A DNA stretch of 64,000 nucleotides from NCBI RefSeq assembly GCF_000165835.1, contig NC_014640.1:3596001-3660000 (forward strand), given 5' to 3'. This document shows, piece after piece, positions 1 through 64,000 of this stretch. The notes below the pieces were generated by a model. That model saw only the letters and a program-made list of their open reading frames with translations, was not told the origin of the DNA and did no database searches. Position 1 is the first letter of the stretch, and each line of letters begins with the position of its first letter. Made by a program: the position numbers and the translations under genes. This DNA is from Achromobacter xylosoxidans A8. Its GTDB lineage: Bacteria; Pseudomonadota; Gammaproteobacteria; Burkholderiales; Burkholderiaceae_B.

Positions 1-740
1 TGGGCTTCGTCGCGCCTGCCCTCTACCTGATCGTGGAAACCTACAAACGCCTGCACCTGGTGGGCGGCGTGTCGCACCAATTGATCAACGGACTTTCCAA
101 CACGCTGATCGTGGCCTTCAGCGCCACCATCGTCACCCTGCTATGCGGCCTGATCGTGGCCTGGGCCGGGCGCACCCTGCGCGAAAGCTCGGGCTTCAAT
201 CCCGGCCGCGCCTGCGCGCGCATTGCCAGCCTGGGCTATGCGGTGCCCGGCACGGTGCTGGCCATCGGCCTGCTCACGCCCTTCGTCTGGATCGATACCG
301 CGGTCGCCAAGGTGTTCGGCGGCACCGGCCTGTTCCTGATGGGGTCCATGGGCGCGCTGGTCTGCGCCTACGCGATCCGCTTCCTGGCGATTTCGACCGG
401 GGCGCTGGAAGCCGGCCTGGCCCGCATCCCGCCGTCGCTGGAACAGGCTTCGCGCCTGCTGGGCGAAAGTTCGGCCGGCACGCTGCGCCGCGTCCATCTG
501 CCGCTCTTGCGCCCGGCGCTGGCGGCCAGCGCCCTGCTGGTGTTCGTGGACGCCATGAAGGAACTACCCGCGACGCTGCTGCTGCGACCCATGAATTTCG
601 ACACGCTGGCCACCTGGCTATACGCGGAAGCTGCCCGCGGCACCTATGAAGAAGGCGCCGTCGCGGCCCTGGCCATCGTGCTGGCCGGCCTGTTCCCCGT
701 CATCCTGCTGGCGCGCACCAATCTGAAAATGGGACATTGA
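1..740 (+). CDS. ABC transporter permease, C-terminal part (iron/phosphonate type)
   Basis: The frame is open from the left edge (codons begin at base 3), so the N-terminus lies outside the window. About 245 residues remain, with several hydrophobic membrane segments. A binding-protein-dependent transport EAA-type loop is visible around 'EQASRLLGESSAGTLRRVHL', the site that contacts the ATPase. The sequence resembles the second half of FbpB/SfuB-type permeases for ferric iron or phosphonates. Its stop overlaps the start of the ATPase gene that follows, so the two form one operon. The substrate cannot be decided without the missing binding protein. Confidence 0.85.
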   Translation, partial: GFVAPALYLIVETYKRLHLVGGVSHQLINGLSNTLIVAFSATIVTLLCGLIVAWAGRTLRESSGFNPGRACARIASLGYAVPGTVLAIGLLTPFVWIDTAVAKVFGGTGLFLMGSMGALVCAYAIRFLAISTGALEAGLARIPPSLEQASRLLGESSAGTLRRVHLPLLRPALAASALLVFVDAMKELPATLLLRPMNFDTLATWLYAEAARGTYEEGAVAALAIVLAGLFPVILLARTNLKMGH

Positions 741-1522
741 TCATCGTGCCCGATCTCTTAGAACTCGATCACCTTTCTCTCGCCTACGACACCCCGGCGG
801 GCCTCAAGCCCGTGGTGCAGGACCTGACGCTGGGCCTGCCCGTCGGACATATCGGCTGCCTGCTGGGTGAATCCGGCTGCGGCAAGACCACCGTGCTGCG
901 CGCCATTGCCGGCTTCGAGCCGGTGCGGGCCGGACGCATCCTGCTGGACGGCACGGTCATTTCTTCGCCCACCGTGCAGGTGGCGCCCGAGCATCGCCGC
1001 GTGGGCATGATGTTCCAGGACTATGCGCTGTTTCCGCACTTGTCGGTAGCGCTGAACGTGGCCTTCGGCCTGCGCAAGCTGGCGCGCCCGGAGCGCGCGC
1101 GCCGCGTCGAAGAGATGCTGGAACTGGTGGGTCTGGCGCATGCCGCCAACAGCTATCCCCACGAGATTTCCGGCGGCCAGCAACAGCGCGTGGCGCTGGC
1201 GCGCGCGCTGGCGCCCTCGCCCGACCTGCTGCTGCTGGACGAGCCGTTCTCGAACCTGGACGTGGACACGCGCGAACGCCTGGCCTTCGAAGTGCGCGAC
1301 ATCCTCAAGACCACCGGCCACACGGCCATCCTGGTGACGCACAACCAGGCCGAAGCCTTCGCCATCGCGGACCGCATCGGCGTCATGTCCCAGGGCAGCA
1401 TCGCGCAGTGGGATACGCCCTATAACCTGCACCATCATCCCGCCAGCGACTTCGTGCGCGATTTCATCCGCCGCGAAGCGCTGGAAGAGCGGCGCGAGCA
1501 GGCCTACGCCCGCGGCCGCTGA
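737..1522 (+). CDS. ABC transporter ATP-binding protein (FbpC/PotA class)
   Basis: This is the cytoplasmic ATPase that drives the preceding permease. It has a Walker A motif (GESGCGKTT), the signature ISGGQQQRVALARAL, and Walker B LLLLDEP followed by a D-loop and switch His (VTHNQAEA). TTG at 737 overlaps the permease stop; GTG at 746 is the alternative start. At 261 residues it is about 100 shorter than typical FbpC/PotA proteins. It ends soon after the ABC domain and lacks the C-terminal TOBE regulatory domain that the second such ATPase in this window (62023-63099) has. Iron, phosphonate or polyamine transport are all possible. Confidence 0.88.
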   Translation: MIIVPDLLELDHLSLAYDTPAGLKPVVQDLTLGLPVGHIGCLLGESGCGKTTVLRAIAGFEPVRAGRILLDGTVISSPTVQVAPEHRRVGMMFQDYALFPHLSVALNVAFGLRKLARPERARRVEEMLELVGLAHAANSYPHEISGGQQQRVALARALAPSPDLLLLDEPFSNLDVDTRERLAFEVRDILKTTGHTAILVTHNQAEAFAIADRIGVMSQGSIAQWDTPYNLHHHPASDFVRDFIRREALEERREQAYARGR

Positions 1523-1537
1523 TTCTGCGCCGGCCGC

Positions 1538-2515
1538 TCAGTCGGCCGACAGCTTCACCTTCTGCGACAAGGCCTTGAAGGCCTCGTGCTGGCTTTGGGT
1601 CAGGCGTTCCACTTCCTGCGGCGTGGAACCGTAGGGCATGAAGCCGGCCTGCTCCAGCTTGGTCTTCACTTCCGGCAAGGCCAGCGCCCATTGGAAGGCT
1701 TCGCTCAGGGTCCGGGTCACTTCCGGCGACATCTTCGCCGGGCCATAGACCGCGAACCAGGGATCGACCACGGCGGCTTCATAGCCCAGCTCGGCCAGCG
1801 TCGGCACATCCGGCAAGGCCGGCGCGCGCTTGCTGCCGGTCACCGCCAACGCATGCACCTTGCCCGCCTTGATATGCGGCAGCGACGCCGGCAGATTGTC
1901 GAACATCACCGGCAGATGGCCGCCCAGCAAGTCGTTCAGGCCCTGCGCGCTGCCCTTGTAAGGGATGTGCTGCATGCCGGCGCCGGTCAGCTGGTCGAAC
2001 ATCACGCCCGCCAGGTGCATGGAGGTGCCGGTGCCGGGCGTGCCGAACGAGGTGCCCGGATGCTGCTTGGCGTAGGCCACCAGATCCTTGACGCTATCCA
2101 CCTTCAAGGCCGGACCGACTTCCAGCACCACGGTGGACGCGCCCAGCATGCTGACGCCCGTGAAATCCTTGGTGGGATCGAACGGCATGGACGGGTAGAC
2201 GAAGGGATTCAGGGCGTTCGTGGAAATCGCGCCGAAGCCGATGGTGTAGCCGTCGGGCGCAGCCTTGGCCACCGCGTCCATGCCAATATTGCCGCCTGCT
2301 CCGGGACGGTTCTCAACGATGACCGGCTGGCCCAGCTTTTCAGCCACTTTCTGGCCGGCCGTGCGCGCCACCAGGTCGGTGGTGCCGCCTGCCGTGTAGG
2401 GCACGATGAAGGTGATGGGCTTGGCCGGATAGCCGGCGGCAAGCGCGGCCGATGCGCCCTGGATCAGCGCCAGCGCGGCCAGGCCGCGCAGCGCGTTGAA
2501 TGTATAGCGATGCAT
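1538..2515 (-). CDS. Bug family tripartite tricarboxylate transporter receptor (TctC-like)
   Basis: A periplasmic solute-binding protein of 325 residues. ATG at 2515 is chosen because it gives a clean signal peptide (MHRYTFNALRGLAALALIQG... cut after AALA) followed by YPAKPITFIVPYTAGGTTD, the standard Bug-family N-terminus. The motifs VENRPGAGGNIG and GTSMHLAG are typical. The family binds carboxylates or similar small acids and is greatly expanded in Bordetella and Achromobacter. No TctA/TctB membrane partner lies next to it, so this is an orphan receptor, as is common for the family. It is convergent with the upstream ABC operon, with only 15 bases between the genes. Confidence 0.92.
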   Translation of the reverse strand: MHRYTFNALRGLAALALIQGASAALAAGYPAKPITFIVPYTAGGTTDLVARTAGQKVAEKLGQPVIVENRPGAGGNIGMDAVAKAAPDGYTIGFGAISTNALNPFVYPSMPFDPTKDFTGVSMLGASTVVLEVGPALKVDSVKDLVAYAKQHPGTSFGTPGTGTSMHLAGVMFDQLTGAGMQHIPYKGSAQGLNDLLGGHLPVMFDNLPASLPHIKAGKVHALAVTGSKRAPALPDVPTLAELGYEAAVVDPWFAVYGPAKMSPEVTRTLSEAFQWALALPEVKTKLEQAGFMPYGSTPQEVERLTQSQHEAFKALSQKVKLSAD

Positions 2516-2603
2516 GATGTCTCCATCCCGGTTTGTTGTTGGGTCGGGAGGCGCATCATACCGCCGGCCGCGCCACGCTTGCGCGGCCGGTGTGCGTGCA
2601 ACT

Positions 2604-3509
2604 TCAGGCGCGCGGCTCGGGCAGCGGGATGTACTCGGTCTCGTCGCCCGGCACGATCTGGTCGAAGCGGTTGCGCTGCCAGTCCTGCTTGGCCTGCTCA
2701 ATGCGGTCCTTGTTGCTGGAAACGAAGTTCCACCACACGAAGCGCGGGCCGTCCAGGGGTTCGCCGCCGATCACGGCAAAGCGCGCCGCGGTCTTGGCGC
2801 GGATCTGCACGGGCCGACCGGGCGCGAACACGACCAGGCGGCCGCTTTCGAACTCCTGGCCGTCGATCTCGACCGTGCCTTGGGCCAGATAGGCGGCGCG
2901 CTCTTCGTGCTCGGCCGGCAGCACCGTGGTCGCGCCGGCCTGCAATTGCAGGTCGCCGTAAAACAGCGGCGACAGCGTCTTCACCGAGGACGTCTTGCCG
3001 AACAGCGAACCCGCCACCACCTGGGCGCGCACGCCTTCGCCTTCGACGACCGGCTGTGCATCCAGCCCGTAGTGGGTGAAGCCCGGATCGGTCTCTTCAT
3101 GCTCCTTGGGCAACCCGACCCAGATCTGCAGGCCACAGAGGCGCTGCGCGCCCTGGCGGCTTTCGGGCGAGGAACGTTCCGAGTGCACGATGCCGCGGCC
3201 GGCCGTCATCCAGTTGACCTCGCCGGGCAGGATGGTCTGAGTGTTGCCCGCGCCGTCGCGGTGCACCATGGACCCTTCGTACAGGTAGGTCACGGTGGAC
3301 AGGCCGATATGGGGATGCGGGCGCACGTCTATGCCGGTACCGGGCGCAAACTCGACCGGCCCCATGTGATCCAGGAAGACGAACGGCCCGACGGTGCGGC
3401 GCTGCGCGGACGGGATGGCGCGGCGCACGGAAAAGCCGCCCAGGTCGCTGGTGCGCGGCACCACGACGGATTCAATCTGGCTTTCGCCGGCTTCGGACAA
3501 GGTGGACAT
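2604..3509 (-). CDS. Pirin family protein (301 residues)
   Basis: A bicupin pirin. The N-terminal cupin carries the metal-binding pattern with HPHIGLSTVTYLYEG and GEVNWMTAGRGIVHSE, where three His and one Glu coordinate iron in characterised pirins. The C-terminal cupin follows from about residue 180. Known pirins act as quercetin 2,3-dioxygenases in vitro or as redox-linked regulators; the natural substrate here is unknown. A second, shorter pirin lies directly upstream on the same strand, separated by a strong terminator. The two proteins are related but diverged, so this is not a recent duplication. Confidence 0.9.
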   Translation of the reverse strand: MSTLSEAGESQIESVVVPRTSDLGGFSVRRAIPSAQRRTVGPFVFLDHMGPVEFAPGTGIDVRPHPHIGLSTVTYLYEGSMVHRDGAGNTQTILPGEVNWMTAGRGIVHSERSSPESRQGAQRLCGLQIWVGLPKEHEETDPGFTHYGLDAQPVVEGEGVRAQVVAGSLFGKTSSVKTLSPLFYGDLQLQAGATTVLPAEHEERAAYLAQGTVEIDGQEFESGRLVVFAPGRPVQIRAKTAARFAVIGGEPLDGPRFVWWNFVSSNKDRIEQAKQDWQRNRFDQIVPGDETEYIPLPEPRA

Positions 3510-3564
3510 GATCAGACTCTCCGGGTTGTAGGGCCAATGGCCATCTTAAGGCCTGCCGCTTGCA

Positions 3565-3605
3565 TGGAAAAACAGCGGCGGGCGGGCTTCATCAGCCCGC
3601 CCGCC
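3565..3605 (-). terminator. Rho-independent terminator after the upstream pirin gene
   Basis: A 12-bp perfect stem (3577-3588 paired with 3594-3605, GGCGGGCGGGCT) with a five-base loop. On the minus strand it is followed by TGTTTTT. It ends transcription of the pirin gene at 3614-4312 before the next pirin, so the two are probably separate units or only partly coupled. Confidence 0.8.
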
Positions 3606-3613
3606 CAGGGGCT

Positions 3614-4312
3614 TTACGCCAGGTCGAACACCAGGACTTCGGCATTCTTGCCGCCCGAGAGCTCCACGAGGGTCTCGTCGGTGATGGCCAGAGCATCGCC
3701 AGCCGAAAGCTCGACGCCGTTGACCGTCAGGCTGCCACGGGCCACGTGCACCCAGGCGCGGCGGCCAGCGGCCAGTTCCAGCGCGGCGGACTCGTCGCCA
3801 TCGAACAGGCCGCCGTACAGCCGCGCGTCCTGATGGATCTTCATCGAACCGTCAGCGCCATCCGGCGACACCAGGGCCTGCAACCGGCCGCGCTTCTGCT
3901 CGTCGCTGAAGCTGCGCTCTTCGTACTCCGGCGCGATGCCGGCGACGTCGGGCTCGATCCAGATCTGCAGCATGTGCGTTTCGCGGTCCGACAGCGGGTT
4001 GAACTCCGAGTGCATCACCCCGCGGCCGGCGCTCATGCGCTGCACGTTGCCGGGCTGGATGGTCGAGCCGCTGCCCATGCTGTCCTTGTGGGCGATCGCG
4101 CCGTCCAGCACATAGGTGATGATTTCCATGTCGCGGTGGCCGTGCGTGCCGAAGCCGCGGCCGGCCGCGATGCGGTCGTCATTGATCACGCGCAGGGCGC
4201 CGAAGCCCATGTGGGCCGGGTCGTAGTAGTTGGCAAAGGAAAAGGTGTGAAACGAGTCCAGCCATCCATGGTTGGCGTGACCCCGTTCAGCAGCGCGGCG
4301 AGTGGTAAGCAT
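3614..4312 (-). CDS. Pirin family protein, YhhW-like (232 residues)
   Basis: The start (AAERGHANHGWLDSFHTFSF) and the length closely match E. coli YhhW, a cupin shown to cleave quercetin. The metal site is visible in GTHGHRDMEIITYVLDGAI and the Glu-bearing MSAGRGVMHSEFN. The second cupin half is short, as in YhhW. It is transcribed divergently from the LysR gene at 4493. The 180-base gap between them carries two 17-bp palindromes, so the regulator probably controls this gene. The physiological role is not established; redox or aromatic metabolism is inferred from the family. Confidence 0.92.
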   Translation of the reverse strand: MLTTRRAAERGHANHGWLDSFHTFSFANYYDPAHMGFGALRVINDDRIAAGRGFGTHGHRDMEIITYVLDGAIAHKDSMGSGSTIQPGNVQRMSAGRGVMHSEFNPLSDRETHMLQIWIEPDVAGIAPEYEERSFSDEQKRGRLQALVSPDGADGSMKIHQDARLYGGLFDGDESAALELAAGRRAWVHVARGSLTVNGVELSAGDALAITDETLVELSGGKNAEVLVFDLA

Positions 4313-4323
4313 TGCGGACTCCT

Positions 4324-4340
4324 ATTTCAATAATGTGAAT
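4324..4340. promoter_or_regulatory. Possible LysR operator next to the pirin promoter
   Basis: The near-palindrome ATTTCAATAATGTGAAT lies 12 bases upstream of the pirin start. It shares the outer half-sites with the perfect palindrome at 4457-4473. Both lie between a LysR gene and its divergent neighbour, the usual place for LysR binding sites. The link to the regulator is inferred. Confidence 0.4.
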
Positions 4341-4456
4341 GGTTGTGCAGCCTGCCTTTCGTCACCTCCTTTCGGAGCGAAACCGCTGCACCACCGGCAT
4401 GAGTGATATTGTGCGCGTGCGCCCCCGCCTGTTTGGCGCTATATTTTGACGGAACC

Positions 4457-4473
4457 ATTCAAATTTTTTGAAT
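4457..4473. promoter_or_regulatory. Perfect 17-bp palindrome upstream of the LysR gene
   Basis: ATTCAAA, TTT, TTTGAAT is a perfect inverted repeat with a three-base centre, 20 bases before the LysR start. AT-rich dyads of this kind are typical autoregulatory sites of LysR regulators. It is one of the few AT-rich stretches in this GC-rich region. Confidence 0.5.
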
Positions 4474-4492
4474 ACTCATTCCAGGCACATCC

Positions 4493-5407
4493 ATGCAAGC
4501 CATCACCCCCGAACTGCTGATCCTGGTGGACGCCATCGCGCGCCACGGCAGCTTTGCCAAGGCGGCCCGTGAACTGGGCAAGGTGCCCTCGGCGGTGACC
4601 TACTCCATCCGCAAACTGGAAGACGGGCTGGACGTGCTGCTGTTCGACCGCTCGGGCCACCGCGCGCTGCTGACGCCGGCAGGCGAAACGCTGCTGAAGG
4701 AAGGCCGCCACGTGCTGCAGTCGCTGGACGACCTGGCCTGCCGCGTCAAGCGCATCGCCACGGGCTGGGAAGTGGAACTGCGCATCGCGGTCAGCGCGGT
4801 GCTGCCGTGGCGGCCGTTGTACGACCTGATCGAGGAGTTCCAGGCGCTGGGCAGCGCCACCACGCTGCGCTTTTCCAGCGAGGTGCTGAGTGGCAACTGG
4901 GACGCGTTGACTTCCGGGCGGGCCGATCTGGTCATCGGCGCGGGCGCCGCCGGCGAACCCACCGGCCCGTACCGCTCGCAAGCCATGGGGCAATCGCAAT
5001 TCGGCTTCTGCGTGGCCGCGCACCATCCGCTGGCGTCCCTGCCGCAGCCCCTGAGCCGTGCGGACATCACGCGCTACTGCGCGGTAGTGGTGGCGGATAC
5101 GTCCCGCAACCTGGCGCCGCAGACGCGCGGCATCCTGGCCGAACAGCCCACGCTGGTCATGCCCACCATGCAAGCGAAGATAGACGCCCAGGTGCGCGGC
5201 CTGGGCTGCGGCTACCTGCCGCTGACGCTGGCCGCGCCCTATCTGGCGCAAGGATTGCTGGTGGTATGCGAGACGGACGAAGGCATGTCCCTGACGGAAC
5301 ACCTGACCTACGCCTGGCGCTCCGAGCCCCCCGGCGAAGCCTTGAAATGGTGGCTGCAGAAACTGAAGTCGCCGCGCCTGTGCGAGAGCCTGCTGGGGAT
5401 GGGGTAA
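4493..5407 (+). CDS. LysR family transcriptional regulator
   Basis: 304 residues. The N-terminal winged helix-turn-helix is clear (LVDAIARHGSFAKAARELGKVPSAVTYSIRKLE...), followed by a periplasmic-binding-like effector domain from about residue 90. It is divergent from the YhhW-like pirin and probably regulates it and itself through the dyads between them. The helix-turn-helix reads 'KVPSAVTYSIRKLEDGL', which differs from the usual 'TQPAVSxxI' and resembles the YhaJ/DhaS-like subgroup. The effector is unknown. Confidence 0.92.
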   Translation: MQAITPELLILVDAIARHGSFAKAARELGKVPSAVTYSIRKLEDGLDVLLFDRSGHRALLTPAGETLLKEGRHVLQSLDDLACRVKRIATGWEVELRIAVSAVLPWRPLYDLIEEFQALGSATTLRFSSEVLSGNWDALTSGRADLVIGAGAAGEPTGPYRSQAMGQSQFGFCVAAHHPLASLPQPLSRADITRYCAVVVADTSRNLAPQTRGILAEQPTLVMPTMQAKIDAQVRGLGCGYLPLTLAAPYLAQGLLVVCETDEGMSLTEHLTYAWRSEPPGEALKWWLQKLKSPRLCESLLGMG

Positions 5408-5425
5408 GGCGCGCGGCCGCGCGCC

Positions 5426-6934
5426 CTACTCGTCCTCGATACCCAGCTCGCGCAGCTTGCGCGTGATGGTGTTGCGGCCTATGCCCAGGCGCGAAGCCGC
5501 TTCCACGCGGCGGCCGCGACTGGCGTCCAGCGCGCTTTGCAGCAGGATTTTCTCGAACTGGCGCGTCAGCGTGGCCATGACCGCGGGCTCGCCACGCTCC
5601 AGCCGGTACTGCGCGTCGCGCACCAGGGAATCCTGCCAGTTGCGCGATGAGTCATCACCCGCCGGCGCCGCGGCCTGCACCACGGCACCCACGCCGGCCA
5701 TGGGCGCGGCGGGACGGGCAAGCGCCGGACCTGGCTGTTGCTGATGCTCCATGGCGCGGATTTCCGGCGGCAGGTCGGCGCGCTCCACCGTCTGGCCGGG
5801 CGCCATTACCGTCAGCCAGTGACAGAAGTTCTCCAACTGGCGCACGTTGCCCGGAAAATCGAACTTGGACAGCACGGCCAGGGCTTCCGGCGTCAGGCGC
5901 TTGACCGGCACCCCCAGCGCGCGGGCGCTGGCCGTCAGGAAGTGGCCGGCCAGGGCCGGGATGTCCTCGACCCGTTCGCGCAAAGGCGGCAGGCGCAGCC
6001 GGATCACATTCAGGCGATGGAACAGGTCCTCGCGGAACAGGCCCTGCTCCACGCGCTGCTCCAGCGGCTGGTGGGTAGCAGCAACGATGCGCACGTCGAC
6101 GCGCACCGGCTGCGCACCGCCGACGCGGTAGAAGCTGCCTTCGGCCAGCACGCGCAACAGGCGCGTCTGCAATTCGATCGGCATGTCGCCGATTTCGTCC
6201 AGGAACAGGGTGCCGCCGTGCGCTTCCTCGAAGCGGCCACGGCGCAGGTTGTTGGCGCCGGTGAACGCGCCGCGCTCATGGCCGAACAGCTCGGCCTCCA
6301 GCAGGTCGCGCGGGATGGCTGCCGCGTTCAGCGCCACAAAGGGGCCGCCGGCGCGCACGCCATGGCCATGTAGGGCGCGCGCCACCAGTTCCTTACCGGT
6401 GCCGGACTCGCCCGTGATCAGCACGGTGACCTTGGATTGGGCCAGCCGGCCTATCGCCCGGAACACTTCCTGCATGGCGGTGGACGAGGATTGCGTCATC
6501 ATCCAGCGTTCGTTGTTCTGCGCCGACTCCCCCTGCCCTTCAGGCCCTTCGGGCTGGGCGGACTCCTGCATGGCGCGCTGGATCAGCGCCACCGCCTCGT
6601 TCACATCGAAAGGCTTGGCCAGGTAATCAAAAGCGCCGCCCTGGAAGGCGGACACGGTGCTGTCCAGGTCCGCGAACGCAGTCATCACGATCACGGGCAG
6701 GCCGGGATGGCGTTCCTTCAGCTGGCGCAGCAGTTCCAGGCCATTGCCGCCCGGCATGCGGATATCGGAAACCAGCGCGGCTGGCGTATCCGCGGCCGGC
6801 TTGTCGCGCGACAACGCGTCCAGCACGTCGGCCGATTGGGAAAAGCTGCGGGTGGGCACCCCGGCGCGCGCCAGGGCTTTTTCCAGGACCCAGCGGATGG
6901 CCTGGTCATCGTCGACGATCCATACGGGTTTCAT
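5426..6934 (-). CDS. ntrC: Nitrogen regulation response regulator NtrC (GlnG)
   Basis: 502 residues. The receiver domain has the phosphorylation site Asp57 (VSDIRMPG) and the conserved Lys107. The sigma-54 AAA+ domain has Walker A GESGTGKE at 175-182 and GAFTGA at 222-227, the loop that contacts sigma-54. The C-terminal Fis-type helix-turn-helix (LGIGRNTITRKLRELGI) is intact. When phosphorylated by NtrB under nitrogen limitation it activates glnA and other nitrogen genes. Its start overlaps the ntrB stop by one base (shared A at 6934), so the two are translationally coupled. Confidence 0.97.
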   Translation of the reverse strand: MKPVWIVDDDQAIRWVLEKALARAGVPTRSFSQSADVLDALSRDKPAADTPAALVSDIRMPGGNGLELLRQLKERHPGLPVIVMTAFADLDSTVSAFQGGAFDYLAKPFDVNEAVALIQRAMQESAQPEGPEGQGESAQNNERWMMTQSSSTAMQEVFRAIGRLAQSKVTVLITGESGTGKELVARALHGHGVRAGGPFVALNAAAIPRDLLEAELFGHERGAFTGANNLRRGRFEEAHGGTLFLDEIGDMPIELQTRLLRVLAEGSFYRVGGAQPVRVDVRIVAATHQPLEQRVEQGLFREDLFHRLNVIRLRLPPLRERVEDIPALAGHFLTASARALGVPVKRLTPEALAVLSKFDFPGNVRQLENFCHWLTVMAPGQTVERADLPPEIRAMEHQQQPGPALARPAAPMAGVGAVVQAAAPAGDDSSRNWQDSLVRDAQYRLERGEPAVMATLTRQFEKILLQSALDASRGRRVEAASRLGIGRNTITRKLRELGIEDE

Positions 6935-7998
6935 CAGAGTGCAGGCTCCATCGGAAGGACCAGGCGGAACTCGGTGCGGCCGGGCCGGGATTCAAATTCG
7001 ATGATGCCGCCGTGCTGCTGCACGAAGTCCTGCGCCAGGCTCAGGCCTAGGCCGGTGCCTCCGGCGCGGGCCGTGACCAGCGGATGGAAAATGCGGTCGC
7101 GGATCTGGTCCGGCACGCCGGGACCGTTGTCGATGATGGACAGCTCCAACGCCAGGCGGTGCTGCCGGTGGGCCAGCATCACCTGGCGCGCCACGCGCGT
7201 GCGCAGCGTAATCACGCCGGGTTCGGTCTGCGGTCCCTGCGGCCGCGCCACCAGTTCTTGCGCGGCATTGCGGGCCACATTCAGGACGGCCTGCATCAGG
7301 CGGGCGGCGTCGCCCTTCAGGTCCGGCACCGAGGCGTCGTAGTCGCGCAGCAGCGTGACGTCGTTGCGGAACTCGGCCTGGATCAGCGCGCAGACGCGCT
7401 CGCAGATTTCATGGATATTGACCGGCCGCGCGTTCAGCGGCACACGTTGCGGGCCGCTCAGGCGGTCCACCAGCGCCTGCAGGCGGTCGGCTTCGGAAAT
7501 GATGACCTGGGTGTACTCGGCCAGGGCCGCGCTGGGTAGCTCGGCTTCGAGCAGTTGCGCGGCGCCGCGCAGGCCGCCCAGGGGATTCTTGACTTCATGC
7601 GCCAGATTGCGCAGCAGTTCGCGGTGGGCCTCGATCTCGTCAACCAGCCGGTGGTTGCGGTCGGCCAGCACGCGTTGCTCGATCTCGCGGGTTTCTATCA
7701 GCACGGGCCAGCGCTGGCCCGTCAGTCCGACGGTCGTGACGGAGACTTCCACGGATTCGGCGGCGCGGCGCAACGAGGCCAGTTGCCTGACGTCGGCGTA
7801 GCGTCCGGCAGCGGCGCGGTCGATGGAGGATTGGATGTTTTCCGGACTGTCGAACAGCGTGGCGGCGGATTGGCCGCCCAGTTGCTTGCGCGAGCGGCCG
7901 AACAGGTCTTCGGCGGCCGCATTGGCGTATTCGATATGACCGCGTGCGTTGACCAGGAAAACGGACGTGGCTAGCAAATCGAGAGCTTCTACATTCAT
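6934..7998 (-). CDS. ntrB: Nitrogen regulation sensor histidine kinase/phosphatase NtrB (GlnL)
   Basis: 354 residues, soluble. A PAS domain (about 10-80) is followed by the dimerisation/phosphotransfer helix with His134 in LAHEVKNPLGG. The HATPase domain carries the N box (NVARNAAQEL), the G1 box (DNGPGVPD) and the G2 box (TGLGLSLAQ). In the characterised system PII (GlnB) binds NtrB and switches it from kinase to phosphatase. It lies between glnA and ntrC, as in enterics. A 183-base gap with a strong hairpin separates it from glnA. Confidence 0.97.
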   Translation of the reverse strand: MNVEALDLLATSVFLVNARGHIEYANAAAEDLFGRSRKQLGGQSAATLFDSPENIQSSIDRAAAGRYADVRQLASLRRAAESVEVSVTTVGLTGQRWPVLIETREIEQRVLADRNHRLVDEIEAHRELLRNLAHEVKNPLGGLRGAAQLLEAELPSAALAEYTQVIISEADRLQALVDRLSGPQRVPLNARPVNIHEICERVCALIQAEFRNDVTLLRDYDASVPDLKGDAARLMQAVLNVARNAAQELVARPQGPQTEPGVITLRTRVARQVMLAHRQHRLALELSIIDNGPGVPDQIRDRIFHPLVTARAGGTGLGLSLAQDFVQQHGGIIEFESRPGRTEFRLVLPMEPAL

Positions 7999-8063
7999 TT
8001 TCTACATACCCGAATGTGAGGGGACGGCGGAACGCGACGGCCGCGCCGGAAGCCGGCGCCCTG

Positions 8064-8088
8064 CCCGCCAGGCGCAGCGCCTGGCGGG
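8064..8088. terminator. Hairpin between glnA and ntrB (attenuator-like)
   Basis: CCCGCCAGGCGC, A, GCGCCTGGCGGG is a perfect 12-base inverted repeat around one central base, effectively 11 pairs with a three-base loop. No T-run follows on the minus strand. It lies in the only sizeable gap of the glnA-ntrB-ntrC unit, so it may lower read-through or stabilise the glnA mRNA 3' end rather than act as a full terminator. Confidence 0.6.
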
Positions 8089-8181
8089 TAGCACGTCGAA
8101 CCGCGATCTGGCGGTGCGCTTGCTGCGGGCCCTGGTTTCTGCCTGCAGCATCGCGCCACCTCCAGCTACTGCCTCAAGCCA

Positions 8182-9594
8182 TCAGAGGCTGTAGTACATG
8201 TCGAACTCGACCGGGTGCGGCGTCATGCGCAGACGGTTCACGTCGCCCATCTTGAGTTCGATGTAGGCGTTGAGCATGTCGTTGCTGAACACGCCGCCGC
8301 GGGTCAGGAACTCGCGGTCGTTGTCCAGGGCTTCCAGCGCTTGCTCCAGCGATGCGCAGACGGTCGGGATCTTGGCGTCTTCTTCCGGCGGCAGGTCGTA
8401 CAGGTTCTTGTCGGCGGGATCGCCGGGGTGGATCTTGTTCTGCACGCCGTCCAGGCCGGCCATCATCAGGGCCGAGAAGGCCAGGTACGGGTTGGCCAGG
8501 GGGTCCGGGAAACGCGCTTCGACGCGGCGGCCCTTGGGGTTGCCGACGTACGGAATGCGGATCGAGGCCGAACGGTTGCGGGCCGAGTAGGCCAGCTTCA
8601 CGGGCGCTTCGTAGTGCGGAACCAGGCGCTTGTACGAGTTGGTGCCGGGGTTGGTGATGGCGTTCAGCGCGCGGGCGTGCTTGATGATGCCGCCGATGTA
8701 GTACAGCGCGAATTCCGACAGGCCGGCGTAGCCGTTGCCCGCGAACAGGTTCTGGCCGTCCTTCCAGATGGACTGGTGGACGTGCATGCCGGAGCCGTTG
8801 TCGCCGACGATGGGCTTGGGCATGAACGTGGCGGTCTTGCCGTAAGCGTGGGCCACGTTGTGGATCACGTACTTGACGATCTGCGTCCAGTCGGCGCGCT
8901 GCACCAGGGTGCTGAACTTGGTGCCGATTTCGAGCTGGCCGGCGCCGGCCACTTCATGGTGGTGCACTTCGACCGGCACGCCCATCTGTTCCATCAGCAG
9001 GCACATTTCCGAACGCATATCCTGGAAGGAATCGACCGGAGGCACGGGGAAGTAGCCGCCCTTGACGGTGGGACGGTGACCAGTATTGCCGCCTTCGAAT
9101 TCCAGGCCCGAGGACCAGGGCGCTTCTTCCGACTTGATCTTGACGAAGGTACCGGACATGTCGCTGTTCCAGGTCACGCCGTCAAAGACGAAGAATTCGG
9201 GTTCCGGACCGAAGTAGGCGGTGTCGCCCAGGCCGGAGGACTTCAGGTAGGCTTCGGCGCGCTTGGCCAGCGAACGCGGGTCGCGGTCATAGCCCTTCAG
9301 ATCGGAGGGTTCGACCACGTCGCACGACAGGATCAGGGTCGGTTCTTCGCGGAACGGATCCAGGTTGGCGGTGGACATGTCGGGGATGAGCAGCATGTCG
9401 GAGGCTTCGATGCCCTTCCAGCCCGGGATCGACGAACCGTCGAAGGCCTGCCCGCTTTCCAGCTTGTCTTCGTCGATCTGGCTGACCGGCACGGAGATGT
9501 GGTGTTCGCGGCCAATCGTATCGGTAAAGCGGAAATCCACGAATTTGACTTCGTTGTCGGCGATCTGTTTCAGGACGTCTTTCGGGCTTGCCAT
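8182..9594 (-). CDS. glnA: Glutamine synthetase type I
   Basis: 470 residues, the normal length of the dodecameric GSI-beta enzyme. It joins ammonia to glutamate using ATP. The beta-grasp start ([19 protein letters not shown]), the metal-site region ([11 protein letters not shown]), the ATP-binding loop ([16 protein letters not shown]) and the glutamate-binding [19 protein letters not shown] segment are all present. Tyr399 in NLYDLPPEE is the adenylylation site used by GlnE, so the enzyme should be covalently regulated. Upstream lie a sigma-54 promoter and two NtrC sites; downstream come ntrB and ntrC. Confidence 0.98.
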
Positions 9595-9653
9595 GTCATC
9601 TCCATTAGATAAAAAGGTCGAGGGCTATACCCGTCGACTGGCATAAAAGAGGG

Positions 9654-9670
9654 AAGCAATAAGCGTGCCA
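9654..9670 (-). promoter_or_regulatory. Sigma-54 promoter of glnA
   Basis: Read on the minus strand the sequence is TGGCAC, GCTTA, TTGCTT, a full match to the -24/-12 consensus TGGCAC-N5-TTGC. The -12 element ends about 60 bases upstream of the glnA start codon. NtrC sites are found further upstream at the expected distance. The promoter should fire under nitrogen limitation with phospho-NtrC. Confidence 0.9.
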
Positions 9671-9677
9671 GGTTTTA

Positions 9678-9695
9678 CCCCCGGGATTCCCCGGG
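9678..9695. repeat. GC-rich inverted repeat between the NtrC sites and the sigma-54 promoter
   Basis: CCCCGGG, a four-base centre, CCCGGGG (minus-strand reading). It lies between the activator sites and the -24 element. It may help bend the DNA or may be chance in GC-rich sequence. Confidence 0.35.
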
Positions 9696-9723
9696 GAAGG
9701 CAGCTGGGTCACGGGAAAATGTA

Positions 9724-9738
9724 GCACCATAATGGTGC
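9724..9738. promoter_or_regulatory. NtrC binding site 1 (strong)
   Basis: GCACCAT, A, ATGGTGC is a perfect 15-bp palindrome that matches the NtrC consensus TGCACCA-N3-TGGTGCA at all core bases. It lies about 54 bases upstream of the -24 element of glnA, a normal enhancer distance. Confidence 0.85.
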
Positions 9739-9740
9739 AA

Positions 9741-9766
9741 ATAGTGGGGCACGTCAGCCCCACTAT
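9741..9766. terminator. Inverted repeat downstream of hemW
   Basis: ATAGTGGGGC, ACGTCA, GCCCCACTAT: 10-bp perfect arms directly after the hemW stop on the minus strand. Only a short T-pair follows, so it would be a weak terminator. It partly overlaps the second NtrC site, so it may serve both purposes. Confidence 0.5.
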
Positions 9767-9772
9767 GGTGCA
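9756..9772 (-). promoter_or_regulatory. NtrC binding site 2 (weaker)
   Basis: The minus-strand reading TGCACCATAGTGGGGCT has a perfect left half-site (TGCACCA) and a degenerate right half (TGGGGC for TGGTGC). It lies about three helical turns from site 1. Pairs of strong and weak NtrC sites are typical of glnA enhancers and support cooperative oligomer formation. Confidence 0.65.
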
Positions 9773-9778
9773 TGCACG

Positions 9779-10999
9779 CTACAGGAACATTTCCTGCAGG
9801 TCGTTGAGGAATCTCCAGCCCAGCGGGGTCGCGCGCAGACGGGTCGGATCGGCATCCAGCAGCCCGCGCTTGGAGGCCGCCTCCAATTGGTGCGCGATGG
9901 CGGCCAGCGACAGGCCCGTGCGTTCGTTGAAGGCAGTGGCGGCGACGCCGTCCTTCAGGCGCAGGGCATTCAGCATGAACTCGAACGGCAGTTCGTCCGG
10001 GCCGACCTGGCGGCTTTCGGCAATGTGGCTGCCGTCGCGCGCCATGGCTGCCTGCATCCAGGAGTCCGGACTGCGCAGCCGCGCCTCGCGCAGGATGCGG
10101 TCATGGAAGGACAGCTTGCCGTGCGCGCCCGGCCCCAGGCCCAGGTAGTCGCCGAACTCCCAGTAATTCAGGTTGTGCCGGCAGCGCGCGCCGGGCTTGG
10201 CATAGGCCGAGACCTCATAGCGGGCCAGGCCGGCTGCCGCCAGTTCGGCTTCCACCGCGTCCTGCATGGCGGCGCTGGTGTCGTCGTCGGGCAGGTCCTC
10301 GGGCGGGAACTTGGCGAAGACAGTGTTGGGCTCCATCGTCAGGTGATAGAGCGACAGATGCTCCGTGCCGAAAGCCACGGCTTGCCGCAGGTCGGCCACA
10401 CAGGCCTCCAGGGTCTGGCCGGGCAAGGCGAACATCATGTCCAGGTTCACGCGCGAGACGGCGCGCTGCGCCATCTCGATCGCCGCCCTCGCCTGCGCGC
10501 TGTCATGGATGCGGCCCAGCTTCTTCAGTTGCGCATCGTCAAAACTCTGGATGCCCAGCGAGAACCGCGTCACGCCGCTGGCGGCATAGTCGCGGAAGCG
10601 CCCGGCCTCGGCCGTGCCGGGATTGGCTTCCATCGTGATCTCGGCGTCGGGCCACAAGTTCAGACAGGCGCGCAGCATGGCCAGCAGTTCGTCCAGCCCC
10701 TCGGACGACAGCAGGCTGGGCGTGCCCCCGCCGATGAAAACCGACACCACCTGCCGCCCCCAGATGGAAGGCAGCGCCTGTTCCAGGTCGCTGCGCAGGG
10801 CATCCAGATAGGCGCGCTCGGGGATCTCGCCCGGCGCCGCGTGCGAGTTGAAGTCGCAATAAGGGCATTTGCGCACGCACCAGGGCACGTGCACGTAGAC
10901 CGACAGCGGCGGCAGGCTGGACAACGTGGCGCCGGCCGGCAGCTTCAGGCGCGACGGCTGCGCGCCCATGTCGTTGCGGATGGGAATGATGATGGACAT
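9779..10999 (-). CDS. hemW: Radical SAM heme chaperone HemW
   Basis: 406 residues. The radical SAM cluster motif is CxxxCxxC (Cys41, Cys45, Cys48 in CVRKCPYCDFN), followed by the SAM-binding GGGTPSLL and the conserved LGIQSFDD. HemW was long annotated as oxygen-independent coproporphyrinogen oxidase (HemN-like), but members of this branch bind heme and insert it into respiratory enzymes. The C-terminal HemN-C domain (FEFMLNALRLKDG) is present. It lies next to rdgB on the same strand with a 37-base gap, a common betaproteobacterial pairing. The first 10 residues before Met11 may be dispensable. Confidence 0.93.
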   Translation of the reverse strand: MSIIIPIRNDMGAQPSRLKLPAGATLSSLPPLSVYVHVPWCVRKCPYCDFNSHAAPGEIPERAYLDALRSDLEQALPSIWGRQVVSVFIGGGTPSLLSSEGLDELLAMLRACLNLWPDAEITMEANPGTAEAGRFRDYAASGVTRFSLGIQSFDDAQLKKLGRIHDSAQARAAIEMAQRAVSRVNLDMMFALPGQTLEACVADLRQAVAFGTEHLSLYHLTMEPNTVFAKFPPEDLPDDDTSAAMQDAVEAELAAAGLARYEVSAYAKPGARCRHNLNYWEFGDYLGLGPGAHGKLSFHDRILREARLRSPDSWMQAAMARDGSHIAESRQVGPDELPFEFMLNALRLKDGVAATAFNERTGLSLAAIAHQLEAASKRGLLDADPTRLRATPLGWRFLNDLQEMFL

Positions 11000-11036
11000 G
11001 CGTAATTCCTGGACCGGGCGCCACGCGGCGCCCTCG

Positions 11037-11660
11037 TCAAGCCTGGCTCAGCTTGCTCAATAGTTCGCGCAGGGCGCGGGCACGGTGGCTCAGCCGGTTC
11101 TTTTCCTCGGGATCCAGGGCTGCGGCGGTCAGGGCCTGGTCGGGCAGGTAGAAATGCGGGTCGTAGCCGAAGCCGTTGGCGCCTTCGGGCTGGTCGATGA
11201 TCTCGCCGTGCCACAGGCCTTCGCCTATCAGGGGCCGCGGGTCGTTCTCGGCGCGCACCAGCGCCAACACCGCCACGTACCAGGCGCTGCGGTCCGCCAC
11301 GCCGGCCAGCTTGCGCACCAGCAGTTCGTTATTGGCCTGGTCGGATTTTTCGCCGCCATGCATCTTGGCATAGCGCGCCGAATACACGCCAGGCGCGCCG
11401 CCCAGCGCCGCCACGCACAAGCCGGAATCGTCGGCCAGCGCGGGCAGCCCGGTCAGCCGGCTGGCATGGCGGGCCTTGGCCAGCGCGTTCTCGACGAAGG
11501 TGACGTGCGGCTCTTCGGCTTCAGGCACGCCCAGTTCGCCTTGGGGCACCAGCTCCATGCCCAGAGGCGCGAACAAGGCGGAGAACTCGCGCAGCTTGCC
11601 GGGATTGTTGGAGGCCAGCACGACGCGGCGCAGGGAATCGGGAATCTTGGGAGCGGTCAT
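11037..11660 (-). CDS. rdgB: XTP/dITP diphosphatase (RdgB/HAM1)
   Basis: 207 residues from ATG at 11660 (MTAPKIPDSLRRVVLASNNP). This start is preferred over longer frames because SNNPGKLREF sits at the normal distance from the N-terminus. The enzyme hydrolyses ITP, dITP and XTP to monophosphates, keeping deaminated purines out of DNA and RNA. The substrate loop with DDSGLCVAALGGAPGVYSAR and the C-terminal GFGYDPHFYLPD are diagnostic. It is followed by hemW. Confidence 0.96.
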   Translation of the reverse strand: MTAPKIPDSLRRVVLASNNPGKLREFSALFAPLGMELVPQGELGVPEAEEPHVTFVENALAKARHASRLTGLPALADDSGLCVAALGGAPGVYSARYAKMHGGEKSDQANNELLVRKLAGVADRSAWYVAVLALVRAENDPRPLIGEGLWHGEIIDQPEGANGFGYDPHFYLPDQALTAAALDPEEKNRLSHRARALRELLSKLSQA

Positions 11661-11865
11661 GGGCAAATTGTATAGGGCGCGGGTCCGATGCGCCGCCGCC
11701 GGGCGGGATGCCCCCGCCCGCTCGAAGGATATGCCTTCGGCCGGGGTTGACAGTGATACGTACCCTAATTGAAGATGGCGCGCCCGTCGTCGACGCAACA
11801 ACGCCGACATATTTTCTTGTCAATATGATCAAACTTGTCACTGATAGTATCTGAACGCACCGGCG

Positions 11866-13719
11866 ATGGACCCCATTCACGCTTTGCCCCGGCCGGTAGC
11901 GGCCCGCGCGCCCTCATCTTCCCAGGACAGCGCGTCAGCGCACATGAGCCTGGCCGGCATCCTGCGCGAACGGCTGTTGCGCCCGCGCTTCCAGCCCGTG
12001 GTCGACCTTTCGCACAGCCGCATCTACGGCCATGAAAGCCTGATCCGCGGCCCGGCCGACACCGCCCTGCACTTTCCCGACGCGCTGTTTGCCGAGGCCC
12101 GCCGCCAGGGCCTGCATCCGCAACTGGAACTGGCCAGCTTCCGCGCCGGCGCCCAGGGCTTTCATCAGCACGACGCCGCCGGCATGCTGTTCCTGAACCT
12201 TTCCGGCTCGGCGCTGCTGCACTACTGGACCCTGTGGGGCGAAGAAATGCCCCAACGCCTGCTCAAGAACTGCTCGCTCGCGCCGTCCAGCATCATCGTC
12301 GAACTCACCGAACAGGATCCGCTGTCCGAACACATGGCGGAGCTGTCCAGCGCCTTCGCCTGCCTGCGCGAACACGGCATGCGCGTTGCGCTGGACGACT
12401 ACGGCGTGGGCAACTCCAATCTGCAGCTCTGGGCCGAGATGCAGCCGGACCTGGTCAAGATAGACCGCTATTTCTTCGACGGCATCGGCCAGGACGAGCG
12501 CAAGCAGAACATGGTGCGCGCCATCCTGAAGGTGGCGCAGCACCTGGGCACCACCATCGTCGCCGAAGGCATCGAAACCGCCGAGGACCTGGCCGTGGTG
12601 CGCGAACTGGACATCCGCTACGCGCAAGGCTGGCTGCTGGGCCGGCCGGAAGAAATGCTGCTGACCGAGCTGGCGCCGCCGCTGCGCGATTCGCTGCGGC
12701 AGCGGGCGCCAGCGGCCGCGCTGCAACGCGGCATCGGCGGCACCGCCGCCAGCCTGCGGGTCGAAGCACCCGCGGTGCAATTGAGCGGGCACACCAACGA
12801 CGACGTGCACCGGCTGTTCATCGAACACAAGGAGATGCACGCGGTGGCCGTGGTGGACGACGACAACCGCCCGGTCGGCATCATCAACCGCCGCGACTTC
12901 TCGGAACACTACGCCCAGCGCTATACGCGCGAACTGTTCGGACGCGACGCCTGCTCCACCTTCATGAACGCGGAGCCGGTGCTGGTGGACCTGAACGTAT
13001 CCATCGACCAGTTGAGCCATGTGCTGATTTCCGAGGACCAGCGCTACCTGATGGACGGGCTGATCATCACGCACGAAGGCCGCTACGACGGCCTGGCCAC
13101 GGGCGAAACGCTGGTGCGCTCGGTTACCGAAATGCGCATCGAGGCGGCGCGCTACGCCAATCCGCTGACCTCCCTGCCCGGCAACATCCCCATCAGCCGG
13201 CACATCGCTACGCTGCTGGAAGATGCGGATGACTTCACCATCTGCTACGGCGACCTGAACAACTTCAAGCCCTTCAACGACGTCTACGGCTATTGGCGCG
13301 GCGACGACATGATCATGCTGACCGCCGACGTCATCAAGCGCCATTGCGACCCGCAACGCGACTTCGTCGGCCATGTGGGCGGCGACGATTTCGTGGTGCT
13401 GCTGCGCAGCCCCGATTGGATGGCGCGCGCCCAGCGCATCATCGCCGAATTCAACGAGCGCGCGATGGACCTGTACGACGACGAGGGCCGCCGCAACGGC
13501 GGGATCGAAGCCGAGGACCGCTACGGCGTGCCCCGCTTCTTTCCCTTCGTGACGCTGGGCGTCGGCGCCCTCACCGTCACGCCCTCGCTATGCGAGCGCA
13601 TCCGCCCTGAGGACATCGCGTCGGCCGCCGCTCATGTCAAGCACAAGGTCAAGCACGGGAACCTGTCGCTGGTGGCCGAGCGCTACACCGGCGGCATCCT
13701 GCCGCAGCTCGACAGCTAA
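11866..13719 (+). CDS. EAL-CBS-GGDEF cyclic di-GMP signalling protein
   Basis: 617 residues, no membrane segment. An EAL phosphodiesterase domain (about 30-280) comes first, then a pair of CBS domains (about 290-410), then a GGDEF cyclase domain (about 425-590). The EAL catalytic residues are all visible: ESLIR, FLNLS, ELTEQ, DDYG, VKID, AEGIET and AQGWLLGRP. The cyclase signature is GGDDF, an accepted active variant. Both activities may therefore work, with the CBS pair sensing adenine nucleotides or c-di-AMP-like ligands (inference). The alternative start is Met at 11944. The 3' end overlaps the convergent chemoreceptor gene by 132 bases. Confidence 0.93.
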   Translation: MDPIHALPRPVAARAPSSSQDSASAHMSLAGILRERLLRPRFQPVVDLSHSRIYGHESLIRGPADTALHFPDALFAEARRQGLHPQLELASFRAGAQGFHQHDAAGMLFLNLSGSALLHYWTLWGEEMPQRLLKNCSLAPSSIIVELTEQDPLSEHMAELSSAFACLREHGMRVALDDYGVGNSNLQLWAEMQPDLVKIDRYFFDGIGQDERKQNMVRAILKVAQHLGTTIVAEGIETAEDLAVVRELDIRYAQGWLLGRPEEMLLTELAPPLRDSLRQRAPAAALQRGIGGTAASLRVEAPAVQLSGHTNDDVHRLFIEHKEMHAVAVVDDDNRPVGIINRRDFSEHYAQRYTRELFGRDACSTFMNAEPVLVDLNVSIDQLSHVLISEDQRYLMDGLIITHEGRYDGLATGETLVRSVTEMRIEAARYANPLTSLPGNIPISRHIATLLEDADDFTICYGDLNNFKPFNDVYGYWRGDDMIMLTADVIKRHCDPQRDFVGHVGGDDFVVLLRSPDWMARAQRIIAEFNERAMDLYDDEGRRNGGIEAEDRYGVPRFFPFVTLGVGALTVTPSLCERIRPEDIASAAAHVKHKVKHGNLSLVAERYTGGILPQLDS

Positions 13720-15303
13720 GCCCTGCCCAGCCGCGCCACCGGCCGGCTGGGCGATCTGGAACACCGCCACCGCCCTGCGCAAGCCCTGCGCCTGCGCTTC
13801 CAAGGCAGCCGCCGCAGCCGCCGTCTGTTCCACCATGGCGGCATTCTCCTGCGTCGAGCGCTCGATGTCCGCCACCGCGTGGTTCACCGAGGCGATGCCG
13901 GCGGCCTGCTCTGCCGTGGCGCTGGAAATCTCGGCCACGATCTGCGTCACCCGGTCCACCGACTGCACCATGTCGCGCATGGTGTCGCCCGCCAGGCTGA
14001 CCTGGCGCACCCCCGCCTGCACGCGCGCCGCGGAGTCCTCGATCAGGCCCTTGATCTCCTTGGCCGCCTGCGCGCTGCGCTGGGCCAGCGAGCGCACCTC
14101 GCCCGCCACCACCGCAAAGCCCTTGCCCTGCTCGCCCGCGCGCGCTGCTTCCACGGCGGCGTTCAGCGCCAGAATATTGGTTTGAAAGGCGATGCTGTCG
14201 ACCACGCCGACGATCTCGCCGATGCGGCGCGCGCTCTCGGCAATGCCCTGCATGCTCTGCACCACTTCTTCGACCGCCGCGCCGCCGCGCTGCGCCAGCT
14301 GGGTCGCGCCCAGCGCCTGGCGGCTGGCCAGGTCGGCGTTGCCAGCGGTCAGCTGCACCGTGTGCGCCAGCTGCATCATGTTGGCCGACGCTTCCTGCAG
14401 CGAGCCCGCCTGGCGCGCGGTGCGGTCCGACATGTCCGCCCCGCCCGCGGCGATCTCGCCCGAGCCGGTATGGATTTCCTCGACGCCGTGGCGCACCGAG
14501 GCCACGGCCGCCGACAGCCCTTTCTGCATGCGCCGCATGGCGCTATACAGGACGCCAATCTCGTTGTCGCCGCGCATGGCGATCGCGCCCGTCAGGTCGC
14601 CGTCGGCGATGCGGTCGAAATGCGCGCCGGCCTCGTTCAGCGGCCGCAGGATGCCGCGGCGGAACGCCAGCCGGATCAGCACGGCCAGCAGCAACACCAG
14701 GGCCAGCACGCCGGCCGCCACCGCGATCACCCGCTGCAGCGTGAGGCTGGCGCTGGCCACCGCCGCCTGGCCCTGGTCGCGGGCATAGGTCTGGTAGGCG
14801 TCGGCCTGCTTGACGTAGGCGGCGCCGCTGCCCGGCAGCACCTTGTCCACCAGGCGGTTCACCTCGATGCCGTTCCAGCCCTTGATGGCCGCATGCATGG
14901 GCGCCAGCGTCTTGTCCGCGAAGGCGGCATAGGCGGCCAGCACCGCGTCGAACAACGGCGCGCCCTCGGCGCTGGCGTCGGGGTTGGCGCGCAGGCGCGC
15001 CAGGCTGGCCGCCGCCTGCTTGAATAGCGTCTCAGCGTGCGCCAGGGACTCGTTGCGCGCCTCTTCCAGGCCGCCTTCCATTGCCGTCTTGGCATCCGTC
15101 AGCGCGGCGCGCGCCTGGAACAGCCGGCTGCTCATGTCGGCCAGGTCGCCGGCCCGTTCGATGCTGCCCCGGCCCAACGCTTCAATGTCCGCGCGGTTGT
15201 CCCGCAGCACCGAGATTCCGGCCGCCGCCGCCAGCGCGAACAGCACCACGAACAACGCAAGAATGGCCGACACCGCCGTCGTGACCCTGATGTTTTTCCG
15301 CAT
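13588..15303 (-). CDS. Methyl-accepting chemotaxis protein
   Basis: 571 residues. Membrane helix 1 is at about 10-31, then a periplasmic four-helix-type sensor domain, membrane helix 2 at about 190-212, HAMP, and the cytoplasmic signalling domain with the hairpin tip IVGVVDSIAFQTNILALNAA and AARAGEQGKGFAVVAGEVRSLA. It passes ligand signals to CheA/CheW. The recognisable family sequence ends near AVAVFQIAQPAG. The last 40-50 residues (QGLAVELRQDAAG onward) are encoded antisense to the end of the GGDEF gene, so the natural stop was probably lost and the protein reads through into the neighbour. Confidence 0.9.
   Translation of the reverse strand: MRKNIRVTTAVSAILALFVVLFALAAAAGISVLRDNRADIEALGRGSIERAGDLADMSSRLFQARAALTDAKTAMEGGLEEARNESLAHAETLFKQAAASLARLRANPDASAEGAPLFDAVLAAYAAFADKTLAPMHAAIKGWNGIEVNRLVDKVLPGSGAAYVKQADAYQTYARDQGQAAVASASLTLQRVIAVAAGVLALVLLLAVLIRLAFRRGILRPLNEAGAHFDRIADGDLTGAIAMRGDNEIGVLYSAMRRMQKGLSAAVASVRHGVEEIHTGSGEIAAGGADMSDRTARQAGSLQEASANMMQLAHTVQLTAGNADLASRQALGATQLAQRGGAAVEEVVQSMQGIAESARRIGEIVGVVDSIAFQTNILALNAAVEAARAGEQGKGFAVVAGEVRSLAQRSAQAAKEIKGLIEDSAARVQAGVRQVSLAGDTMRDMVQSVDRVTQIVAEISSATAEQAAGIASVNHAVADIERSTQENAAMVEQTAAAAAALEAQAQGLRRAVAVFQIAQPAGGAAGQGLAVELRQDAAGVALGHQRQVPVLDLVLDMSGGRRDVLRADALA
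13725..13752. terminator. Hairpin inside the chemoreceptor 3' end, just after the GGDEF gene stop
   Basis: GCCCAGCCG and CGGCTGGGC form a 9-bp perfect stem with a 10-base loop, six bases past the stop of the plus-strand gene. No T-run follows. It lies inside the minus-strand coding sequence. That fits an old shared terminator region now swallowed by the extended chemoreceptor frame. Confidence 0.45.
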
Positions 15304-15515
15304 ATCAGTCCATACAAAACCTGCCGCCAGCGGCGGCGTTCACAGGGATTATGGACATCCAGTTTGGCAATTTCTTGACACAACCCCGGCGCCGGGATGA
15401 CAAACTCCCGTCACGAAACCGAACCCCGTATTAAGCAATTGTGAATTGGCAGGGCCCGCGGCTTGCGGCACATTCAATGCTGTAACGATCCATCACCCAT
15501 ATAGAAAACAGCAAC

Positions 15516-16676
15516 ATGCCCAACGCCTCCCACGCCTATCAGGACATCCGCGAAGCCGTGCGCGACCTCTGCGCCCAGTTCCCCTCCGAATATTTCCGCA
15601 AGGTCGACGAAGAACGCGGCTACCCCGAAGCCTTCGTCCGCGCGCTGACCGAGGCCGGCTGGCTGGCTGCGCTGATCCCGCAGGAATACGGCGGCTCCGG
15701 CCTGGGCCTGACCGAAGCCTCGGTCATCATGGAAGAAATCAACCGCAGCGGCGGCAACTCCGGCGCCTGCCACGGCCAGATGTACAACATGGGCACGCTG
15801 CTGCGCCACGGCTCCGAAGCCCAGAAGCGCGAATACCTGCCGCGCATCGCCGCCGGCGAGCTGCGCCTGCAATCGATGGGCGTGACCGAACCCACCACCG
15901 GCACCGACACCACCAAGATCAAGACCACCGCCGTCAAGCGCGGCGACCGCTACGTCATCAACGGCCAGAAGGTCTGGATCTCGCGCGTGCAGCACTCGGA
16001 CCTGATGATCCTGCTGGCGCGCACCACGCCGCTGGACCAAGTCACGCGCAAGTCGGAAGGCATGTCGATCTTCCTGGTGGACCTGCATCACGCCGTCAAG
16101 CACGGCATGGCTATCCGCCCGATCCCCAACATGGTCAACCACGAGACCAACGAGCTGTTCTTCGACAACCTGGAAATCCCCGAAGAAAATCTGATCGGCG
16201 AGGAAGGCAAGGGTTTCAAGTACATCCTGGACGGGCTGAACGCCGAACGCACCCTGATCGCCGCCGAGTGCATCGGCGACGGCTACTGGTTCGTGGACAA
16301 GGTCACCGCCTACGCCAAGGAGCGCATGGTGTTCGGCCGCCCCATCGGCCAGAACCAGGGCGTGCAGTTCCCCATCGCCCGCGCCCACATCAACGTCGAA
16401 GCCGCCAGCCTGATGCGTTACGAAGCCTGCCGCCTGTTCGACGCCCATGAGCCCTGCGGCGCTCAGGCCAACATGGCCAAGCTGCTGGCCGCCGACGCGT
16501 CCTGGGAGGCCGCCAACGCCTGCCTGCAATTCCACGGCGGCTTCGGCTTCGCCACGGAATATGATGTGGAGCGCAAGTTCCGCGAAACCCGCCTGTATCA
16601 GGTTGCGCCGATCTCGACCAACCTGATCCTGTCCTACGTGGCCGAACACATCCTAGGCCTGCCCCGTTCCTTCTGA
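15516..16676 (+). CDS. Acyl-CoA dehydrogenase family protein
   Basis: 386 residues with the three-part fold: an N-terminal helical domain, a middle beta domain with the FAD/substrate segment MGVTEPTTGTDTTKIKTTA, and a C-terminal helical domain with ACLQFHGGFGFATEYDVERK. It should oxidise an acyl-CoA to the 2-enoyl-CoA, passing electrons to ETF. The next gene (MmgE/PrpD) starts 16 bases downstream, so the pair forms an operon. That pairing suggests degradation of a branched or dicarboxylic acid, but the substrate cannot be read from sequence. Confidence 0.93.
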   Translation: MPNASHAYQDIREAVRDLCAQFPSEYFRKVDEERGYPEAFVRALTEAGWLAALIPQEYGGSGLGLTEASVIMEEINRSGGNSGACHGQMYNMGTLLRHGSEAQKREYLPRIAAGELRLQSMGVTEPTTGTDTTKIKTTAVKRGDRYVINGQKVWISRVQHSDLMILLARTTPLDQVTRKSEGMSIFLVDLHHAVKHGMAIRPIPNMVNHETNELFFDNLEIPEENLIGEEGKGFKYILDGLNAERTLIAAECIGDGYWFVDKVTAYAKERMVFGRPIGQNQGVQFPIARAHINVEAASLMRYEACRLFDAHEPCGAQANMAKLLAADASWEAANACLQFHGGFGFATEYDVERKFRETRLYQVAPISTNLILSYVAEHILGLPRSF

Positions 16677-16692
16677 CCGGATCCCGACATCA

Positions 16693-18069
16693 ATGACCGT
16701 TGTCAAAGACACCCCGCACCTGAGCGCCGAGCTCGCGGCCTTTGCCGCCAACTTGCGCTATGAAGACATCCCGGCCCCGGTACTGCGCCGCGCCGAGGAC
16801 CTGCTGCTGGACTGCCTGGCCTCTATCCTGGCGGGCGCTTCCGCCCGCGCGGTGCAGGCCATCGACCGCTATGCCGCCGCCATGGGTCCGGCCGACGGCC
16901 CCAGCGAAGTCCTGATCACCCGCCGCCGCACCACGCCGCTGTTTGCCGCCATGGTCAACGCGGCGGCCGCCCACGTGGTCGAACAGGACGACGTGCACAA
17001 TGGTTCCGTGTTCCACCCCGCCGCCGTAGTGTTCCCGCCGGCGCTGGCCGTGGCCCAGGCCTTGGGCCGTTCGGGCCGCGACCTGCTGGTCGCCTCTGTT
17101 GCGGGCTACGAAGTGGGAATCCGCGTCGGCGAATTCCTGGGCCGTTCGCACTACAAGATCTTCCACACCACCGGCACCGCCGGCACGCTGGCCGCCGCCG
17201 TCACCACCGGCCGGCTGCTCAACCTGTCGCCCGAGGAAATGCTGCACGCGCTGGGATCGGCCGGCACGCAGGCGGCGGGCCTTTGGGAATTCCTGCGCGA
17301 CGCCGCCGACTCCAAGCAACTTCACACCGCCAAGGCTGCCGCCGACGGCATCACCGCGGCCTACCTGGCGCGCGAAGGCTTCACCGGCGCGCGCCATATC
17401 CTGGAGGGCCCGCAAGGCATGGCGGCCGGCATGTCAACCGACGCCGATCCCAGCCGCCTGTGCGACCGGCTGGGCGAGCGCTGGGCGTTGGCCGAGACCT
17501 CGTTCAAATTCCACGCGTCCTGCCGCCACACCCATCCGGCCGCCGATGCGCTGCAGCAGGCGTTGCGCGACAACAATCTGACCGAGGCCGATGTCGAACG
17601 GGTCGTGGCCCACGTGCATCAGGGCGCCATCGACGTGCTGGGCCCGGTGGTCAATCCGCAGACCGTGCACCAGTCCAAGTTCTCGATGGGTACCGTCTTG
17701 GCCCTGATCGCCCGGCAGGGCCGCGCCGGCCTGGCGGAATTCGACGCCGGCCTGGACGATCCCGGCGTTGCCGCGTTCCGCGGCAAGGTCGAAATGGAGT
17801 TGGACGCGGAAGTCGACGGCGCCTACCCCCAACGCTGGATCGGCAAGGTCACGGTCTACACCCGCGACGGCCGCAAGCTGCATGGCCGCGTCGACGAGCC
17901 CAAGGGCGATCCGGGCAATACCCTGAGCCGCGCCGAAATCGAGGACAAGACGCTAAGCCTGGGCCGCTACGCCGACGCCGCCACCGAGCTAGAGCTGCGC
18001 GGGCTGATCGCGGCGATCTGGAACCTGGAAAAAGCGGAGAAGCTGGGAGCGCTGCTGCCGCGGGGTTGA
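16693..18069 (+). CDS. MmgE/PrpD family protein
   Basis: 458 residues, the family's normal size. Members include 2-methylcitrate dehydratase (PrpD), cis-aconitate decarboxylase and iminodisuccinate epimerase. The all-helical domain has HVVEQDDVHNGSVFHP; the lid domain has FKFHASCRHTHPAADAL and HQSKFSMGTVLALI. No prpB/prpC genes are nearby, so a methylcitrate-cycle role is unlikely. The coupling with an acyl-CoA dehydrogenase suggests a dedicated organic-acid pathway. A strong terminator follows. Confidence 0.9.
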   Translation: MTVVKDTPHLSAELAAFAANLRYEDIPAPVLRRAEDLLLDCLASILAGASARAVQAIDRYAAAMGPADGPSEVLITRRRTTPLFAAMVNAAAAHVVEQDDVHNGSVFHPAAVVFPPALAVAQALGRSGRDLLVASVAGYEVGIRVGEFLGRSHYKIFHTTGTAGTLAAAVTTGRLLNLSPEEMLHALGSAGTQAAGLWEFLRDAADSKQLHTAKAAADGITAAYLAREGFTGARHILEGPQGMAAGMSTDADPSRLCDRLGERWALAETSFKFHASCRHTHPAADALQQALRDNNLTEADVERVVAHVHQGAIDVLGPVVNPQTVHQSKFSMGTVLALIARQGRAGLAEFDAGLDDPGVAAFRGKVEMELDAEVDGAYPQRWIGKVTVYTRDGRKLHGRVDEPKGDPGNTLSRAEIEDKTLSLGRYADAATELELRGLIAAIWNLEKAEKLGALLPRG

Positions 18070-18085
18070 TGGCGACAGACTGCTC

Positions 18086-18128
18086 GACGGGTTGGCCGGA
18101 ATGAGTCCGTCCAACCCGTCATTTTTTT
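18086..18128 (+). terminator. Rho-independent terminator after the MmgE/PrpD gene
   Basis: A 10-bp stem (GACGGGTTGG at 18086-18095 with CCAACCCGTC at 18111-18120) is followed by ATTTTTTTG. It ends the acyl-CoA dehydrogenase-MmgE operon and separates it from the convergent rph gene eight bases further on. Confidence 0.9.
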
Positions 18129-18135
18129 GTGCCGA

Positions 18136-18870
18136 TCAGGTCAGCGCCGCTCGCTGTTCGCGCACCAGGCCAGCGATGCCGCCTTCGGCCAGCACCAGCA
18201 TCGTGTCCAGTTCCGCGCGGGTGAAGGTCGCGCCCTCGCCCGTGCCCTGCACTTCCACGAACGCGCCGCCGCCGGTCATGATCACATTCACGTCGGCGTC
18301 GCAGGCCGAGTCTTCCTCGTAATCCAGGTCCAGCACCGCGCGGCCCTGCACCAGTCCCACCGACACCGCCGCCACCGCGTCGCGGATCGGGTTCACGGCC
18401 AAGTCGCCGCGCTTCATCAGCAAGGCGATCGCTTCGGACGCCGCGACCCAGGCGCCGGTAATGCTGGCGCAGCGCGTGCCGCCGTCGGCCTGCAGCACAT
18501 CGCAATCCAGATGCAGGGTGCGCTCGCCCAGCGCCTTCATGTCGAATACCGCGCGCAGGCTGCGGCCAATCAGGCGCTGGATTTCCTGCGTGCGGCCGCT
18601 CTGCTTGCCGCGCGCGGCCTCGCGATCGCCGCGCGTGTGGGTGGCGCGCGGCAACATGCCGTATTCAGCCGTTACCCAGCCTTCCCCCTTGCCCTTCAGA
18701 AAAGGCGGTACTTTCTCCAATACGCTGGCCGTGCACAGCACATGGGTGTTGCCGGCCTTCACCAGCACCGAACCTTCGGCGTAGCGCGTGAATCCGCGCT
18801 CCAGGCTGAACGGCCGCAGTTCGTCGACGGCGCGGCCCGAGGGACGGGCGATGGCGGGGGGTGTGGTCAC
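18136..18870 (-). CDS. rph: Ribonuclease PH
   Basis: 244 residues from GTG at 18870, which matches the usual RNase PH N-terminus ([29 protein letters not shown]). It is a phosphorolytic 3'-5' exoribonuclease that trims tRNA 3' ends. The RNA/phosphate-binding segments [19 protein letters not shown] and [20 protein letters not shown] are intact, as is the catalytic region [19 protein letters not shown]. It is divergent from yicC. In many betaproteobacteria rph is adjacent to rdgB; here about 6.5 kb separate them. Confidence 0.95.
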
Positions 18871-19056
18871 AGGCAGACTCCAGACGTGGCTTAGATCCGC
18901 CGCATTGTACGGGGTGGCGCCGCAGGAAAACGCCGCTTGGAGTATCCTGCCGCGATATAACCGGTACAAACACAAGGGTCCGCGCCGAAATACCGGCTGG
19001 CGCGGGCTGGGCCGCAACCGGTTCCCAATAAAAAGCATTACCAGGACACGCACATC

Positions 19057-19989
19057 ATGATTCGCAGCATGACCGCTTTCGGCAACGCCCGCGCAGATCT
19101 CGAGCAAGGCACGCTTGCGCTCGAATTCCGCAGCGTCAACAGCCGCTTTCTCGACCTCTATTTCCGCCTACCCGATGAATTGCGCCACGTCGAAACGCCA
19201 CTGCGCGAACTGCTGACCGCCAACCTGGCGCGCGGCAAGGTCGAGATCCGCGTCTCCTACACGCGCAACGCCAGCACCGACTTGTCCAAGTTGGAACCGG
19301 CCTGGCTCGAAAGCCTGGCCGAACAGCTGCAGGCCGCACGCCGCATCCTCCCCGACATCGCCGCGCCGCGCCTGGTGGAACTATTCAACTGGCCTGGCCA
19401 GCGCGCCAACGATGCGCTCGACCCGCAAGTCTGGGGCGCCGCCTGCCTGCAGGCCGCCCAGCAGGCCCTGACCCAATTGCAGGAAGGCCGCGAGCGCGAA
19501 GGCGAACGCCTGGCCGGCATGATGCGCGAATGCGCCGACGGCGTGGCGCGCATCGTCGAACTGGTGCAGGCACACCTGCCCCAGTTGCTGGCCGACCATC
19601 GCGACAAACTGGCTTCCAAGCTGCGCGAAAGTGTGGAATCCGCCTTCCCCGGCGGCTTCACCCACATTTCCGGCGCGGAACTGTCGGAACGCCTGTCGCA
19701 GGAAGCCAATCTGTTCGCGCTGCGCATCGACGTGGCCGAAGAGCTGTCGCGCCTGCGCTCGCACCTGGAAGAGCTGCGCCACCTGCTGGGCGACGGCGGC
19801 GGCAAGCAAGCCTCCGGCAAGAAGAACGCCGGCAGCGCCGGCAAGCGCCTGGACTTCCTGTTCCAGGAAATGAACCGCGAAGCCAACACCCTGGGCTCCA
19901 AGGCCGGCAGCATGGAAGTCACCCGCGCCGCCATGGACTTGAAGCTGCTGATCGAGCAGATGCGGGAACAGGCGCAGAACATCGAGTAA
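19057..19989 (+). CDS. yicC: YicC family endoribonuclease
   Basis: 310 residues. The N-terminus [33 protein letters not shown] and the C-terminal domain ([20 protein letters not shown]) define the YicC family. E. coli YicC is an endoribonuclease that helps degrade the small RNA RyhB. The gene normally sits directly before gmk. Here a terminator and about 8 kb of other genes come between, so this gene has become its own unit. Confidence 0.94.
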
Positions 19990-20042
19990 GCACATGCCCG
20001 GGCGGCGCGCGATCTGAGCGCCCCCGCCTTTGGTGCAAGAAG

Positions 20043-20091
20043 GCAGCCCTTACCTGCTGGATGGACGGTCCAGTACGTAAGGGCTGCTTTT
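20043..20091 (+). terminator. Rho-independent terminator after yicC
   Basis: An 11-bp perfect stem (GCAGCCCTTAC at 20043-20053 and GTAAGGGCTGC at 20077-20087) with a long loop is followed by TTTTCG. It lies 54 bases past the yicC stop. Confidence 0.85.
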
Positions 20092-20285
20092 CGTCTGGTT
20101 TTTGAGATGAGAGGGGCCAGGCGATCATCCACATCTGTTGATATAGCCCACTACCGCGCTTGTCGCCGGGGGCGCGTTGCCAATCAACATCTACGTGGGC
20201 AGAAAACATCTTGAACACCGCATTCGACTGCATCAGTCAGGCTTTGCAAGCAGTCGTCCCTGTAGACCATGATTGACATTTCTGT

Positions 20286-20603
20286 ATGTCATGGTTCACA
20301 ATAAATCCAATTGAAGTCGTCCAAAGTCGCGAGTTCAAAGTTTGGCATGACAATCTGCGCGACAGGATTGCCCGCGCACGCATTACAGCCAGAATCAACC
20401 TTGCCGAGCACGGCAATCTGGGCGACTGGAAGCCCTTGCGCGATGGCATTTCGGAAATGCGTATCGACGTCGGTCCCGGCTATCGCCTGTACTTCACCCG
20501 CCGCGGCAACAAAATAATTGTGTTGCTGTGCGGTGGCGACAAGGCAAAGCAGGACATTGACATCAAGCGCGCCATCGATCTCGCCAAAATGCTGAAGGAG
20601 TGA
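20286..20603 (+). CDS. RelE/ParE-superfamily toxin (HigB-like addiction module killer)
   Basis: 105 residues. The pattern FKVWHDNLRDRIARARITARI followed by LGDWKPLRDGISEMRIDVGPGYRLYFTRRG is typical of phage Gp49/HigB-type toxins, mRNA interferases that act at the ribosome. The basic C-terminal strand region (GNKIIVLLCGGDKAKQDIDIKRA) is complete, so it is probably functional. The antitoxin gene follows three bases later; toxin-before-antitoxin is the higBA order. Sequence composition is less GC-rich than the neighbours, which fits horizontal gain. Confidence 0.88.
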   Translation: MSWFTINPIEVVQSREFKVWHDNLRDRIARARITARINLAEHGNLGDWKPLRDGISEMRIDVGPGYRLYFTRRGNKIIVLLCGGDKAKQDIDIKRAIDLAKMLKE

Positions 20604-20606
20604 ACC

Positions 20607-20927
20607 ATGAGCGAACATCTCAACGCCGACATCCCCGCAGGATTCAGCCGATGGGATGCCGCTGACACCCTCAAGACCGATGAAGATGCCGTACTGTATT
20701 TCGAAGCTTGCCTGGCGGAAGACCCAGGCGATGGCAGCCTGATCCGAGCGGCCTTGGGCGACATCGCCCGCGCGCGCGGCATGAGCCAGCTTGCCCGCGA
20801 GACGGGTCTATCCCGCGAAGGGCTGTATCAGGCGCTGTCCGCCAAAGGCAACCCGGAGTTCAGCACCATCATGAAAGTGATCCGTGCCTTGAGACTCAAA
20901 CTACACGCGAAGATTGCACACACTTGA
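20607..20927 (+). CDS. Addiction module antidote protein (HigA-2-like, Xre fold)
   Basis: 106 residues. The second half holds a helix-turn-helix (GMSQLARETGLSREGLYQAL, then GNPEFSTIMKVIRALRLKL) of the 'probable addiction module antidote' family. It should bind and silence the toxin at 20286-20603 and repress their shared promoter. Only three bases separate the genes, so they are co-transcribed. The acidic N-terminal half (KTDEDAVLYFEACLAEDPGDG) is likely the toxin-binding part. Confidence 0.9.
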   Translation: MSEHLNADIPAGFSRWDAADTLKTDEDAVLYFEACLAEDPGDGSLIRAALGDIARARGMSQLARETGLSREGLYQALSAKGNPEFSTIMKVIRALRLKLHAKIAHT

Positions 20928-21001
20928 GAGACTTGTGCAGGTTGCGTTACCGCAGCCCGCAAGGAGGCAGCACTCATGCCGCCCCCTTACTCGCCAGCCT
21001 C

Positions 21002-22561
21002 TCAGCGCGCCTCACCCGCCGCAGGCTCCCCCCGCAGCGCTGAATCCAGATACGCGCTGCGCGCCCGCGCATCGGGGAACTTCATGTCACGGTAGTTCAC
21101 GAAGCGCGAGCCGCGCGCCAGCCGGTAGCCGGCCCAGATCAGCAGGAACAACGGAATCCCGATATAGGTCGCGACCACGCCGCCCCAATCGATCTTGTCC
21201 TGCAGGAACGCCTGATAGTTCTGTCCCAGGGTAATGATCAGGCACAGCACAAAGGCGAAGATCGGCCCGAACGGAAAGAACGGCGACACATAGGGCAGAT
21301 CGGCCAGGTTGTGGCCCTGCTTGACGTAGCCGCGGCGGAACCGGTAGTGGCTGATGGCGATGCCCAGCCAAGCGATGAAGCCCGTCATGCCTGACGTGTT
21401 CAGCAACCAGATGTAGACCGCGTTGGGGCTGAAGATGAAGGTAAAGAAGCACAGCGCCGCCACGGCCGTGGTCGCCAGCAGCGCCCACAGGGGCACGCCG
21501 TTGCGCGAAATGCGGCCGAAAATGCGCGGCGCCTTGCCGTCGCGCGCCAGGCTGTAGAGCATGCGCGTGGCGGCATACATGCCGGAGTTGCCCGCCGACA
21601 AGACCGACGTCAACACCACCGCGTTCATGACCGAAGCCGCTCCCAGCAGACCGGCGCGTTCGAAGATCAGGGCGAAGGGGCTGACGCTGATGTCCTCGAC
21701 CTCGTTGCGCAGCAGATGCGGATCGGTATACGGAATCAGCAGGCCGATGACCAGGATGGCCGCCACGTAGAACAGCAGGATGCGCCAGAATACCTGGCGC
21801 ACCGCGCGCGGCAGGTTGCGCGCAGGATCCTTGGATTCGCCCGCGGCGATGCCGATCAGCTCGGTGCCCTGGAACGAAAAGCCCACCACCATCGCCACGC
21901 CGATCAGCGCCGCGAAGCCGCCCGAGAAAGGCGCGTCGCCCACCGTCCAATTGGCCAGGCCGCCGGTCTCCCCGCCGCGGATGATGCCCAGCAGCATCAT
22001 CACGCCCATGGCCACGAACGCCAGCACGGCGACCACCTTGATCAACGCGAACCAGAACTCCGCCTCGCCGAAGCCGCGCGCCGACATGGCGTTCAGGCCG
22101 AAGGTGATAGCCAGGAACAAGGCGCTCCAGTAGAAGCCTGGCACGTCCGGAAACCAGTAGGCCATGACGAGCTGCGCCGCCACCAAGTCCACCGCCACGG
22201 TCACCGCCCAGTTGTACCAATAGTTCCAGCCCAGGGCGAAGCCGAAGCCATCCTCGACGTAGCGCGCGCCGTAAGTGGAGAAGGATCCCGAAACCGGCAT
22301 GGCGGCGGCCAGTTCGCCCAGGCTGGTCATCAGGAAATAGACCATGATGCCGATCAGCACATAGCCCAGCAGCGCGCCGCCGGGGCCGGCCTTGGCGATG
22401 GTCGCGCCCGAGGCCACGAACAGCCCGGTGCCGATCGACCCGCCTACCGCGATCATGGTCAGGTGGCGCGCGGACAGCGTGCGGCGCAGCTCGGAAGGCC
22501 GTTCCGCCTCCGCTGTGCGCGTGCCGCCTGAGCGACGTTCATCGTGTTCCGATGGTGCCAA
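21002..22561 (-). CDS. lysP: Lysine-type amino acid permease (APC superfamily)
   Basis: 519 residues with about 12 membrane helices. The N-terminal half is very close to E. coli LysP: ARHLTMIAVGGSIGTGLFVA, YFLMTSLGELAAAMPVSGSF and GFGFALGWNYWYNWAVT are almost the same. LysP imports lysine with protons and, in enterics, also holds back the CadC sensor. Other basic or branched amino acids remain possible for this copy. It stands alone, with the toxin-antitoxin pair downstream and amn beyond its 5' end. Confidence 0.9.
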   Translation of the reverse strand: MAPSEHDERRSGGTRTAEAERPSELRRTLSARHLTMIAVGGSIGTGLFVASGATIAKAGPGGALLGYVLIGIMVYFLMTSLGELAAAMPVSGSFSTYGARYVEDGFGFALGWNYWYNWAVTVAVDLVAAQLVMAYWFPDVPGFYWSALFLAITFGLNAMSARGFGEAEFWFALIKVVAVLAFVAMGVMMLLGIIRGGETGGLANWTVGDAPFSGGFAALIGVAMVVGFSFQGTELIGIAAGESKDPARNLPRAVRQVFWRILLFYVAAILVIGLLIPYTDPHLLRNEVEDISVSPFALIFERAGLLGAASVMNAVVLTSVLSAGNSGMYAATRMLYSLARDGKAPRIFGRISRNGVPLWALLATTAVAALCFFTFIFSPNAVYIWLLNTSGMTGFIAWLGIAISHYRFRRGYVKQGHNLADLPYVSPFFPFGPIFAFVLCLIITLGQNYQAFLQDKIDWGGVVATYIGIPLFLLIWAGYRLARGSRFVNYRDMKFPDARARSAYLDSALRGEPAAGEAR

Positions 22562-22696
22562 AATGCATTTCCTTCAGGTCATGAAGGCACCCGCGCCACG
22601 CGCCCGGGTGCCTGGGGATTTCCAAGCAACCGGCGAGGATAGCGCAAGAGGCCCCATCCGGTGAAATCGCGGGGCCTCGGGGACGGATCAATCAGG

Positions 22697-24196
22697 CTAT
22701 TGAAACGCCGTTTCCATGAAGGTGCGCAGCTTGCGCGAATGCAGGCGTTCCGGCGGCATGTCGCGCAGTCGCTCCAGCGCGCGGATGCCGATTTCCAGGT
22801 GCTGGTTCACCTGCCGGCGATAGAAGGCGCTGGCCATGCCGGGCAGCTTCAACTCGCCATGCAAAGGCTTGTCCGACACGCACAGCAAGGTGCCGTAAGG
22901 CACCCGGAAGCGGAAGCCGTTGGCCGCGATAGTGGCGGATTCCATATCCAGCGCGATGGCGCGGGACTGGGCAAAACGCTCCACCAGCTCCAGATGGTCG
23001 CGCAGCTCCCAGTTGCGATTGTCGATGGTGGCGACCGTGCCCGTGCGCATGATGCGCTTCAAGTCCCAGCCCGACAGCCCCGCCACTTCTTCGACCGCCT
23101 GTTCCAGCGCCACCTGCACCTCGGCCAGCGCAGGCACCGGCACCCAGGTGGGCAGGTCGGCGTCCAGCACGTGATCCTCGCGCACATAGCCGTGCGCCAG
23201 CACGTAGTCGCCCAGGCGCTGCGAATCGCGCAGGCCGGCGCAATGGCCCAGCATCAGCCAGGCGTGCGGACGCAGCACGGCGATATGGTCGGTAATGGTC
23301 TTGGCGTTGGACGGACCCACGCCGATGTTCACCAGCGTGATGCCGGAATGGTCGCCGCGCACCAGGTGATACGCCGGCATCTGCGGCAGGCGGACCGCCT
23401 GGTCCTCGTCACCCGGGCCGCTTTCGCCGCGGCGCGTGATGCGGTTGCCCGGTTCCACCAGCATTTCATAGTCTTCGTTGCCGCTGGCCATGAGCGCGCG
23501 GGCGCGGGCGCAGAACTCGTCCACGTAGAACTGGTAGTTGGTGAACAGCACGAAATTCTGGAAGTGCGCCGGCGCGGTCGAGGTGTAGTGCTGCAGGCGG
23601 TGCAGCGAATAGTCCACGCGCTGGGCCGTGAAAGGCGCCAACGGCTTGGGCTCGCCCTCCTTGCCGCGCCAGGAACCGTTGACGATGGCATCGTCCGTCA
23701 CCGCCAGGTCCGGCACATCGAACAGGTCGCGCAGGGGCCGCTTGAGCGCCTCCAGGTGCTCGCCTTCGACATAGGCGCCCTCAGGGAAAGCGAAATGCAG
23801 CGGGATGGGCGAATCGGACTCGCCGACTTCCACCGCCACGCGGTGATTCTGCAGCAACTGGCCCACCTGCTCTATCAGGTAGTCGCGGAACAGCGCGGGC
23901 TGGGTGATGGTGGTCTGGTAAATGCCTGGCTCGGCCACGTGGCCGTAGGACAGCCGCGTGTCGATCGGGTCGTAGGTTTCCACCACGATGCGGATGGCTG
24001 GGTAGTAGGCGCGGGCGCGCTCACGGCCGTTGGTCGAACCTTTCAGCACTTCGCGGAAAGCGGCGCGCAAGAAAGCGGTGTTGCGCGCATAGATTTCAAT
24101 CAGGCGCTCCACCGCCGCCACCGCATCCTGGTATGGCTCGAAGGGCAAGGCCTCGGGCCGGCTCATGGAAGACAAAGGGTGCACTGCGTTCATCAT
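22697..24196 (-). CDS. amn: AMP nucleosidase
   Basis: 499 residues. An N-terminal AMN domain (to about 175) is followed by a nucleoside-phosphorylase-like catalytic domain with VNIGVGPSNAKTITDHIAVL and the purine/ribose-binding ALDMESATIAANGF. It splits AMP into adenine and ribose 5-phosphate, controlling AMP levels. Met codons at 24196 and 24193 are both possible starts. The gene is divergent from the NlpC/P60 gene. The gap between them holds a conspicuous AT-rich palindrome. Confidence 0.95.
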   Translation of the reverse strand: MMNAVHPLSSMSRPEALPFEPYQDAVAAVERLIEIYARNTAFLRAAFREVLKGSTNGRERARAYYPAIRIVVETYDPIDTRLSYGHVAEPGIYQTTITQPALFRDYLIEQVGQLLQNHRVAVEVGESDSPIPLHFAFPEGAYVEGEHLEALKRPLRDLFDVPDLAVTDDAIVNGSWRGKEGEPKPLAPFTAQRVDYSLHRLQHYTSTAPAHFQNFVLFTNYQFYVDEFCARARALMASGNEDYEMLVEPGNRITRRGESGPGDEDQAVRLPQMPAYHLVRGDHSGITLVNIGVGPSNAKTITDHIAVLRPHAWLMLGHCAGLRDSQRLGDYVLAHGYVREDHVLDADLPTWVPVPALAEVQVALEQAVEEVAGLSGWDLKRIMRTGTVATIDNRNWELRDHLELVERFAQSRAIALDMESATIAANGFRFRVPYGTLLCVSDKPLHGELKLPGMASAFYRRQVNQHLEIGIRALERLRDMPPERLHSRKLRTFMETAFQ

Positions 24197-24508
24197 CGAG
24201 CTTTACTCCGCTTCTCACCTTATCTGTTTCAGCGGCCACCGCCGGCTTGCTGTGCCGCAGGGCCGATGCCGCCGATTATGCCCGAGCCAGCGCAAGATGA
24301 AGTGTCATATTCAGGCCTGCCGAAGCGGCGCGGCGCCGTAACGTCTGCCGACAAGAATGCTGCATTGCACTACAAATGTAATGAAACATTATTCCATTAC
24401 AATCATGTGGCAATCCGGGGTTTTGCGTCCCGGTGTTGCCCCCCCTTTCCGCCGGCTTGCCTGTCCAGGCAAAGCCATGCCGCCCACTCCGATTCTTGAA
24501 GTGACGTA
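24197..24508. promoter_or_regulatory. Divergent control region between amn and the NlpC/P60 gene
   Basis: 312 bases without a gene. The stretch 24355-24415 is clearly AT-rich compared with its surroundings and is the likely promoter zone. It contains the palindrome at 24377-24401. No complete -10/-35 pair stands out. The rest is GC-rich sequence without recognisable elements. Confidence 0.4.
24377..24401. promoter_or_regulatory. AT-rich 25-base operator-like palindrome
   Basis: TGTAATG, 11 bases, CATTACA gives perfect 7-bp arms, with further partial symmetry inside. It lies about 108 bases upstream of the NlpC/P60 start and 181 bases from the amn start. It looks like a binding site for a dimeric repressor. 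The protein is not known. Confidence 0.5.
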
Positions 24509-25108
24509 ATGACGCCGCCCACGCGAAAAGCCCGAATTGCCCAACTGCGCATTCCCGTATTCCTGTCAGCGCCCATCATCGCCCTGACCCTCTCCTGGAT
24601 CCCCGACGCCGCCCAGGCGTCCATCCGCCCCGAGCAGGCCCGCCCCTCGCTCACCGGCCTGCGCCTGGCGCAGGAACCCACCGTCCCCACCCTGCGCGAC
24701 CGCGTCGTGCAAGCCGGCCTGGAGGCCATCGGCACCCCCTATAGCTGGGGCGGCGACGATGCTGAAGGTTTCGATTGCAGCGGACTGGTCCTGTACGTCT
24801 TCCGCGAAATCGCCGGCCTGGAACTGCCCCGCACGGCCCGCGCCCAGCGCACCGCCGGCGAATCCGTCGCTGGCAAGCAGGAGCTGCGCCCTGGCGACCT
24901 GGTGTTCTTCGCCACGCGCGGCCGCGGCGTGACCTCGCACGTCGGCATCTATATCGGCCAAAACAAGTTTGTCCACGCCCCGCGCCGCGGCACCAAGGTG
25001 CGTGTGGATGAAATGAAGAATCCGTACTGGACCAAGCGCTACGTCGGCGCCCGGCGCTACCTGGATATGCAACCGGGCCAGATGCTGGCCCAGGCCTCCG
25101 CGCCCTGA
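24509..25108 (+). CDS. NlpC/P60 family cell-wall hydrolase
   Basis: 199 residues. A basic start and a hydrophobic stretch ending near DAAQA form a signal peptide. The C40 peptidase domain runs from about residue 62, with catalytic Cys90 (GFDCSGLV), His144 (SHVGIYIG) and His156 (VHAPRRG). It should cut peptide bonds in peptidoglycan stems in the periplasm. No SH3 or LysM targeting domain is present, so it is a minimal single-domain enzyme of the Spr/MepS type, though it lacks an obvious lipobox Cys. Confidence 0.9.
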   Translation: MTPPTRKARIAQLRIPVFLSAPIIALTLSWIPDAAQASIRPEQARPSLTGLRLAQEPTVPTLRDRVVQAGLEAIGTPYSWGGDDAEGFDCSGLVLYVFREIAGLELPRTARAQRTAGESVAGKQELRPGDLVFFATRGRGVTSHVGIYIGQNKFVHAPRRGTKVRVDEMKNPYWTKRYVGARRYLDMQPGQMLAQASAP

Positions 25109-25136
25109 CGAAAAAAAAGCGCGCTTGCGGCGCGCC
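25109..25136 (-). terminator. Rho-independent terminator for the SDR gene
   Basis: On the minus strand, GCGCGC, a five-base loop and GCGCGC are followed by eight T residues. It lies about 70 bases past the SDR stop and immediately beyond the convergent NlpC/P60 stop. Confidence 0.75.
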
Positions 25137-25204
25137 ATAGGGGCGGCACCACAGCCTGCCGCGGCCAGTCCTCGATGGACGCGCCGCCGCAGGCTGAACG
25201 CGTT

Positions 25205-25975
25205 TCAGCCCCGGCCCACGAAGGGCATGTTGGTCGCCATGATGGTCATGAATTGCACATTGGCTTCCAGCGGCAGGCGCGCCATGGCGGCAACCGCTTG
25301 CGCCACGTGCGCCACGTCCATGCGCGGTTCCACCTTGGTGCTGCCATCGGCCTGCAGGATGCCTGCGGCCATGCGTTCGGTCATATCGGTGGCGGCGTTG
25401 CCGATGTCGATCTGGCCGCAAGCGATGTTGTAGGGCCGGCAATCCAGCGAAATCGACTTGGTCAGCCCGGTCACCGCATGCTTGGTGGCGGTGTAGGCGA
25501 TGGAGAACGGACGCGGCGCGTGCGCCGAGATCGAACCGTTGTTGATGATGCGCCCGCCGCGAGGATTCTGTGCCTTCATCACGCGGATGGCGGCCTGCGC
25601 GCACAGGAACATGCCAGTCAGGTTGGTGTCGACCACCTCGCGCCAGACAGCGACGGGCAGCTCCTCGATCGGCATCGCCGGCGCGCCGCGCCCGGCATTG
25701 TTGAACAGCACGTCCAGCCGGCCGTATTCGCGTTGCGCCGCGTCGAAGAGCTCGCGCACGGCCTGCTCGTCCGACACATCCGTGGGCACCACCAGCGCCC
25801 GCACGCCATCCTCGCCCGCCGCGGTGCGAGTCGCTTCCAACGGTTCGCGGCGGCGGCCGGCCAGCACGACCCGATAACCTTGCGCCAGGAATTCCAGCGC
25901 CACCGCGCGGCCTATACCGGTACCGGCGCCGGTGACCAGCGCTACGCGCGGGTGTTCGATCTCGTTCGCTTGCAT
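25205..25975 (-). CDS. SDR family oxidoreductase
   Basis: 256 residues from ATG at 25975, which has a good ribosome binding site (AAGGAG); a longer frame upstream lacks one. This is a classical short-chain dehydrogenase: cofactor motif TGAGTGIG at 15-22, NNAG at 92-95, and catalytic Ser148, Tyr161 and Lys165 (YTATK). Arg residues after the second beta strand (GRRREP) suggest NADPH preference. The substrate is unknown. It stands alone, so context gives little help. Confidence 0.92.
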
Positions 25976-26238
25976 CGGATTCTCCTTGTTATCGATCGGC
26001 GGAATGCTACCCGAATCGTTCTGGCGATGCTGCAAGCGAAGGTTCCAGCCGTGACACTTACGCAGCCGTCACACGCAAGCAAAAATTACGCGGCACGGCA
26101 GCTTGCCGGAAAGCGGGAGACGAGGCGATTTTCCGCAAGCGCCCGCACCTCGCGGTTGCCTGCGCACGCGGCTTTTCTTCAGGCATATCCCACCGCGGAA
26201 ACGCGCGCAGCGCATGCCACCGAACCGATAATCCCGTG

Positions 26239-26265
26239 TTGATCCGTCACAAGTTTTTATATAAT
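26239..26265 (+). promoter_or_regulatory. Possible promoter of the tsdBA operon
   Basis: TATAAT at 26260-26265 is a perfect -10 hexamer in an AT-rich island upstream of the cytochrome genes. The best -35 match is TTGATC at 26239-26244, but the 15-base spacing is short. An activator may assist. Confidence 0.4.
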
Positions 26266-26319
26266 TCCTAGAAATTAGCTTATTACCAAAAATCCAAAGA
26301 TACCTATGGAGCAGCATCC

Positions 26320-27024
26320 ATGACCCCAAGGTCCCTGACTGGCGCACTCGTCCTCGGCGCGCTCTACACCGCCTCGGCCGCAGCCCAGGGCGCGCCTGAC
26401 GGCAAGCAGATCAGCACCCAGGGCGCGAATGGCGCGCCCGCCTGTATTACCTGCCATGGCGCCCGTGGCGAAGGCAATCCGGCCGCCGGTTTTCCGCAGC
26501 TGGCCGGCATGGGTAGCGCCTACCTGGAAGAACAGCTCGAAGCCATGGCCAACGGTTCGCGTATCAGCCCCGTCATGGCCGCCACCGCCAAGGCGCTGGA
26601 CCCGGCGCAGCGCAAGGCCTTGTCGCAGTACTACGCTTCGCTGCCGTCCACGTTGGATACCGACAAGCTCGCCGCCACCGCCATGCATCCGGTCAAGCCG
26701 GCCGACACCGGCGCCTGGCTGGCCACCCGCGGCGCCTGGGATAAGAACGTGCCGGCCTGTAATCAGTGCCACGGGCCGGGCGGCATCGGCGTCGGCGCGA
26801 ATTTCCCCGCGCTTGCGGGCCAGCCCGCCGCCTACATTGCGGGCCAACTGCGCGCCTGGCAACAAGGCCAGCGCCCGCCGGGTCCGCTGGGCCTGATGCC
26901 TGCCGTGGCCACCCGCCTCTCCAGTGCCGAGATCGACGCCGTGTCCGCTTACTACGCAGGCCTGCCCAAGGCCGCCGACCAGCTTGCCGCGCAAGCCAAC
27001 ACCGCTGCGGGAGCCCAGCAATGA
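26320..27024 (+). CDS. tsdB: Diheme cytochrome c, TsdB-like electron acceptor
   Basis: 234 residues with a signal peptide (cut near ASAAAQG) and two heme-binding motifs, CITCH (42-46) and CNQCH (147-151), in a cytochrome c4-like two-domain layout. The stop overlaps the start of the next cytochrome gene (ATGA), so the two are translationally coupled. In thiosulfate-oxidising bacteria TsdB is a diheme c4-type protein encoded beside TsdA that takes its electrons and hands them to the respiratory chain. The TsdB name rests on this pairing; alone it could only be called a cytochrome c4. Confidence 0.8.
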   Translation: MTPRSLTGALVLGALYTASAAAQGAPDGKQISTQGANGAPACITCHGARGEGNPAAGFPQLAGMGSAYLEEQLEAMANGSRISPVMAATAKALDPAQRKALSQYYASLPSTLDTDKLAATAMHPVKPADTGAWLATRGAWDKNVPACNQCHGPGGIGVGANFPALAGQPAAYIAGQLRAWQQGQRPPGPLGLMPAVATRLSSAEIDAVSAYYAGLPKAADQLAAQANTAAGAQQ

Positions 27025-27938
27025 CCGCCACCAGCCTGCGCCTGCTGTCCGCCGCCTGTCTGTTCGCATCCGCCGCCACTTTTGCGGCCGAACCCCGCCC
27101 ATCCTTCACGCCGCCGTCCGCCGCGTCCATCCCCGACAACGATTTCGGCAAAGCCGTACGCGAAGGCGAGCAGATCTTCCTGCATACGCCGCAGAAGGCC
27201 GGCAAGTTCGTCGGCAACGACCTGAACTGCGCCAGTTGTCACCTGGATGCCGGCCGCCGCGCCGATTCCGCCCCGATGTGGGCGGCCTATGTGCTGTACC
27301 CGGCGTATCGCGCCAAGAATGGCCACGTCAACACCTTGGCCGAACGCCTGCAAGGATGTTTCCGCTTCAGCATGAACGGCAAGGCGCCAGCCGCCGACGA
27401 TCCCACGCTGACCGCGCTGCAGACCTATATGTTCTGGCTGGCCAGCAAGGCGCCCACCGGCGTGGTGCTGGAAGGCCAGGGCTACCGCAAGTTGCCGCCG
27501 CCCGCCCAGAAAGCGGACTACGTGCGCGGCAGCGAGGTCTACGCGCAGTATTGCGCCGTCTGCCACGGCGCCGAGGGCGGGGGTCAGAAGAACGGCAAGC
27601 ATTGGGTATTCCCCGCCCTGTGGGGCGCGGACTCGTTCAACTGGGGCGCGGGCATGCACCAGATCGGCAATGCCGCCGGCTTCATCAAGGCCAATATGCC
27701 GCTCGGGCAGGCCGGCATGCTGAGCGACCAGGAAGCCTGGGACGTCGCCTACTTCATGAACGCGCATGAACGCCCGCAGGATCCGCGCTACACCGGCTCG
27801 GTCGCCGCGACCCGGGCCAAGTACCACGACTCCGACGACTCGCTGTACGGCATCGAGGTCAACGGCCACCTGCTGGGCAGCGACTCCTCACCAGCCGGAG
27901 GCAAGCTGACCCAGGCCGCCGCCAAGGCTGGCGGCTGA
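27021..27938 (+). CDS. tsdA: Thiosulfate dehydrogenase TsdA-like diheme cytochrome c
   Basis: 305 residues with a signal peptide (cut near FAAEP). Two heme motifs are present: CASCH (70-74) and CAVCH (178-182). Between them is GCFRFSMNGK, where Cys113 matches the unusual Cys axial ligand of the active-site heme in TsdA enzymes. TsdA oxidises two thiosulfates to tetrathionate in the periplasm (some members run in reverse). The ATGA overlap with the upstream tsdB-like gene supports the assignment. A strong terminator follows. Confidence 0.83.
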   Translation: MTATSLRLLSAACLFASAATFAAEPRPSFTPPSAASIPDNDFGKAVREGEQIFLHTPQKAGKFVGNDLNCASCHLDAGRRADSAPMWAAYVLYPAYRAKNGHVNTLAERLQGCFRFSMNGKAPAADDPTLTALQTYMFWLASKAPTGVVLEGQGYRKLPPPAQKADYVRGSEVYAQYCAVCHGAEGGGQKNGKHWVFPALWGADSFNWGAGMHQIGNAAGFIKANMPLGQAGMLSDQEAWDVAYFMNAHERPQDPRYTGSVAATRAKYHDSDDSLYGIEVNGHLLGSDSSPAGGKLTQAAAKAGG

Positions 27939-27950
27939 ATCCGGAAGGCG

Positions 27951-28010
27951 CAAATCACGCGGCAGGCTTGCGGGTTACCCCCTGCCCGGCCGCGTGATTT
28001 GTTATTCTTC
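27951..28010 (+). terminator. Rho-independent terminator after tsdA
   Basis: A 13-bp perfect stem (CAAATCACGCGGC at 27951-27963 with GCCGCGTGATTTG at 27989-28001) is followed by TTATTCTT. It isolates the cytochrome operon from gmk, whose promoter must lie in the next 30-40 bases or inside this region. Confidence 0.85.
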
Positions 28011-28040
28011 GTGTCTCAGCATCACACGCCCGCCACATTC

Positions 28041-28673
28041 ATGTCCGCCAATCCCGGAAACGTCTTCATGGTCGTCGCGCCCAGCGGCGCCGGCAAGTCC
28101 AGCCTGGTCAAGGCCTTGCTCCAGCAAGACCCCTCCATCCTGCTCTCCATTTCCTGCACCACCCGCGCGCCCCGCCCCGGCGAGGAAGACGGCCGCGAAT
28201 ACCGCTTCGTGTCGGCGGACGAGTTCAAGCTCCTGCGCGAAGGCAACAATCTGCTGGAATGGGCCGAAGTGCACGGCAATTTCTACGGCACGCCGCGAGA
28301 CCGCATCGACGAAGCCACCCGCGCCGGCCGCGACGTGCTGCTGGAAATCGACTGGCAAGGCGCGCGCCAGGTGAAGCAGCGCTTTCCCGGCGCGATCGGC
28401 GTGTTCGTGCTGCCGCCGTCCATCGATGAACTCGAAAGCCGGCTCAAGGCGCGCGGCCAGGATGCGCCCCAGGTGATCGCGCGCCGCCTGATGGCCGCGG
28501 GCGGCGAAATCGCCCACGCGCCTGAATGCGAATATGTTATTATTAATCAAGAATTTAGCGTGGCCTTGTCGGAACTGACTCAAATAGTTAGCGCCGCGCG
28601 GCTGCGCTTTTCGTCTCAGGCCGCCCGCCACAGCCAGTTGTTCTCGCAACTTGGCATCCCGGCCGAGCACTGA
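28041..28673 (+). CDS. gmk: Guanylate kinase
   Basis: 210 residues from ATG at 28041 ([21 protein letters not shown]); the longer frame upstream runs into the preceding terminator. It phosphorylates GMP to GDP. The P-loop (APSGAGKSS) and the GMP-binding segments ([21 protein letters not shown] and [13 protein letters not shown]) are present. It is the first gene of the conserved gmk-rpoZ-spoT operon, in which guanine nucleotide supply, an RNA polymerase subunit and (p)ppGpp metabolism are linked. Confidence 0.97.
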
Positions 28674-28717
28674 GCCGAACGCATTCTCCCTATCCTCCAT
28701 CAGCACCAGGTGTCCTA

Positions 28718-28921
28718 ATGGCTCGCATTACCGTCGAAGACTGTCTGAATCAAATCCCCAATCGTTTCAAGCTCACGCTGGCCGCGACCTACCGCGCCCG
28801 CGAGTTGGCGCAAGGCCATGCCCCGCGCCTGGACAGCAAAGACAAGCCCACGGTCACTGCCCTGCGCGAAATCGCGGGCGGCCTCACCGGCGTGGAAATG
28901 CTGCGTAAAGTACCCACCTGA
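28718..28921 (+). CDS. rpoZ: RNA polymerase omega subunit
   Basis: 67 residues. The start [20 protein letters not shown] and the segment [13 protein letters not shown] are typical of omega. It helps assemble the beta-prime subunit and forms part of (p)ppGpp binding site 1 on RNA polymerase. It sits between gmk and spoT, as in most proteobacteria. Confidence 0.97.
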
Positions 28922-28942
28922 TCGTTTCCGGGGGCGGCAAGC

Positions 28943-31237
28943 ATGGCTTTTCCCGGGCTGAAGTACGCTTCATCAGGTCTGCTTGCCGCACTGCGTGCCG
29001 GCTCCCGTCTCGGGCGCCGCACGGGCAAGAAAGACAAGACTCCCCCCACGCCACCGTCCGTCGCCGCGCAAGAAGCGGCGGACGCGACCGCCTCGCCGGT
29101 CGCCTCGCTGGCGCCGCTGACCGAAATCATCGGCAGCTATCTCGACAAGAAAGACGTAGAGCGCGTGCGCGAAGCCTATCGCTTCGCGGACCAGGCTCAC
29201 CTGGGCCAGTTCCGCGCCAGCGGCTCGCCCTACATCTCTCATCCCATCGCCGTCACGGAAATCTGCGCAGGCTGGAAGCTCGACGTCAACGCGTTGTCCG
29301 CCGCCCTGCTGCACGATGTGATGGAAGACCAGGGCATCGCCAAGCACGAGCTCGCCGAGAAATTCGGCCCTGAAGTCGCCGAACTGGTCGACGGCCTGTC
29401 CAAGCTGGACCGCCTGGACTTCGCCACCAAGGCCGAACAACAGGCCGAGAGCTTCCGCAAGATGCTGCTGGCGATGGCGCGCGACGTGCGCGTCATCCTC
29501 ATCAAGCTGGCCGACCGCCTGCACAATATGCGCACGCTGGACGCGGTCAATCCGGAAAAGCGCCGCCGCATCGCGCGCGAAACCCTAGACATCTACGCGC
29601 CCATCGCGCACCGCCTGGGCCTGAACCTGCTGTTCCGCGAACTGCAGGATTTGTGCTTCGCGGCCATGTACCCGAACCGCTACCAGGTGCTGTACAAGGC
29701 CGTGCTGGCCGCGCGCGGCAACCGCCGCGAAGTCATCACCAAGATCGCCGATTCGGTGCGGGCCTCGCTGCCCGCCGCCGGCATCGAGGCCGAAGTCACC
29801 GGCCGCGAAAAAACGCTGTACGGCATCTACCGCAAGATGGTCGACCAGAAGAAGTCGTTTTCCGACGTCCTGGACATCTACGGCTTTCGCGTCATCGTGC
29901 ACACCCTGCCCGAGTGCTACCTGGCCCTGGGCACGCTGCATCAGCTCTACCGGCCCGTGCCCGGCAAGTTCAAGGACTACATCGCCATTCCCAAGGTGAA
30001 CGGCTACCAGTCCTTGCACACGACTCTGGTCGGCCCCTACGGCACGCCCGTGGAGTTCCAGTTCCGCACGCGCGACATGCATCACGTGGCGGAAGAAGGC
30101 GTGGCCTCGCACTGGCTCTACAAGGGCGCGGACCTGACCCTGAACGACCTGCAGAAGCGCACCCACCAGTGGCTGCAGTCGCTGCTGGACATCCAGAGCC
30201 AGACCGGCGACTCCGGGGAATTCCTGGAGCACGTCAAGGTCGACCTGTTCCCCGACGCCGTCTACGTGTTCACGCCGCGCGGCAAGATCATCTCGCTGCC
30301 CCGCGGCGCCACGCCAGTGGACTTCGCCTACGCGATCCACACCGACATCGGCAACCAGGCGGTGGCCGCCAAGGTCAATGGCGAATTCGTGCCCCTGCGC
30401 ACCGAGATGAACAGCGGCGACACCGTGGAAATCGTCACCTCGCCGGCCTCGCGTCCAAACGCGCAATGGCTCAACTACGTCCGTACCGGACGGGCGCGCT
30501 CCGAAATCCGCCACTACCTGCGCACGGTCAAGTACGAAGAGTCCGTGGCCTTTGGCGAACGCCTGCTGGGCCAGGCGCTGCAAGAACTGCACATGCCTCT
30601 GCCCGCCACCGACGACCCGGCCTGGCAGAAGCTGGCGCGCAGCACCGGCGCCAGCTCGCGCGAGGAAATCCTGGCCGACATCGGCCTGGGCAAGCGCCTG
30701 GCTGCCGTGGTGGCGCGCCGTTTCGCGCCCGAGCATCAACTGGTGGCGACCACGGCCGCGGCGGTGGACGAGCTTACCTCGGCGCGCAGCGCCCCCATCC
30801 TGATCCAGGGCAATGAAGGCCAGGCCGTGCAATTGGCGCCTTGCTGCGGCCCCCTGCCCGGCGACCCCATCATCGCCGGCATGCGCATGGGACACGGACT
30901 GGTGGTGCATACCGCCGACTGCCCGGTGGCGATGCGCCAGCGCCTGCGCGAGCCGGAACGCTGGATCAATGTCGCCTGGGACGCCCACACTGCCAAGCAC
31001 CTGGCCACGCGGCTGGACATCGTCACGCGCAACGAGCGCGGCGTGCTGGGACGGCTGGCCGCGGAAGTCACGGCGGCCGACGCCAACATCGTGCACGTCA
31101 CCATGCACGACGACGCAGTCGCCACGGTGTCGCTGCATCTGACCATCCAGGTCGACAGCCGCAAGCACCTGGCGCAGGTCATCCGCGCCATCCGCCATGT
31201 GCCGCAGGTGCAGAAGATCGTGCGCGTGAAAGGCTGA
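28943..31237 (+). CDS. spoT: Bifunctional (p)ppGpp synthetase/hydrolase
   Basis: 764 residues. The hydrolase HD domain is intact (YISHPIAVTEIC, LLHDVMED with His124-Asp125, LADRLHNMRTL). The synthetase domain follows (GREKTLYGIYRKM, DIYGFRVIV, KVNGYQSLHTT), then TGS, helical, zinc-finger-like (CCGPLPGDPI) and ACT domains. It makes and destroys the stringent-response alarmone. The first 55 residues are a basic, low-complexity lead not conserved in E. coli SpoT, so translation could start further in. greA, which often follows spoT, is absent here. Confidence 0.96.
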   Translation: MAFPGLKYASSGLLAALRAGSRLGRRTGKKDKTPPTPPSVAAQEAADATASPVASLAPLTEIIGSYLDKKDVERVREAYRFADQAHLGQFRASGSPYISHPIAVTEICAGWKLDVNALSAALLHDVMEDQGIAKHELAEKFGPEVAELVDGLSKLDRLDFATKAEQQAESFRKMLLAMARDVRVILIKLADRLHNMRTLDAVNPEKRRRIARETLDIYAPIAHRLGLNLLFRELQDLCFAAMYPNRYQVLYKAVLAARGNRREVITKIADSVRASLPAAGIEAEVTGREKTLYGIYRKMVDQKKSFSDVLDIYGFRVIVHTLPECYLALGTLHQLYRPVPGKFKDYIAIPKVNGYQSLHTTLVGPYGTPVEFQFRTRDMHHVAEEGVASHWLYKGADLTLNDLQKRTHQWLQSLLDIQSQTGDSGEFLEHVKVDLFPDAVYVFTPRGKIISLPRGATPVDFAYAIHTDIGNQAVAAKVNGEFVPLRTEMNSGDTVEIVTSPASRPNAQWLNYVRTGRARSEIRHYLRTVKYEESVAFGERLLGQALQELHMPLPATDDPAWQKLARSTGASSREEILADIGLGKRLAAVVARRFAPEHQLVATTAAAVDELTSARSAPILIQGNEGQAVQLAPCCGPLPGDPIIAGMRMGHGLVVHTADCPVAMRQRLREPERWINVAWDAHTAKHLATRLDIVTRNERGVLGRLAAEVTAADANIVHVTMHDDAVATVSLHLTIQVDSRKHLAQVIRAIRHVPQVQKIVRVKG

Positions 31238-31251
31238 GGTGCAAAGCGGAT

Positions 31252-31277
31252 GTGCAGGGCTGAACCCCGCCCTGCAC
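31252..31277. terminator. Hairpin between convergent spoT and glnQ
   Basis: GTGCAGGGC and GCCCTGCAC form a 9-bp perfect stem with an 8-base loop in the 47-base convergent gap. There is no clear T-run on either side. It probably acts as a shared, Rho-assisted end. Confidence 0.6.
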
Positions 31278-31284
31278 GCCGCAA

Positions 31285-32013
31285 TCAGGTCACGTGCTGC
31301 AGGAAATCCTTGAGCCGCTGGCTGGGCGGATTGCTCAGCAATTCGCCCGGGGGCCCATCATGGGCGATCTTGCCGGCATCAATGAAGATCAAACGGCTGC
31401 CCACCTTGCGCGCGAACTCCATCTCATGCGTGACCACCACCATGGTCATGCCCTCCTCGGCCAGGTCGCGCATGACCTTGAGGACTTCGTGGCGCAGCTC
31501 CGGATCCAGCGCCGACGTGGGCTCGTCGAACAGCATCAGCTTGGGCTTGATGGCCAGCGCCCGCGCAATCGCCACGCGCTGCTGCTGGCCGCCGGACAGC
31601 TCCGACGGATAGTGGTTCATGCGCTCGGCCAGGCCAACCTTGGCCAGCAGGCTCTCGGCCAGTTCGCGCGCCTCGGCGCGGCTCTGGCCGCGCGTATGCA
31701 CCGGGCCGAACATGACGTTTTCCAGCGCGGTCATCTGCGGGAACAGGTTGAACTGCTGGAACACCATGCCCGCTTCACGGCGGATCTCGCGCACTTGCGC
31801 GGCCCCGCCGTTCACGCTCAGGCCATCGACCAGCAGGTCGCCGCCATTGATGGTTTCAAGCACGTTGATGCAACGCAGGAAGGTGGACTTGCCGGAGCCC
31901 GACGGCCCAACCACCACCACGACCTCGCCCGCGTCGATGTTCAGCGAAATCCCGTTGAGCACCATGGACTCGCCGAAGTTCTTGGTGACGTTGTGAAATT
32001 CGACCATGCTCAT
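31285..32013 (-). CDS. glnQ: Glutamine ABC transporter ATP-binding protein
   Basis: 242 residues. Walker A GPSGSGKST, signature LSGGQQQRVAIARAL, and Walker B LMLFDEPTSALDPE are all complete. It has the size and sequence of polar amino acid (PAAT) ATPases. It is the last gene of a glnH-glnP-glnQ set on the minus strand, overlapping the permease by four bases. It powers uptake of glutamine or a related polar amino acid. Confidence 0.94.
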   Translation of the reverse strand: MSMVEFHNVTKNFGESMVLNGISLNIDAGEVVVVVGPSGSGKSTFLRCINVLETINGGDLLVDGLSVNGGAAQVREIRREAGMVFQQFNLFPQMTALENVMFGPVHTRGQSRAEARELAESLLAKVGLAERMNHYPSELSGGQQQRVAIARALAIKPKLMLFDEPTSALDPELRHEVLKVMRDLAEEGMTMVVVTHEMEFARKVGSRLIFIDAGKIAHDGPPGELLSNPPSQRLKDFLQHVT

Positions 32014-32666
32014 AGTATGCGCATCCTTCTTTCAACCAGATGCAGGGCCAGCGCCATGAGGCCGGTCAGGATCAGGTAAACGATCGCCACCGCCGACCAG
32101 ATCTCGACGGCGCGGAAATTGCTGGCCATGATTTCCTGGCCCTGGCGGGTCAGCTCGGCCACGCCGATCACGATAAACAGCGACGAATCCTTGAGGCTGA
32201 TGATGCATTGGTTGCCCAGCGGCGGAATCATGCGGCGAAACGCCACCGGCCCGATGATGTGCAACAGGATCTTGTGGAACGGCAGCCCCATGGCTTGACC
32301 CGCTTCCTTCAGGCCCTTGTGCACGGATAGCAGTGCGCCGCGCACGATTTCAGAGATATAGGCCCCGGAATTGATGATGAGCGTGACAATCGCCGCCCAT
32401 TCCGCGTCCACCCGGATGTTCGCCAGCAAGGGCAAGGCGAAATAGATGAACATCACCTGCACCACGATGGGCGTGCCGCGGATGACCGCGACGTAGACCT
32501 GCGCGATGGCCGACAGCACGGGATGCCCATAGGCCCGCGTCACGCCTGACAGCGCGCCCAGCAAGAAGCCGCCAAACAAGCCCCAGAACGTGATCTTGAT
32601 GGTCATGAGCGTACCCTCGAGCAGATTGGGTAGCGCGTCCCTGATTACAGTCCAGTCAAACTCCAC
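32010..32666 (-). CDS. glnP: Glutamine ABC transporter permease
   Basis: 218 residues with about five membrane helices, closely matching E. coli GlnP (EFDWTVIRDALPNLLEGTLMTIKIT at the start). The EAA-type loop that docks the ATPase is near GLKEAGQAMGLPFHKILLHI. A 143-base gap separates it from the binding-protein gene. GC-rich dyads in that gap may lower read-through, so the binding protein is made in excess. Confidence 0.94.
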   Translation of the reverse strand: MEFDWTVIRDALPNLLEGTLMTIKITFWGLFGGFLLGALSGVTRAYGHPVLSAIAQVYVAVIRGTPIVVQVMFIYFALPLLANIRVDAEWAAIVTLIINSGAYISEIVRGALLSVHKGLKEAGQAMGLPFHKILLHIIGPVAFRRMIPPLGNQCIISLKDSSLFIVIGVAELTRQGQEIMASNFRAVEIWSAVAIVYLILTGLMALALHLVERRMRIL

Positions 32667-32809
32667 GATATTCCCCCTATGGCGCGGCGCCGCGGCATGG
32701 CACGGCGAGAGCGGCGCGGGACCGCCCGCCGGACTGCGGCGCAGCGGCCGGCATCAGCCGGCGCTGGCCGCTGCCGAGCGGTCCCGGAACGCAAAGCGAA
32801 CCCGTATGC

Positions 32810-33562
32810 TCAGGGCTTCTTGCCGAACCACTTGGTGTAGATGGCGTCGTACTGGCCGTTGGCCTTCAGCGTGGCCAGGGCCTTGTTCACCTGCGGCACC
32901 AGATCGCTGCCCTTGGGAAAGGCTATGCCGTAGAAGTCGCCGCTCTTGACCGAACCCACCACCTTCACGCGGCCCTTGCCCGCCGTATTGGCGTAGTACT
33001 GGACATTGGGCGTGTCGTGCACCGCCGCGTCCACCCGGCCCGTGGCCAGTTCCAGATAGGCGTTGTCGATGTTCGGGAACAGCTTGAGCTTGGCGTCCGG
33101 CACCTGGGCCTTCAGGAAGTCCACGGTGGCGGTGCCGGTCTTGACCGCGACGGTCTTGCCGGCCAGGGACTTGGCGTCCTTGATGTCGGTGTTCTTTTCG
33201 CCGACCAGGATGGCCAGGCCGCTTTCGTAATAAGGATCGGAGAAGTCGATGACCTTCTTGCGGTCGTCGCGGATCGTGATGCCGGCCAGCGCCGCGTCGA
33301 TGTTCTTGGTCTGCAGGCCCGGGATGATGCCGGCGAAGTCCATGGGCTGCAGCTTGTACTTGAGGTTGAGTTCCTTGGCGATGGCCGCCCAGAGATCCAC
33401 GTCGAAGCCCACATAGGTATTACCCTGCTTGAACTCGAACGGCACGAAAGCGGTATCGGTGGCCACCACCAATTCCTTGCCTTGGGCCTGCGCGCCGGAG
33501 GCGGCGCCGAACATGGCCACGGACAGGCCGACCAGCGCGGCGGCGACTTTGCGTTTGATCAT
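32810..33562 (-). CDS. glnH: Glutamine-binding periplasmic protein
   Basis: 250 residues from ATG at 33562, which gives the signal peptide [20 protein letters not shown] cut near GAQAQ. The mature start [20 protein letters not shown] is almost the same as E. coli GlnH, as are the segments [27 protein letters not shown] and [10 protein letters not shown]. It captures glutamine for GlnPQ. Whether it is NtrC-controlled is unknown; I found no sigma-54 promoter upstream. Confidence 0.95.
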
Positions 33563-33729
33563 GAAACTCTCCTCTTGGGGACCAGTCGGCACCCCGGGGT
33601 TGTTGTAGGGGCATGATTCCTAGGCCGCGCCGGGGTCTCCGGCACAGCTTACCGCCGATCTTAACGCATACGTCCCCACCCGGCAGCGGCCGGAAAATTT
33701 ACAATCCGCATGACACCCGGAGGATTCCC

Positions 33730-34767
33730 ATGGCCTACAAATATGTGCGCATTGCCGGCAACCGGCGTCAAACCGGCCTGGCGCTGGGCAAGCTGGCGCG
33801 CCCCCTGATGGCAACCTACCTGGAGCAAAGCCGCAGCTGGGATGCGCTGCGGCCGTGGCGCGGCCACGCCTTCCTGGACGAGTTGGCACGGCAGGCGCAA
33901 ACGGCGCTGCCGGCAGTCTGGGAAGAGCTGGAAGGCATGGCGGAAGGCCTGCGCATGCCGATCGAGGACGTGCTGCTGTGGAACTGCCGCGGCGACCTGC
34001 TGCACAGCACCACCGACGGCTGCACGTCGGTCGCACTACGGGCGGCGGACGGCACGCGCTGGATCGGCCACAACGAGGACGGCGATCCCTACTTGCATGG
34101 GCGTTGCCATCTGGTCGACGTGGCGCTGGACGACGCACCCGGCTACGTCAGCTTCTATTACCCCGGTTCCCTGCCCGGTCACACCTTCGGCGCCAACCGC
34201 GCCGGGCTGGTCCAGACCATCAACAACCTGCGCATCCGGCAACGGCATCCGGGCGTGCCGCGCATGCTGATGGCGCGCGCGCTGCTGGATTGCGCCACGC
34301 TGGACGAGGCCGTCGGGCTGCTGCGCGAACTGCCGCATTCCGGCGGCTTCCATCACACGCTGGGCGCGGCCGGCGACCCGCGCCTGCTCAGCGCCGAAGT
34401 CGCGCCGGGCTCGGTCTCCATCCTGGAGATCGGCACGCGCTACGGCCATGCCAATCACATCGTGCATGCGGACATGGGCGGCGTGGCGCAGCTGGTCACG
34501 GACTCGTCGCGGGCGCGGCAGAACCGCATCGAAGGAATCGTGGACGGCTGGTCCGGCAGCACCGGCCGCGACGATGTGATCGCCGCCTTGCACGACACCG
34601 AGGGAAAGCTGCCGATATTGCGCACCGCGGCGGACGATCCCGATGACGAGAACACCTTGGCGACCGCGCTATTCGAGATCGGAGAAAGCGAAGTGACCCT
34701 GCGGGTTTACGACCGCAAGGCGAAGGCGGACATTGCGCTGGACGTGATGTCGGACACGGAATCGTAG
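33730..34767 (+). CDS. C45-family autoproteolytic acyltransferase/hydrolase
   Basis: 345 residues from ATG at 33730, preceded by GGAGG. The family (acyl-CoA:6-aminopenicillanic acid acyltransferase type, Ntn hydrolase fold) self-cuts before a Cys that then becomes the nucleophile. Here that is Cys98 in STTDGCTSV, followed by GHNEDGDP, the usual oxyanion/Asn-Glu-Asp segment. Members cleave or form amide bonds of peptides, penicillins and N-acyl compounds. It is divergent from glnH and convergent with the 5-oxoprolinase gene, so an amide-degrading role is plausible but unproved. Confidence 0.85.
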   Translation: MAYKYVRIAGNRRQTGLALGKLARPLMATYLEQSRSWDALRPWRGHAFLDELARQAQTALPAVWEELEGMAEGLRMPIEDVLLWNCRGDLLHSTTDGCTSVALRAADGTRWIGHNEDGDPYLHGRCHLVDVALDDAPGYVSFYYPGSLPGHTFGANRAGLVQTINNLRIRQRHPGVPRMLMARALLDCATLDEAVGLLRELPHSGGFHHTLGAAGDPRLLSAEVAPGSVSILEIGTRYGHANHIVHADMGGVAQLVTDSSRARQNRIEGIVDGWSGSTGRDDVIAALHDTEGKLPILRTAADDPDDENTLATALFEIGESEVTLRVYDRKAKADIALDVMSDTES

Positions 34768-34788
34768 TCATCCGCCACGCCCGAAAAA

Positions 34789-34820
34789 CAACGGCCGCGT
34801 CATTGCTGACGCGGCCGTTG
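34789..34820. terminator. Bidirectional terminator between the C45 hydrolase and oxoprolinase genes
   Basis: A 14-bp perfect stem (34789-34802 with 34807-34820) has a four-base TTGC loop. On the minus strand it is followed by TTTTT, so it is strongest for the oxoprolinase gene. On the plus strand CTTC follows. Confidence 0.88.
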
Positions 34821-34836
34821 CTTCATCCGCTACGGG

Positions 34837-38460
<3,624 letters not shown>

Positions 38461-38520
38461 AGCTGTCCTTGCAAACAAAGAGTCGCCGCGGCGCATGCGG
38501 CCGCGCGCGGATAAATGGAA

Positions 38521-39030
38521 TCAAAGAGAGGTCGCCGCGCGGGCGGCCTGGTCGTACAGGCCGGACAGCGCGCGCAGCGTGTGCGCCAATTGGCGGCTGT
38601 AGTCCAGCCCGCCCCCACCCGGCGCGTCCAGGCCGGCGGTCAGGCATTGTTCGCGGATCTCGGCGTAGCGCTTGAGGATGGCCGCGCCGTCCGGGGTCAC
38701 GCTGTAGAAGACTTCCTTGCTGTTGCGCTCGCCTTTGACCACGCCCAGGCGGTCCAGCTTCTTGAGCGCATAGCTGACGATGTGCGTGTCCTCGACGTTC
38801 AGCGTGAAGCAGATGTCGGCCAGCTTCTTGGGCCGTTCACGGTGATAGACATGATGAAAGACCATTACGTCGGTGGGCGTCAGGTCGGGCAGCCCGGCCG
38901 CCGCCATGCAGCGCACGGTCCAGCGGTCGAAGGCGTGGCTGGCGATCATCAGGCCGAATTCCACCTCGGAGAGGTCGGGCGCGCTGCCGCCGGCCAGATG
39001 GGCCGACGATGCAATCAAAGCGGGTGTCAT
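38521..39030 (-). CDS. Winged-helix MarR-like transcriptional regulator
   Basis: 169 residues. The winged helix is at about 50-115: LTPTDVMVFHHVYHRERPKKLADICFTL, the recognition helix in EDTHIVSYALKKLDRLGVV, and the wing KGERNSKEVFYSVTP. It belongs to a betaproteobacterial family annotated as winged-helix DNA-binding protein, near MarR. It lies 60 bases upstream of the oxoprolinase gene on the same strand, so it likely controls that gene or itself. Its own promoter region is AT-rich and contains a palindrome. Confidence 0.85.
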   Translation of the reverse strand: MTPALIASSAHLAGGSAPDLSEVEFGLMIASHAFDRWTVRCMAAAGLPDLTPTDVMVFHHVYHRERPKKLADICFTLNVEDTHIVSYALKKLDRLGVVKGERNSKEVFYSVTPDGAAILKRYAEIREQCLTAGLDAPGGGGLDYSRQLAHTLRALSGLYDQAARAATSL

Positions 39031-39057
39031 GGGAGCCGCAAGCCGAGTTTATATGAG

Positions 39058-39086
39058 TGAAATACTAATAATTTATCTATATTTCA
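39058..39086 (-). promoter_or_regulatory. Putative promoter and operator of the MarR-like gene
   Basis: An inverted repeat, TGAAATA, 15 bases, TATTTCA, lies 28 bases upstream of the regulator's start. On the minus strand a -35-like TTGATG and, 17 bases on, a -10-like TAGTAT overlap it. This fits autoregulation by a dimeric winged-helix protein. Confidence 0.5.
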
Positions 39087-39168
39087 TCAATAAAAAATAC
39101 GAACGGAGCGCCAGAAATCCCCTCTTTCGAGGGAATACCCCTAGAAAACTCCAAACCAGAAAGGCGGT

Positions 39169-39960
39169 TTAAGGCGCCGACCAGCCCATGGGCAGATTGG
39201 CCCGGATCAGCCCGCCTGCGATGGAAATCCGCGGCGCGATCTCGGGCATGGGATCGCCCGGGCCGAACCAGCGCGCATCGGCGATCTCGTCTTCCTGGAC
39301 ACGTATGTCCCCCGACACGTAGTCCGCCGTAAACGCAACCATGAGCGAATGCGGAAACGGCCAGGATTGGCTACCGAAATACTGCAGGTTGCCGACCTTC
39401 AAGCCGACTTCCTCGTGGACCTCGCGATGGACGGTCTGCTCGATGCTTTCGCCAGGCTCGACGAAGCCTGCCAGCGCGGTGTAGCGCGAGGTGGCCGTGG
39501 TGGTGTGGCGCGCCAGCAGAATGCTGTCACCCTTGCGGATCAGCACCATCATGGCCGGCGAAATACGCGGATAGGCCGAAAAGCCGCAGGACGGGCAACG
39601 CAGGCAAAACTCGGTGGGCACGCGTTCCGCCGGCGTGCCGCAGACGCCGCAGAACCGGTGTGTGCGCGCCCATTCGGCAATCTGGTAGGCGCGACCGGCC
39701 AACGCCATGCGTTCATCGTCCAGTACGCCGAACAGCGAGCGCAGCTTCCTGAAGGCATAGCCCTGCGGCGGCTCCACGCCGGGTTCGACATGCACGGTGC
39801 GGTACGGCGAACCGGGCAGCGCCCAGATCGGCTGCAAGGCCGCCGCCGCCAAGCCTATCTGTACGCACAAGGCGGTGTCCGGCAAGACTGCGGACGTCTC
39901 TTCAACCAGCAATTCATCACGACGGAAAACGAAGTTCACACGCGCCTCTGCACCATGCAT
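39169..39960 (-). CDS. nudC: NAD(+) diphosphatase / RNA de-capping enzyme NudC
   Basis: 263 residues. A zinc ribbon (Cys104, Cys107, Cys122, Cys125 in the usual 18-residue spacing) precedes a Nudix domain with the box ending in REVHEEVGL, and the family-specific SQSWPFPHSLM follows. NudC hydrolyses NADH and NAD(+) and removes NAD caps from RNA 5' ends. It stands alone, separated from the MarR-like gene by 138 bases of AT-rich sequence. Confidence 0.96.
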   Translation of the reverse strand: MHGAEARVNFVFRRDELLVEETSAVLPDTALCVQIGLAAAALQPIWALPGSPYRTVHVEPGVEPPQGYAFRKLRSLFGVLDDERMALAGRAYQIAEWARTHRFCGVCGTPAERVPTEFCLRCPSCGFSAYPRISPAMMVLIRKGDSILLARHTTTATSRYTALAGFVEPGESIEQTVHREVHEEVGLKVGNLQYFGSQSWPFPHSLMVAFTADYVSGDIRVQEDEIADARWFGPGDPMPEIAPRISIAGGLIRANLPMGWSAP

Positions 39961-40207
39961 TCGATACGCAATGTTAGAAGAAAAACGGCCGCTGCATTGC
40001 GTTTGCGCAAAGATTGAACCCTCAATGATCGACGCTGCGCGCGGCTGTTAGGAATAACCCGTAAAGACGCGATTTCACGCGCCCTGCCGCCGCATAGCAA
40101 CATAGAATGGCACGGCTTTTCAGCTGCGCGTCATCGGCGCAGCGCACTCTTTCGCAATGCCTTTCGGGCACAACCCGGCTTCACCATTCGCAAAGAAGGA
40201 CCCACCC

Positions 40208-41182
40208 ATGCACAAGAAAATTTCCCTGCTCGCCGGCAGCATCGTCCTGGCGTTCAGCGCAGGCGCACAGGCGCAAACGAAATGGGATCTGCCCACGGCC
40301 TATCCGGCCAGCAACTTCCACGTCGAGAACCTGACCACCTTCGTCAAGGACGTGGATACGCTGTCGGAAGGCAAGCTGAAGATCACGCTGCACAACAACG
40401 CCTCGCTGTACAAGGCGCCCGAGATCAAGCGCGCGGTGCAAGGCAATCAGGCGCAGATCGGCGAGATCCTGCTGACCAACTTTGCGAACGAAGACCCGAT
40501 CTACGAACTGGACGGCCTGCCCTTCCTGGCCACCGGCTACGACGCTTCGTTCAAGCTCTACCAAGCGCAGAAGCCCTTCCTCGAAAAGAAGCTGAATTCG
40601 CACGGCATGACGCTGCTGTACGCGGTGGCCTGGCCGCCCCAGGGCATCTTCGCCAACAAGGACATCAAGCAGATCAGCGACATGAAGGGCCTGAAGTGGC
40701 GCGCCTACAGCCCGGTGACGGCCAAGATCGCCGAACTGGTCGGCGCGCAGCCCGTCACGGTGCAGCAGGCTGAACTGGCCCAGGCCATGGCCACCGGCGT
40801 CATCGATTCCTACATGTCCTCGGCATCGACCGGCTACGACACCAAGACCTACGAGTACATCAAGAAGTTCTACGACACCCAGGCCTGGCTGCCGAAGAAC
40901 GCCATCATCGTCAACAAGAAGGCGTTCGACGCGCTCGACCCCGCGACCCAGGCTGCCCTGAAGAAGGCCGGCGCGCAGGCCGAGGAGCGCGGCTGGAAGC
41001 TGTCGCAGGAAAAGAACAAGTGGTACCAGGAAGAGCTGGCCAAGAACGGCATGGAAACCATCAAGCCCACGGTCGAGCTGAAGGAAGGCCTGTCGGTGAT
41101 CGGCAAGCGCATGCTGGACGACTGGCTGAAGAAAGCCGGCGCTGACGGTCAGGCCATGATCGACGCCTACAAGAAGCAGTGA
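40208..41182 (+). CDS. TRAP transporter substrate-binding protein (DctP family)
   Basis: 324 residues from ATG at 40208, with signal peptide MHKKISLLAGSIVLAFSAGA cut near AQAQT. The DctP fold is clear in KWDLPTAYPASNFHVENLTTF, LDGLPFLATGYDASFKLY and the arginine-bearing substrate segment MKGLKWRAYSPVTAKIAELVGA. It captures an organic acid in the periplasm for the two membrane subunits that follow. The arginine (KWRAYS) normally pairs with a carboxylate. The substrate is not identifiable. Confidence 0.94.
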   Translation: MHKKISLLAGSIVLAFSAGAQAQTKWDLPTAYPASNFHVENLTTFVKDVDTLSEGKLKITLHNNASLYKAPEIKRAVQGNQAQIGEILLTNFANEDPIYELDGLPFLATGYDASFKLYQAQKPFLEKKLNSHGMTLLYAVAWPPQGIFANKDIKQISDMKGLKWRAYSPVTAKIAELVGAQPVTVQQAELAQAMATGVIDSYMSSASTGYDTKTYEYIKKFYDTQAWLPKNAIIVNKKAFDALDPATQAALKKAGAQAEERGWKLSQEKNKWYQEELAKNGMETIKPTVELKEGLSVIGKRMLDDWLKKAGADGQAMIDAYKKQ

Positions 41183-41189
41183 TATTTCC

Positions 41190-41690
41190 ATGCGCCGCTT
41201 TCTAGATGGTTTATACGGCGCGGCCGGCCTGCTGGCCGGCCTGTGCACGATCGGCGTCCTGGTGTCGGTGCTGGCCGCGATCATCGCGCGCCAGCTCAGC
41301 ATGAACATTCCCGGCACGGACGCCTATGCCGGGTACTTCATGGCCGCCGCGGGTTTCCTTGCGTTGGCCAGCACGTTCAAGCACGGCGAGCACATCCGCG
41401 TCACGCTGCTGCTCAATTCGCTCAAGCCGGCCGCCGGCCGCAAGCTGGATATATTCGCCCTGGCGGTCGGCTGCCTGCTCGCTTCCGCCTTCGCGTTCTT
41501 CAGCGTCAAGCTGACTTACGACTCCTGGCAGTTCAACGACATCTCCACATCCAACGACGCCACGCCGCTCTGGATTCCCCAGCTCAGCATGGCCGTGGGC
41601 ACGGTGCTGTTCCTGGTCGCCCTGATCGACGAGCTGATCCGACGCTCACGCGGCCTGTCCGCCGCCACTTCGCAGCAAACCCATGAATGA
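41190..41690 (+). CDS. TRAP transporter small permease (DctQ family)
   Basis: 166 residues with four predicted membrane helices. It starts seven bases after the binding protein and overlaps the large permease by eight bases, so the three genes form one operon. The central HGEHIRVTLLLNSLKPAAGRK loop is typical of DctQ. It supports assembly and function of the large subunit. Confidence 0.93.
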   Translation: MRRFLDGLYGAAGLLAGLCTIGVLVSVLAAIIARQLSMNIPGTDAYAGYFMAAAGFLALASTFKHGEHIRVTLLLNSLKPAAGRKLDIFALAVGCLLASAFAFFSVKLTYDSWQFNDISTSNDATPLWIPQLSMAVGTVLFLVALIDELIRRSRGLSAATSQQTHE

Positions 41691-42984
41691 ACTACTCGTC
41701 ATAACCCTATTGGTCGTCTCGATCTTCGCGCTGCTGGGCTGCGGGGTCTGGGTCGGCCTGACCCTGGCGGGAACCGCCTGGATCGGCATGGAGATCTTCT
41801 CCAGCCGGCCGGCCGGCGACGCCATGGCCGTCACCATCTGGGGCGCGTCCTCCAGCTGGACGCTGACCGCCCTGCCGCTGTTCCTGTGGATGGGCGAAAT
41901 CCTGTTCCGCACGCGGCTGTCCGAAGACCTGTTCAAGGGGCTCGCCCCCTGGCTCAACCGCCTTCCCGGTCGGCTGCTGCACACCAACGTGATCGGCTGC
42001 GCCATCTTCGCGGCGGTCTCGGGTTCGTCCGCGGCAACCTGCGCCACGGTCGGCAAGATGACCATTCCGGAACTCACGCGCCGCGGCTATCCCGAGGACA
42101 AGATCCTCGGCACGCTGTCGGGCGCCGGCACCCTGGGCCTGCTGATCCCGCCATCCATCATCATGATCGTGTACGGCGTGGCGGCGGACGTGTCCATCGC
42201 CAAGCTGTTCATCGCGGGCATCGTGCCGGGCATCCTGCTGGCCCTGCTGTTCATGGGTTACATCGCCTGGTGGGCGATCCGCAACCCCAGCCAGGTGCCG
42301 GCGGCCGATCCGGGCCTGTCGCTGATGCAGAAGCTGTCGCGTTCGCGCCACCTGATCCCGGTGATGCTGCTGATCGGCGCGGTGCTGGGGTCGATCTACA
42401 CTGGCATCGCCACCGCCACGGAAGCGGCCGCGGTCGGCGTGGTGGGGGCCCTGTTCCTCTCCGCGCTGCAGGGGTCGCTCAACCGCTCCACCTTCATGCA
42501 ATCGCTGCTGGGCGCAACCCGGCTGTATTGCATGATCGCGCTGATCCTGGCGGGCGCGCAGTTCCTGACGTTGGCCATGGGCTATATCGGCCTGCCGCGC
42601 GCGCTGGCCGAATGGATCGGCGGACTAGGCCTGTCTCAATTCTGGCTGATCATGGCGCTGATGGTGTTCTTCATCATCCTGGGCTGCTTCCTGGACGGCA
42701 TTTCCATCGTCGTGCTGACCATGGGCGTGCTGCTGCCCACGGTGCAGGCCGCCGGCATCGACCTGATCTGGTTCGGCATCTTCATCGTATTCGTTGTGGA
42801 AATGGCACAGATCACGCCGCCGGTGGGGTTCAACCTGTTCGTGCTGTCCGGCATGAGCGGCAGGGAATTGCCCTATATCGCGCGCGCCTCGCTGCCCATG
42901 TTCTTCCTCATGATCCTGGCGGTGCTGCTGCTCTATGCCGTGCCTGGCATAGCGACGTGGCTGCCGCTGCACATGACGCTGTAG
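41683..42984 (+). CDS. TRAP transporter large permease (DctM family)
   Basis: 433 residues with about 12 membrane helices. The conserved motifs FAAVSGSSAATCATVG, SGAGTLGLLIPPSIIMIVYG and EMAQITPPVGFNLFVLSGMSG are present. It drives solute uptake with a sodium gradient. It is followed by a strong terminator, then by a porin gene that may supply outer-membrane entry. Confidence 0.95.
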   Translation: MNELLVITLLVVSIFALLGCGVWVGLTLAGTAWIGMEIFSSRPAGDAMAVTIWGASSSWTLTALPLFLWMGEILFRTRLSEDLFKGLAPWLNRLPGRLLHTNVIGCAIFAAVSGSSAATCATVGKMTIPELTRRGYPEDKILGTLSGAGTLGLLIPPSIIMIVYGVAADVSIAKLFIAGIVPGILLALLFMGYIAWWAIRNPSQVPAADPGLSLMQKLSRSRHLIPVMLLIGAVLGSIYTGIATATEAAAVGVVGALFLSALQGSLNRSTFMQSLLGATRLYCMIALILAGAQFLTLAMGYIGLPRALAEWIGGLGLSQFWLIMALMVFFIILGCFLDGISIVVLTMGVLLPTVQAAGIDLIWFGIFIVFVVEMAQITPPVGFNLFVLSGMSGRELPYIARASLPMFFLMILAVLLLYAVPGIATWLPLHMTL

Positions 42985-43000
42985 CCTGGCGCCAACATGA

Positions 43001-43029
43001 AACCCCGTTCCTGCAACGGGGTTTTTTTT
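43001..43029 (+). terminator. Rho-independent terminator after the first TRAP operon
   Basis: AACCCCGTT, a short loop and AACGGGGTT are followed by eight T residues. It lies 16 bases after the large-permease stop. Confidence 0.93.
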
Positions 43030-43231
43030 AACCCCTGCCCGCGCACTCTACCCGCCCCCTGTTTTGCGTTCCTGTAAACCAGGGAAAACTCCAAAAAACT
43101 ACAGGTGTTGTTTGCTCCTCAACTTTTCTAGAATTCCCAGGCGCTGATACGTTGCAACATTACGGCGTATATGTGCATATGCGGCCATCGCCCGGACCCG
43201 CGCTTACCCAAAGCGTCGGAGCGACGGCCCA

Positions 43232-43278
43232 GCGCCTGACGATCCGCCAGGCGCGACCAGCCGGGCCAAAAGCCCGGC
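43232..43278 (+). promoter_or_regulatory. Two stacked hairpins in the porin leader
   Basis: GCGCCTG (43232-43238) pairs with CAGGCGC (43248-43254), and GCCGGGC (43260-43266) pairs with GCCCGGC (43272-43278) around a CAAAA loop. They end about 38 bases before the porin start and just upstream of its strong ribosome binding site (AGGAGGAG). They may stabilise the mRNA or serve as a small-RNA/protein control site. Confidence 0.45.
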
Positions 43279-43316
43279 GCCATTAAAAATAGCGCTACCC
43301 AGGAGGAGCCCCCCGC

Positions 43317-44387
43317 ATGAAACGCATCACTCTATCCCTCGCCCTTGCAGGCCTGGGCCTGGCCGCCGGCACGGCCCAAGCCGAAACCAGCGTCACCCTC
43401 TACGGCATCGCCGACGTCAGCATCCGCTACCTCAGCACCAGCGCCGGCAGCGTCGGCGCGGACGGCAGCCGCGTGTCGATGGAGAACGGCGCCATTTCCA
43501 ACAGCCGTTGGGGCCTACGCGGCTCCGAAGACCTGGGCAACGGCAACCGCGCCTTCTTCCGCCTGGAAAACGGCTTCAACATGCAGAACGGTCGCGGCTC
43601 GGATCCCAGCAAGACCTTCAGCCGCCTGGCCTATATCGGCCTGGACGGCGGCAATATCGGCGCACTGACGCTGGGTCTGCAGAACACGCCGATGTTCGAC
43701 CTGCTGGCCGACTACTTCGACCCGCTGACTGTCGGCAACTACGACCAGAACGCCTGGCTGCCCGCCGCCATGTCGCGCGTGCGCACCAACAACATGACCA
43801 AGTACTCCAACACCATTGGAGACCTGGCGTTCGTGCTGTCCTGGGCCAACGGCGACGACTACAACGACCACAAGGCCGGCCAGCAGTACGGCGCCAGCCT
43901 GCGCTACACCGTGGGCAACCTGGGCCTGGGCGCGGGCTACCAGCAGACCTACGACGGCACGGATTCCGATCTGCGCCAGCGCGTCTGGAACCTGAACGCG
44001 TCCTATCAGTTCGAAGGCGCCAAGGTGTTCGCCGGCTACTACAACGGCCGCGACGAAACTGGCTGGGTCAACGCCGTCATGGGCGGTGCCCAGGCTCCCG
44101 GCCTGGACCGCAAGGACAACGGCTACTTCGCCGGCGTCACCTGGCAGGCCACGCCGCGCTGGGCCATCACCGGCGCCGCCTACTACGACCAGAGCAAGAA
44201 CGTGGTCGAAGACGGCGACAAGGGCAAACGCTACGCGCTGGTCGCCGTGGCCGAGTACTCGCTGTCCAAGCGCTCGCAGATCTACGGCACCGTGGACTGG
44301 AACAAGGTCAGCGATGCCGCCAGCGGCGAAATCACCGGCAAGAGCAACCAGCTCGGCGCCGCAGTGGGCTTCCGCCACATCTTCTGA
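43317..44387 (+). CDS. Gram-negative general porin (betaproteobacterial OmpC/Omp32 type)
   Basis: 356 residues with signal peptide MKRITLSLALAGLGLAAGTA cut near AQAE. It then has the family opening TSVTLYGIADVSIRYLS, alternating beta strands for a 16-stranded barrel, and a C-terminal Phe (GFRHIF) required for outer-membrane insertion. The porins of this group are anion-selective trimers. The gene has its own long leader and an efficient ribosome binding site, so it is probably well expressed. It stands next to the TRAP operon but behind a terminator. Confidence 0.95.
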   Translation: MKRITLSLALAGLGLAAGTAQAETSVTLYGIADVSIRYLSTSAGSVGADGSRVSMENGAISNSRWGLRGSEDLGNGNRAFFRLENGFNMQNGRGSDPSKTFSRLAYIGLDGGNIGALTLGLQNTPMFDLLADYFDPLTVGNYDQNAWLPAAMSRVRTNNMTKYSNTIGDLAFVLSWANGDDYNDHKAGQQYGASLRYTVGNLGLGAGYQQTYDGTDSDLRQRVWNLNASYQFEGAKVFAGYYNGRDETGWVNAVMGGAQAPGLDRKDNGYFAGVTWQATPRWAITGAAYYDQSKNVVEDGDKGKRYALVAVAEYSLSKRSQIYGTVDWNKVSDAASGEITGKSNQLGAAVGFRHIF

Positions 44388-44394
44388 TGACTGT

Positions 44395-44428
44395 CCGCGC
44401 CGGACGCCTTGCGCGTCCGGCGCGGTTT
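44395..44428. terminator. Bidirectional terminator between porin and livF
   Basis: A 13-bp perfect stem (44395-44407 with 44413-44425, CCGCGCCGGACGC) with a five-base loop is followed on the plus strand by TTTCG. It serves the porin; it may also stop the convergent liv operon. Confidence 0.85.
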
Positions 44429-44444
44429 CGTCACATCCCCCGAT

Positions 44445-45156
<712 letters not shown>

Positions 45157-45164
<8 letters not shown>

Positions 45165-45879
45165 GGTGCTTTCTCCCCAGATAGGCTTCGATCACGGCCG
45201 GGTTGCGCACGATCTCCTGCGGCGCGCCCTCGGCGATCATCTGGCCGAAGTTCAGCACCAGCACCCGCTGGGCCAGCCGCATGACCACCTCCAGCACGTG
45301 TTCCACGATGATGAGCGTGACGCCCGACGCATGGATGCCGCGCAGGATCTCGGCCAGGGCGATGGCCTCGGCCGGGTTGAGGCCGCCCGCCACTTCATCG
45401 AGCAGCAGCATGCGCGGCTCGGTCGCCAGCGCCCGCGCCAGCTCGACGCGCTTCTGCCCGGCCACGTTCAGCTCTGCCGCCCGCACGTCGGCGCGCTCGG
45501 CCAGCCCCACCAGCTCCAGCACGCGGGCGGATTCGCGGCGCGCGTCCTGCAGGCGCGGATGGCGCAGCAGCGCGCCGACCATGGCGTTCTCCAGCACCGT
45601 CATCTGGCCGAAGCTGCGCGGGATCTGATACGTGCGCACCAGGCCCATGGCGGCCACCTGTTCGGGACGGCGTCCTATCATGGACTGGCCATCGAAGGTC
45701 ACCGAGCCGGAGGTGGGTTCGTGATGCCCCACCAGGCCGTTGAACAGGGTGCTCTTGCCCGCGCCGTTGGGACCGATGATGGCGACGATTTCACCCGCTT
45801 CGACCGACAGCGAGATGTCCTTGTTCGCGACCAGGCCGCCGAATTGCTTGGTCAGGTTCTTAACGTCGAGCAGAGCCAC
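45157..45879 (-). CDS. livG: Branched-chain amino acid ABC transporter ATPase LivG
   Basis: 240 residues. Walker A GPNGAGKST, a LivG-type signature segment (LNVAGQKRVELARAL) and Walker B MLLLDEVAGGLNPAE are present. The signature is LNVAGQ rather than LSYGxQ, a variant seen in this family. It overlaps livM by 20 bases, indicating tight translational coupling in the five-gene liv operon. Confidence 0.92.
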
Positions 45880-46849
45880 GGCGCCTCCTCAGTGTGACCA
45901 GCCCGCCCGGCAGGAACATCGTGACCAGCAAAATGGCCAGGCCGAAAACCAGCAGGTCCAGGCCCATGCCCGAACTGCCCCACAGCACGCGCGTGCCCTC
46001 GGACAGCGGCAGCAGCACCGCCGCTCCCAACCAAGGACCGATCAGCGTACCGACTCCGCCCAGGATCGTGACCAGCACGACCTGCACCGACATCGTCAGG
46101 TTGAACATGGACTCCGGATCGATGAAGCCCACGTACATGGCGAAGAAGCCGCCCCAGACCCCGGTCATGCCCGCCGACATCACGAAGGCCAGCATCTTGT
46201 AGCGGTCGGCCGGCACGCCGAGGCTGCGCGAGGCCGCCTCGTCGCCGTTGATCGCTCGCCAGTAGAAGCCGGTCTTGGAATGCACCAGGAAGAAGGTGGC
46301 GCAGAAGGTCAGGAACGCCAGGCCCACCGCGATCCAGTAGTACGGCACCTTGCTGCGGAACAGCAGCATCCAGGCAGCGTCGCCGATCGGCGCCTCCAGG
46401 CCGACCGCGCCGCCCGCCCATTCCCAGTTGATCATCAGCAGCAGCCCGATCTGCAGCAGCGCGATGGTGGCCATCGCGAAGTAATGGCCAGACAGCCGCA
46501 GCGTGGGGCCGCCCACCAGCCAGGCCAGCGCCGCGCTGATCACCCCGCCCAGCGGAATGCCCAACAGCGGCGTGAGCTTCAGATGGTGCAGCAGCAGCAA
46601 CGTGGTGTAGCCCCCCACCCCCACGAACACGCTGTGGCCAAAGGAGATCCGTCCCAGGAAGCCGCCGACGAGGTTCCAGCACGCGCCCAGCGCGCCGAAC
46701 ATGATGGCCAGCAACAGCACCTGCAGGGTGAAGGCGTCCTTCACCACCAGCGGCACCAGGGCCATCAGGATGGCGGCCACGGCCGCCGCCGCGACCGGCC
46801 ACTTCGGTACGCCCGCATACGCGGCGTCGATTCTGTTTGTCTTGTTCAT
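45860..46849 (-). CDS. livM: Branched-chain amino acid ABC transporter permease LivM
   Basis: 329 residues with 8-10 membrane helices. The LivM pattern GGFLGRISFGHSVFVGVGGYTT and the ATPase-docking segment around GDEAASRSLGVPADRYKMLAFVMS are conserved. It pairs with LivH to form the membrane channel. It follows livH with only a single base between the genes. Confidence 0.93.
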   Translation of the reverse strand: MNKTNRIDAAYAGVPKWPVAAAAVAAILMALVPLVVKDAFTLQVLLLAIMFGALGACWNLVGGFLGRISFGHSVFVGVGGYTTLLLLHHLKLTPLLGIPLGGVISAALAWLVGGPTLRLSGHYFAMATIALLQIGLLLMINWEWAGGAVGLEAPIGDAAWMLLFRSKVPYYWIAVGLAFLTFCATFFLVHSKTGFYWRAINGDEAASRSLGVPADRYKMLAFVMSAGMTGVWGGFFAMYVGFIDPESMFNLTMSVQVVLVTILGGVGTLIGPWLGAAVLLPLSEGTRVLWGSSGMGLDLLVFGLAILLVTMFLPGGLVTLRRRRGSARR

Positions 46850-46850
46850 C

Positions 46851-47702
46851 TCACCACCGCCCGAATAGGCCGCGCGGCCGATACCAGAGAACCAGGATGA
46901 ACAGGATGAACACGCTCACCGTCTTGAGCGCAGGCGCGACGAAGTAGCCCGTCATGGCCTCGATGATCCCGATCAGAATCCCCGCGATGAAGGCGCCGGG
47001 CAACGAACCGAAGCCGCCCATGCACACCGCCACGAAAGCCAGCAGGCCGAACACCGTGCCCACCGAGGGAAACACGTAGAAGAAGGTGGTCAGCAAGGCG
47101 CCGGCCAGGCCCACCGCGGCGCTGCCCAGCATCCAGACCTGGGCGTTGACCCGGTCGGGTGAAATGCCCACCAGCGCCGCCACCTGGCGGTCTTCCGCCA
47201 CCGCCTGCAAGGCATGGCCCCAGCGCGTGCGGTACACCAGGATGAACAGCGCGACCACTACCACCAGCGCGATCAACCCCGTCACCACCTGTGGCCTGCC
47301 CAGCGAAATGCCAGCCACCGTGACGCTGCCTGACACCAGGGTGTCGGGCAGGCTGCGGTAATCGGGACTGAAGGCGATGAAGGCGACCTGGCGCAGCACC
47401 AGCCCCAGGCCGAAGGTGGCCAGGATGACCGCCATCGCCGGCCCCTTCTGCAAGCGGCGGATGATGAGCGCGTAGGTCAAAAAGCCGACGAAGGCGAGCA
47501 CGATGGCCACCAGCGGCGCCGATAGCGTGGGATCGATGTGGCCCAGCGTGTAGAGCCAATAGGCGGCATACATGCCCAGCATCAGGAATTCGCCGTGGGC
47601 GAAGTTGATGACGTCGGTGATGCCCCAGATCAGCGCCAACCCCACCGCCACCGCGGCATAGATCAGGCCGTTGAACAAGCCTGCCGAGAGAGCTTCAAAC
47701 AT
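46851..47702 (-). CDS. livH: Branched-chain amino acid ABC transporter permease LivH
   Basis: 283 residues. The start FNGLIYAAVAVGLALIWGIT and the motif VINFAHGEFLMLGMYAAYW are typical of LivH. The docking loop is seen in ALQAVAEDRQVAALVGISPDRVNAQVW. It is the first membrane gene of the liv operon, 43 bases downstream of the binding-protein gene. Confidence 0.94.
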   Translation of the reverse strand: MFEALSAGLFNGLIYAAVAVGLALIWGITDVINFAHGEFLMLGMYAAYWLYTLGHIDPTLSAPLVAIVLAFVGFLTYALIIRRLQKGPAMAVILATFGLGLVLRQVAFIAFSPDYRSLPDTLVSGSVTVAGISLGRPQVVTGLIALVVVVALFILVYRTRWGHALQAVAEDRQVAALVGISPDRVNAQVWMLGSAAVGLAGALLTTFFYVFPSVGTVFGLLAFVAVCMGGFGSLPGAFIAGILIGIIEAMTGYFVAPALKTVSVFILFILVLWYRPRGLFGRW

Positions 47703-47745
47703 GGAGTGCTCCTGCGGCGGACCCCGCGGCCCGCCGCGTCTGTGG

Positions 47746-48993
47746 TTACTTCCAGGCGAACGGCAGCGTCGGCAGGCTCTTGTCCGTGCGGTATTTTTCC
47801 GGCCAGACCGTCTGGTAGGACGAGCCCTTGAGCTCCAGGATCAGGCCCGAGCCCTTGGTGTTCTGGCCCTTGGCGTCGAATTGCACCCCGGCCCAGGGCA
47901 TCGCGACCTGCGCCTCGCCCAGGTCGGTGGCGGCCAGCGCCTTGCGGATCGCCTCGGGATCGGTCGAACCGGCCCGGTTGATCGCGTCGGCCAGCACCAG
48001 CACGCCCTGCATCGAACGGGCGTTGTTGCCGTTGAGATCCTTGCCAGTCTTGGCCTTGTACATGTCGTTGATCTTCTTCAGCCCGGCCTTGGACGCCGCC
48101 ACGTCATTGCCCCAGACGTCGCGCGTCAGCACGCCCTGGACCTGCGGCCCCACTTCCTGCACGAAGCGCGAATCGATGAAGCCCGCATCGTTGGCCAGCA
48201 GCACAGGCGGCGCGTACTTGCTTTCCCGCATGGTACGCACGAACAGCATGGCGTCCGAGGTATAGCTGGCGAAGATCGCCACGTCGGCCTTGGCGGCGGC
48301 CAGCTTCTGCACTTCCGCCGTCACCGAGGCCGAGCCCGCGCTATAGGCAATGTTGGCGACCAGTTGGCGCTTGTATTGCTTGGCGAACTTTTCAACGGCC
48401 TTGTAGGTGTTCACGCCGAAGTCGGTGTTTTCGTACACCACGGCGATCTTGGCGGTCGGCACGGCCTTCACGCCGTCCAGGAACTGCATCATGTTCTCAA
48501 CGAAGGTGTCGTCGTTGGGCGAGGTGCGGAAGAACCACTTGTAGCCGCGCTCGGTCAGGTCCGGGCTGCTGGATTCGCCATTCACATAGGGAATGCCGCG
48601 CTGCTCGGCGATGCGGCTGGCGGTCTTGGTCACGGCCGACTGGTAGGCGCCGGTCAGGGCCACCACCTTCTCCTGGTCGATCAGGCGCTGGGCGTCGGCC
48701 AGACCCACTTCGGGCTTGCCCTGCGAATCGCCGAACACCACTTCGATCTTGGCGCCGCCCAGCGCCGGCAGGCCGCTGCCCGCCGCCAGCGGTATGCCTT
48801 CCAGTTCGGGATGCGGATTGTTGATGATGTCGACCGCCAGTTCGACGGCCGCCTTGATTTCCGCCCCGGTGGAGGCCAGGGCGCCTGACAGGGGATAGAT
48901 CGCGCCGATGCGCACGGCCTGCTGGGCCTGCGCGGGCACGGCGCACATCAGCGCCAGGCTCGCGGCGACACCCGCGATGAGCTTCATCTTCAT
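47746..48993 (-). CDS. Branched-chain amino acid/amide ABC transporter substrate-binding protein (LivK type)
   Basis: 415 residues with signal peptide cut near PAQAQQ. The type I periplasmic fold is shown by VRIGAIYPLSGALASTGAEIKAAVELAVDIIN and by LTGAYQSAVTKTASRIAEQRGIPYVN. At 415 residues it is about 45 longer than LivK/LivJ, closer to the AmiC/UrtA-like amide and aromatic-acid receptors. So a leucine role should not be assumed. It leads the operon and has a good ribosome binding site. Confidence 0.92.
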   Translation of the reverse strand: MKMKLIAGVAASLALMCAVPAQAQQAVRIGAIYPLSGALASTGAEIKAAVELAVDIINNPHPELEGIPLAAGSGLPALGGAKIEVVFGDSQGKPEVGLADAQRLIDQEKVVALTGAYQSAVTKTASRIAEQRGIPYVNGESSSPDLTERGYKWFFRTSPNDDTFVENMMQFLDGVKAVPTAKIAVVYENTDFGVNTYKAVEKFAKQYKRQLVANIAYSAGSASVTAEVQKLAAAKADVAIFASYTSDAMLFVRTMRESKYAPPVLLANDAGFIDSRFVQEVGPQVQGVLTRDVWGNDVAASKAGLKKINDMYKAKTGKDLNGNNARSMQGVLVLADAINRAGSTDPEAIRKALAATDLGEAQVAMPWAGVQFDAKGQNTKGSGLILELKGSSYQTVWPEKYRTDKSLPTLPFAWK

Positions 48994-49248
48994 AACTGGA
49001 CTCCTGGATTGAACCGGCTAGGTGTGAAAGCAATTCATCTGCGCGGGCGGGTGCATCGCCTGGGCAATGGCCCCGTTCGCGGCGTCACGGGACCCTCCGG
49101 CCAGCCGGAAGGCCCCAGATTCAAAGCGTTGTCGCCATTTCCCCTTGTCCTATGATGGATCGTTCTGGTGGCACAACGGATACTGCTGCACAAGTACGAC
49201 TGCTGCCGCTTCCTGTTTACGCGCTGCCTGGAAACGGCAGGCGAGCGG

Positions 49249-50055
49249 TCAGAACACCGCCATCCTGCTGTTGATGAGGTCCGTGACCAGCATGTGGCCC
49301 GGCGCGTGGGTAATGCAGAACTCCGGCCGCACAGCCGCGACCACCGACTGCGGCGTCACGCCGCAAGCCCAGAACACAGGCATTTCGCCTTCGCGTATCT
49401 CCACCGGATCACCATAGTCCGGGCGGCTGATGTCGGCAATCCCGATCAACGCGGGGTCGCCGATGTGCACCGGCGCGCCGTGGACCGAGGGAAACCGCGA
49501 GGTCACCTGGATGGCGCGGATGGCGTCCGCAGCCTTCAGGGGACGCATGGACACGACTAGCGGGCCGCCGAACACGCCCGCGGCATGGGTTGGAACATTG
49601 GTGCGGTACATCGGCACGTTGCAGCCCTGCTCGATATGACGCACGGGCAGGCCGTTATCCAGCATCGCTTCCTCGAACGAGAACGAGCAGCCGATCAGGA
49701 ACGACACCAGGTCGTCGCGCCAAAGATCCCGCACGTCGGTGGGCTCGGCCACCAGCTCGCCGTTCTGCCAGACGCGGTAGCGCGGGATGTCGCTGCGGAT
49801 ATCGATGTCCTGCCCCAATTCCGGCAAGGCGGGATCGCCCGGCTCGGACATGGCCAGCAAGGGACAGGGTTTGGGATTGCGCTGGCAGAAGTGCAGAAAG
49901 TCCGCGGCCAGCGCGCGCGGCAGGATCGCGAGGTTGGCCTGCACATGGCCCGGCGCGAGGTTCGCCGTGGGGCCGGTGAGCTTGCCGCTGCGCGCATCCA
50001 GGCGCGCCTGGCGGGCCAATTCCACGCTGGTGCGCACGGCAGGGTTCGTATGCAT
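49249..50055 (-). CDS. DUF1445 family putative hydro-lyase (D-glutamate cyclase-related)
   Basis: 268 residues from ATG at 50055, which sits six bases after a GAAGGG ribosome binding site; the ATG at 50061 overlaps that site. The family motifs [31 protein letters not shown] and [19 protein letters not shown] are present. Proteins of this family are called hydro-lyases; the vertebrate relative DGLUCY turns D-glutamate into 5-oxo-D-proline. The natural reaction here is unknown. The gene lies just downstream of a LysR gene, and the gap holds a T-N11-A element also found upstream of the TRAP operon at 56.5 kb. Confidence 0.88.
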
Positions 50056-50111
50056 GTCCATCCCTTCAATGATGATTCCGGTATGGGGACATTGCACAGG
50101 AACCGCGGACC

Positions 50112-50135
50112 AGCGTCCAATCACAAGTTGCGATA
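50112..50135 (-). promoter_or_regulatory. LysR T-N11-A element upstream of the hydro-lyase
   Basis: AGCGTCCAATC, four bases (ACAA), GTTGCGATA. On the minus strand it contains T-CGCAACTTGTG-A, a LysR-type T-N11-A box. A second copy at 56712-56735 matches at 21 of 24 positions. It lies between the LysR stop (50163) and the hydro-lyase start, in the position expected for the activator site. Confidence 0.7.
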
Positions 50136-50162
50136 GACCCCGATCAATATTCCTTATCAGGG

Positions 50163-51068
50163 TTAAGCCGGATAGCGCAGCGCCTCTTCACGCGCAATCT
50201 GCTGTGCCGCCTCGGCCACCGCGCGCGGGATCTGGCTATCCGGCCCCTGCATCCAGCAAGCGGTGTAGTGCAGCGGCGGCAAGGCCGGCGCCTTCACCTC
50301 CAGGATGCGCAATTCGCCCTGCGCCAACTCTTTGTGCAGGATGACGGGCGCGATGACGGCGGTGCCGATTGCGTCCTGCGCCATCCGCACGATGACGCTG
50401 AGCGCGGAACTGCCATACATGCGCGGCGCCTCCACGCCGGCCTGCTGCAGCAACTGGCGCACGGCGCGGTGCGGATCGGTGGTCGACGGATAGGTGATGA
50501 CGGGCCATTCGGCCAGCCGCTTCAGGGCGATCGGCTGGCGTCCGACCTTGAGCTTGGGGCTGGCCACCCAGGACAGGGGGTAGTTGCAGAGATAGAGATT
50601 CTCGATGCGGGGCTCTTCCATCGGCCCCAGCAGGAACGCCAGGTCGATCTGGCGCGAGGCCAGCTGCGTCTTCAGCACCGTGGTCGTATCCACCTGGATC
50701 TCGACCATCAGCGCCGGATAGACGTCGTGCAGATGCTCCATCAAGGTAGGCAGCCAGGTATGCACGATGGTTTCCGAGACGCCCAGCCTGAGCGTGCCGC
50801 TCATGACGCTCTTGGCGCGCGCGGCCTCCTGCATGTCGCGCCGCATCTGCAGCATGCGCTCCGCATGCGACAGCAGTTCGCGGCCCTTGCCCGTCAGCTT
50901 GATGCCGCGGGTGTCGCGGTCGAACAGACGCACGCCCAGATCCGATTCCAGCGACGCGATGCGCTGGGAAATGGCGGGCTGGGTGGCGTTGAGCTTCTCG
51001 GCCGCGGCCCGGAACCCGCCCAGGGTGGCGACCCAGAAGAAGGTCTCGATATTGCGCAGATCGATCAT
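50163..51068 (-). CDS. LysR family regulator, copy 1 of a paralogous pair
   Basis: 301 residues. The helix-turn-helix ([21 protein letters not shown]) and effector domain are complete. Its first 50 residues differ from those of the LysR at 56894-57799 at about eight positions, and the two have the same length. It lies upstream of the hydro-lyase on the same strand and downstream of the amidase gene. It likely controls the hydro-lyase and, through the shared element, possibly also the TRAP operon. Confidence 0.93.
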
Positions 51069-51145
51069 GGCGGCGGCGTCCGGCTATGCAGCCGCCATCT
51101 TAGCGCCCGGGACGGGCCGGCGGCCGCGTCCGCCCCGGCCTTGCA

Positions 51146-52495
51146 TCACTGGCCGGCGTACAGCGCTTCCACCGCCAGGCCGATGCTCAGGATGCGGCGG
51201 TCAGTACCATTGCTGCCCGCGATCATCAGCCCCACCGGCGCCGTGCCGGACGCATGGCAAGGCAGCGACAGCGCGCAGCCATCCAGGAAATTGATCAGCG
51301 TCGGATTGCGCAGGATCAGGCCGTTGGCCGCGTAGTAGGCGTCGTCCGAAGCCTGCAGGTCGGCCACTGCCGGCGCCACGATCGGCGTGGTCGGCATGAT
51401 CAGGGCGTCATAGCCCGCGATGCGGCGGTCCACCGCCGCCACCCAGGCTTCGCGCGCGTCCAGCAGGTCCAGGTAGTCGGCCGCGCTCATGTCCTTGCCG
51501 CGCATGATGCGCGACACCACGCGCGGGTCATAGCGCTTGCCGGCGCGGGCGATCAGGTCGCGGTGCCAGGCCCAGGCCTCGGCGGCGGTGAAGCCGCCCT
51601 TGGCGTTGATGGCGGCCAGTTCCGCGAATTCCGGAATCGCGATCTCTTCGACCAGCGCGCCCGCGTCCTTCAAGCGGCTGACCGCGGCCGCAAAGCTGTC
51701 GGCGACGTGCTTGTCCATGGCGTCCAGCGCCAAGGTGGTCGGGATGGCCAGGCGCAAACCGCGCAGCGCCGCCGCTTCCGGCACCGGGCCGCCGTCGCCG
51801 GACAGGATGGCATCCAGCTCGGCGCAGCAGCGCACGCTGGCGGCGATGGGACCAATGGAATCCAGGTTGGCCGACAGCGGCAGCACGCCTTCCATGGAGA
51901 CGCGCCAGGCGCTGGGCTTGAAGCCCGTCAGGCCGCAAAGCGCGGCGGGGATGCGCACCGAGCCGCCGGTGTCCGAACCGATGGCGGCTGCCGCCATGCC
52001 GTCGGCGACCGAGACGGCGGCGCCCGAGGACGAGCCGCCGGGAATGCGGCCGGTGGCGCGGTCGTAGGGATTCAGCGGCGTGCCGTAGTGGGGGTTGATG
52101 CCCAGGCCCGAATAGGCGAACTCGGTCATGTTGGTGCGGCCGATGATGACCGCGCCCGCCGCCACCAGGCGGCGCACGACTTCAGCGTCGGCGTCGGCCG
52201 CCGGCTCGCCTTCGCGCGCCACGGAACCCGCCATCGTAGTCTCGCCCTCGATGTCGAACAGGTCCTTGATGCTGATGGGCAAGCCCTCGATCGCGGAGCG
52301 GACGATGCCGGCCGCGCGCAGCGTGTCGGACGCCTGCGCCTGGGCCAGCGCCGTATCGGCGTACAAGCGGGTGTAGGCGCGCGCGCCCTCGCCCGCTACG
52401 TCCTGGGCGCGGGCCAGTGCGGCCCGCGTCAGTTCCACGGAGCTGCTGCGGCCCTCTTGCAGGGCCAGGGTCAGATCATTCAGAGTCGAAACCAT
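51146..52495 (-). CDS. Amidase (amidase signature family)
   Basis: 449 residues from ATG at 52495; the ATG at 52501 is embedded in the AGGA ribosome binding site, so the later start fits better. The Ser-cisSer-Lys triad is visible: Lys in PISIKDLFD, the cis-Ser in GGSSSGAAV and the nucleophile in GSDTGGSVRIPA. The family hydrolyses amides, ureas such as allophanate, or aryl amides to acid plus ammonia. It follows the DUF2848 gene in the same direction with an 83-base gap that holds a strong dyad. The substrate is unknown. Confidence 0.92.
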   Translation of the reverse strand: MVSTLNDLTLALQEGRSSSVELTRAALARAQDVAGEGARAYTRLYADTALAQAQASDTLRAAGIVRSAIEGLPISIKDLFDIEGETTMAGSVAREGEPAADADAEVVRRLVAAGAVIIGRTNMTEFAYSGLGINPHYGTPLNPYDRATGRIPGGSSSGAAVSVADGMAAAAIGSDTGGSVRIPAALCGLTGFKPSAWRVSMEGVLPLSANLDSIGPIAASVRCCAELDAILSGDGGPVPEAAALRGLRLAIPTTLALDAMDKHVADSFAAAVSRLKDAGALVEEIAIPEFAELAAINAKGGFTAAEAWAWHRDLIARAGKRYDPRVVSRIMRGKDMSAADYLDLLDAREAWVAAVDRRIAGYDALIMPTTPIVAPAVADLQASDDAYYAANGLILRNPTLINFLDGCALSLPCHASGTAPVGLMIAGSNGTDRRILSIGLAVEALYAGQ

Positions 52496-52531
52496 AGTCA
52501 TCCTAGTGCCGCCTTGCGGCATGAGTGCAAA

Positions 52532-52555
52532 CAGGCGCGCCCGCGGGCGCGCCTG
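52532..52555. repeat. Perfect 24-bp palindrome between the DUF2848 and amidase genes
   Basis: CAGGCGCGCCCG followed by its exact reverse complement, with no spacer. It may form a hairpin that reduces read-through from the DUF2848 gene into the amidase gene. No T-run follows. Confidence 0.5.
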
Positions 52556-52578
52556 GCGATAGGCGCCGGAGGCCGGAA

Positions 52579-53262
52579 TCAGGCCACCACGGGCAGCGTC
52601 TCGACATGATAGCGGTGACGCAGGCTGCGCTGGCGGCGCGGGTCGTGCAACTCCATCGTGAAGTCGGCCGAGGGGCGGATGCCGCCGATCGCGCCGACGG
52701 TGCCGCAGGTCATGCCGGCGCCCGCCGGCAGCACGGCCGAGCCGCCGGTGTAGCCGGCGACCAGATCCTGCGGCGTGCGCAGCGACGCCAGCGGACCCTC
52801 TTGATACAGCACTTCCACGCCGTTCTCGACGATGTAGGAACGGATCACGAGTTCGTCCCAGTAGTCGGCCACATCGGCCAGGCGCCAGGCGCTATTGGCC
52901 AGCGGCTTGACGCAGACCTGCTTGGACATCGCCACGCTATAGGTCTCCAACTTGCGGTCGGTGTGATCCGAGGCGATGCTGACGTACATCTCGCCGTCCA
53001 CCGCGAACACGAAGGTTTCCACTTCGCCCGAGGAGTCCTCGCCCAGGGCCTGCACAGTTTCCTTCTGGGTCAGCTGGTTGTCGGCGATGCGGTAGTACAG
53101 CGGCACGCTGCTGGGACGCGGCACGCCGATGGCGGCCAGTTCTTCGATGTGGTGCTCGATCGCGGCGATGTCGCGTCCGGCCCAGCCGGCGACGATCAGG
53201 GTGTCGAACTCGACTTCGACCTGGCGGGGTTGCGAATCTTCGATCTGGAATACGGCTTTCAT
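52579..53262 (-). CDS. DUF2848 family protein
   Basis: 227 residues. I recognise the family (DUF2848) but not a function. Conserved features include VEFDTLIVAGWAGRD, PLYYRIADNQLTQKE, GEVETFVFAVDGEMYVSIASDHTDRKLE and a glycine/cysteine-rich MTCGTVGAIGGI. The fold is probably related to fumarylacetoacetate hydrolase/hydratase enzymes (inference). It lies between the TRAP large permease and the amidase, 72 bases after the permease, so it is probably part of the same transcription unit. In this setting a lyase or hydrolase of a small acid is likely. Confidence 0.85.
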   Translation of the reverse strand: MKAVFQIEDSQPRQVEVEFDTLIVAGWAGRDIAAIEHHIEELAAIGVPRPSSVPLYYRIADNQLTQKETVQALGEDSSGEVETFVFAVDGEMYVSIASDHTDRKLETYSVAMSKQVCVKPLANSAWRLADVADYWDELVIRSYIVENGVEVLYQEGPLASLRTPQDLVAGYTGGSAVLPAGAGMTCGTVGAIGGIRPSADFTMELHDPRRQRSLRHRYHVETLPVVA

Positions 53263-53334
53263 ATCTGTCCTGCTGAAATAAGGGAGTGAAGGACGCGGCG
53301 GCTCGCCGCGCCCGGAATGTCTATGGAATGAAGG

Positions 53335-54618
53335 TCAGCCGAACACGCGCGGCAGCCACAGCGCCACGTCCGGCCAGAAAGCCAGCAGCGCCAGCATCAC
53401 GAACATGGCCAGCACGAACGGCAGACTGCCGACGATGACCGCGCTCATGGAACCGCTCTTGCGCAGGCTTTGCACCACGAACAGGTTCAAACCGACGGGC
53501 GGCGTGATCAGGGCGGCCTCGACCAGGATGATGATGACGATGCCCAGCCAGATGGGATCGAAACCCAGGCCGATCATGATGGGCGCGACGATGGGGATGG
53601 TCGTGATCATCATGGACAGCGTTTCCATGAAGCAGCCCAGCACCAGGTAGAAGATCACCACGATCAGCAGCATCCAGCCGGGCGACAGGCCCAGGCCCGT
53701 GATCGACTTGGTCAGTGCATCCGTCAGACCGGTAGCGGACATGACGAAGTTCAGGAAGCTGGCGGCCACCACGATCAGCATGATCATGGCCGTCGACCGC
53801 ATGGTGCCTTCCATGACCTCGCGCAGCATCGACCACGACAGGCGGCGGAACCAGGCCGCCAGGATGAAGGCGCCCAGCACGCCCAGCGCGGCCGCTTCCG
53901 TCGGCGTGGCCAGGCCGGCGTAGATGGAGCCCACCACCAGGAAGAAGATCCCCATGGGCGGCGCCAGGTGCACCAGGCTGGCGATGCGCTGGCCCCAGGT
54001 CGCCTGGATCTTCTTGCCGCCCCAGGACGGCTTGGCAACGCAGGCGATGACCACCGTCAGCATGAACAGTGCGGCCATCGCGAAGCCCGGGATGATGCCG
54101 GCCAGGTACAGCTTGGGCACCGACGAATTGGTCAGCACGCCATAGATGACCAGGTTGATCGATGGCGGGATCAGGATGCCCAGCGTACCGCCGGCAGCCA
54201 GGCTGCCCAGGAACAGCGGCTCGTTGTAGCCGTACTTGCGGATCTGCGGGATGGCCACGGTACCCACGGTCGCGGCGGTCGCCACGCTGGAGCCGGAGGT
54301 GGCCGAGAACAGCGTCGAGGCGCCGATGTTGGCGTGCATCAGCCCCCCCGGCAGCCACGACAGCCACAGGCTCATCGCGCCATACATGCGTTCGGCGAAA
54401 CCGGCGCGCAGCAGCACCTCGCCCAGCATGATGAACAGCGGAATCGCCACCAGCAGGAACTCGTTGTTGGTGCTCCAGGACACTTCGCCGATCGCGCGCG
54501 TCAGCGGCAGCATCGAGAACAGCGGGTCCAGGATCAGGCCCAGCACGCCCAGCGCCGCGCCCACCGGAATGGACAGGCCGATCAGCACCAGGAGCAGTAT
54601 CAATGCGGTGGAAATCAT
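53335..54618 (-). CDS. TRAP transporter large permease (DctM family), second system
   Basis: 427 residues with about 12 membrane helices, from the ATG at 54618 that overlaps the small-permease stop (ATGA). The conserved FSATSGSSVATAATVG, AAGGTLGILIPPSINLVIYG and EAALITPPVGLNLFVVQSLRK motifs are present. It belongs to the same family as the permease at 41683-42984 but the proteins differ throughout. It imports the substrate of this cluster. Confidence 0.95.
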   Translation of the reverse strand: MISTALILLLVLIGLSIPVGAALGVLGLILDPLFSMLPLTRAIGEVSWSTNNEFLLVAIPLFIMLGEVLLRAGFAERMYGAMSLWLSWLPGGLMHANIGASTLFSATSGSSVATAATVGTVAIPQIRKYGYNEPLFLGSLAAGGTLGILIPPSINLVIYGVLTNSSVPKLYLAGIIPGFAMAALFMLTVVIACVAKPSWGGKKIQATWGQRIASLVHLAPPMGIFFLVVGSIYAGLATPTEAAALGVLGAFILAAWFRRLSWSMLREVMEGTMRSTAMIMLIVVAASFLNFVMSATGLTDALTKSITGLGLSPGWMLLIVVIFYLVLGCFMETLSMMITTIPIVAPIMIGLGFDPIWLGIVIIILVEAALITPPVGLNLFVVQSLRKSGSMSAVIVGSLPFVLAMFVMLALLAFWPDVALWLPRVFG

Positions 54619-55235
54619 GCGGCTTCTCCCTTCACCATGCGCTCGCCGGCGGCGGCTTCCTCGTCGGCCTCTTCCTGCGCCGAACGCACGCCGCAAATGT
54701 TCTTGACGAGTTCGATGTCGCCCGTGACCAGCGCGGCGGAGGCGCGCGCCAGCATCAGCGCGACCGTGATGCACATCCAGCCCAGGCCCAGCAGCCACAG
54801 GCCCTGCGGAATCCACAAGGGCGTGGCCAGCGGCGTGTTGGCGGCGGATTTCTGCGCCCAGGAGGTCTGCACCACCTCGGACGCGTAGTAAGTCAGGTAG
54901 ACCATGAAGACCGCCAGGGCCACCATGGAGATCCAGTCCAGCACGGCCGCGATGCGCACCGGCATGTACTGGTAGACCACGTCCACGCGCACGTTGGCGC
55001 GTTGCAGCGTGGCGAACGCCAGCGCCCACGAGGTGCTGATGGCGAAAGCGTAGCTGGACAGCTCATCCGCGCCGCCCGTCGTGAAGCCCAGGAATTTGCG
55101 GGCCAGCACGTCAAACGAGATCAGCAGCACGCTGGCCACCGTCAGTGCGCCGCCGGCCCACACGGCCACGCGAGAGAAGCTCTCAGCGCGCCGCAATAGC
55201 CCGCCCAGCAGGCGAAAGTGTTCAGTTTGAGTCAT
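54615..55235 (-). CDS. TRAP transporter small permease (DctQ family), second system
   Basis: 206 residues, longer than the usual 160-190, with four membrane helices and a longer C-terminal tail (AALVTGDIELVKNICGVRSAQ, then an acidic EEADEEAAAGE stretch). It overlaps the large permease by four bases. A 191-base gap containing repeated DNA separates it from the binding protein upstream. Confidence 0.93.
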   Translation of the reverse strand: MTQTEHFRLLGGLLRRAESFSRVAVWAGGALTVASVLLISFDVLARKFLGFTTGGADELSSYAFAISTSWALAFATLQRANVRVDVVYQYMPVRIAAVLDWISMVALAVFMVYLTYYASEVVQTSWAQKSAANTPLATPLWIPQGLWLLGLGWMCITVALMLARASAALVTGDIELVKNICGVRSAQEEADEEAAAGERMVKGEAA

Positions 55236-55293
55236 GAGTAAAACCTTTGCAGGGTCGGGCGCGCAGCGCCCTCCCAGCTATGTAACGAACGAT

Positions 55294-55424
55294 CCCATAG
55301 GGACGCCACGAAGCCGGCTATGCCGATCTGCAGCGACTCCCCCCATCGGGATGCCGCGGGTCCGGCTCAGCCGGTCCGCAGGCATGCCCCCCCTGGGGGG
55401 GGAAGCGCGCAGCGCTTCGGGGGG
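55294..55424. repeat. Tandem 48-base intergenic repeat and adjoining hairpins
   Basis: Two imperfect 48-base copies (55294-55341 and 55342-55389) both begin CCCAT and share CCGGCT, CCG and CAG blocks at the same offsets. They are followed by runs of C and G (55387-55402), a short hairpin AAGCGC-GCA-GCGCTT (55403-55417) and another G run. Composite GC-rich elements of this look occur between genes in Bordetella and Achromobacter. They lie between the binding-protein and small-permease genes of the TRAP operon. They could lower expression of the membrane subunits relative to the binding protein. Confidence 0.65.
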
Positions 55425-55426
55425 AA

Positions 55427-56473
55427 CTACTTGCTGGCAGTCAGGCCCAGCGTCTTGCCGACCGTCGCGTTGAAGTCCTTCACGCACTGGGCCGAGCAGC
55501 GCGCGGCCCACTTGGGCAGCACGGCTTCCTCGGTGACCTTCTTCAGCAGCGCGCGGTCGGCGTCCGAGGGCTGGACCAGGACCATCTTGCCCTTGACCGG
55601 GAACGGGCAAGCGGCAGCGCCCGTGTTGCAGTCATAGCCTTCCTGCGTCTGGCGTGCGGCGGCGTCCCAGATGTTGTCGACCAGGGTCTTCACATTGGTC
55701 TGCAGGAACGTGCGCACCTTGGGATCCAGCTTGTCCCAGGCCTTCTGGTTCACGGCGTGGATCTGCTGATTCCAGTTGATCGGCAGCGCGACCAGGTGCG
55801 TCGACACTTCGTACCACTTGGCCGAATAACCCGACAGCGAACCCGTGATGGCGCAATCCACCACCTTGTTCTGCAGCGCGGGCACCACTTCGCCGAAGGC
55901 CATGGTCACGCTGGAACCGCCCAGCGCCTCGACGAACTCGGCGGTGGTGCGGCTGCTGGTGCGGACCTTCTTGCCCTTGATGTCCGCCAGGCTCTTGATT
56001 TCGGCGTTGCAGAACAGCACTTGCGCGGGGTAGGTGGAAATGCCCAGCAGCTTGACGTTGTTGCCTTCGCCATACAGCTTGGCGTAGACCGGCTCGAACG
56101 CGTCGGTAACGGCGCGCGCGGTCTTGACGTCAGGCGCCAGGCCGGCCAGGTCGATCGCTTCGTTGATGGGGTTGTCGCTGGCGAAGTACGCCAGGGTGGC
56201 GGTGCCGAACTCGACCACGCCCTGCGACATCAGGCGCAGCAGTTCGGGACCCTTAAGGCCCATTTCGTTGAAGCCCTTGATATCTGCCGTGACCTGCCCC
56301 TTGGACAGCTCGGGAATGGTCTTGGTCCAGAACGGCTTTTCGTAATCGTTGTAGGCGGTCAGGTTGCTCAGGCCGCCCACGACCTTCAACTGCGTCTTGG
56401 GCAGGTCCTGCGCCTGGACGGCGCCGGCCAGCAAGCCGGCGGCGACAGCGGCGAAAACTAGCGACTTCTTCAT
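55427..56473 (-). CDS. TRAP transporter substrate-binding protein (DctP family), second system
   Basis: 348 residues from ATG at 56473, eight bases after AGGAG. The signal peptide is cut near AVQAQD. DctP features include VRTSSRTTAEFVEALGGSSVTMAFGEVVPALQNKVVDCAI, with the substrate arginine in KVRTSSR. Four Cys near the C-terminus (YDCNTGAAACPF and ARCSAQCVKDF) could make two disulfides, which is uncommon. It is only distantly related to the DctP at 40208. A paralogous LysR lies upstream, with a LysR box in the gap. Confidence 0.93.
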   Translation of the reverse strand: MKKSLVFAAVAAGLLAGAVQAQDLPKTQLKVVGGLSNLTAYNDYEKPFWTKTIPELSKGQVTADIKGFNEMGLKGPELLRLMSQGVVEFGTATLAYFASDNPINEAIDLAGLAPDVKTARAVTDAFEPVYAKLYGEGNNVKLLGISTYPAQVLFCNAEIKSLADIKGKKVRTSSRTTAEFVEALGGSSVTMAFGEVVPALQNKVVDCAITGSLSGYSAKWYEVSTHLVALPINWNQQIHAVNQKAWDKLDPKVRTFLQTNVKTLVDNIWDAAARQTQEGYDCNTGAAACPFPVKGKMVLVQPSDADRALLKKVTEEAVLPKWAARCSAQCVKDFNATVGKTLGLTASK

Positions 56474-56893
56474 GGACAAAACTCCTAGCTGGCGGGATGG
56501 TATGCCGCGCGCCGGATCCCGTTATCCTGGCGGCGCGCGGTGGCAATCGGAGAGTCTGGAGATCAGCCGCGCAACGACAGGCATCGCGCCTGCGCGGCTT
56601 GGCTTGCCGCCCGGGTCTGGGAATGGGACATACGCTGGTTCATGCTTCCCCCGCTCTATGCATCCAGGCGATCGTTATTGATGTGCCGCCATTGCAGCGT
56701 CAGGGGCGCGGAGCGTCCAATCGTATGTTGCGATACGGGGGTATAAATTTTTCTTTGGTCTCGCCCGGCAGGCGCGTTGCGTTTCGCGCAGACGACGCAG
56801 TGGCGCGGCTCAGCGGGCAGCTAGCCACGCCGGGCCGCAGCCCTGCCAAATGGCTGATTGCGCCGCCCTCGCGACGCCTGCTGGGGTAAACAC
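56474..56893 (-). promoter_or_regulatory. Long control region between the second LysR and the TRAP operon
   Basis: 420 bases without a credible gene. It contains the LysR element at 56712-56735 and, just beyond it, an AT-rich stretch (GTATAAATTTTTC at about 56741-56753). The rest is ordinary GC-rich sequence with no strong hairpin. The element lies about 240 bases from the dctP-like start, so a long leader or a distal activator site is implied. Confidence 0.5.
56712..56735 (-). promoter_or_regulatory. LysR T-N11-A element upstream of the second TRAP operon
   Basis: AGCGTCCAATC, four bases (GTAT), GTTGCGATA. On the minus strand it reads T-CGCAACATACG-A, a T-N11-A box. Outside the four central bases it is identical to the element at 50112-50135, and an AT-rich stretch follows both. 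Conservation of non-coding sequence 6.6 kb apart, each time below a paralogous LysR gene, argues for a shared operator. Confidence 0.72.
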
Positions 56894-57799
56894 CTAGATA
56901 GGCACCCCGTCCGCTGCCTGCTCGGCCACCTTCTGGGCCATCTGAGCGATGACGCGCACCGCGTGGCTATCCGGCCCCTGGACCCAGGTCGCCGTGAAAT
57001 TCAGTTCCGGCAAGGGATCGGCCTGCACGCACAGGATGCGCAGTTCGCCGCGGGCCAATTCCTTGCCAAGGAAAACAGGCGCGATCACGCTGGTGCCGAT
57101 TGCATCCTGGGTCATGCGCACCATCATCGACATCGACGCGCTACCGTACATGCGCGGCGCGGTCACCCCCGCACGCGTCAGCATGTCGCGCACCACGCGG
57201 TACGGCGCGCTGTTGGAGGGATAGGTGATGATGGGCAGCTTGCCGATCTGCTCCAATGTCAACGGTTCGGGTCCAAGGTCCAGCACCGGGCTCGCGACCC
57301 AGGCCAGCGGATAGGTGCAGAGCGGCAGATTTTCGACCCGCGCCTCCAGCACAGGTCCCATCAGGAAGGCCAGATCGATCTGGCGCGACATCAGGTGCGA
57401 ACGCAACACATGGGTCGTGTCGACCTCGATCTCCAGCACCAGCGCCGGATAATTCGAATGGATCAGTTCGATCAGCGTGGGCAGCCAGGTCTGCACGATG
57501 GTCTCGGCCACGCCGATGCGCACCGTGCCGCTCATGACGTTCTGCTCGCGCGCGGCCTCGAACATGTCGCGCCGCACCTGCAGCATGCGTTCGGCGTGCG
57601 ACAGCAGCTCGTGCCCCTTGGCGGTCAGCTTCACGCCGCGCGCCTCGCGCTCGAACAGGCGCACGCCCAGGTCGGCCTCGAGCGAGGCAATGCGCTGCGA
57701 TACCGCAGGCTGCGTGGTGTTGAGCTTGTCCGACGCGGCGCGAAAGCTGCCCAGCGTGGCTACCCAGAAAAAAGTTTCGATATTGCGTAGTTCGATCAT
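56894..57799 (-). CDS. LysR family regulator, copy 2 of a paralogous pair
   Basis: 301 residues from ATG at 57799 ([19 protein letters not shown]); a longer frame lacks support. The helix-turn-helix is SFRAASDKLNTTQPAVSQRI. It matches the LysR at 50163-51068 along its whole length, including [33 protein letters not shown] and RMTQDAIGTSVIAPV. The nearly identical recognition helices explain the shared DNA element. The effector pocket regions differ more, so the two may respond to different compounds. Confidence 0.94.
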   Translation of the reverse strand: MIELRNIETFFWVATLGSFRAASDKLNTTQPAVSQRIASLEADLGVRLFEREARGVKLTAKGHELLSHAERMLQVRRDMFEAAREQNVMSGTVRIGVAETIVQTWLPTLIELIHSNYPALVLEIEVDTTHVLRSHLMSRQIDLAFLMGPVLEARVENLPLCTYPLAWVASPVLDLGPEPLTLEQIGKLPIITYPSNSAPYRVVRDMLTRAGVTAPRMYGSASMSMMVRMTQDAIGTSVIAPVFLGKELARGELRILCVQADPLPELNFTATWVQGPDSHAVRVIAQMAQKVAEQAADGVPI

Positions 57800-57886
57800 C
57801 AGCCTGTTCCCCCGGCGCGATGAGCGTATCATGTCAGCCGCCCGGTGCCCGCAAGCCGGCGTCCCAGCCAGATAAGGAGTTTGTCG

Positions 57887-58846
57887 ATGACCCCGGCCGA
57901 TCACGGTCGCACGCGCTCAACCGCGCCCGCCTCCGGCGGCCCGATGATGGGGGTGCTGTTGCTGGTGCTGTCGATGTGGACGTTGTCGTGCCTGGACGCC
58001 AGCGGCAAGTGGGTGATGAACGCGGGCGTACCGTTGCTGGTGCTGTCGTGGTTCCGCTACGCCGTGCACTTGGCGCTGGTGCTGGCCCTGGTGCTGCCTG
58101 CGCGCGGCCTGGGCGTTTTTCGCAGCAAGAAGCCGCGCGAACAGATCCTGCGGGGTGGCTCGATGTTCCTGGCCACGCTGATGTTCTTCACCACGCTGAG
58201 CTACATCCCCCAGGCCGAAGCCACCGCCATCAATTTCCTGGCGCCGCTGCTGGTGCTGTCGGCCGCGCCCTGGGTGCTCAAGGAACCTGCCCGCCTGTCG
58301 CGTTTCGTCGCCGCGGGCATTGCTTTCATCGGCGTGATCATCGTGATCCGTCCCGGCGGCGGCCTGGATCCCGTCGGCACGGTGTTCGGCCTGCTCACGG
58401 CCTGTTGTTTCGCGGTGCAGTTCATTGCGACGCGCCGCGTCGCGGGCGACGACCCGTTCACCTCGCTGATCTGGAGCGGCGCCGTCGGCACCATCTGCCT
58501 GACGCTGGCCCTGCCCTTCATCCTGCCGCCCGCCCTGCCCATCCTCAAGGCGCTGGCGCCGTTGGACTGGGTCGTGCTGATCTCCACCGGCATCACCGGT
58601 GGCCTTGGGCATCTGTTCCAGATCGCCGCCTACCGCCGCGCGCCCGCTTCTACCCTGGCGCCCTTTGTCTACCTGCAGATCATCAGCGCCACCTCGGTCG
58701 GCTGGCTGGTCTGGGGCCATTTCCCGGATCCTCTGACCTGGCTGGGCATCGCCATCATCTGCGCCAGCGGTATCGGCATCGGCCTGATCGAATGGCGCCG
58801 CAGCCGCGCCCAGGCCGCGCCGCTGGCCCGGGCCGGCGTGCGCTGA
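57887..58846 (+). CDS. DMT family transporter (two EamA domains)
   Basis: 319 residues from ATG at 57887, with AAGGAG nine bases before it. There are ten membrane helices in two EamA repeats, the second beginning near PVGTVFGLLTACCFAVQF. The family exports or imports metabolites such as amino acids and nucleobases. It is divergent from the paralogous LysR (88-base gap), so it may also be in that regulator's reach. No substrate can be assigned. Confidence 0.92.
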   Translation: MTPADHGRTRSTAPASGGPMMGVLLLVLSMWTLSCLDASGKWVMNAGVPLLVLSWFRYAVHLALVLALVLPARGLGVFRSKKPREQILRGGSMFLATLMFFTTLSYIPQAEATAINFLAPLLVLSAAPWVLKEPARLSRFVAAGIAFIGVIIVIRPGGGLDPVGTVFGLLTACCFAVQFIATRRVAGDDPFTSLIWSGAVGTICLTLALPFILPPALPILKALAPLDWVVLISTGITGGLGHLFQIAAYRRAPASTLAPFVYLQIISATSVGWLVWGHFPDPLTWLGIAIICASGIGIGLIEWRRSRAQAAPLARAGVR

Positions 58847-58942
58847 GCCAGCAGCGCGCGGGCGCCTCCTCCCGTACAATGCGGGTCGCTTTTTGCGCTT
58901 TCGCGCATGGGCGATCCAGGCAATCCCCGAATCGAGGCTCCC

Positions 58943-60133
58943 ATGATCATCAAGCCCCGTGTGCGCGGCTTCATCTGCGTCACCACCCATCCGGCCGGCT
59001 GCGCCGCCAACGTCCGCAATCAGATCGACTACGTCCAGGCCCAGGGGCCGATAGCTGGCGGGCCGAAACGCGTGCTGGTGCTGGGCGCATCCACCGGCTA
59101 TGGCCTGGCGGCGCGGATCAGCGCGGCCTTCGGCTGCGGCGCGCAGACGCTGGGCGTGTTCTTCGAACGGCCCGGCGACGCTGCCAAGGCTGGCACCCCG
59201 GGCTGGTACAACACGGCGGAGTTCCACGAGCAGGCCCACGCCGCCGGGCTCTACGCCAAGAGCGTCAATGGCGACGCCTTCTCCGACGAGATCAAGCGCA
59301 AGACCATAGATCTCATCAAACAGGACCTCGGCCAGGTCGACCAGGTGATTTACAGCCTGGCCGCGCCGCGTCGCACGCACCCGAAAACCGGGGAAGTCTT
59401 CAATTCCACGCTCAAGCCCATCGGCCAGGCGGTCAACCTGCGCGGCCTGGACACCGACCGCGAAGTGGTCAAGGAATCCGTGCTGGAACCGGCCACCCAG
59501 GCCGAGATCGACGCCACCGTGGCCGTCATGGGCGGCGAAGACTGGCAGATGTGGATCGATGCCCTGCTGGAAGCGGGCGTGCTGGCCGAAGGCGCCACCA
59601 CCACGGCCTTCACCTATCTGGGCGAGAAGATCACCCACGACATCTACTGGAACGGCTCCATCGGCGCCGCCAAGAAGGACCTGGACCAGAAGGTGCTGGA
59701 AATCCGCGCCAAGCTGGCCGCGCGCGGCGGCGACGCCCGCGTGTCGGTGCTCAAGGCGGTGGTGACGCAGGCCAGCTCGGCGATCCCCATGATGCCGCTC
59801 TACCTGTCACTGCTGTTCAAGACCATGAAGGAAGCCGGCACGCATGAAGGCTGCATCGAACAGGTCTATGGCCTGTACCGCGACAGCCTCTGCGGCCAGG
59901 CGCCCATCCTGGACCAGGACGGCCGCCTGCGCGCCGACTACAAGGAACTGGATCCCGAAATACAAGCCCGCGTGCAGGCGCTGTGGAGCCAGGTCACCAA
60001 CGACAACATCTACCAGCTGACGGATTTCGCGGGCTACAAGCAGGACTTCCTGCGCCTGTTCGGCTTCGAGATCGACGGCGTCGACTATGAAGCCGACACC
60101 GATCCGGCCGTGGAAATCCGCGGCCTGGCGTAA
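58943..60133 (+). CDS. fabV: Trans-2-enoyl-CoA/enoyl-ACP reductase FabV
   Basis: 396 residues from ATG at 58943 ([20 protein letters not shown]), the standard FabV start. The NAD(P)H-binding [16 protein letters not shown] and the Y-X8-K catalytic motif ([10 protein letters not shown]) identify the family. It carries out the last step of fatty-acid elongation. FabV enzymes are insensitive to triclosan, unlike FabI. If FabI is also present elsewhere, FabV would be a second enzyme; that cannot be seen here. It stands alone. Confidence 0.96.
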
Positions 60134-60142
60134 GCCGCGCCG

Positions 60143-60856
60143 CTAACGCGCCATCAGCTCCAGCAGGCGGTCCAGGCCGCCTTCGTCGATCGCCACCTTG
60201 ACCTCCTCGCGCACGGCCGGCTTGGCGCGGTAGCCCACCGACAAGCCGGCGGCGCGCATCATCGGCAGATCGTTGGCGCCATCGCCCACGGCGATGGCGC
60301 GCTCCGGTCCCACGCCCAGCGCCGCGCACACTTCGAGCAGCTTGCGGCGCTTCTCCTCTCCGTCGCAGATATCGCCCCAGGCCTGGGGCAGCAGCCGGCC
60401 CGTCAAGCGGCCGTCTACGATTTCCAGCACATTGGCGCGCACGTCGTCCAGGCCCAGGCGCACCCGCAGGCGGTCGGTGAAGCAGGTAAAGCCGCCGGTC
60501 ACCAGCAGGCAGGTCAGGCCCGCGGCCTTGCAGGCCGCGATCAGCGTCTCGGCACCAGGATTGATGCGCACGCGCTGCTCGTAGACCTCGTCCAGCGCCG
60601 CTTCCGGCATACCCGCCAGCAGCGCCACGCGCTCGCGCAGGCTCTGCTTGTAGTCCTTGATCTCGCCGCGCATCGCGGCTTCGGTCAGCGCCGCCACCTC
60701 GGCCTTCTTGCCCATCAGGTCCGCCATCTCGTCCAGCGTCTCGATCGAGATCAGCGTGGAGTCCATGTCGAAGGCGATGAGCTTGTAGTCCCTCAGCGCC
60801 AGCGGAGGCGCAATGCCGCGCCAGTGCAGGCCGGGTATCGTCGAGGCGGAATGCAT
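60143..60856 (-). CDS. serB: Phosphoserine phosphatase
   Basis: 237 residues. HAD motif I is FDMDSTLI (Asp30, Asp32), motif II is VTGGFT, and motif III/IV ends in GDGANDLPMM. The enzyme frees serine from O-phosphoserine, the last step of serine synthesis. It lacks the N-terminal ACT-like domain of longer SerB proteins. It is convergent with fabV, with only nine bases between them. Confidence 0.95.
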   Translation of the reverse strand: MHSASTIPGLHWRGIAPPLALRDYKLIAFDMDSTLISIETLDEMADLMGKKAEVAALTEAAMRGEIKDYKQSLRERVALLAGMPEAALDEVYEQRVRINPGAETLIAACKAAGLTCLLVTGGFTCFTDRLRVRLGLDDVRANVLEIVDGRLTGRLLPQAWGDICDGEEKRRKLLEVCAALGVGPERAIAVGDGANDLPMMRAAGLSVGYRAKPAVREEVKVAIDEGGLDRLLELMAR

Positions 60857-60869
60857 GAGTTGTCCTTGT

Positions 60870-61778
60870 CTATGCGGAATGGGAGGGGTCGCGCCCTTGC
60901 TCGCGCAGCCACTCGATGAACAATTGCGCGGATGCAGCGGCGGGACCGTCCTGCCGGTACAGGGCGTGGATGCCGGCGTTGGGCAGTTGCGGGCCGTCGA
61001 ACAGCGGGCGCAGCCGGTCAGCGCGGATATCGTCTTCCAGCAGGCACCAAGGCGCCAGCGCGATGCCGAGGTCGTTCATGGCAGCCTGCATGCACAGGAA
61101 CTGGTGGTCGAACACCGGCCCGGGCAACTGCGCGGGCACGTCCACCTTGGCCAGCGCGAACCAGCGCGGCCAGTGGTCCATGCCGCCCGCGATCTTCAGC
61201 AGCGGATGCCCCAGGCAATCCGCAGGCGCGGCCAGGCGGTTGCGCTCGATGAAGCGCGGCGACGCCACTGGCACGTGAAAGTCGTCCAGGCAGTGCACAC
61301 AGGCCAGGTCCGAATGCGCCATGTAGCCATGGCGGATCAGCACGTCGCTGCCCGTATCGCCGCCACGGTCCAGGAAGGAGCGCCCCTGCGTGGTGAGCTG
61401 CACGTCCACCCCCGGATGCCGGGCCTGGAACGCCGACAGGCGCGGAATCAGCCATTTCATGGTCAGGGACGGCGTGGCGCAGACGCGCAGCACGCCGCCA
61501 TAGGCGGGCGATTTCAGCTTGGCGGTCGCGGCCGCGATGCGTTCCAGGCTGGCCTGGATCTCGGGAAAATAGGCCTGGGCGCAAGGCAGCAGCGCCACGC
61601 CGCGCGCCTCGCGCGCGAACAGGGGTTGCCCCACGTACTCTTCGAGTATGCGGATCTGCTGGCTGACCGCGCTGTGCGTAATGCTCAGTTCGTCGGCGGC
61701 CGCGGTGAAACTGCGCAGACGCGCCGCGGCTTCGAACACGCGCAAGGCCTTGAGCGGCGGCAGGCTCTGCCCCGCCAT
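60870..61778 (-). CDS. LysR family regulator of the GcvA type
   Basis: 302 residues. The N-terminus LPPLKALRVFEAAARLRSFTAAADEL and the helix-turn-helix ITHSAVSQQIRILEEYVG are of the GcvA/AmpR branch. It is 13 bases upstream of serB on the same strand and divergent from the ABC transporter genes at 62023. The gap to these holds TTAG-N5-CTAA, a site of the kind GcvA-type regulators use. It probably controls the ABC operon and itself. Confidence 0.92.
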   Translation of the reverse strand: MAGQSLPPLKALRVFEAAARLRSFTAAADELSITHSAVSQQIRILEEYVGQPLFAREARGVALLPCAQAYFPEIQASLERIAAATAKLKSPAYGGVLRVCATPSLTMKWLIPRLSAFQARHPGVDVQLTTQGRSFLDRGGDTGSDVLIRHGYMAHSDLACVHCLDDFHVPVASPRFIERNRLAAPADCLGHPLLKIAGGMDHWPRWFALAKVDVPAQLPGPVFDHQFLCMQAAMNDLGIALAPWCLLEDDIRADRLRPLFDGPQLPNAGIHALYRQDGPAAASAQLFIEWLREQGRDPSHSA

Positions 61779-61929
61779 CTCAGTTGCGGCCCGCCCGCGC
61801 GCCGGCCCGGCGCCGCGCTGTGCTGCTCTTTCCCACGTTTTCCCTTGTCGTCTATTTTTCTATGGGCGCGGCTTGCGCGCGCCTCTGCCATCCAGCCGCA
61901 TTCTAGGTGATAGCCCGCGCGCCGACCTC

Positions 61930-61942
61930 TTAGAAAAACTAA
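61930..61942. promoter_or_regulatory. Possible GcvA-type binding site
   Basis: TTAG, AAAAA, CTAA is an inverted repeat in the gap between the LysR gene and the divergent ABC operon. GcvA in E. coli recognises CTAAT half-sites. The match is short, so chance cannot be excluded. Confidence 0.4.
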
Positions 61943-62022
61943 CGACTACCCTTAAAAAACACCGCTGGTCGGGCGCACAGCGCGTTCCTATGATGCCGAC
62001 AACCTCAAGCAGGAAGCGAAAC

Positions 62023-63099
62023 ATGGCATCAATCACCGTAGACGGCATCGTCAAGACTTTCGGCGGGCAGCAAGTGCTGCGCAATCTGTCGCTGCACATC
62101 CCCGACGGCGCGTTCTACACGCTGCTGGGACCCAGCGGCTGCGGCAAGACCACGCTGCTGCGCTGCATTGCCGGCTTCTATGCGCCCGACGGCGGACGCC
62201 TGCTGTTCGACCAGGACGACGTGACCCATGTGTCCGCGCACCGCCGCGACATCGGCATGGTGTTCCAGGACTATGCGCTGTTCCCCGACAAGACCGCCTT
62301 CGACAACGTCGCCTACGGCCTGCGCGCCCGCGGCGTGGCGCGCGCCGAAATCACGCGGCGCGTCAACGAGGCGCTGGACAAGGTCGGGCTGCTGGCCCTG
62401 GCGGAACGCTATCCCGCGCAGATGAGCGGCGGGCAGCGCCAGCGCGTGGCCCTGGCGCGCGCGCTGGTGATCCGCCCGCGCGTGCTGCTGATGGACGAGC
62501 CCCTTTCCAACCTGGACGCCAAGATGCGTCTACAAATGCGCGACGTGATCCTGGACCTGGTGCGCGAGGCCGGCATTACCACGGTGTTCGTGACGCATGA
62601 CCAGGAAGAAGCCCTGGCGATGTCCGACCGCATCGCCATCATGGATCGCGGCGACATCGCCCAGCTGGGCACGCCGGAAGAACTCTACGGCACGCCCGTC
62701 AACGCCTACGTGGCGGACTTCATCGGCTCGGCCAACGTGATCCCGGTGCCGGCCCGCAACGGCCAGGCAGGCGCTCCCGCCGGCCATGTGCGCTACGAGA
62801 TCTGCGGCCTGGGCTTTGACGGCGTGCAAGGCAGCGACCAGCTGGACGGCAAGGGCGTGCTGATCGCCCGCCCGGAGGAACTGGCCCTGATGGCGCCCGC
62901 CCCTTACGTGCCCAATACCTTGCCCGGCAAGGTGTTGCGGCGCCAGTACCTGGGTTTCAAGACGGCCTATCGCATCGCGCTGGACAATGGCTCCGAGATC
63001 CGCGTCGAACTGCATGCCGGCAATATGGTGGCGCAGTTCCAGCCCGGCGAAGCCGTGCAGGTGCTGATCCCCGCCGACAGCCGCGTCGTCAACGCCTGA
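62023..63099 (+). CDS. ABC transporter ATP-binding protein with TOBE domain (FbpC/PhnT/PotA class)
   Basis: 358 residues from ATG at 62023, preceded by AGGAAG. The ABC domain has Walker A GPSGCGKTT, signature MSGGQRQRVALARAL and Walker B VLLMDEPLSNLD. A TOBE domain follows from about residue 260 (ARPEELALMAP, RRQYLGFKTAYRIAL). The class imports polyamines, ferric iron, phosphonates or spermidine-like compounds. The binding protein is not seen before it and may lie to the right of the window. Confidence 0.93.
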   Translation: MASITVDGIVKTFGGQQVLRNLSLHIPDGAFYTLLGPSGCGKTTLLRCIAGFYAPDGGRLLFDQDDVTHVSAHRRDIGMVFQDYALFPDKTAFDNVAYGLRARGVARAEITRRVNEALDKVGLLALAERYPAQMSGGQRQRVALARALVIRPRVLLMDEPLSNLDAKMRLQMRDVILDLVREAGITTVFVTHDQEEALAMSDRIAIMDRGDIAQLGTPEELYGTPVNAYVADFIGSANVIPVPARNGQAGAPAGHVRYEICGLGFDGVQGSDQLDGKGVLIARPEELALMAPAPYVPNTLPGKVLRRQYLGFKTAYRIALDNGSEIRVELHAGNMVAQFQPGEAVQVLIPADSRVVNA

Positions 63100-63112
63100 G
63101 GACGCGCCGACC

Positions 63113-64000
63113 ATGAAAATCAAATGGTGGCCCTGGGGCATCTTGACCGCGATCAGCCTGGCCTTGCTGCTGTTCTTCGTGCTCTATCCGCTGGGCGTGC
63201 TGTTCAGCAACAGCGTCACCGGGCAGGACGGCGGCTTCACGCTGGAGGGCTTCAAGGCCCTGCTGGCCGATTCGCAGTATGTGGAGGCCTTCGGCAATAC
63301 GCTGATCCTGGGCCTGGCGGTCACGACCTGCACGGTGCTGGTGGGCGTGCCTTTCGCCTACATGGTGGCGCGCTTCGACTTTCCGCTGAAGAACCTGGTG
63401 GCGATCCTGCCGGTGCTGACAATCGTGATCCCCGAGATCATCGTCGGCCAGTCCTGGCTGCTGATCCTGGGCAACAACGGCATCCTGACCAATCTGCTGG
63501 GCGACGCCGGCATCTCGCTGCCTTCGTTCTACGGCTGGACCGGCATGGTGTTCTCCATGACGCTGGTCTACTACACCTACATCTACCTGGGCGTGCTGGC
63601 CGCGTTGCGCGGCTTCGACGGCCAGTTGGAAGAAGCCGGCCTGAGCCTGGGCACGCCGCCGCTGCTGACCAAGCTGCGCGTGCTGGTGCCGGTGCTGCTG
63701 CCGGCGGTGCTGGTCAACGCGCTGGTGGTGTTCACGCTGGTGGTGGGCAACTTCGCCCTGGCCATGCTGCTGGGCAGCCGCGTGCCGCTGCTCTCGGTCA
63801 TGACGTACAACACCTTCGTCAGCGAAATGGGCGGCAGCCCGACACTGCAGAGCGCCATGTCGGTGGTGTCCATCGCCATCGTCGCCATCGTGCTGTTCTT
63901 CCAGAAACGCGTGGTCGAACGCAAGGTCTACACCATGACGCAGGGGCGCGCGCCGGCCGCCACCCGCGTGCGGTCGTGGACCGCCCTGCTCTACACCAGC
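63113..64000 (+). CDS. ABC transporter permease, N-terminal part (cut by the window edge)
   Basis: ATG at 63113 opens 296 codons that stay open to the right edge, so the gene continues outside. The protein starts MKIKWWPWGILTAISLALLL and has about six membrane helices and an EAA-type loop near LEEAGLSLGTPPLLTKLRVL. It starts 13 bases after the ATPase gene, so they form an operon. It belongs to the same general class as the permease at the left end of the window but has different flanking genes. Confidence 0.88.
   Translation, partial: MKIKWWPWGILTAISLALLLFFVLYPLGVLFSNSVTGQDGGFTLEGFKALLADSQYVEAFGNTLILGLAVTTCTVLVGVPFAYMVARFDFPLKNLVAILPVLTIVIPEIIVGQSWLLILGNNGILTNLLGDAGISLPSFYGWTGMVFSMTLVYYTYIYLGVLAALRGFDGQLEEAGLSLGTPPLLTKLRVLVPVLLPAVLVNALVVFTLVVGNFALAMLLGSRVPLLSVMTYNTFVSEMGGSPTLQSAMSVVSIAIVAIVLFFQKRVVERKVYTMTQGRAPAATRVRSWTALLYTS

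Follow-up and report, generated by a model that had tools for sequence, protein, structure and literature searches.

The nod box of NodD has the form ATC-N9-GAT. In the general model of LysR-type transcriptional regulators (LTTRs), as set out in PMC8407307, the promoter has a recognition site near -65 that carries T-N11-A and an activation site at -35, and a regulator gene divergent from its target, with shared autoregulation, is often found and is not obligatory. BenM and CatM are described in PMC6628147 as paralogous LTTRs with overlapping targets.

We analyzed a window of 64,000 nucleotides (the whole stretch of DNA under study) from Achromobacter xylosoxidans A8, in which two LysR genes are each followed by a copy of the same short element. 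Judged by sequence, the two copies belong to a real, well-conserved pair of predicted LTTR-type promoters. The two regulators are sisters, each of which probably controls its own nutrient-uptake operon through a switch that has started to diverge from the other, and each switch seems to have been duplicated along with its regulator gene. What is unusual is that each promoter is placed at the 3' end of its own regulator gene and that gene and promoter travel jointly.

Anatomy of the two predicted promoters

An earlier note on this DNA had described a 24-base LysR-type element that occurs twice, each time downstream of one of two LysR genes of equal length and upstream of a different target. The pattern AGCGTCCAATC-N4-GTTGCGATA, searched with up to 3 mismatches, has two matches in the 64-kb window, at 50112-50135 and 56712-56735, where 100 shuffles gave 0.00 expected; the two copies agree in 21 of 24 letters and, on the minus strand, each carries T-N11-A, as had been claimed. 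In both copies this T-N11-A lies inside ATC-N9-GAT. LysR1 and LysR2 are indeed both 301 aa long and 66% identical, and both contain, above cut-off, the N-terminal HTH_1 (PF00126) and C-terminal LysR_substrate (PF03466) domains that mark LTTRs of about 300 aa. The order on the minus strand is lysR2, element A, dctP, dctQ, dctM, DUF2848, amidase, lysR1, element B, hydro-lyase and LIV genes, which places copy A before the TRAP-DUF2848-amidase genes and copy B before the hydro-lyase.

The common block extends past the 24-mer, with TGCAAT 18 nt after TTGGAC in both copies, and relatives have an extra upstream block, (G)ATAAG-N5-CTTAT(C), that ends 8 nt before ATC. On the minus strand the order is therefore an AT-rich anchor site, the ATC-N9-GAT activation site, TTGGAC (-35), 18 nt and TGCAAT (-10) (Table 1). 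The final T of ATC-N9-GAT is also the first T of TTGGAC in both copies, so that the predicted activation site overlaps the -35 hexamer by its last base, which is a trait of LTTR promoters. We conclude that the 24-mer is the activation half and the -35, that is just the inner half, of a larger predicted composite promoter. The AT-rich sequence that had been noted beside both copies is present, but on the transcribed strand it is the upstream anchor part of the predicted promoter rather than something that follows the element. If +1 is assumed to lie 7 nt past the -10, the anchor would be centered at about -66 and the activation site at about -43.

Below, A sites are those of LysR2 (clade A), B sites those of LysR1 (clade B) and C sites those of relatives outside the Achromobacter/Bordetella group (group C). 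The activation site has T-N11-A in 111/111 sites, a count to be read with the fact that the site-picking pattern favored these bases. The anchor has it in 34/34 B sites, 26/26 C sites and 10/51 A sites; in the window the anchor of copy B retains T-N11-A and that of copy A is without its T, as are all 41 genus A sites counted (the window's included), so the anchor role of this sequence in copy A is less sure. The -35 and -10 are weak sigma-70 matches, neither of which is called by a simple promoter scan, and 14 of the 34 B sites have TTAGAC instead of TTGGAC. The predicted layout is the textbook LTTR layout, but it lies directly behind lysR and not between divergent genes; lysR and target are co-directional, and a divergent layout with a shared autoregulatory site was not found at this locus.

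Table 1. Features of the two predicted transcription units and their regulators (window coordinates)
Feature	Position	Strand	Basis or remark
lysR2, clade A LTTR, before TRAP unit	56894..57799	-	Pfam HTH_1 and LysR_substrate; tree
Predicted anchor site (RBS), copy A, CCAAAGAAAAATTTATA	56742..56758	-	Left arm degenerate relative to ATAAG-N5-CTTAT; T of T-N11-A missing
Predicted activation site (ABS), copy A, ATCGCAACATACGAT	56720..56734	-	ATC-N9-GAT with T-N11-A
Predicted -35, copy A, TTGGAC	56715..56720	-	
Predicted -10, copy A, TGCAAT	56691..56696	-	18-nt spacer; +1 would lie near 56684
TRAP solute-binding protein gene dctP, at the head of unit A	55427..56473	-	PF03480
dctQ, small TRAP membrane subunit	54615..55235	-	Named by operon position and conserved order
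dctM, large TRAP membrane subunit	53335..54618	-	Named by operon position and conserved order
DUF2848 protein	52579..53262	-	PF11010
Amidase (PRK07056 subfamily)	51146..52495	-	Family search
lysR1, clade B LTTR	50163..51068	-	Pfam domains; tree
Predicted anchor site (RBS), copy B, GATAAGGAATATTGATC	50142..50158	-	4 nt past lysR1 stop codon
Predicted activation site (ABS), copy B, ATCGCAACTTGTGAT	50120..50134	-	ATC-N9-GAT with T-N11-A
Predicted -35, copy B, TTGGAC	50115..50120	-	
Predicted -10, copy B, TGCAAT	50091..50096	-	+1 would lie near 50084
Putative member of the hydro-lyase / D-glutamate cyclase family, at the head of unit B	49249..50055	-	PF07286, NF003969 above cut-off
LIV (branched-chain-amino-acid-type) ABC transporter, five genes, probably unit B	44445..48993	-	Linkage to lysR1

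Distribution of the site and its place behind lysR

From 58 sites we built a profile of the composite promoter on sequence alone and searched the whole 7.36-Mb genome with it, which gave two strong sites (60.4 and 52.8 bits); the third match had 14.2 bits (E 0.19), so at the sensitivity of the model no wider regulon was seen in this genome and no strong site stands before either lysR. With just two strong sites genome-wide, a dispersed repeat is ruled out. A looser 20-base pattern (2 mismatches) gave 204 matches against 96 for the reversed control and was replaced by the composite model. The short pattern (1 mismatch or fewer) was present in 42 of the 43 genomes of the genus, with 0 matches for the reversed control; the single genome without a match is 57% complete.

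The family set comprised 151 genomes, 58 of which contain a LysR homologue at an E of 1e-60 or better. The composite site was found in 57/151 genomes at E<=0.01, 56 of these being strong (E below 1e-7), and the strong site was present in 56/58 LysR-bearing genomes vs 0/93 LysR-free genomes, among which one (G126) has a weak match with E 0.001. Two LysR-bearing genomes are without the strong site: G069 has a LysR that is an outgroup homologue of 43% identity, and in G131 an orphan lysR2 stands in a fetched stretch of 14 kb that holds no target genes. By eye, a transposase-like gene follows the orphan lysR2 of G131. All seven LysR-bearing genomes outside the sources of the model (G018, G025, G033, G062, G078, G089, G155) have the strong site, and most of these have close kin among the source genomes. 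Four weak extra matches of 18-21 bits were seen in the family (G056, G126, G092, G093). Among 399 genomes of the order, own family included, strong matches (E below 1e-10) occur solely in the own family; this search used stricter filters, by which some weak matches were lost, and the weak matches in 10 genomes of other families (E 1e-4 to 0.01, 17-23 bits) were taken as chance. The search of the genome and its relatives that the earlier note had proposed thus bears out its description of a LysR-type element, which tracks the LysR family across genomes and is by its likeness a predicted LTTR-type operator.

Relatives of LysR2 with 69-77% identity are found in Alphaproteobacteria, namely in Bosea, Boseaceae, Bradyrhizobium, Faunimonas, Chelatococcus, Aquabacter and Rhizobiales; the class was checked for Chelatococcus, Faunimonas, Aquabacter and Bosea, and we take the Boseaceae, Bradyrhizobium and Rhizobiales records to belong to it as well. 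No alphaproteobacterial locus contributed to the site model. The composite site lies 5-21 nt past the lysR stop codon in 12/12 of these loci (23-33 bits), so the regulator-operator cassette has probably crossed classes. About 1.4 kb separate the site from dctP in 8 of the 11 loci that have dctP on the fetched piece. In the three of these loci that were inspected (L249, L255, L283), the gap between site and dctP is occupied by an open frame of some 400 aa that looks creatinase/M24-peptidase-like by eye.

Since the presence of the site tracks LysR both in the family genomes and in the alphaproteobacterial loci, regulator and operator behave as one cassette. Overlap between the lysR stop codon and the 17-bp anchor is seen in 18/26 group C sites, in 12/12 alphaproteobacterial sites (by one base in L247), in 13/34 lysR1 sites (12 of these by two bases at the edge) and in 1/51 lysR2 sites. 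In the window there is no such overlap, the gap between stop codon and anchor being 4 nt for lysR1 and 135 nt for lysR2. In four loci (L139, L145, L147, L148) other genes occupy 1.3-1.9 kb between lysR and target, and the operator is at the target; we conclude from this that as a predicted promoter it belongs to the target and is not a tail of the lysR gene. By eye, the intervening genes are inverted DD-peptidase-like in L139 and AraC-type in the other three. A LysR site lying across the stop codon of its own gene could mean that bound LysR starts the operon and at the same time blocks run-on transcription from lysR, which we regard as quite improbable; if true, it would keep the transcription of regulator and target apart, provide feedback at the 3' end and allow new operons to be captured by duplication or transfer. 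A literature search with limited full-text coverage found no precedent for an operator over the stop codon of its own regulator.

Clades, operon layouts and operators of the two paralogues

Most group C relatives have one LysR gene before hydro-lyase, dctPQM, DUF2848 and amidase, some of them without the hydro-lyase in that place. The LysR tree of the Achromobacter/Bordetella group contains clade A (before dctP) and clade B (before hydro-lyase); its deep forks are weak (SH-aLRT 55-77), and it places the g26 loci, whose layout is the single operon, beside clade A. Some genera retain A alone and others B alone, and both lysR copies stand in tandem in 25 of the 42 genus genomes examined. Another double arrangement, with two strong sites per locus, is seen in Bordetella petrii (L241, L248). 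The hydro-lyase directly follows the amidase, in the LysR2 unit, in all 16 assessable genus genomes without lysR1; the contig of a 17th (L121) stops before that position. As the hydro-lyase is thus found in either unit depending on the species, both units may answer one pathway. A hydro-lyase tree, examined for whether lysR1 and hydro-lyase arrived together, has genes from both contexts mixed within the genus.

Within fetched regions of 8-18 kb, LIV genes lie beside lysR1 in 24 of the 25 lysR1-bearing genus genomes (the exception is L122) and in 0/17 of those without lysR1. They are also present in 9/9 clade-B loci of other genera and in 0/40 remaining loci. The gap between hydro-lyase and LIV genes is 255 nt, and linkage suggests that the LIV transporter probably belongs to unit B, on the transcript controlled by lysR1.

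Operator identities were calculated for the genus with 41 A and 25 B sites, L108 being dropped. Identity among A sites, among B sites and between A and B was 0.95, 0.90 and 0.46 for the anchor, 0.95, 0.95 and 0.81 for the activation site, 1.00, 0.91 and 0.91 for the -35, 0.72, 0.65 and 0.39 for the -35/-10 spacer, and 1.00 in all three comparisons for the -10, figures that indicate constraint and not a probability because related sequences are not independent. For copy A the operator block has 0.89 identity vs 0.48-0.64 in the flanks; for copy B the upstream flank has 0.87-0.89 vs 0.86 in the operator, and as this flank is the coding end of lysR1 its high identity is expected and conservation says less there. 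Because identities are high in the activation site, -35 and -10 and low in the anchor, we read this as two predicted operators with a common core, in which the promoter-proximal half is shared and the anchor half is split into two versions. Of the single shared operator that the earlier note had predicted, the activation half and the -35/-10 stand (81-100% between copies) and the anchor does not (46% between copies vs 90-95% within), so that the same recognition sequence is not kept at both copies across species.

At column 11, the activation site has C in 51/51 A sites and T in 34/34 B sites. L254, an A-type locus fetched later, has T at this column in a decayed site. In the proteins, both paralogues have nearly the same recognition helix, TQPA(V/I)SQRIASLE, and nearly the same wing, RG(V/I)KLT, and the sole difference between the majority sequences of the helix is V/I at residue 33. 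At residues 18, 28 and 56 of the helix-turn-helix (HTH) there is no overlap between the A (52) and B (34) proteins; residue 28, for example, is T in 52/52 A vs A in 34/34 B proteins.

Interpretation and comparison with known systems

We are confident, short of certainty, that the two elements represent predicted LysR activator promoters on the 3' ends of their own regulator genes, and that the cassette was duplicated, its targets divided and its anchors diverged. The anatomy of the sites, their conservation, their co-occurrence with LysR, the paralogy of the regulators and the co-divergence of proteins and anchors were observed directly. As to mechanism, a LysR tetramer would use the AT-rich site near -66 as its anchor and, with an inducer that may be common to both regulators, would hold ATC-N9-GAT at about -43. 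LysR there would thus be set against RNA polymerase on TTGGAC-18-TGCAAT, and the operon right behind would be switched on from the presumed start site. Regulator and operator could duplicate or move as one cassette because the operator abuts, and often overlaps, the lysR stop codon. One cassette would have become two in an ancestor of the Achromobacter/Bordetella group, after which LysR2 would have retained the TRAP-DUF2848-amidase operon and LysR1 taken over the hydro-lyase, probably plus the LIV-type ABC transporter. The promoter-proximal half would have changed little, the anchor half would have diverged together with a few residues of the HTH, and cross-talk may have been reduced.

A different reading keeps one shared operator with full cross-talk, in which either LysR binds and drives either unit. 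We consider it unlikely, and give it some weight on account of the 81-100% likeness of activation site, -35 and -10 between copies in the genus, the single V/I difference in the recognition helix, the occurrence of the hydro-lyase in either unit by species and the overlapping targets of the paralogous BenM and CatM (PMC6628147). The anchors, with 46% likeness between copies vs 95% and 90% within, weigh against it, as do the fixed HTH differences at residues 18, 28 and 56 and the C/T division of column 11. Partial insulation is more likely than full cross-talk, and cross-talk between LysR1 and LysR2 is possible because recognition helix and wing are nearly identical between the paralogues.

It is hardly credible that the likeness is an unconstrained leftover of a recent duplication. 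The two regulators are paralogues, and duplication of the cassette seems to have taken place, but both LysR clades extend over several genera, the same block is present in Alphaproteobacteria, and the spacer is 39% alike between copies vs 100% for TGCAAT and 91% for the -35; we take this conservation pattern to speak strongly against such a leftover. Very unlikely as well, in our judgment, is a plain housekeeping promoter whose conserved part upstream of the -35 is the site of another factor and not of LysR: the two dyad-like sites have LTTR spacing, the site follows a LysR gene in 56/58 genomes and in 12/12 alphaproteobacterial loci, and the orphan lysR2 of G131, which has no target genes nearby, lacks it, even though TTGGAC-18-TGCAAT could by itself be a promoter.

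Under the preferred reading of a duplicated and diverging cassette, the short repeat exemplifies the duplication of a regulator, with the two proteins and the two operators traceable through dozens of species, and how twin regulators stop interfering becomes testable residue by residue and base by base. Three poorly known families (DUF2848, the D-glutamate cyclase family hydro-lyase and this TRAP system) are tied into one predicted regulon, and the location of an operator at the end of the gene for its regulator suggests a way in which LysR genes may bring their promoters to new operons.

Literature searches with limited coverage found nothing on DUF2848 or on such a cluster in Achromobacter, and DUF2848 has no significant PDB match (best E 0.33). 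When the window DctP was compared with solved structures, 2pfz and 2pfy were among the three best matches, all of them weak (57-70 bits, partial coverage); we take these to be two B. pertussis DctP proteins covered by a review. According to that review, the B. pertussis DctP proteins were crystallised with pyroglutamic acid (PMC5812351). The cluster studied here also has a D-glutamate cyclase family gene. From the likeness of DctP, this gene and the amidase in the same predicted regulon, a glutamate-type lactam or amide as substrate and inducer is a fair guess, no more.

The activation site resembles the NodD nod box, being exactly ATC-N9-GAT in both window copies; unlike the nod box setting, there are no nod genes among the genes identified, and more distant relatives have ATN instead of ATC. 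The predicted promoters agree with the LTTR model of PMC8407307 in a predicted anchor near -66, which carries T-N11-A in copy B and most relatives and not in copy A, a second site that reaches into the -35 and a total of 50-60 bp; they differ from the often-described case in the same source in that the genes are co-directional and the site lies behind the regulator gene. A further parallel is BenM/CatM of Acinetobacter baylyi, also a paralogous pair of LTTRs whose operators are similar and whose catabolic targets are linked, and whose site 1 likewise has T-N11-A (PMC6628147). There site 1 is ATAC-N7-GTAT and the targets overlap, according to the same paper, whereas here the anchor halves are split between the paralogues and one promoter was found per regulator.

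Gene content around the two regulators in Achromobacter

Fifteen of the 16 assessable Achromobacter genomes lacking lysR1 (the clade B regulator before the hydro-lyase gene) carry a distant TRAP system past the hydro-lyase gene and in the opposite direction, as does L122, the sole lysR1 genome of the genus lacking the accompanying branched-chain-amino-acid-type ABC transporter genes (loci L096, L106, L108, L109, L111, L112, L118, L120, L122, L124 and L126-L131; identities of 37-40% for dctM and, where seen, ~30% for dctP). In genome G007 dctPQM is missing between lysR2, the clade A regulator, and DUF2848, and DUF2848 and the amidase gene lie immediately behind the predicted lysR2 operator. The hydro-lyase copies duplicated in tandem in L113 are identical and accompanied by an amidase gene fragment.

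Sites and gene-content variants in the fetched loci
Feature	Locus	Positions	Score (bits)
Strong sites, Bordetella petrii	L241	929-999 and 4201-4269	
Strong sites, Bordetella petrii	L248	948-1018 and 5484-5552	
Decayed lysR2 site, Bordetella genomosp. 5	L254	4043-4110	21.9
lysR2 region without intervening dctPQM, G007	L100	5206-10417	
Hydro-lyase tandem duplication	L113	4727-6658	

The composite site in Bordetella and Alphaproteobacteria

Bordetella petrii presents a further double arrangement: both loci have two strong sites each and the order LysR (60-63%), hydro-lyase and a dctP, second LysR (82-83%), another dctP. Bordetella genomosp. 5 retains its TRAP genes despite the decayed site, where TTGGCT replaces TTGGAC. 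LysR2 relatives (69-77% identity) with the composite site occur in Alphaproteobacteria (L247, L249-L251, L253, L255, L256, L258-L260, L282 and L283), which points to a probable transfer of regulator and site between classes. Site and dctP are ~1.4 kb apart in 8 of the 11 loci whose fetched piece includes dctP, and all three intervals inspected hold an open frame of ~400 aa.

LysR genes without a downstream site

Neither operator nor target genes were found near the orphan lysR2 of genome G131 within the fetched 14 kb (L149); by eye, a transposase-like gene follows it. No composite site was found downstream of the outgroup LysR genes (40-43%) of L181, L182 and L183, which lie divergent to hydro-lyase-dctPQM, the usual LTTR layout for a related cluster.
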